Virus record (IMG/VR): IMGVR_UViG_3300047274_000187
Span: 1 to 21,891 of that record
Strand: one strand, 5' to 3'
Source: a virus
Length of the DNA: 21,891 nucleotides
The notes beneath the pieces were generated by a model. That model was not told the origin of the DNA. It made no database searches and was given only the letters and a program-made list of their open reading frames with translations. The position numbers were made by a program, and so were the translations under genes. Shown piece after piece: positions 1-21,891 of this stretch (its first letter is position 1; every line of letters starts with the position of its first letter).

Positions 1-78
1 ATCGAGTACAGTAAACGGTGGTTCAGGTTTCTCAACCACAGGGATAACGGGCAGGGGTTTCTTCCAAAAGTTCATCAT
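1..78 (-). CDS. Partial second copy: N-terminus of the 252-aa late protein
   Basis: This encodes the first 26 residues (beginning MMNFWKKPLPV) of the protein given complete at 21080-21838. It is cut by the window start and appears twice only because of the assembly overlap. The start codon follows an AAGGAG ribosome site and lies 17 bp below the stop of the 64-aa gene, which places the two genes in one operon across the junction. Confidence 0.85.
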   Translation of the reverse strand, partial: MMNFWKKPLPVIPVVEKPEPPFTVLD

Positions 79-131
79 AGTTCAGTTTCTCCTTTTTACT
101 TAGAGGGGATGTCCTTTGACATCTCCTTAGC
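1..131. repeat. Terminal redundancy, left copy (circular assembly overlap)
   Basis: Bases 1-131 recur at 21761-21891 with a single mismatch (T at 127, G at 21887). Both ends fall inside coding sequence and the genes read continuously across the join, so the window is best read as a circular or circularly permuted molecule of about 21,760 bp. A true packaged direct repeat is less likely because it would begin in mid-gene. Confidence 0.9.
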
Positions 132-290
132 GTATTCGTACAACTCAGCCATCTCATTATACCATGTCCATGTGCTTTTCCCACTAGCAGGTATCGTCTT
201 GGTCCATTCCGTAAAGGCAGGACCGCTGAAGTGTTGCCAAAGTACCGTCATTTTCTCCATCTCAGTCATCTCGTTGTTGTTATCAGTCAT
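96..290 (-). CDS. Hypothetical 64-aa protein, first gene of the late operon
   Basis: Small soluble acidic protein that I do not recognise. The ATG at 290 follows GAAGGAGTAAAAC, a strong ribosome site. Residues 15-50 are rich in tryptophan and tyrosine (four Trp, two Tyr) and the C-terminus is charged. It is the first gene after the iteron module at 323-467 and the first in the long late operon, 17 bp before the 252-aa gene. The overlapping window end (21856-21891) carries a Lys-to-Thr difference at residue 55, so either the population varies here or one read set has an error. No signal peptide or membrane segment is visible. Confidence 0.7.
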   Translation of the reverse strand: MTDNNNEMTEMEKMTVLWQHFSGPAFTEWTKTIPASGKSTWTWYNEMAELYEYAKEMSKDIPSK

Positions 291-322
291 TGTTTTACTC
301 CTTCTTCTCTCAGTATTTTATC

Positions 323-467
323 AAGAATGCGATTCTCGAATGCAATAATGCGATTCTCACCCCTATTTTTAAAACTTTTTCTCGTGAACACGAAAGCTTA
401 AAAAGTTTCAAAATGCGATGGAGAATCGCATTATTCGCATTACGAATCGCATTAATCGCATTATTCG
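323..467. repeat. Iteron/palindrome module A, candidate replication origin
   Basis: Seven copies of a 9-12 bp unit (AATGCGATT or its complement AATCGCATT) flank an AT-rich hairpin. Forward copies are at 325-337 and 347-358, with a partial copy between, and at 411-419. Inverse copies are at 421-432, 434-441, 444-453 and 454-462. The central stem pairs 372-380 with 400-408 (AAACTTTTT/AAAAAGTTT), and its loop holds a second inverted repeat (TCGTG-AA-CACGA, 382-393). The module lies between the primase stop and the first late gene. A related module lies at 5737-5898. Iterons around an AT-rich hairpin beside the replication gene fit an origin; regulator binding is the alternative. No convincing gene crosses it. 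Confidence 0.7.
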
Positions 468-491
468 TAACTAACGGACTGCGAAGTGTGG

Positions 492-2771
492 TTATCGGAC
501 TGAGAATCCAGTCTGATTCACCTTAACTCCCATGTAAAATGCTCTGCCATTACCGCCTAAGGTGATGTCCTTACGCTTGAGCTTATGGGTGAGTTCCTTG
601 ATTGACCACTTAGCGGCCTCAGTTTCACCCTCATCTCGGCAGAACGTGATGAATGCGTTGTAGAAGTCTCTCTTGCTAACCTTGTTGGTCGTAGCAACTT
701 CACACTCATCATCAAGGAACCGTTGGAGAATGTCCTCTTCACCACGGTACTCTTTGTTTGCTTGCTCGATCTCTGCGATTCTTGGCAGACCCGACTTGTA
801 CCAGAGGACTGCACCGGCAACAGCCCATGCAAGAATACCCTCAAGCTCTTCCTTAAAGTCAGCCATAATCTCGCTCATTGGCTTACGGTCCTCAGGTGCG
901 ATGAAAGCGTTGAACGGAATCACACGCAGTCTGCGCCAGATACCCTCATCACTACCTTGAATCTTTGGCTTGTGATTACCAGCAACCCAAATCGTGTGAC
1001 TTGGTTGGAACTCGAACGGTGAACCGTACAAGTGTCTCGCAGTGATAGTACCACCGCCGGTAATGTCCTTAACCAAGGACTCATTGAGCTTACGATTCTC
1101 AGGCATCTCACTGGCCATAGCCATACGCATTCCCGGGAGACTTGCTACGTAAGGAGTAGCATTGTTTGAGACCTCGTGGTTGAGCAACGCATTCACGTCA
1201 GTGGTTACGTAGTACTCAGTCATCAACAGTCTCATCGCCTCAAGGAACGTGCTCTTACCGTTAGCACCTACACCGTACATGAAGAACAGACAGTGCTCAT
1301 CGGTGCTCCCAGTAATCGTGTACCCAACTGCACGTTGGATAAAGTCTATCAAGTTGTTGTTGCCCATGAAGATGGTGTTCAGGAATGAATCCCACTTCGG
1401 AGCAGGGGTCATGCTGTTGAACTCGATGTCAGTCAACTTGGTAATGAAGTAGCTGGGGTTGTGTGGCATCAGGGTACCGGTGCGAAGATCAATCACACCG
1501 TTTGCTACGTTGAGCAGGTGTGCATGAGTATCAAAGATCTCTGAACTCTTCGTTAAGTACGGCTTAGCGGAAGCAATCATTGAGTTAATCCGATTGAGTG
1601 ACTCTGATTGCTCAGCCCATCTCAGTACCTTCTCACGGTCTGACTTGTCGGACTCTTGGCTGATTTCGTCGTAGATGCTCAACGCGACTTGGTGGGCCAA
1701 CTTGACCACACCCGACTCATCACCCTTTCTCCAACGCTTACCGTCCCATACCAACCATGCTCTCCACTCTGCTACCCAAATCAACCGACTCTCACAAGCG
1801 TCTACCAAACGGAGGCCGTTACCCATGTCAGTCAAGTGGTACTTCTTACCAGTGTTGTTTACTGCGATTGCGTTCATCTCTTTAGTTACCTTTTTAGTGT
1901 TGTATTCAGACAAGTTAATGGGTGCCTGTAACCCGTATTCAAGGCCGTCGCTGATAGCACGATATTCTCTTGGGTGGTTATCAGCCGGAATCATGGCGTT
2001 GTAAAGTAAGTCAACCGCCTCATCATCAGTCATCGTCTCGTACCCGATGTCACGGAATGCTTGAAGCACACCGCCCATCAGTCTCCCTGCTTTAATTCTC
2101 GTTGCATGTTTCTGTCCATCTTGTGCATTTTCCATCACAGAAATTGCTCTAAGCGTCAGTGTTTGATACAAGGCATCATAGGAGCCATCTTGTACATTCA
2201 GTGCAGTAGCATTAATCGTAGGGGCAGTAGCGAGCATTGTAGGAGTTGGCTTTTTCTCTGCATTGATCAAGTCAATTGCTTCGTCGATTGCAGTTTGAAT
2301 GTTTCTGATTTCAGTTAAGTCATTGTCAACAAAGTCTTCAGTGTAGGTCAAGTAACGGCCAATGTAGTACATCTCGAGCTTGTCATTACCGATCTTGGTG
2401 TTGTAGTTCTTGTTCAGGTCAGCATAGCCGAGAATGTGAAGTCCTTTACCGCTTGGGCTAATCTCTGTGTAACTGTTGGCCAGCGACATCAGGTGTTTCG
2501 CAAGACCACTGCGGCGAAGTTCATCACCAACCTCAGTCAATGAACTATCTAAGTCAATACCTACCAAACCATCACCAGTCAGGACCAGTCCAACACCCTT
2601 CCAACCGTACCGCTGTTTCGCAGTCATGGCCTCAGCATACGTACCCCAAGTCTCTGGGTCTGTTGACTTTGCCGTACCACCGGTCAGTGGGTTCATTGGG
2701 ACTTTCTCGTTACCGTTAATCGTTGTGTAACCTACCCATCTCTTTTCCATCTTAAGTTCTGCTACCGTCAT
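492..2771 (-). CDS. Primase-polymerase / SF3 helicase replication protein
   Basis: A 759-aa multidomain replication protein. Residues about 10-190 form an archaeo-eukaryotic-type primase/PrimPol domain: the metal motif GIDLD (D73, D75), SPSGKGLHI (H112) and a KLEMYYIGRY segment. The middle shows a D5_N-type region. The C-terminal half is an SF3 (D5/P4-type) helicase: Walker A GVGANGKST (500-508), SEMPE Walker B region (near 554-558), motif C VAGNHKP (596-602) and arginine pair R613/R614, followed by a winged-helix tail. NrS-1-type phages use this architecture. The start is the ATG at 2771, seven bases after AAGGAG; an upstream in-frame ATG at 2837 lies inside the leader element and lacks a site. 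It is the only replication enzyme seen, so it probably unwinds the origin and primes, while the host polymerase may extend. Confidence 0.93.
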   Translation of the reverse strand: MTVAELKMEKRWVGYTTINGNEKVPMNPLTGGTAKSTDPETWGTYAEAMTAKQRYGWKGVGLVLTGDGLVGIDLDSSLTEVGDELRRSGLAKHLMSLANSYTEISPSGKGLHILGYADLNKNYNTKIGNDKLEMYYIGRYLTYTEDFVDNDLTEIRNIQTAIDEAIDLINAEKKPTPTMLATAPTINATALNVQDGSYDALYQTLTLRAISVMENAQDGQKHATRIKAGRLMGGVLQAFRDIGYETMTDDEAVDLLYNAMIPADNHPREYRAISDGLEYGLQAPINLSEYNTKKVTKEMNAIAVNNTGKKYHLTDMGNGLRLVDACESRLIWVAEWRAWLVWDGKRWRKGDESGVVKLAHQVALSIYDEISQESDKSDREKVLRWAEQSESLNRINSMIASAKPYLTKSSEIFDTHAHLLNVANGVIDLRTGTLMPHNPSYFITKLTDIEFNSMTPAPKWDSFLNTIFMGNNNLIDFIQRAVGYTITGSTDEHCLFFMYGVGANGKSTFLEAMRLLMTEYYVTTDVNALLNHEVSNNATPYVASLPGMRMAMASEMPENRKLNESLVKDITGGGTITARHLYGSPFEFQPSHTIWVAGNHKPKIQGSDEGIWRRLRVIPFNAFIAPEDRKPMSEIMADFKEELEGILAWAVAGAVLWYKSGLPRIAEIEQANKEYRGEEDILQRFLDDECEVATTNKVSKRDFYNAFITFCRDEGETEAAKWSIKELTHKLKRKDITLGGNGRAFYMGVKVNQTGFSVR

Positions 2772-2803
2772 TGTTTTTCTCCTTAAAGAAATTTTTGTTT
2801 CGA

Positions 2804-2853
2804 AGAGGTCTGAAAAATTTACCTCTCTACTATACACCTTATTTATTTGTCAC
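2804..2853 (-). promoter_or_regulatory. Early leader element copy A (primase-proximal)
   Basis: In transcript sense: GTGACA (2853-2848), 13 nt, TATAGT (2834-2829), then AGAGAGG, a U-rich loop, and a 3' arm. The arms 2821-2826 and 2804-2809 pair over 6 bp (AGAGGU/ACCUCU). The base of the hairpin is 32 nt before the primase ATG. It shares spacing and a nearly identical sequence with copy B. It is probably the promoter plus 5' stem-loop of the primase transcript. Confidence 0.65.
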
Positions 2854-2862
2854 CCTATTTCA

Positions 2863-2913
2863 AGAGAGCTGTGAAAAAATATCTCTCTACTAATAGCACT
2901 ATTAATTTGTCAC
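2863..2913 (-). promoter_or_regulatory. Early leader element copy C (tandem, upstream of copy A)
   Basis: GTGACA (2913-2908), 13 nt, ATTAGT (2894-2889), AGAGAGA, a U-rich loop (AUAUUUUUUCACAG) and a 6-bp stem (2883-2888 with 2863-2868). It starts directly after the HNH stop codon (TAAGTGACA). It gives the primase gene two tandem copies and hence possibly two start sites. Confidence 0.6.
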
Positions 2914-3471
2914 TTACTCGCCCCAACGGTCAAGTTGAGCGAACATACCAGAAAAGTACACTGGGCGAAACTCTTTGCGAGGTTCGATACCGTGTTCATT
3001 CATGTGGCATTGTTGACAGATCGGGGTGATGTTGTACTCTGAAAGTTTCTTGCGGTTCTTGCCGTTAAGGCTGGGGTGTAGGATGTTTTCGTGACCTCTA
3101 CCAAGTCTACCGTAGGCCAGTGAAGCAGTCTCACCGTGGTGATGTGCTTGTGTAGCGTTTCGTTCACCACACTTACTGCAAACAAAGTCGGCATCCATCA
3201 AGCATTGATTTCTCGTGTAGGCCCATTCGATCGAACGATAGTACTCATTTCTCTTGAACTTCCACATCTCTCTCAACTCTCGGTCAGCACTGTTGGGCTT
3301 AGTCAGTCTCTTAAACGTACCGCCCTTCTCGTGTTGTTCTACCCACCCTGCTTGTCTGATGTACTCTCGCCAATCTTTTCTGCATGGTTGATTGATGATC
3401 ATCAGGTAAAGCTCTTGTTGGAGTGTCTCGCACTCCTCTCTTGTCATGTCGTATGTCGCATGGTACTCCAT
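2914..3471 (-). CDS. HNH endonuclease
   Basis: A 185-aa protein with an HNH nuclease domain in its C-terminal half. Zinc knuckle C98-x2-C101 is followed by the His cluster H110-H112, the HEN segment near 127-129, and a second knuckle C152-x2-C155 with H160. The N-terminal ~90 residues are charged and probably bind DNA. HNH proteins nick or cut DNA and occur in phages as free-standing homing nucleases or as packaging helpers. Here it is far from the terminase and next to the replication gene, which favours a homing or replication-associated role. The start at 3471 follows GGAGAACTAAAGAA. A hairpin leader (3517-3549) precedes it, and copy C of the leader element begins directly after its stop. 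Confidence 0.85.
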   Translation of the reverse strand: MEYHATYDMTREECETLQQELYLMIINQPCRKDWREYIRQAGWVEQHEKGGTFKRLTKPNSADRELREMWKFKRNEYYRSIEWAYTRNQCLMDADFVCSKCGERNATQAHHHGETASLAYGRLGRGHENILHPSLNGKNRKKLSEYNITPICQQCHMNEHGIEPRKEFRPVYFSGMFAQLDRWGE

Positions 3472-3516
3472 TTCTTTAGTTCTCCATTTTAGGTAAGGTA
3501 TTTTTTATTTTGTTAG

Positions 3517-3549
3517 ACGAGGGTACAGCGGGAATTGTTGCACCCTCGT
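3517..3549 (-). promoter_or_regulatory. Hairpin in the leader of the HNH gene
   Basis: An 8-bp perfect stem (ACGAGGGT/ACCCTCGT) with a 17-nt loop lies between the 94-aa gene and the HNH gene. An A-rich stretch rather than a T-run follows on the transcribed strand, so it does not look like an intrinsic terminator. It may be a stabilising or processing structure. Confidence 0.45.
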
Positions 3550-3561
3550 TTCACTTGTGTG

Positions 3562-3846
3562 TTATGGGACTTGCGGGAAGTCCTGTGAGACAAACTCTAA
3601 TTGGTCTAAGTCTTCTTGAAAGGCCTCAAGCGGTATCGGTACTCGCGTTAAGTGAACTACTCGGGCGTGTACCTCAGTTGCAGTGGTGTACCACTCAGAC
3701 CGTATTGGTGAGAAGAACTCGTTACTGATTTGAGTAACCAACCAGAACTTCTCGTAAGCACTAATCACTACTCGTTCTCCGCAGTTACCATCAACTACGT
3801 CAACTGCCAATCGTGGGCGATCGGTGAACACTCTTTGTACTACCAT
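3562..3846 (-). CDS. Hypothetical 94-aa protein
   Basis: Unrecognised small soluble protein beginning MVVQRVFTDRPRL, with mixed beta-like sequence and a Pro/acidic C-terminus. I chose the ATG at 3846, which overlaps the stop of the 227-aa gene by 7 bp and follows AGGAGG at 13 nt. A longer in-frame ATG at 3891 would add 15 residues, but its GAGG lies only one base from the codon. Gene overlap implies translational coupling with the 227-aa gene. Nothing in the sequence indicates a function beyond membership of the early cluster. Confidence 0.6.
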   Translation of the reverse strand: MVVQRVFTDRPRLAVDVVDGNCGERVVISAYEKFWLVTQISNEFFSPIRSEWYTTATEVHARVVHLTRVPIPLEAFQEDLDQLEFVSQDFPQVP

Positions 3847-4523
3847 ACTCTGCCTAAGTCCTCCTGCGTTGTTCTTGCGTATGCTTGCCATTCCTCAGTC
3901 TCGTCGAACAATCGGAAACCTTCTCGCATAAGTGCATTACCTACGAAGAGTTTCTCTTGCTCCTCGGGCGTTGCCTTTTCTTGAGGAACTAACTGCGGTG
4001 GGGTTGCGTTGATGCCTTGTTTGCTTGGAGTGTACAGGACACTTCCATCAGGATTGATCGGTGCTCGTAAGTGCATCCAGTAGGCCCATGAGGGTAGTAC
4101 TGCGTCTCTCACGTTGCGCTTATGCTGTATCAACAGACCGTTGTAGCGGTCAGTGAATGCTGAACCAGTGAAACCCTTTAAGTTAAGGGTAACCAGACCG
4201 TCGTAACCATCCATGAAACAAAGGAGTTCGGTGTAGTAGCGGTAGCCCTTACCACCTCGCTCATGTCGGTCAATCCACACAATCTTGCGCTGGCCATTGA
4301 CCGTCTCTTCCGTGAATGCTTGCGAACGTCTGCGAATAACCGCCAACTTGAGTTCCGATACTTGGTAACCCTCATCGTAGCGGTTGAGTTGGACTGGCTT
4401 CCAAGGATCGACCAAGTACCCGAACTCCTTCTGTGTAGTGTAGAAGTAACCGTTCGTGCCTTGCTCGTAGATTCCATTGTGCCACCAAAGTCGTGGGTAG
4501 TATTTCTGTTGTGTTTGTGTCAT
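3840..4523 (-). CDS. Hypothetical 227-aa aromatic-rich early protein
   Basis: Not recognised with confidence. It is very rich in Trp and Tyr (for example KYYPRLWWHNG at the N-terminus and SWAYWMHLRAP near residue 145) and carries basic patches in the first 90 residues. It sits in the replication cluster, 10 bp after the 71-aa membrane protein gene. The start at 4523 follows AAGGAGAAGAAC. The aromatic and basic composition and the position beside the primase would suit a single-strand DNA-binding or replication accessory protein, but I see no OB-fold motif, and its last residues (GRVW) are not the acidic tail of bacterial SSB. That role is inference only. Confidence 0.7.
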   Translation of the reverse strand: MTQTQQKYYPRLWWHNGIYEQGTNGYFYTTQKEFGYLVDPWKPVQLNRYDEGYQVSELKLAVIRRRSQAFTEETVNGQRKIVWIDRHERGGKGYRYYTELLCFMDGYDGLVTLNLKGFTGSAFTDRYNGLLIQHKRNVRDAVLPSWAYWMHLRAPINPDGSVLYTPSKQGINATPPQLVPQEKATPEEQEKLFVGNALMREGFRLFDETEEWQAYARTTQEDLGRVW

Positions 4524-4533
4524 GTTCTTCTCC

Positions 4534-4749
4534 TTAGAAAGTCATTAAGATAATAGCAGTAATGAGTACTGCGAAAGTTACGGTGTTAATTGCGACCAAT
4601 CTGCGAACCATTACGGTTTGCTCCTTAATCTTTGCTCTGAAGTACTTGGCTTGAATCTCTAACAACTGCACATCATGGCTTAAGCCACGAACCGTTGTGT
4701 TCTCAGTCTGTACTCTTACTAATTCCTTTTCAAGTTCGGTCATGTTCAT
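4534..4749 (-). CDS. Early small membrane protein, coiled coil plus C-terminal anchor
   Basis: A 71-aa protein. Residues 1-45 are helical and heptad-like with many Glu, Lys and Leu; residues about 50-70 (LVAINTVTFAVLITAIILM) form one membrane segment at the C-terminus. This topology resembles XhlA-type proteins, and the phage has a separate XhlA-like protein in its lysis cluster (19928-20155). The gene is early rather than late, so a superinfection-exclusion, antiholin or replication-tethering role is possible. ATG at 4749 follows AGGAGAAATGAT; a second Met two codons later could also serve. It is the first gene after leader element B (26 nt). Confidence 0.72.
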   Translation of the reverse strand: MNMTELEKELVRVQTENTTVRGLSHDVQLLEIQAKYFRAKIKEQTVMVRRLVAINTVTFAVLITAIILMTF

Positions 4750-4775
4750 ATCATTTCTCCTGTTTTGTTTGAATC

Positions 4776-4830
4776 AGTAGAGAGGCTTGAAAAATTTACC
4801 TCTCTACTATATACCTTATTTATTTGTCAC
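4776..4830 (-). promoter_or_regulatory. Early leader element copy B, longest hairpin
   Basis: GTGACA (4830-4825), 13 nt, TATAGT (4811-4806), AGAGAGG. The arms AGTAGAGAGG and CCTCTCTACT (4799-4808 and 4776-4785) form a perfect 10-bp inverted repeat around a 13-nt U-rich loop. The hairpin base is 26 nt before the ATG of the membrane protein. The stem reaches back into the hexamer, so a DNA operator is an alternative to an RNA leader. Confidence 0.68.
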
Positions 4831-4836
4831 TTGGTT

Positions 4837-5019
4837 TTACGAGGTCTTTGATGAGCGAATACCACCGTTTTCATCAAGCCAGACTTCCATCTCGCCGTAG
4901 TCATCGGGGTTGATACCCTTCCAGATCTCGTGGGTCATCGTGCCTTCCTCAGTTTCTACTGAAATCATCAACTTATCTCCGTTGACTTCCCATTGAATGA
5001 TGATTAACTGTTCTTCCAT
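4837..5019 (-). CDS. Hypothetical 60-aa acidic early protein
   Basis: Small acidic protein (14 Asp/Glu against 4 Lys/Arg) beginning MEEQLIIIQWEV, with alternating hydrophobic residues that suggest a small beta fold. I do not recognise it. The ATG at 5019 follows AAGGAGAACGACA; a start nine codons earlier lies in the leader hairpin region and lacks a site. It has its own leader element (copy D) and is followed by copy B, so it may be a single-gene early unit. Acidic early phage proteins often act on host enzymes or mimic DNA, but nothing specific can be claimed here. Confidence 0.68.
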   Translation of the reverse strand: MEEQLIIIQWEVNGDKLMISVETEEGTMTHEIWKGINPDDYGEMEVWLDENGGIRSSKTS

Positions 5020-5044
5020 TGTCGTTCTCCTTAGTTTTAGTTTC

Positions 5045-5094
5045 ATGAGAGGATTTTTTTTTCTCTCTCACTACTGTCTAAAATATTTTGTCAC
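5045..5094 (-). promoter_or_regulatory. Early leader element copy D
   Basis: GTGACA (5094-5089), 13 nt, AGTAGT (5075-5070), GAGAGAG, an A-rich loop (unlike the U-rich loops of other copies) and the 3' arm. GUGAGAG (5071-5065) pairs with CUCUCAU (5051-5045) over 7 bp including one G-U wobble. The hairpin base is 25 nt from the ATG of the 60-aa protein. Confidence 0.58.
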
Positions 5095-5136
5095 TTAGTG
5101 GCCATCCACGGTCATTTAGGGCATTCTCTAATAAAC

Positions 5137-5177
5137 TGGGGTAGTTACAGGTACTGTATGAGTACGAAAATCCCCCA
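5137..5177 (-). repeat. Nested inverted repeats between two early genes
   Basis: An outer 5-bp pair TGGGG/CCCCA (5137-5141 with 5173-5177) encloses an inner 5-bp hairpin GTACT-GTATG-AGTAC (5151-5165). It lies just below the stop of the 84-aa gene and above leader element D, so it could be a weak terminator or 3' end structure. There is no clear T-run. Confidence 0.3.
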
Positions 5178-5191
5178 AAATACTATGAATT

Positions 5192-5446
5192 CTAATAATT
5201 CTCTAATGTTTGACTTGGGTCAATGAACGCGACTTTCTCTTTCTCGAACTCAGCCCGGACCACTTTATCATTCTCAACTTCCATTCTTACTACCAGTGAG
5301 TAGGGAATTGTCTCGCCATCCTCAGTCCAGTAGTCCCATGTGTCTGCTACAACCAGTTCGTTCTCATCCTTTGCATCAGGGTAGAGGAAGAACACGATCT
5401 CCGCAGTATCTGGGTCAATCATCACACGTAATCTTACTTCAGCCAT
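5192..5446 (-). CDS. Hypothetical 84-aa acidic protein, first early gene
   Basis: Unrecognised acidic protein (about 21 Asp/Glu against 8 Lys/Arg) beginning MAEVRLRVMIDPDT, with short hydrophobic strands separated by acidic turns and no membrane segment. The ATG at 5446 follows CTAGGAGAAACAAA; an earlier in-frame ATG at 5515 lies inside leader element E and is unlikely. It is the first gene after the origin-like module and is preceded by three leader elements (F, G, E), so it is probably the earliest and most strongly expressed gene. A host-takeover role is plausible but unproven. Confidence 0.7.
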   Translation of the reverse strand: MAEVRLRVMIDPDTAEIVFFLYPDAKDENELVVADTWDYWTEDGETIPYSLVVRMEVENDKVVRAEFEKEKVAFIDPSQTLENY

Positions 5447-5476
5447 TTTGTTTCTCCTAGTTTGTTTTGAGTTAAT

Positions 5477-5526
5477 GAGAGAGTGAAAAAATACCCCCTC
5501 TACTATTAGCACCATTAAGTTGTCAG
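5477..5526 (-). promoter_or_regulatory. Early leader element copy E, with wobble-supported stem
   Basis: CTGACA (5526-5521), 13 nt, AATAGT (5507-5502), AGAGGGG. The arms GAGGGGGU (5500-5493) and ACUCUCUC (5484-5477) pair over all 8 positions in the transcript, two of them as G-U. As DNA these positions are mismatches, so pairing is kept only in minus-strand RNA. The hairpin base is 30 nt before the ATG of the 84-aa gene. Confidence 0.63.
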
Positions 5527-5580
5527 TTTTTGTGTCACTGAGTAAACCCAGTGCAACTACTCCCTAGTTTTCGGTGTTTT

Positions 5581-5632
5581 GAGGTCTTATTATAAAATAA
5601 TCCCTATATTATAATAACCTATTTTGTGACAG
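5581..5632 (-). promoter_or_regulatory. Early leader element copy G (divergent)
   Basis: CTGTCA (5632-5627), 13 nt, TATAAT (5613-5608), ATAGGGA, an AT-rich hairpin (AUUAU-UUU-AUAAU) and a distal GACCUC that matches the 3' arm of copies A and F. The hexamer is a perfect sigma70 -10, but the upstream box keeps the unusual 13-nt spacing. It is a weaker copy without its own gene, between F and E. Confidence 0.45.
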
Positions 5633-5654
5633 TTGCTCTTTCGCAGTGTTTTTG

Positions 5655-5705
5655 AGAGGTCTGTGAAAAAATATCCCTCTATTATTATCACCTATTTTTA
5701 TACAC
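5655..5705 (-). promoter_or_regulatory. Early leader element copy F (most upstream)
   Basis: GTGTAT (5705-5700), 13 nt, AATAAT (5686-5681), AGAGGGA, loop AUAUUUUUUCACAGA (almost the same as copy C) and a 5-bp stem AGAGG/CCUCU (5676-5680 with 5655-5659). It lies next to iteron module B, so transcription from it would leave the origin region into the early genes. Confidence 0.5.
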
Positions 5706-5736
5706 TTACCCATTTCTCAGTCCTCAACTACCTCGA

Positions 5737-5898
5737 AAATGCGATTAATGCGATTTTTCAGTCAAGAATGTGATTCTCTACCCCATTTTTGAAACTTTTT
5801 CTTGAATAGGCCTCATGAGAAAAGTTTATGAAAATGGGGGTAAGAATCGCATTATTCACATTGAGAATCGCATTATTGATATGTTGATGACTGAAAAA
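5737..5898. repeat. Iteron/palindrome module B, second candidate origin
   Basis: This is part of the 505-bp gene-free stretch 5447-5951, which otherwise holds leader elements E-G and a terminator. Iterons AATGCGATT lie at 5738-5746 and 5747-5755, a variant GAATGTGATTCTC at 5766-5778, and inverse copies at 5844-5853 and 5863-5874. Between them two nested stems form: CCCCATTTT (5781-5789) with AAAATGGGG (5831-5839), and AAACTTTT (5792-5799) with AAAAGTTT (5820-5827). An 11-bp inverted repeat TTTTTCAGTCA/TGACTGAAAAA (5754-5764 and 5888-5898) brackets most of the module. Order and sequence match module A closely, so they are related copies of one functional site. Confidence 0.7.
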
Positions 5899-5902
5899 AG
5901 GG

Positions 5903-5937
5903 CAAAAAAGAAGAACACCCCGATTGCTCAGGGTGTT
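5903..5937 (-). terminator. Intrinsic terminator of the late operon
   Basis: In transcript sense the stem AACACCC-TGAGCAATCG-GGGTGTT (5937-5914) is followed by CTTCTTTTTT (5912-5903). It lies 14 bp below the stop of the last late gene and before iteron module B. It would end the structural transcript before the origin region. On the plus strand only a short T-run follows, so it is mainly one-directional. Confidence 0.85.
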
Positions 5938-5951
5938 TTCGACTGAAATTG

Positions 5952-6248
5952 TTACGGACTTACGGGCCATTTGGTGACATTCCATTGAAATCCATCAGTA
6001 ATGTCTCTAAGTTGTTGTCGATACTGCTGAAATTGCAGTTTTCTTGCTTCACTGATCGGTGCATCCCCGATTTGAGTCCAATCTGACTCAGTAAGACGGC
6101 GATTTCTTTCTAATCGTACTAAACTCATGGCCTCTGACTGAGTGTACGGTTGTTCAACGGTCTCCTCAGTGGGATTCTCGTAGTAATTACCGTACTCATC
6201 AGCGAAAACATACCGCAACTCAACAGGAATGTAAATTTTGTAAATCAT
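5952..6248 (-). CDS. Tail (fibre) assembly chaperone-like protein
   Basis: A 98-aa protein whose C-terminal half (RNRRLTESDWTQIGDAPIS ... YRQQLRDI ... WP) matches the short chaperone domain of the Phage_tail_APC type, in which a TDWTQ-like motif is followed by an arginine-rich helix and a terminal tryptophan-proline pair. Such proteins accompany tail-fibre or receptor-binding genes and help their folding; they are not usually in the virion. It directly follows the C1q-like protein with one base between them, so that protein is its likely client. It is the last late gene, before the terminator. Confidence 0.75.
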   Translation of the reverse strand: MIYKIYIPVELRYVFADEYGNYYENPTEETVEQPYTQSEAMSLVRLERNRRLTESDWTQIGDAPISEARKLQFQQYRQQLRDITDGFQWNVTKWPVSP

Positions 6249-6249
6249 A

Positions 6250-6747
6250 TTAGTCTCCTATTGGTCCTGAGAGTTGAACAATGTGGAGTATTGGTGAAGG
6301 TGCAGCTGCGAACTCATTAATCACAATAAGGTCTGTGTTTGCTGAGGGTGTAACGGCCACTGACAAGGTGTCACCTGCGTTGCAGTACATCACGCCAGTT
6401 GCCGCACCACTCGATCTGTTAGTATCACCGAGAGTAGCAACGTTGACTGTGTTTAAACCATTCCTACGAAACAATACAAGCAAGTCATTAAGATTAGCCA
6501 ATGTTCTCCACGTAAATGTGAGTAAGTACCACCCAGCCTCAGGTACGATAATACCTCCACCAGCTAGAACCGTATATTGATAATTTCTTATTTCACGTTG
6601 CCAGACAACAGTAGTGGTACCAGTAGTAATGGCTTGGTCATCGTCACGGGTCACCGTAAGCACTGCACCGACGGTATCAGTAGTCTTTAACTGCTCAACC
6701 ACTGTTTGCTGTCTGACTAAAGCATCAGAGAGATACGAATTCAACAT
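6250..6747 (-). CDS. C1q/TNF-like jelly-roll tail protein, receptor-binding candidate
   Basis: A 165-aa protein. Residues 1-25 are helical and could form a trimeric stalk or attach to the tail. Residues about 30-165 look like a compact C1q/TNF-like jelly roll: the segment IIVPEAGWYLLTFTWRT, a turn-rich middle, and GDTLSVAV near the end are typical of trimeric phage head domains. Such domains often form the receptor-binding tip. The gene overlaps the Tal-like gene by 23 bp and precedes a tail-fibre chaperone gene, which supports an adsorption role. ATG at 6747 follows GGGGAGGAG. The fold assignment is by pattern, not by search. Confidence 0.6.
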   Translation of the reverse strand: MLNSYLSDALVRQQTVVEQLKTTDTVGAVLTVTRDDDQAITTGTTTVVWQREIRNYQYTVLAGGGIIVPEAGWYLLTFTWRTLANLNDLLVLFRRNGLNTVNVATLGDTNRSSGAATGVMYCNAGDTLSVAVTPSANTDLIVINEFAAAPSPILHIVQLSGPIGD

Positions 6748-7819
6748 CTATGTTCTCCTCCCCGTTATTTTTGTAATCAATGTTGACTGAATTAATGACC
6801 TGAGGTACTTTAACACCACCTTCAGCAATATACACGTAATCACCAACAAAGTAGTCTCTCCCATAACGCAGAGAAGCGTTTTGCAACACCCCATTGGCCA
6901 CATACTTAACTCTTTTACGCTCTTGCCTACGCAAAATCGCGTTAGCCTCGTTATTGAGTTGTGTTTGACTGGCCTTCTTACTCTTTCGGGAATCAGTAAA
7001 GAACTCACGGAGTAATAACCCTGTGGGTAAAGTAAGCGGGCGAATACCAATTCTTCGGGCAGATCCCTCACCGTCAGCCCCGACAATGACAGCATTGAAG
7101 TCTGAGATTAAGTCAGAGTCAATAATGAACTCGCTTAGTGTGCCGTTATCGACTGAGAGTGTGACACTAGACCGCCGGTCAGTCCCTAAGTACGGATAGC
7201 GATACACAAACGAGAAGGTGGTGGGTCCTGTCTGGGTGAGAGTAAAGAATGTGTCTGAACTGTCCGCAACCTTCTGCATGGCTTGTAGTAAGTTCTCGTA
7301 AGCGGCATCAAGCGTAAGTGCTACGCCTGAACCAGTTGAGGCCGAGGTTGACATTCCTGTGACATTACCGTTCAACAGTCTACCATTAGCTGTTGTTGCA
7401 AGAGAACCGATGTTGTAATTGAACATATCCTTCAGGATGGTCTCGGCTGGTTGGCCTACCCATTTACTTCTTCGGTTAATACCTGCTTTCCATGCAATTG
7501 TTCTTGTTGCAAGTAAGGCCATTGTCCCTAATGCAGTCACTACGTAAGTCACCTTGTCATTACGAGTTCTCGTAATACGTGCGATGTACCCAGTGAACTC
7601 GGGGTAGGCCGGGATTCCGTTAGCAACATCGCTACGGTAAATCGCTACAAAGTACCCCTGAATAAGGTACTGCACATTGTTTGAATTTCCATTAAAAGCA
7701 AACACCGCCAAATCCGGAGCGTTGCTTTGTCGTGTAATGGCCAACTCAAGGAAGTCTACCGCAATCGTCTGGGTAACTCCCGAAGTGTTGGCCAAAACAA
7801 TCGTATACTCTAATGCCAT
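6725..7819 (-). CDS. Tail-tip protein (Tal / Gp37-like)
   Basis: A 364-aa protein between Dit and the receptor-binding candidate, the position of the tail-associated hub. The N-terminal half is beta-rich with an early FTGYIARITRTRNDK segment; the region near AGINRRSKWVGQPAETILKDMF and the C-terminal sequence ending with the VNIDYKNNGEENIDVEF segment resemble siphovirus Gp37-like (ReqiPepy6-type) tail proteins. It probably caps the tail tube and carries the fibres. It lacks an extended peptidase or lysin domain, so it is a minimal version. Start follows TAGGAGGTAAAC, nine bases after the Dit stop. Confidence 0.72.
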   Translation of the reverse strand: MALEYTIVLANTSGVTQTIAVDFLELAITRQSNAPDLAVFAFNGNSNNVQYLIQGYFVAIYRSDVANGIPAYPEFTGYIARITRTRNDKVTYVVTALGTMALLATRTIAWKAGINRRSKWVGQPAETILKDMFNYNIGSLATTANGRLLNGNVTGMSTSASTGSGVALTLDAAYENLLQAMQKVADSSDTFFTLTQTGPTTFSFVYRYPYLGTDRRSSVTLSVDNGTLSEFIIDSDLISDFNAVIVGADGEGSARRIGIRPLTLPTGLLLREFFTDSRKSKKASQTQLNNEANAILRRQERKRVKYVANGVLQNASLRYGRDYFVGDYVYIAEGGVKVPQVINSVNIDYKNNGEENIDVEFVSL

Positions 7820-7828
7820 GTTTACCTC

Positions 7829-8683
7829 CTAAACACCGATGTAGGTGTCATACCATTGAAACAAGGTATCTGATGTTGATGCTGTACCAGTACCACCGAT
7901 TGCGATGATGTTAGCACCCGGAGCTAGTGCCCATGTTGCTAAGTCTGTTGTAGGATCGACTGTGGCTACCTTGTTATTACCTAAGCTATCCTTCACTGTC
8001 TTGATACCGTAGCCTAGATTTAGTGAGTAGTAATCACCGGCGGCTATTGTTGCGTTAATTTGGATTGATTTACCAGTAGTGGCATTATTGATTAAGGGAT
8101 TCGTGATCGGACCATTGATACGGATGTTGTGCGGGTAGACAAAGTAGTTACCGCTTGTTGTGACTGTACGAAACGATCCAATGTACGCATCATCGTAGGT
8201 AAAGTTACTTACTGTTGGGTTGTACCATGTTGGGTTATCAGCACGTAACTGCACAACAAATCGCACATGATACTCAGTTGGGTCTACGTCAAAAGTAAGT
8301 CCACCGAGAACCGTGACTGAGATACTACGCTCAGCCAGTAACCCAGTACCACCTGTAATTCTGATATTCAGTACACCACGGTCATTCGGTCTGAATATTC
8401 CTAAGAGTTTCTCACGGATCTGGTAATGAGTCCATTTTTCTTGCCCAGTACCGCCGGGTACTTCGATGATGAACGGTAACTGAAGTACTCTTGGTTCTAA
8501 GCGGTAATCAATGTCCGAGTCACCGTCCTGCAAAGGCCCCCGCACGGTTATTCGCCGTACAGGAGCCATACCGAAGTTCTGGTCACCGAGATAATTAAAG
8601 TCAAGGCCTGAAGTAAGGTCGTACGCACTCAGTGTGTACGTAGTACTGCGAGCTGTGTACCGAAGTAAGAATGAATCTGCCAT
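7829..8683 (-). CDS. Distal tail protein (Dit-like)
   Basis: A 284-aa protein directly after the tape measure gene. The N-terminal ~150 residues follow the Dit pattern (a short N-terminal strand, then FNYLGDQNFGMAPVRRITVRGP and later LTFDVDPTEYHVRFVVQLRADNPTWYNP). The C-terminal part is a separate galectin- or CBM-like beta domain ending at YDTYIGV. Dit forms the ring that joins the tube to the tip. The start is the ATG at 8683 after AGGAGCAATTTAAC, one base after the tape measure stop; a longer frame to 8743 would overlap the tape measure and lacks a site. Confidence 0.82.
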   Translation of the reverse strand: MADSFLLRYTARSTTYTLSAYDLTSGLDFNYLGDQNFGMAPVRRITVRGPLQDGDSDIDYRLEPRVLQLPFIIEVPGGTGQEKWTHYQIREKLLGIFRPNDRGVLNIRITGGTGLLAERSISVTVLGGLTFDVDPTEYHVRFVVQLRADNPTWYNPTVSNFTYDDAYIGSFRTVTTSGNYFVYPHNIRINGPITNPLINNATTGKSIQINATIAAGDYYSLNLGYGIKTVKDSLGNNKVATVDPTTDLATWALAPGANIIAIGGTGTASTSDTLFQWYDTYIGV

Positions 8684-8684
8684 G

Positions 8685-10700
8685 TTAAATTGCTCCTGAA
8701 AGTAATTGAAGTCCTCTGAGATCGTTACGGAGAGTTGACTCACTCTGAGTAGTAGCGTAGTTCGCAGTCAGGTAGTAGTTCTGTACAGTTGAGTTAGTTA
8801 CCGTAGCAGAAGCGGCCGTAGTCGCGTTTACCGCACCAGCAATCTCACCAGCACCACTCAAGATACCTTGTGCGATACCTTGTGCGATTGGTTGACCAAT
8901 GTCCTTTGCGAACAGCTTACTGGGTGACGCAATACCTAAGAAGTCCTTCGCTGCTTCAAGAGCATTCTTGGCCGCATCCTTAGCCGCATTGGCTATTGCA
9001 TTAGCACCATTCGAGATACCCTTTGCAATACCACTGGCCAAGTCACTACCAAAGGTGACAGCACTGTTAATCAACCCGGTCAACTGGGTCTTAATGCCGT
9101 CGATACCTGTCTGCACTGCGGTCTTGATACCAGTCCAAGCGTTGCTAATTGCAGTCTTAATGTTATTCCATACAGTTGTGAAATCACCCTTAAGCAACTT
9201 CAGCAAGTTCTGGAGTATTGTTTGAATGACAGGAACGACGACGTTAATCACACCACCGATGTCCTTAACAACACGGTCGATGATTGGCCAAACAAACTGG
9301 AATGCGTAGGCAAACACACTGACCACGATGCTCGCTACTTCAGCAAGAATCTGTCCAACAACACCGACAAGTGTGGTGATGTTCGTGAATGCGGACTGTA
9401 CCTCAGGGCTGTTCAGTGTACTCATGATAGCCTCACCAACCATGGCAATAACGGGCACTGCTTGTGCGAAGACTTCTCCCATACGTGCAAACGCAGGAGC
9501 GAGCGCAACGAGGAGACCGCCAATCAAGGTAGCAACAAGTGTTACAAACCCAGTGATACTACCAATAACAGACTGCATAGCGGGACCTGTGATAACCGAG
9601 AAGAAGTTCATGAATGAGTTCTTCAGTATGTCAATGATCGGTGTAGCTATTGCCATACCAGCAGGTAACTGCGAGGTAAGGAAATCACCAAAAGCACTCA
9701 TAGCGGCAAAGATACTAGCCCAGTCAATGTTGCTAACCATACCACTAAAGCCTTGGATAAGACCACTCACAGCGGCGATGATTGCATCCCAATCAAGGTT
9801 GTTAATGAACTCACCGAATCCTGCAAGGATGTCAGTAAGCGCAGGTAACAGGAAAGAGATGGCTAAGTTAGTGAACCGTGTTAAGACTGGAAGTAACGCA
9901 TCGCCGATAGCACCCTTAGCACCCTCAACGCCCTCGCTAAGCAGTATCATACTACCTTCAAAGGTCTCTGTGGCCTTCAAGGCACTACCACCGAACTGGA
10001 CCGCCATTTCATTAAGAATCAAGTTTTGAGCACCTGCTACGTCACCTGATTCAACCATGGCCTCAACCATGGCTTGCTGTTCAGCAGTGAACGACACACC
10101 AGCACGGGACAACGCAGTCAATCCTTTAACAGGGTCATTCAACGCTTTACCCATTTGCATAGCAGCACCGTTCAGGTCTGTACCAAGAGCTTGAGCCATG
10201 TCAAGAGCGGCCTGAGTAGCCCCTGCGAATTGAACTCCTTCGATCTTGGTGAAAGTCGCGAGTACGTTTTGGGCACTAAGAATAGCGTCATCTGGGAAAA
10301 GGGACATACCTTCAGCCGCACTCATTGAGCTGGCCAGTTCTTGCATTTGTTCTACTGAGTACCCAGCGGCACCCCCTGTTGATTCGATAACTGCCTCAGT
10401 CTGAGCCAGTACGTTTTGATAGTCAATGGACCCTTGTATTGCTGAACCGAAGAAGTCACCGATACCACCAACAACAGCACTACCGATGTTACCGGCAATA
10501 CCGAGAGCAGCCTCACCAAGACCTCTCAGTGCACCGATACCTACCTCTCCAAGGGCTGAGAACTTGGACTGACTCTCCTCAGTACTCTTGGAGACATTCT
10601 CCATGTTTTTCCCAAGCTTATCCGCTTGAGTGTTTACTTCTTTGATTGTAGGAGTGAGTTCGTCATTTCCTACAAAATTAATTACGACTGTTTCTGCCAT
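8685..10700 (-). CDS. Tape measure protein
   Basis: A 671-aa protein that sets tail length and passes through the tube during DNA delivery. It is rich in Ala, Gly and Ile, has a coiled-coil N-terminus (to about residue 45), a central hydrophobic zone (about 345-490) with several membrane-like helices, and the typical repeats VWNNIKTAISNAWTGIKTAV and ASPSKLF near the C-terminus. At about 1.5 Angstrom per residue this suggests a tail of roughly 100 nm. It starts at 10700, overlapping the frameshift chaperone by 23 bp. The gene order chaperones-tape measure-Dit is canonical. Confidence 0.93.
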   Translation of the reverse strand: MAETVVINFVGNDELTPTIKEVNTQADKLGKNMENVSKSTEESQSKFSALGEVGIGALRGLGEAALGIAGNIGSAVVGGIGDFFGSAIQGSIDYQNVLAQTEAVIESTGGAAGYSVEQMQELASSMSAAEGMSLFPDDAILSAQNVLATFTKIEGVQFAGATQAALDMAQALGTDLNGAAMQMGKALNDPVKGLTALSRAGVSFTAEQQAMVEAMVESGDVAGAQNLILNEMAVQFGGSALKATETFEGSMILLSEGVEGAKGAIGDALLPVLTRFTNLAISFLLPALTDILAGFGEFINNLDWDAIIAAVSGLIQGFSGMVSNIDWASIFAAMSAFGDFLTSQLPAGMAIATPIIDILKNSFMNFFSVITGPAMQSVIGSITGFVTLVATLIGGLLVALAPAFARMGEVFAQAVPVIAMVGEAIMSTLNSPEVQSAFTNITTLVGVVGQILAEVASIVVSVFAYAFQFVWPIIDRVVKDIGGVINVVVPVIQTILQNLLKLLKGDFTTVWNNIKTAISNAWTGIKTAVQTGIDGIKTQLTGLINSAVTFGSDLASGIAKGISNGANAIANAAKDAAKNALEAAKDFLGIASPSKLFAKDIGQPIAQGIAQGILSGAGEIAGAVNATTAASATVTNSTVQNYYLTANYATTQSESTLRNDLRGLQLLSGAI

Positions 10701-10878
10701 TCTTCCTCGCTTTTTGCCGGTCTCTTACCCTCTGTTCAGCAGTCATCATGGCCATGTGTTGTTTGAGAACATTCCACGGAGGCAGTTGACTGGGTGGACA
10801 GTGATACACATCACGGCACATTAGTAATTCTATGTACTCAAGCGGAGGCTCGGCACCTGTCCAAAGATGCTCCGTCAC
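10678..10878 (-). CDS. Tail assembly chaperone, downstream frame (frameshift extension)
   Basis: A 66-codon frame that would start with GTG in a 4-bp GTGA overlap with the upstream chaperone stop. It is more likely the C-terminal part of a -1 frameshift fusion (lambda gpGT type): slippage at GGGAAAA (10896-10890) leads into IRKAVTEHLW, giving a 141-aa product from 11102 to 10678. It is Trp- and Pro-rich (PPLEYIELLM, SQLPPWNV) with a basic tail. The T-like extension binds the tape measure during tail assembly. It overlaps the tape measure start by 23 bp. Confidence 0.75.
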   Translation of the reverse strand: MTEHLWTGAEPPLEYIELLMCRDVYHCPPSQLPPWNVLKQHMAMMTAEQRVRDRQKARKNGRNSRN

Positions 10879-11102
10879 CGCTTTCCGGATTTTCCCAAGT
10901 TAGCGTCGTCGGTCATTTCAGCTACGATAGCTTGAGCAATTACTTTCAAATGCTTGGCAGGAAGATCGAGAACTGAAGCACCGTCTTCGAGGACGAGTAC
11001 CTTCTCATAGATCGGAATAAGCTTACGCAAGTCACCACCTGCTTCCTGTAGCGCAATAATGTCACGAATAGTCAAGTTATCAGCGTTCACGGTGTAATTC
11101 AT
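10875..11102 (-). CDS. Tail assembly chaperone (gpG-like)
   Basis: A 75-aa protein beginning MNYTVNADNLTIRDII, of the small acidic helical type found between the tail tube and tape measure genes of siphophages. It coats the tape measure before tube assembly and is absent from the virion. The ATG at 11102 follows AGGAGAATTCAT. An in-frame slippery heptamer (G GGA AAA) four codons before the stop supports ribosomal frameshifting into the next frame. A structured RNA (11132-11189) occupies its leader. Confidence 0.8.
   Translation of the reverse strand: MNYTVNADNLTIRDIIALQEAGGDLRKLIPIYEKVLVLEDGASVLDLPAKHLKVIAQAIVAEMTDDANLGKSGKR
10890..10896 (-). promoter_or_regulatory. Programmed -1 frameshift site GGGAAAA
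   Basis: The transcript reads TTG GGA AAA TCC, so the heptamer G-GGA-AAA is in the correct phase for X XXY YYZ slippage. Lambda uses GGGAAAG at the same point. After slippage the reading continues ATC CGG AAA GCG GTG in the downstream chaperone frame. Expected products are 75 and 141 residues. Confidence 0.8.
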
Positions 11103-11131
11103 ATGAATTCTCCTAAATGGTTGAGATTGTG

Positions 11132-11189
11132 TGGGCATCTAGGACACTCAGTCCTTATCTCAGCGTAGTACGGATGCCCAGCGTACTAC
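11132..11189 (-). ncRNA. H-type RNA pseudoknot between tail tube and chaperone genes
   Basis: In transcript sense, GUAGUAC (11189-11183) pairs with GUACUAC (11171-11165). Its loop contains UGGGCAUC (11180-11173), which pairs perfectly with GAUGCCCA (11139-11132) downstream. The last connecting loop carries a 5-bp hairpin AGGAC/GUCCU (11141-11145 with 11151-11155). Loop 1 is 2 nt and loop 2 is 1 nt, which is sterically reasonable. The two long stems interleave, so they form either a pseudoknot or two exclusive states. It ends 30 nt before the chaperone ATG. Possible roles: stabilising the tail-tube mRNA 3' end or gating chaperone translation. Confidence 0.6.
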
Positions 11190-11199
11190 TTGCGTTTAA

Positions 11200-11643
11200 C
11201 TAGGTGTAGGTGATTGACGGAGCACGCAAGACAAAGCTTGCCATGATACCATCACCCGAGTCAGCCTCAGCACCGGGGTAATCCATCGAAACGATCTTAC
11301 CAAAACCAGTCTCGAAGGTTGAACCGGTAGAACCGGCCAACTGCCACTTAATCTTGGTGGAATCCTTCTCAGCAAACATCTTCTGGATAATCTCGAAAGC
11401 CTCAGTGGCCGTCTCCGTGTAGTAAATGTTTACCGTAATCTCCACAGGCTCGTTCTTACCCAACAACGTCAACGGACCATCACCAGTGAAGGTGTAGTTG
11501 TCTGAGTTGAGGTACGAAACAGTAGCAGCCTCAATAGCCTGAGACGAACCGCTGATGTCCACATACGCAGGGGTAGTAGCGTTAGCATCCCAGATTGATA
11601 CCACAGCGGCGGCACCAGTAATCATGGTTGTAGTTTGTGCCAT
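11200..11643 (-). CDS. Major tail tube protein
   Basis: A 147-aa beta-rich protein at the standard position between tail-completion genes and the chaperones. Features include the Thr/Ala-rich N-terminus, LTLLGKNEPVEITVNIYYTE and FGKIVSMDYPGAEADSGDGIMASFVLRAP, typical of TP901-1/lambda V-like tube monomers that stack as hexameric rings. It should be one of the most abundant late proteins. ATG at 11643 follows ATAGGAGAATTATTT. The structured RNA immediately after its stop may affect its mRNA. Confidence 0.8.
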   Translation of the reverse strand: MAQTTTMITGAAAVVSIWDANATTPAYVDISGSSQAIEAATVSYLNSDNYTFTGDGPLTLLGKNEPVEITVNIYYTETATEAFEIIQKMFAEKDSTKIKWQLAGSTGSTFETGFGKIVSMDYPGAEADSGDGIMASFVLRAPSITYT

Positions 11644-11654
11644 AAATAATTCTC

Positions 11655-12104
11655 CTATTGAATAAATTCACTGAAGGTAATAGTAGCGGCTACTGCGTCG
11701 TAGAACCGCCCTGACGATTGTGGCCACTCCAGTACCTGACCACGAACCGAGGTATCGATAACTACCCAGCCTGACCCCACAATACTGCGAAGTGACTGAT
11801 GGTAGTTAGCCATGTATGCAGTCATATCTTCAGCAATATCGCTAAGTCCGATACCCATAGCGGCTGGTCTAAGTAGTGCAACATCAGTGATAGTCCACGT
11901 AGTTTGCATTACATGACCTGCACCACCGAGAGTCTTTGCCCTTGTTCGGTTGCTTTGTATTCCGATGGTGTTGATGACTCTTGCGGGCAAGTCAGCTACT
12001 TCTATTGAGTTTAACAAACCCGATCCGTGGTACACCGTCATGGGATAACCCGATACAGTCATACCTGCTAAAGAAGTGATAATTTGCGGTAAGTTACTTG
12101 ACAT
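11655..12104 (-). CDS. Tail completion / head-tail joining protein
   Basis: A 149-aa protein between the connector and the tail tube genes, the place of tail terminator or head-closure proteins. It has alternating beta-like stretches (YPMTVYHGSG, TTWTITDVALL, SGWVVIDTSVRGQVLEWP) and a final ATITFSEFI strand, a pattern common in tail-terminator folds that end with such a strand. It starts in a TAATG overlap with the connector gene, preceded by CGGAGGTCG. The precise subtype (terminator, stopper or completion protein) cannot be decided from sequence alone. Confidence 0.6.
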   Translation of the reverse strand: MSSNLPQIITSLAGMTVSGYPMTVYHGSGLLNSIEVADLPARVINTIGIQSNRTRAKTLGGAGHVMQTTWTITDVALLRPAAMGIGLSDIAEDMTAYMANYHQSLRSIVGSGWVVIDTSVRGQVLEWPQSSGRFYDAVAATITFSEFIQ

Positions 12105-12718
12105 TACGACCTCCGTATGTACGGTGCAAGTATTGTCAAGATGTCACCCGGGATCTTGGGTGCAGCTAACACCACTCCGTCAGCACTGAGTACCGCTCTG
12201 TCACTGTCTGGTCCTAACTCGCGTTGCTTGTAGAGATAACCAGCTAAGCGCAGACAGGCTACTTCAATGTTCTTGGGCGGATGCTCACTGAAAGCCCAGC
12301 GACCAGTGACTGACACTGACTCTTCAGGACTCTCTATGTACGTCCAGAAATACCCAGACGAGGACTTGATGCGAATCATGTTCGCAGGTGTGGTGTTGGA
12401 TGGTAGTAAGACTACTCCACTCACTGGGATTGGTGTACCATCGCCATTGGTAATACTAGTTAGACTGAGTAAGTCCATACCGAGATTCATCGTGTAGTCG
12501 TCAAGCAAGTTTCCTTCAGATCGCTCCGATAAGGGTGTGAACTTGAAGGTCTCATCATGCTGTCCTTGACCCTGCCCTTGAGGCGGAGCAAACCGGCGAT
12601 GACACACAGTATCAATCATCTCTGTTGCCGCATCCAGCATAAGTTCGAGCATCGTGTCTTCTGAATTGGATGTAATTTTCAAATAAACCTTAAGGTCTGC
12701 TAAATCAGCGTAAGCCAT
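12104..12718 (-). CDS. Head-tail connector (gp6-like adaptor)
   Basis: A 204-aa protein whose N-terminus (MAYADLADLKVYLKITSN ... MLDAATEMIDTVCHRRF) is the helical Phage_connect_1/gp6-like adaptor signature that docks under the portal ring. Between residues 60 and 150 there is an inserted beta region (ITNGDGTPIPVSGVVLL, YFWTYIESPEESVSVTGRWAF); helices resume near 150-175. The gene is TAATG-coupled to both neighbours. It links portal and head closure proteins. Confidence 0.8.
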   Translation of the reverse strand: MAYADLADLKVYLKITSNSEDTMLELMLDAATEMIDTVCHRRFAPPQGQGQGQHDETFKFTPLSERSEGNLLDDYTMNLGMDLLSLTSITNGDGTPIPVSGVVLLPSNTTPANMIRIKSSSGYFWTYIESPEESVSVTGRWAFSEHPPKNIEVACLRLAGYLYKQRELGPDSDRAVLSADGVVLAAPKIPGDILTILAPYIRRS

Positions 12719-12900
12719 TAGACCACCTTCTTCTTAGGCAAGACAGGCTTAGCCTCGGTCTCTACTGCAACAGCACGTCCCCGAGCAATCAGTCCTTCTG
12801 CCTCAGCCTTGGTTACGTCGATTACCTGACCCTTATGCACAGGCGTAAGACGGCCATTCGGTGCAACGTAGACGTAACCTTTTAATACCTTTACTTTCAT
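12718..12900 (-). CDS. Small head-associated protein, 60 aa
   Basis: A short protein (MKVKVLKGYVYVAPNGRLTPV) with a small SH3-like strand pattern, a HKGQVIDVTKAEAEGLIARGRAV motif and a Lys/Pro-rich tail. Proteins of this pattern commonly lie between capsid and connector genes in siphophages and have no established function; they may bind the head or the connector. ATG at 12900 follows TGGAGGTACTTA. It comes directly after a strong hairpin (12916-12941) that separates it from the capsid gene. Confidence 0.65.
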   Translation of the reverse strand: MKVKVLKGYVYVAPNGRLTPVHKGQVIDVTKAEAEGLIARGRAVAVETEAKPVLPKKKVV

Positions 12901-12915
12901 TAAGTACCTCCAGAT

Positions 12916-12941
12916 GGGGGCAGCAGTGCACTACTACCCCC
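12916..12941 (-). promoter_or_regulatory. Strong hairpin between capsid and connector genes
   Basis: In transcript sense GGGGGUAGUAGUG is followed by CACUGCUGCCCCC: all 13 positions can pair (effectively an 11-bp stem with a UGCA loop), two as U-G wobbles. No T-run follows; the ribosome site of the next gene begins a few bases later. It may act as a 3' stabiliser of capsid mRNA, an RNase III processing site or a brake on the next gene. A 10-bp palindrome (GTTAGCTAAC, 12951-12960) precedes it in the transcript, just after the capsid stop. Confidence 0.65.
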
Positions 12942-12965
12942 GTGTATTTTGTTAGCTAACTAGGA

Positions 12966-14555
12966 CTATGAGGCTGGGTTTACGCCGTAAACGAAGGCCT
13001 CTGGTTGGAGGACATCGCCACCCCAGCGGACGTTCACGAAGATACCCGTCTGGTTGTTGGCCATGTACAAGTAAGGATTGCGGACAACCTCAATGGTAGC
13101 ATTCTCAACGAAAGCATACTCATTCATGTTACCGAAGATGATTGGCTTGGCCGAAGCACCGAGAGCGGCAATCTTGTCACTCAACGCAACAGGATAACCC
13201 TCGAGGTCCTTAGCAGTACCGTTCACCATAGGACGGAACTGAGGATAGTCACCGGTCAACGCACGGATAGCACCCAAGGTCGCGTTACGCATGATCCAGC
13301 CGGTTGAACCAGCCTCGTCGTAAGCCGAAGGAAGCTTGTGCATGATGTTCAACACATCAGCGAAGTCCAAGCCAGCAACAGCGGCCAAGGTCTCTGAAGT
13401 CGTGGCACGGGCCAAGATACCGTAAGGCTGGCCTGAACCAGTACCGTTGATGATGTAGTTGTTGACCAAGCGAGCGTAAGCACGGGCAATTTCCTCAGTG
13501 ATGAACTGATCGAAGTTGGCCTGTTGGTCAGCCAAGAACTCATTCGTGACCTTCATGAGCATGTTGTAGCGGTACACCGTGATGGTGCGGCTGTTAGCGA
13601 AGTCAGGCTCATCCTGATTGGCAGCACCCGACTCAGCAACCACAGCGAAATCAGCCTTAGCGTCCTGCACTGGAATGTCTACTTGACGGACCGAAGTCGT
13701 GAAACGGCGGAAGTTGAACTGACCGAGCAGTGACAACTCGTCACGGCGACCAACAATCGTTGGGATCAATTCTTTCGGAACAGCGACGCCACCCTCGTTG
13801 GTCGTACCTTCGTTGATGACAGCCTTGATAACCTCACCAGTCTTGAGGTAGTGACGGAAGGCCTCCATAGGCTCGTTGCTGAACCCACGGCTCGTAACAC
13901 TCTTGGTAGCAGGTGCGGCAAGAACACCGCCCTCAACTGGCTCACCGGCCAACTCAGTGATGGCCTCTTTAACTTGATTCTTGATGTCAGACATAGTAAT
14001 AAAATCTCCTGTAACAAATTGAATTGATTTGTCCTTAATGGACGGGATTACCGGTGATTCCGGTGTAATATCGCTAGACCCCGTAATTGCCGCAGCCTTG
14101 CTCGCAGCCTTTACCTTTCGGTTCTTAGCTTCAGTGAATGTTGAGGGTTCAGCCGGAGTTGGTGTGAGACTGATCTCACCCACTGGCCATCGTTTGATTT
14201 CGAACCCACCTTTGACTGGTTCACGCACAACTAAGTGTGACATTGACCCAGTACTCAAACCGAGCGCACCTTGTTCAACAAGTTCCCAGATTTGCTCGAT
14301 GTACTTGTGACGACGGTCGAGTTCGATTTCTACCTCGATACCCTCATCGTCGGGAACCCATGCTTTCACAACTCCGATCTGACTCTTCAGTCCACCGAGT
14401 GCATGGTTGTAGTAAACAGGCATACCGACAAACGAGCGAGTATCGCCGAAGTCAGTGTCCTTTGTGAACATGTCATCATACAGGTCTGAAGTACCGTAAA
14501 CGATACCACGACCCTTTAACACGTAATCACCAATTGCTTTGACAGAATGTTTCAT
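12966..14555 (-). CDS. Prohead protease-major capsid protein fusion
   Basis: A 529-aa protein with two domains. Residues 1-145 resemble HK97-type prohead proteases: GRGIVYGTSDLYDD, then YYNHAL with candidate catalytic H51, and LGLSTGS with candidate serine S101 or S104. After a basic Ala-rich linker (145-187), residues 188-529 are an HK97-fold capsid protein with an N-terminal delta-like region, an E-loop region (RQVDIPVQD) and a final ENATIEVVRNPYLY...VRWGGDV segment. The protease would cut the linker or delta part during maturation. An internal ATG at 13994 with AGGAG 11 nt upstream could also yield capsid alone (342 aa). It overlaps the preceding gene by ATGA. Confidence 0.88.
   Translation of the reverse strand: MKHSVKAIGDYVLKGRGIVYGTSDLYDDMFTKDTDFGDTRSFVGMPVYYNHALGGLKSQIGVVKAWVPDDEGIEVEIELDRRHKYIEQIWELVEQGALGLSTGSMSHLVVREPVKGGFEIKRWPVGEISLTPTPAEPSTFTEAKNRKVKAASKAAAITGSSDITPESPVIPSIKDKSIQFVTGDFITMSDIKNQVKEAITELAGEPVEGGVLAAPATKSVTSRGFSNEPMEAFRHYLKTGEVIKAVINEGTTNEGGVAVPKELIPTIVGRRDELSLLGQFNFRRFTTSVRQVDIPVQDAKADFAVVAESGAANQDEPDFANSRTITVYRYNMLMKVTNEFLADQQANFDQFITEEIARAYARLVNNYIINGTGSGQPYGILARATTSETLAAVAGLDFADVLNIMHKLPSAYDEAGSTGWIMRNATLGAIRALTGDYPQFRPMVNGTAKDLEGYPVALSDKIAALGASAKPIIFGNMNEYAFVENATIEVVRNPYLYMANNQTGIFVNVRWGGDVLQPEAFVYGVNPAS
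13992..14010 (-). promoter_or_regulatory. Internal ribosome site and start for capsid-only product
   Basis: Within the fusion gene, AGGAG (14010-14006) lies 11 nt before ATG (13994), which begins MSDIKNQVKEAITEL, a helical segment like a capsid delta domain. This spacing is long but usable. It would give a 342-aa capsid protein in excess over the protease fusion. That fits the need for many capsid subunits per protease. Confidence 0.5.
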
Positions 14556-15244
14556 CTCATTCTCCTTAGTAAGTTGCGAACGTAGGCCTTGACCTCTTCG
14601 CTAACTTCAGTCGGTTGTTCGTTAGGTTGCGACTCGAGCACCGCAGTATCTTTGCGACCACATTGGCCACAAGAGCACGTTGGCTCGGTCTCGTTCTTAA
14701 TCTCTGCGAAACGGAGATCTGGGTCTAAGGACTCGTCATTGTTTTCGACTTCCTCTTCTGCCTCAGTCATCTCTTCCTCGTATTCAGCAAGAACTTCGAG
14801 TGCCCAGTCACGACCTTCGTCACCACCCCAACCGTACCACGCTTGCCACCCCGGCCCTTGCTCTTCCCATGATCCACCTTGCTTGTCTACCTCGTGTCTA
14901 GCGAAGTAAGAAATCATTCGGCGAATTGTTTCAAGACTTACCGGTGACCGTGATGCTAACTGATGTGCTCTGGCCAAACCAACAGCGGTCATACCTCTCT
15001 GGCTTTCTGGCTTTGACTCACGAACTTCAAGAGCAAGGCGGGCGTTCTCTGCTACCTCAACAGGCGGTATGTAGGACTGCTTCATGGCTGGGTCGTTCTT
15101 CTCTTCCTCTATCATCGCTAGGGTTAACGCAACCCAGTACGCATGAGCATCGCCTTTTTCCAGATAACAGTGCATCGGCTCTTCGTCACCGTCTTTGTAC
15201 ACACAGTATTGGCCGTCATCTGTTTCAATTATTGAGTATGGCAT
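14552..15244 (-). CDS. Head-module protein of unknown function, 230 aa
   Basis: Residues 1-45 form a small domain (MPYSIIETDDGQYCVYKDG ... EKGDAHAYWVALTLAM) of a type seen near prohead protease genes. Residues about 65-155 carry a conserved environmental-phage module: ENARLALEVRESKPESQRGMT, GLARAHQLASRSPVS, IRRMISYFARHEVD and WQAWYGWGGDEGRDWA. I know this pattern from phage head clusters but no established function. The C-terminal third is acidic, holds a Cys pattern CSCGQCG that may bind zinc, and ends in a basic helix. Scaffolding or DNA entry are possibilities. It is TAATG-coupled to the HAD gene and ATGA-coupled to the capsid gene. Confidence 0.65.
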   Translation of the reverse strand: MPYSIIETDDGQYCVYKDGDEEPMHCYLEKGDAHAYWVALTLAMIEEEKNDPAMKQSYIPPVEVAENARLALEVRESKPESQRGMTAVGLARAHQLASRSPVSLETIRRMISYFARHEVDKQGGSWEEQGPGWQAWYGWGGDEGRDWALEVLAEYEEEMTEAEEEVENNDESLDPDLRFAEIKNETEPTCSCGQCGRKDTAVLESQPNEQPTEVSEEVKAYVRNLLRRMR

Positions 15245-15690
15245 TAATCGTCATCCTCCTTGTCTAGTGTTCTTGGATCAACCGTGTTCACACCGAGTAA
15301 GTGTGCGGCAAATCGCGTTACGTCATTGTCATCGATCAGTATTAACTTTGAATCAGGGTGGTCCTCCGCATAACTCTTCAGCACACGGTACTTCATGACT
15401 GATGCTGGTGTCTCTGCATCACCACGACCACGCATGATGAACCCATCAAAGTGCAGTCCGGTTTGACTAACCCACCGCATGGTCAGGTCCCAGTAGTCAA
15501 CGTTGCGAGCTGTGAGTATGTACGAATGATTTGCAATTGTTTGCAACTCTTTCACATAGTTCACAACTTCTTGGTTAACTTCAGCAGTAGCGAAGTAAGT
15601 GTCCCACTCCTCATCCGTCATCGGCATAGGGTCAGGGTATTTGGCCAACGTACCATCGATATCCACAAATAAACAAATTGGGTGTTCCAT
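15244..15690 (-). CDS. HAD-family phosphatase
   Basis: A 148-aa protein with HAD motifs: FVDIDGT (nucleophile D10, acid D12), ILTARN (T60), a lysine near 100 (MKYRVLK) and LILIDDND (D120, D121). The short cap suggests a nucleotide or polynucleotide phosphatase, similar to the 3'-phosphatase part of T4-type polynucleotide kinase or a 5'-nucleotidase. It is embedded between neck and head genes with TAATG couplings at both ends, so it is made with virion proteins rather than with replication proteins. Its substrate is unknown; DNA end processing or a moron role are both open. Confidence 0.85.
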   Translation of the reverse strand: MEHPICLFVDIDGTLAKYPDPMPMTDEEWDTYFATAEVNQEVVNYVKELQTIANHSYILTARNVDYWDLTMRWVSQTGLHFDGFIMRGRGDAETPASVMKYRVLKSYAEDHPDSKLILIDDNDVTRFAAHLLGVNTVDPRTLDKEDDD

Positions 15691-16157
15691 TATTGAGTAC
15701 CTCCGTTTGCTATCTCATCAATAGCAGTCTTAGTTAATTGATCAATCACGCCAGCCTCTAACAGCTCTTTGACTGCTTCTGCCGCAGTCTTCCATCTTCC
15801 TTTGTGAATGCTTGCTTGGTTGTTACCGATAACGAAGTTCACGTAGGAAGCAGCGTTGGTCAGCGTTACCGTGGTACCCTCTTTGTTGACCCGATAAGCA
15901 TTCTGGAGTGATTCACTGCCAGCACTTTTGGCTGAGCCTCTGCGGTATGGTACGGTAATATCACCACGAGCAATAGCGGCCATGACGTACTTGCGTTGCT
16001 TGTCCGTCTTGAACTGCATACTACCCGGTGTTGGGGGTCTAGGGATATCTTGCTTAAGCGAGGCCATTACCTCATTAGCAAGTGCCATCGATACGACCTC
16101 AGTCAGTTGAGCGTATTTCTCAAGACCTAGGTCAGTCATCTTTAATTCAATCTTCAT
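15690..16157 (-). CDS. Neck / minor head protein (HK97 gp10-like candidate)
   Basis: A 155-aa protein in a 4-bp ATGA overlap with the portal stop. Residues 35-60 are Pro-rich and basic (PRPPTPGSMQFKTDKQRKYV), followed by a VTLTNAASYVNFVIGNNQASIHKGRWKTA segment (about 95-125). That last pattern, an N-A-x-Y-V core with a glycine-rich turn and an HxGRW motif, is common in head-tail joining or minor structural proteins with the gp10 fold. The final helix (EAVKELLEAGVIDQLTKTAI) is amphipathic. Its position is before the capsid gene rather than after it, so a head-assembly role is also possible. Confidence 0.55.
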   Translation of the reverse strand: MKIELKMTDLGLEKYAQLTEVVSMALANEVMASLKQDIPRPPTPGSMQFKTDKQRKYVMAAIARGDITVPYRRGSAKSAGSESLQNAYRVNKEGTTVTLTNAASYVNFVIGNNQASIHKGRWKTAAEAVKELLEAGVIDQLTKTAIDEIANGGTQ

Positions 16158-18214
16158 CGCTTCACCTTTCTCGTAGTGATGTAGGTGGTACAGCGACAGC
16201 GAGGATGAGCGGGAGGACCATCTTGTAAGTAATCAGGCCACTCATCACGAGGGACGTTGTGCAGTGGTGAACAGACCGGACATTCATCAACGATCTCATC
16301 GTTCTGGGTTGACCAGTACATCGTTGTCTCAATGCCGTTCTCAGTCAAGTACTCTTGGTAGTTGTTGACTGCTTGAGTACTCGCCCGGGTCATCTCCGTT
16401 ACTGCGATCATGGCAGCTCGTGAACCATCGAACGTAGGTCTGAGTAATTCAGTCACATCGTCAATGGTCATGCCCGGTGTCTGTCGGTACGTGTTGATTA
16501 CTTGACGTACACGCTCAGCACTTGTCTCATCGATCTTGCTTGTGGTAACGGGAACGTAGTCCGACAACCAGTCATCAACACGGCCAGTCAGTACAGCATC
16601 ATCAAATGGAACGAACTCTTTGCCTAAGCGGTCAAGTTCTTTTCTCATGTAGGTACCTAACTGAACTTGCAGTGCAGGGGCAATCACATCAACAAGTGTA
16701 GGAATGACTTCCTTACCTGCTACGATTTGTCTGGCCCACTGTTTACCCCGCTTGTCCATCTCAGCCACAATCCTATCGTAGAGTGCTCTCTCGATCGGAG
16801 TTAAGTCACCGATAGCCTTGACTTCGTGGATGATGTCATGCAAGTCATTAACTCGTGTTTCATCACTCAGTCTGGCCATTACTGACTTGACCTCATCTTG
16901 ACTGATAGCCTTACCATCGAACGCACACTCAGGTGACTTACCTGCCTTGATGCGTCGCTCAATCTTCTTCTGTAATAATGACCACTCAGTATCTCTCACC
17001 TTCTTCAACTCAACATCCTCTTCGTCTACTGTCTCGCTTGTATCGCCCTCAACAGTCTCGTCAGTGGGTGGTGGTGGAGGTGGTTCCTCAGGTGGTTGTT
17101 CAGGTAACTCAGGTACGGGCAACTCTTCCTCTTCAGGGCCAAGGGCTTCTTCGATACCATCGTACCCAAGAATCTTCATAGCACCTCTTAACGGAACGCC
17201 CGCTTGAACCAGTTGCAAGAGTGACCCAGCTCTCTGGGCTTCGTCTGCTTGCATCACGTCAAGGGCTTCTGGGTTGAAGTAGAGTTCGTACTGTAATGGA
17301 TGGAACAGCAACTCGTTCAGTACTTGTTGGTACAGTGATAAGCGAGGAATAACTGTCTCTCTCCAGAATGATTGTCTGTCTGAATCAGCAGTAGCGTAGT
17401 TAGCGGCACTGGCTTCAAGCATTGTTCTAGGTACACCGAGTGTCATGGCCACTTGCGTTACCGCTCTCTCCTGAAGTTCAGGAAGCATGAGTGACTCGAT
17501 CGGTGGTGTTAACGTAGTGACCTTCAGGTCTTGGCTACGAACAAACAACCAGCGGAATGCGTTGATAACACCGCTAAAGCGACTGTTGGTCTCAGTAGTG
17601 AACCGCTTGTACTCGTTGTCATCCATGTTCTCAGGGAGATTCATGATGGTAACAGGCTGAGCACCGTTCTCAAAGAACACGCTGACAAACCGTTCGAGGT
17701 AATGTCCTAATTGTGCTGACTGAAGTGCAACACGAGCGGGAGGAATACCGGGGCCGATCTCGTCAGTCAATGATGGTTCTCTGAAATACACAACATCGTC
17801 AATTGTCCAAGGACCATACTGCTTGCCGTGAATGGTTTGGATAAAGGTAACACCAGCCCAAGGATTGCCGGGCCGTGCTTTAGTTTCATCAAAGTGAACG
17901 GACATCGTGGTCGGATTCAAGAATTGGAATCCAGTGAGTACCCGTCCTCGGTAAAGTTTGAGCCAGTAAGCGGCACCAGTCAACAACAAACTTCTCTCAG
18001 TCTCTTTGATGAGTTGTGGTAAGTGTTGTTTCCATGGCCACTGCACTTCCTCGCCTTTTCGGTAAAGTGAATATGGTACTGAACTTAGTGCATCAGCACG
18101 TAAGTTAACACAGCGGTACAGCATCGGAACTGCGTTGTACGCCTCGATCGTTCCGTAAACTCCTTCGCTATTTCGCAGCTTGTCAACCCAGCCCGGGTAA
18201 CCAGTAATTGGCAT
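16154..18214 (-). CDS. Portal protein fused to MuF-like minor head protein
   Basis: A 686-aa fusion. Residues 1-350 are an HK97-type portal (YGTIEAYNAVPMLYRCVNLRADALSSVPYSLYR near the N-terminus, later LGVPRTMLEASAANYATADSDRQSFWRETV). A Pro/Glu linker with six prolines follows near 360-395. The C-terminal ~270 residues end with a MuF-type domain: ARVxx-like helices, then C645-x2-C648, H670 and C673-x-C675 (GPPAHPRCRC). Portal forms the DNA entry ring; MuF proteins are minor head or DNA-ejected factors. The start is the ATG at 18214 in a TAATG overlap with the large terminase, after GGGGG; a start five codons earlier has no site. Confidence 0.9.
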   Translation of the reverse strand: MPITGYPGWVDKLRNSEGVYGTIEAYNAVPMLYRCVNLRADALSSVPYSLYRKGEEVQWPWKQHLPQLIKETERSLLLTGAAYWLKLYRGRVLTGFQFLNPTTMSVHFDETKARPGNPWAGVTFIQTIHGKQYGPWTIDDVVYFREPSLTDEIGPGIPPARVALQSAQLGHYLERFVSVFFENGAQPVTIMNLPENMDDNEYKRFTTETNSRFSGVINAFRWLFVRSQDLKVTTLTPPIESLMLPELQERAVTQVAMTLGVPRTMLEASAANYATADSDRQSFWRETVIPRLSLYQQVLNELLFHPLQYELYFNPEALDVMQADEAQRAGSLLQLVQAGVPLRGAMKILGYDGIEEALGPEEEELPVPELPEQPPEEPPPPPPTDETVEGDTSETVDEEDVELKKVRDTEWSLLQKKIERRIKAGKSPECAFDGKAISQDEVKSVMARLSDETRVNDLHDIIHEVKAIGDLTPIERALYDRIVAEMDKRGKQWARQIVAGKEVIPTLVDVIAPALQVQLGTYMRKELDRLGKEFVPFDDAVLTGRVDDWLSDYVPVTTSKIDETSAERVRQVINTYRQTPGMTIDDVTELLRPTFDGSRAAMIAVTEMTRASTQAVNNYQEYLTENGIETTMYWSTQNDEIVDECPVCSPLHNVPRDEWPDYLQDGPPAHPRCRCTTYITTRKVKR

Positions 18215-19428
18215 TAGGCAAACCCCCATTGTATCTTAGATTTTTTCGCCATAGCAACGGCCCCTGAAGTCGCGTCTACGTAGTCATCGTGTTTTGCTGA
18301 TGGGAATGACATGACCTCATCGAGGTACTCTTTCACCCATCCACCTGTAACTATGCAAACCTTTCCTTCCTCGGCTAGTGATGCCCACGGCATGGCCCTA
18401 CTTAGCTTATCCTTGTCAACACGAATACCCTTGAGTGAGTACCCTTGTAACTGTGGTTCTCTACGAAGCTCCTGCACAGCGGCAAGTCCGTGTAGTGCTT
18501 CTTCGATTCCCAGCTGCACGTCTGGTTCGTTCATCGCAGTCTCAATGATAAGCTTTCTCACGTCTGGCCATTCAGCCTTAACGTGGATTCCTTTATCAAT
18601 GTACAATGTACCATCAGGTGCAAACGCAATCCTCACACTCGCTGTGAAGTCTGCTGAGGTCTTGGTACTGGCGGCTAAGTCCCAATACCGATACCATTTC
18701 AAATTGTCTGGTGCTCTGTCTACTCTCTTGAACCAGTCTCGCTTGAACAATTGGCCAATCGGATCAATGAACCGACCCTCAACCTCTTGCTCGTACATGT
18801 CACTAGTCATCGCTCGCTTGAGTGTGTTGATGTAGTGTGATGGTAAGAAGATGTTCTGACTTGATGAGGATGTTACCACACTGTAGTCAGGGTCATCAGT
18901 ATTCCACAGATCGTAGACCCATGTCTTACCCTTAGGAGTCGTAGTAGCCCAACCACGGCCGGGTGCGTACCGTAATGTTGGTACGATTGTTTCCCACACC
19001 TCTGGTTGCATGTATGCTACTTCGTCTAACCAAAACCAACCAACGTTAGCACCACGGAAACTAGCCGGGTCGTCAGCTGAACGAAAGATAATCTTGCGAT
19101 TACCGAGTAGTACTAGTTCTTTCTCAGTCTTATTCCAAGACACTCCGATACCTGCTTGTGCTACTAACTGTAGAACAGTCTCCATAGCTCCAAGCCTAAG
19201 CATTGGGTAGTTAGGAGCAGCAATCAGTCCTACACTTCCAGCAGGTTGTCTCAGTGCTTCGATTGCACCACCTCTTGTCTTACCACTACCTCTACCACCA
19301 ACGAACAGGCGGAACCTCGCATCATCCATCCAGAATTGTCGTTGTGGTTCCGTCTGCGTTGTGTGTTTGATCGTTAGGCAAGGAGAGGTCGAGGACGTAG
19401 TCTGTGGGTGTGTTACTGGTAGTAACAT
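18214..19428 (-). CDS. terL: Terminase large subunit
   Basis: A 404-aa packaging motor. Q-motif region TEPQRQFW (27-33) precedes Walker A GGRGSGKT (44-51); Walker B is WFWLDE (D135, E136), coupling motif TTTPKG (162-167). The C-terminal nuclease has WYRYWDLAAS, GIEEALHG and HDDYVDA (D385), the expected acidic triad. I use the ATG at 19428 because GGGAG lies 8 nt upstream and the Q motif needs residues before M34. This overlaps the small terminase gene by 107 bp. A start at 19329 would lose the Q motif. Confidence 0.95.
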   Translation of the reverse strand: MLLPVTHPQTTSSTSPCLTIKHTTQTEPQRQFWMDDARFRLFVGGRGSGKTRGGAIEALRQPAGSVGLIAAPNYPMLRLGAMETVLQLVAQAGIGVSWNKTEKELVLLGNRKIIFRSADDPASFRGANVGWFWLDEVAYMQPEVWETIVPTLRYAPGRGWATTTPKGKTWVYDLWNTDDPDYSVVTSSSSQNIFLPSHYINTLKRAMTSDMYEQEVEGRFIDPIGQLFKRDWFKRVDRAPDNLKWYRYWDLAASTKTSADFTASVRIAFAPDGTLYIDKGIHVKAEWPDVRKLIIETAMNEPDVQLGIEEALHGLAAVQELRREPQLQGYSLKGIRVDKDKLSRAMPWASLAEEGKVCIVTGGWVKEYLDEVMSFPSAKHDDYVDATSGAVAMAKKSKIQWGFA

Positions 19429-19738
19429 GATAGCTCTCCCTGTATTCTGGATTTAGTTTCTTGATGAGGAACATCAGCAGTATGTCACTACCTTCTTTTG
19501 CTCTCTCAATGGCCACTGATTCAAGCGTATCGAGTAAGACTAACTTACCCCGCTCTCTGGCCGCATTCATCTCTACTGCTAGGTCTGGCCGTACCTTCAG
19601 TAGATGGTTCACTGTACCATGGTCAATACCGATGTAGTCACAGGCAGCTTTCAGTGTGCCTAGTCCTTCAACTGCATTGATGAGGTCTCGTATCTTTTGC
19701 TCAGTCAATGGTGTGATTGACTTCTGCGGTCTAGGCAT
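19322..19738 (-). CDS. terS: Terminase small subunit
   Basis: A 138-aa protein. The N-terminal part (residues 5-50: TPLTEQKIRDLINAVEGLGTLKAACDYIGIDHGTVNHLLK) is a helix-turn-helix typical of TerS DNA recognition domains, followed by oligomerisation helices (60-95). The tail after residue 100 is Thr/Asp-rich and disordered, and its coding sequence overlaps the large subunit start by 107 bp in another frame. It recognises the packaging site and starts the motor. The start lies one base after the holin stop, with only a weak ribosome site, suggesting coupled translation. Confidence 0.88.
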   Translation of the reverse strand: MPRPQKSITPLTEQKIRDLINAVEGLGTLKAACDYIGIDHGTVNHLLKVRPDLAVEMNAARERGKLVLLDTLESVAIERAKEGSDILLMFLIKKLNPEYRESYHVTTSNTPTDYVLDLSLPNDQTHNADGTTTTILDG

Positions 19739-19739
19739 C

Positions 19740-19916
19740 TTACTTAACGCCTACCGTGGTAGCAAACCTCAGTACAATGTTGATGATGCTGAGTGCCCCA
19801 AGTACCTGCGGTGAGTACTGCTGTAGCTCTGGCCATTGAGCGATAGCACCAAGGATAAGGGCGAGTAGTGTGAGTACGTTAACCCAGATCGTTCGTGACT
19901 CGTACCATTTCTTCAT
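19740..19916 (-). CDS. Holin
   Basis: A 58-aa protein with the N-terminal motif MKKWYESRTIWVN and two hydrophobic segments (about 12-28 and 38-54), a pattern of short phage holins. It would form membrane holes that release the amidase. ATG at 19916 follows AAGGAGAACACAC, 11 bases after the XhlA-like stop. An earlier in-frame start at 19994 would add 26 basic residues within the upstream gene and is unlikely. It lies between the XhlA-like and terminase genes. Confidence 0.78.
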   Translation of the reverse strand: MKKWYESRTIWVNVLTLLALILGAIAQWPELQQYSPQVLGALSIINIVLRFATTVGVK

Positions 19917-19927
19917 GTGTGTTCTCC

Positions 19928-20155
19928 TTATGGTATAACGTATTTGAGTAACAAGGGAAAAGCTATGCCGACAATAGCGGCGATTCTTTTCCACAGATAC
20001 ACTTCTTTCTCAAGTTCGATGATTTGTGTTTGGTGCTTGTCGATCTTTCTTTCGAACCCATCGACTCTGCGTACCAAGTCATCTAACCGATTGATGATTG
20101 TTGCTTCAACTCGCGTTAATGCAACTTCCAATGAAGTTAAGTCTGTTGGCGACAT
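19928..20155 (-). CDS. XhlA-like lysis accessory protein
   Basis: A 75-aa protein. Residues 1-50 form a heptad-rich coiled coil (LTRVEATIINRLDDLVRRVDGF, KIDKHQTQIIELEKEV), and residues about 54-72 form one membrane segment (RIAAIVGIAFPLLLKYV). This is the layout of XhlA/haemolysin-type proteins that act with a holin and an amidase. The ATG at 20155 follows ACAGGAGGTCCACG; an earlier in-frame start has no site. It stands beside the holin and two genes after the amidase, so the lysis module is compact. The hairpin at 20185-20208 lies in its leader. Confidence 0.72.
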   Translation of the reverse strand: MSPTDLTSLEVALTRVEATIINRLDDLVRRVDGFERKIDKHQTQIIELEKEVYLWKRIAAIVGIAFPLLLKYVIP

Positions 20156-20184
20156 CGTGGACCTCCTGTAGGTAGTGTGCATAC

Positions 20185-20208
20185 AAGTGGCACGATGTCG
20201 TACCACTT
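20185..20208 (-). promoter_or_regulatory. Hairpin in the leader of the lysis genes
   Basis: In transcript sense AAGUGGUACGA is followed by CA and UCGUGCCACUU: 11 positions pair with one U-G wobble and a 2-nt turn (10 bp with ACAU loop in practice). It overlaps the stop codon of the 104-aa gene and stands about 20 nt before the ribosome site of the XhlA-like gene. It could delay or tune lysis gene translation, or mark an RNA processing site. Confidence 0.6.
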
Positions 20209-20521
20209 AGTTCGTTTCAGTCTCTTCTTCGTACACATACTCGATAAGTCTAAAACCGTATTCTTTGTTAATCTTGTGATTCTTCGCAGTGATCAGTAGC
20301 ATCTTGTCTACCTCAGTCAACTTCCCAGTTGCGTCTGGTAAGTGAAGTACTTGTTCCCAAGTAGACCGGCTGGACTTTCTGTACCAGAGGTAAAGCCCCG
20401 GTACGTGTCCTTCGAACTCGTTGTTTACTTCAGTCGTACACCACTGTTGGCCAATTGCGTCAACAATCACATCACCGATAAGAGTACCGATAGCGATCTT
20501 TGGCTTTGTTTTACTAATCAT
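20207..20521 (-). CDS. Hypothetical 104-aa protein in the lysis region
   Basis: Unrecognised. The sequence MISKTKPKIAIGTLIGDVIV starts with a basic strand, then WCTTEVNNEFEGHVPGLYLWYRK and TWEQVLHLPD; it is predicted mixed alpha/beta and soluble, with an acidic C-terminus (EYVYEEETETN). No catalytic motif is visible. The start at 20521 follows AAGGAGGTAAAC, one of the strongest sites in the genome, 10 bp after the amidase stop. It could be a lysis regulator, cell wall binding or virion protein; I cannot choose. Confidence 0.65.
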   Translation of the reverse strand: MISKTKPKIAIGTLIGDVIVDAIGQQWCTTEVNNEFEGHVPGLYLWYRKSSRSTWEQVLHLPDATGKLTEVDKMLLITAKNHKINKEYGFRLIEYVYEEETETN

Positions 20522-20531
20522 GTTTACCTCC

Positions 20532-21080
20532 TTAATATCTTGATGCTAGGTCAGCACGGACTTTGTTCATGTCGATTTGCTTACCCGGACATGTCTTCTT
20601 ACTCGGTGCTTCTCTGTGGCCAATCACTGACTCTTTGCTTGGTACAATACCACGCCATCTCAGTAATGACAGAGTAACGCCGTAGACTAATTCTTGTTGT
20701 TCAGGCGACCATGGCTTAAGGTCGAAGTTACCTACAACCTCAATACCCCATGACTTGCGGTTCCACTCGTAACCAGCATGAATGCCAGTCTCGTTTAGCG
20801 CAGTCATCTGCCAGATACCATCGTGATTAGGATTCTTCGAACCAACTGCTAAGAACAAGTGTGGCCCGGAATCCCATTCAAGTTGTTTGTGGTAGTAGTT
20901 CTTAATCGCAGTCATTGTCATTGGTCCGTTCCAAGTGTCCTCGGTTGGTCTCCATGTGTGATGAATGACTACTCCCTCAGCCCAGCTTGCTATGTTTGGG
21001 TCATGGAGTGATAAGTGTTTAGCAAACGCCTCGACTGTTGGCCAATGCCGTAAGTCCCAGCGGAAGTGTGTCTCTGTCAT
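20532..21080 (-). CDS. N-acetylmuramoyl-L-alanine amidase (endolysin)
   Basis: A 182-aa Amidase_2/PGRP-type zinc enzyme that cleaves the bond between muramic acid and L-alanine in peptidoglycan. Motifs: VVIHHTW with zinc ligand H40, GPHLFLA near 72, HAGYEWNRKSWGIEVVGNFD near 101-120, and VIGHREAPSKKTCPG with H155 and C164 and a lysine two before the cysteine as in T7 lysozyme. It is essentially a single catalytic domain without a separate wall-binding region. TAATG overlap with the 252-aa gene couples their translation. Holin and XhlA-like genes follow after one gene. Confidence 0.93.
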   Translation of the reverse strand: MTETHFRWDLRHWPTVEAFAKHLSLHDPNIASWAEGVVIHHTWRPTEDTWNGPMTMTAIKNYYHKQLEWDSGPHLFLAVGSKNPNHDGIWQMTALNETGIHAGYEWNRKSWGIEVVGNFDLKPWSPEQQELVYGVTLSLLRWRGIVPSKESVIGHREAPSKKTCPGKQIDMNKVRADLASRY

Positions 21081-21838
21081 TATTCATTCTCCTCTACACC
21101 ACTCCAAGACTTGAGTGTGAACTCGTACTCAGACTTTGTTGAGTACCGTGTGTGATGTTTCATGTTGTTGAGTGCTTCAGTGAGTTGTTTGGCCAGTGTC
21201 TGCGGGTCTCTTACGTAGAAGATGTCCGATGAGTTCTTACCAAGTGGTACTTGTGCACCAAGCTTTCTCTCAGTCCACCAGTCAACTACTGTCATCACTA
21301 CGCCTTCAGTGTCAATGAGTTCGCCGTTACCGTTAATCTCAAACACCTCATCAGCGATCTTGGTGACTGTGCGTCTCTCTCCGTTGTAGTTTAGTACTAT
21401 CGTTGAGGGTACTTCGTGACTACCTATCACTACCTCGCGTTTCTGTACTGAGTACTGAACCCACGGTCTGCGTAAGTAGATGCGGTCAACTTTCAGTAGC
21501 TCAGTCTCGTACTTCTGTAGGTACTGTTGTGAGATTGTGTACTGAAGGTCCTCGAGGTGGTCAGTGCCCTGCAGTCCGTGATACCGGAATTCAAGATCCC
21601 AGAACGATTGCACTTCACTAAACACATGACCATTCTTAGTAATCATTATTCGTACAATCAACTCGTAGCGAGTAAGCGTCACTGGTGATAGCACATCAGC
21701 AAGATAGGCACTGTAACTCTTGGTCTGTGGCCCATACTTTTCAGCATAGGCCTTGTCAAGATCGAGTACAGTAAACGGTGGTTCAGGTTTCTCAACCACA
21801 GGGATAACGGGCAGGGGTTTCTTCCAAAAGTTCATCAT
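21080..21838 (-). CDS. Hypothetical 252-aa late protein before the lysin
   Basis: Not recognised. A Pro/Lys-rich N-terminus (residues 5-22, alternating with Val and Glu) precedes about 220 residues of mixed alpha/beta sequence with many aromatic residues (EVQSFWDLEFRYHGLQ, DRIYLRRPWVQYSV, VVMTVVDWWTERK) and a charged C-terminus. No signal peptide or membrane helix is seen. The gene comes second in the late operon and is TAATG-coupled to the amidase, so it may belong to the lysis or virion programme. Its first 78 bases appear again at the window start. Start follows AAGGAGAAACTGAACT. Confidence 0.72.
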   Translation of the reverse strand: MMNFWKKPLPVIPVVEKPEPPFTVLDLDKAYAEKYGPQTKSYSAYLADVLSPVTLTRYELIVRIMITKNGHVFSEVQSFWDLEFRYHGLQGTDHLEDLQYTISQQYLQKYETELLKVDRIYLRRPWVQYSVQKREVVIGSHEVPSTIVLNYNGERRTVTKIADEVFEINGNGELIDTEGVVMTVVDWWTERKLGAQVPLGKNSSDIFYVRDPQTLAKQLTEALNNMKHHTRYSTKSEYEFTLKSWSGVEENE

Positions 21839-21891
21839 AGTTCAGTTTCTCCTTTTTACTTAGAGGGGATGTCCTTTGACATCTCCGTAGC
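21761..21891. repeat. Terminal redundancy, right copy
   Basis: Identical to bases 1-131 except G at 21887 for T at 127. The difference changes residue 55 of the 64-aa protein from Lys (AAG) to Thr (ACG). This marks either population variation or an error near a contig end. Confidence 0.9.
21856..21891 (-). CDS. Partial second copy: C-terminus of the 64-aa late protein
   Basis: The last 11 codons and stop of the gene given complete at 96-290, repeated because of the circular overlap. It carries the Thr variant at residue 55. The rest of the gene is beyond the window end. Confidence 0.8.
   Translation of the reverse strand, partial: ATEMSKDIPSK

Follow-up and report, generated by a model that had tools for sequence, protein, structure and literature searches.

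The question raised by this locus is how a phage with no canonical promoter scoring 10/12 or better starts its early genes, and whether a short element repeated seven times in its early region could do so. The window, the whole stretch of DNA analysed here, corresponds to one viral record and is 21,891 nt long. It is proposed, at a probability of roughly one half, that the repeat serves this phage as an early promoter-leader cassette of its own, which would be read by the host polymerase and would carry a leader hairpin.

Genome context

The ends of the window repeat over 131 nt at 99%, so the record is probably a complete genome of ~21.76 kb. The genes recognised are on the minus strand; the early part encodes small orphan proteins besides a D5-type primase-helicase and an HNH endonuclease, and the late module is syntenic and of siphovirus type (terminase, portal, capsid, tail, amidase). 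The features needed below are as follows.

492..2771, minus strand: D5-type primase-helicase of 759 aa, the early gene downstream of tandem copies B and A
2914..3471, minus strand: HNH endonuclease-like early gene
4534..4749, minus strand: 71-aa early protein, downstream of copy C
4837..5019, minus strand: 60-aa early protein, downstream of copy D; no homologue in the relative contigs examined
5192..5446, minus strand: 84-aa early protein, downstream of copy E; no homologue in the relative contigs examined
5914..5937, minus strand: strong intrinsic terminator at the end of the late operon

No phage record was matched by megablast of the window, and the nearest relatives are ~100 IMG/VR contigs whose terminases are 58-69% identical. 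A host search with a terminase profile against 84,980 species genomes yielded no relative, and neither did an exact-peptide search of viral contigs with a 227-aa early protein, for which tblastn found 35% homologues in the relative contigs. The IMG sample numbers suggest a phage of freshwater type. Two AATGCGATT/AATCGCATT repeat arrays (320-460 and 5738-5880), mutually inverted and 5.4 kb apart, bracket the early region, an arrangement reminiscent of P4-type primase replicons with their paired replication sites.

A constrained element in seven copies

The copies, named A to G, are all on the minus strand and are placed by the first base of box 1 in plus-strand coordinates.

2803..2853, minus strand: copy A, GTGACA (2848-2853), 13 nt, TATAGT (2829-2834), AGAGAGGT/ACCTCTT stem; 32 nt before the primase start (2771)
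2863..2913, minus strand: copy B, GTGACA-N13-ATTAGT with the stem AGAGAG/CTCTCT; directly adjoins the HNH gene's stop codon, in tandem with A
4776..4830, minus strand: copy C, GTGACA-N13-TATAGT, 11-pair stem in a 34-nt fold; upstream of the 71-aa gene (start 4749) and its operon
5045..5094, minus strand: copy D, GTGACA-N13-AGTAGT, TGAGAG/CTCTCA stem with an A-run loop; upstream of the 60-aa gene (start 5019)
5477..5526, minus strand: copy E, CTGACA-N13-AATAGT, 8-pair stem including two G-U pairs; upstream of the 84-aa gene (start 5446)
5581..5632, minus strand: copy G (start about 5632), decayed, best register CTGTCA-N13-TATAAT with an AGGG...CCT hairpin
5654..5705, minus strand: copy F, degenerate GTGTAT-N13-AATAAT, AGAGG/CCTCT stem

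The original prediction of one common element with an exact 13-nt spacing is borne out: self-BLAST pairs A with C (E = 3e-15) and B with E (E = 1.5e-6), a repeat family of five copies of 60 nt is present, and the alignment of A-F needs no gaps between GTGACA and the end of the pyrimidine arm. In pairwise comparisons of A-F, mean identity is highest in the two boxes (0.78 in box 1 and 0.76 in box 2) and lower in the spacer (0.53), purine arm (0.60), loop (0.48) and pyrimidine arm (0.37), against 0.29 in the upstream and 0.30 in the downstream flank; a profile in which the boxes stand so far above the flanks indicates a constrained element rather than a recent duplication. Copy G, which had been described as keeping the spacing with a poorer box, is paired with F by BLAST as a tandem duplicate and fits the A-F boxes poorly; it does keep N13, but in its best register box 2 is a perfect TATAAT and box 1 reads CTGTCA.

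Copies A, C, D and E lie at the predicted 25-32 nt from the start codon, and the late arc is free of copies as had been claimed: in a leave-one-out position weight matrix search (32 columns, 43,782 positions) no non-copy position equals A, B, C, E or F; a single non-copy site scores as high as D. Separately, TCGAGA-N13-TAAAAT followed by ACTGAGAGAAG occurs at 310-339 on the minus strand, ahead of the gene at 290; it is possibly an eighth, very weak copy and could start the late unit.

The spacing was also examined by shuffling. Two loosely defined boxes at N13 alone give four minus-strand sites where shuffles average 2.0 and 156 of 1000 reach four, so that this count does not exceed chance, whereas box 1, N13, box 2 and the purine run together occur at five sites against a mean of 0.015 and a maximum of 1 in 1000 shuffles. 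The 13-nt spacing is thus a property of one conserved element and no separate signal.

A candidate early promoter

The late operon ends at the terminator (5937-5914) and the first early gene starts at 5446, so early transcription must restart downstream of the terminator and before 5446. No sigma-70 site of at least 9/12 at a spacing of 16-18 nt lies in this interval, and the best box pairs near a gene start after the terminator are those of G (10/12) and E (9/12), both at N13. Over the whole window there is no -35/-10 site of at least 10/12 at 16-18 nt, whereas every relative contig scanned has at least one, several of them ahead of the first early gene. We infer that the absent canonical promoter and the seven copies are likely two sides of one replacement.

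In the proposed arrangement, each early transcription unit would be preceded by a single cassette or by tandem ones. Box 2 (NATAGT/TATAAT) would serve as the -10 where the host RNA polymerase melts the DNA, with box 1 then at about -31 to -26. Final-T hexamers near TATAAT are found in A and C (TATAGT), F (AATAAT) and G (TATAAT); the match is weaker in B, D and E, copy D having a poor -10, and a -35 near TTGACA at 16-18 bp is lacking. Membership in a known promoter family is not established. Box 1 (GTGACA, extending into AAATNAATA), which ends 13 bp upstream, would substitute for the -35. Since free sigma-70 does not span 13 bp well, box 1 would most likely be contacted by an extra factor, either a phage activator or an altered sigma region 4, and such factor-dependent reading is plausible. 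No MotA/AsiA-like protein or other regulator was recognised when the small early proteins were compared with Pfam and PHROGs, a search that divergent factors could escape; single-sequence AlphaFold models of two orphan early proteins (mean pLDDT 57.8 and 36) were too poor to use. What stands of the predicted early promoter-like leader is that it is repeated, occurs in the early region alone and precedes every early unit; promoter function is likely rather than proven. The original reading held 13 nt to be too short for sigma70 and yet fixed; N13 is a putative promoter spacing.

The copies might instead be ordinary host sigma-70 promoters acting through an AT-rich or extended -10, with GTGACA as an upstream accessory site and the 13-nt spacing without meaning. 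The TGn that precedes the -10-like box in B (TGC-TATTAG), E (TGC-TAATAG) and F (TGA-TAATAA) speaks for such a reading, as do the perfect TATAAT of G and the use of GTGACA as a -35 at N18 in two relatives (G001 and G007). It does not account for A, C and D, which are without TG, nor for box 1, whose conservation like that of box 2 (0.78 vs 0.76, with the spacer at 0.53) marks it as constrained, and on balance we hold it to be unlikely, at around one chance in four.

The inverted repeat

Every copy folds into a stem whose 5' arm directly follows box 2. The fold z-scores of the seven copies range from -0.45 to -5.35 (Stouffer combination about -7.6), so that the hairpin is supported by the copies collectively. 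The 3' arm is near background in identity (0.37) and yet complementary to the 5' arm in A-F, a compensatory double change from A-T to G-C separates B from F at position 5 (a single case), and two G-U pairs occur in the stem of E. Together these features favour conservation of pairing rather than of sequence, although six copies are too few to separate RNA from DNA symmetry firmly. A search of Rfam returned sub-threshold microRNA-family noise only.

Within the promoter-leader cassette, the AGAGAGG...CCTCTCT repeat would form a hairpin in the leader, some 15-20 nt upstream of the Shine-Dalgarno sequence. With sigma-70, RNA would be expected to start ~7 nt beyond box 2, within the purine arm, and most of the hairpin would be lost from that RNA; promoter and full 5' hairpin are therefore not easily combined, and the two halves of the interpretation are in tension. 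The full hairpin would be present in read-through RNA from upstream copies, or at the 5' end if the start is at the first purines.

In related genomes, repeated hairpins lie exactly between the stop codon and the Shine-Dalgarno sequence of early genes, on contigs L063 (G002), G029, L158 (G033), L157 (G036), L061 (G001) and L162 (G026), with five copies in G002, three in G029 and four in G033. In most of these genomes the arms have a sequence of their own: GCGCCCCAC...GTGGGGCGC is common to G002 and G029, G033 has GGCCGGTC...GATCGGCC, and in G036 the arms GGTGCCAG...CTGGCACC vary together. These hairpins make a leader-hairpin role plausible in the window. They also lend weight to a purely post-transcriptional reading, in which one long early transcript would carry intercistronic hairpins that stabilise, process or regulate the RNA and the boxes would be part of the RNA motif, and the stem kept despite changes in its 3' arm agrees with that. 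However, the hairpins of the relatives have no conserved box ahead of them, while the boxes are the best conserved part of the element in the window; moreover, the element stands in tandem (B-A and F-G-E), with F and G not directly ahead of any gene. We therefore regard this reading as improbable, with perhaps a one-in-five chance.

It has also to be considered that the inverted repeat, spanning the start site from about -6 to +20, is an operator array that binds a repressor dimer and shuts off the early genes. Measured from box 2, the centre of the dyad hardly moves among A, B, C, E and F (pair sums 27-28), and dyads lie inside the canonical early promoters of relatives: TTGACA-N17-TATACT in G002, G006, G007 and G029, TTTACA-N17-TATAAT in G033 and TTGACA-N17-TATATT in G036. 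The register is nevertheless shifted in D (pair sum 24), the half-sites are unequally conserved (0.60 vs 0.37), and no repressor gene was recognised in the Pfam and PHROGs scans of the small early proteins; an operator array is accordingly doubtful, to about the same degree as the RNA motif. A promoter for a single-subunit RNA polymerase, such as that of SP6, which contains GTGACACTATAG, was considered and set aside, as the spacing differs and no polymerase was recognised in the subset of window proteins scanned against Pfam and PHROGs.

Promoter elements of related phages

No homologue of the window element was found in about 100 related contigs. The original prediction had taken the loss of the 13-nt spacing in relatives to count against it; that spacing is indeed absent there, but so is the whole element, and a different, likewise short spacing (N7) is fixed at their late genes. 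The late element of this clade, TTGACR-N7-KAYAAT, has 57 distinct sites at spacing seven and at most five at any other spacing from 3 to 23, and of its 34 groups below 75% identity, 24 are followed by a Shine-Dalgarno sequence and ATG, mostly 14-24 nt downstream. One copy precedes the first late gene and another the capsid gene (for example L096:6951, 13000; L085:7471, 13518; G006 26999, 20959, minus strand in G006), sometimes inside the upstream ORF and often followed by AAGTAGRGGAGG and ATG. Spacing seven equals 17 minus ten, about one helical turn. A search of the window for this element gave no intact copy. Orphan proteins of 64 and 252 aa (96-290 and 21080-21838) stand at the head of its late unit, where relatives have the N7 element and another gene order.

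A broader proposal, which we put forward tentatively and consider rather unlikely, is that this phage group reprograms host RNA polymerase through promoter classes of fixed short spacing, N13 early here and N7 late in the relatives, with a phage factor replacing the sigma -35 contact at spacings barred to sigma-70 alone. A homology between the window element and the late element through TGACA-N16-AGTAG was considered; it was post hoc, the -10-like box is placed differently, and it is not claimed.

If the elements of the window are promoters, their short fixed spacing implies that box 1 is read by something besides free sigma-70. This would be a new way of redirecting host transcription in small tailed phages of an abundant freshwater-type group, and the difference between this phage, with N13 early and no N7, and its relatives, with N17 early and N7 late, would mean that promoter classes have been replaced within the lineage.

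Comparison with known systems

When 2.9 million viral contigs were scanned for the exact pattern GTGACA-N14-ATAGTAGAG, 22 stretches matched, none of them in related contigs; the best match, two copies in a 178-kb record, was rejected, being canonical promoters with GTGACATAAT as their -10 region. The literature on short-spacer phage promoters and hairpin leaders offered nothing closer than the systems compared here.

The canonical sigma-70 early promoters of the relatives likewise stand ahead of early genes, and GTGACA serves as -35 in two of them, as noted above; they differ in a spacer of 16-18 nt, in few copies per genome and in a dyad between the boxes, whereas the window dyad lies downstream. 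The late element of the clade shares a fixed non-sigma70 spacing and a TGACA 16 nt before AGTAG, but its -10-like box is 7 nt from box 1, and it is found at late genes and without a hairpin.

The SAS/ESAS elements of Cluster K mycobacteriophages are repeated, carry an inverted repeat, occur near the starts of non-structural genes only and have a repeat that differs between relatives (PMC3203893). The window element resembles them in its inverted repeat, variable spacer and restriction to non-structural genes. However, SAS is asymmetric, 13 bp long and set 3-7 bp from the start codon, and it includes the ribosome site (PMC3203893), whereas the window copies have -35/-10-like boxes and lie 25-32 nt away. 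Pairing is kept in the window element, while the ESAS authors argue against hairpins (PMC3203893).

In T4 middle promoters, a MotA box lies 12 +/- 1 bp upstream of the -10, corresponding to -35 to -26 at a 13-bp gap (PMC2988021). The element of the window shares with them a box that would take the place of the -35, with 12-13 bp between its end and a sigma-70 -10 (13 bp in A-G), a short fixed spacing and many copies per phage (PMC2988021). It differs in its box, GTGACA and not TGCTT (consensus TGCTTtA), and in its downstream hairpin. The position of box 1 is thus that of the MotA box, which fits sigma appropriation, while its sequence does not. By its anatomy the element is like a promoter of this type, with which it is compared but to which it is not assigned.
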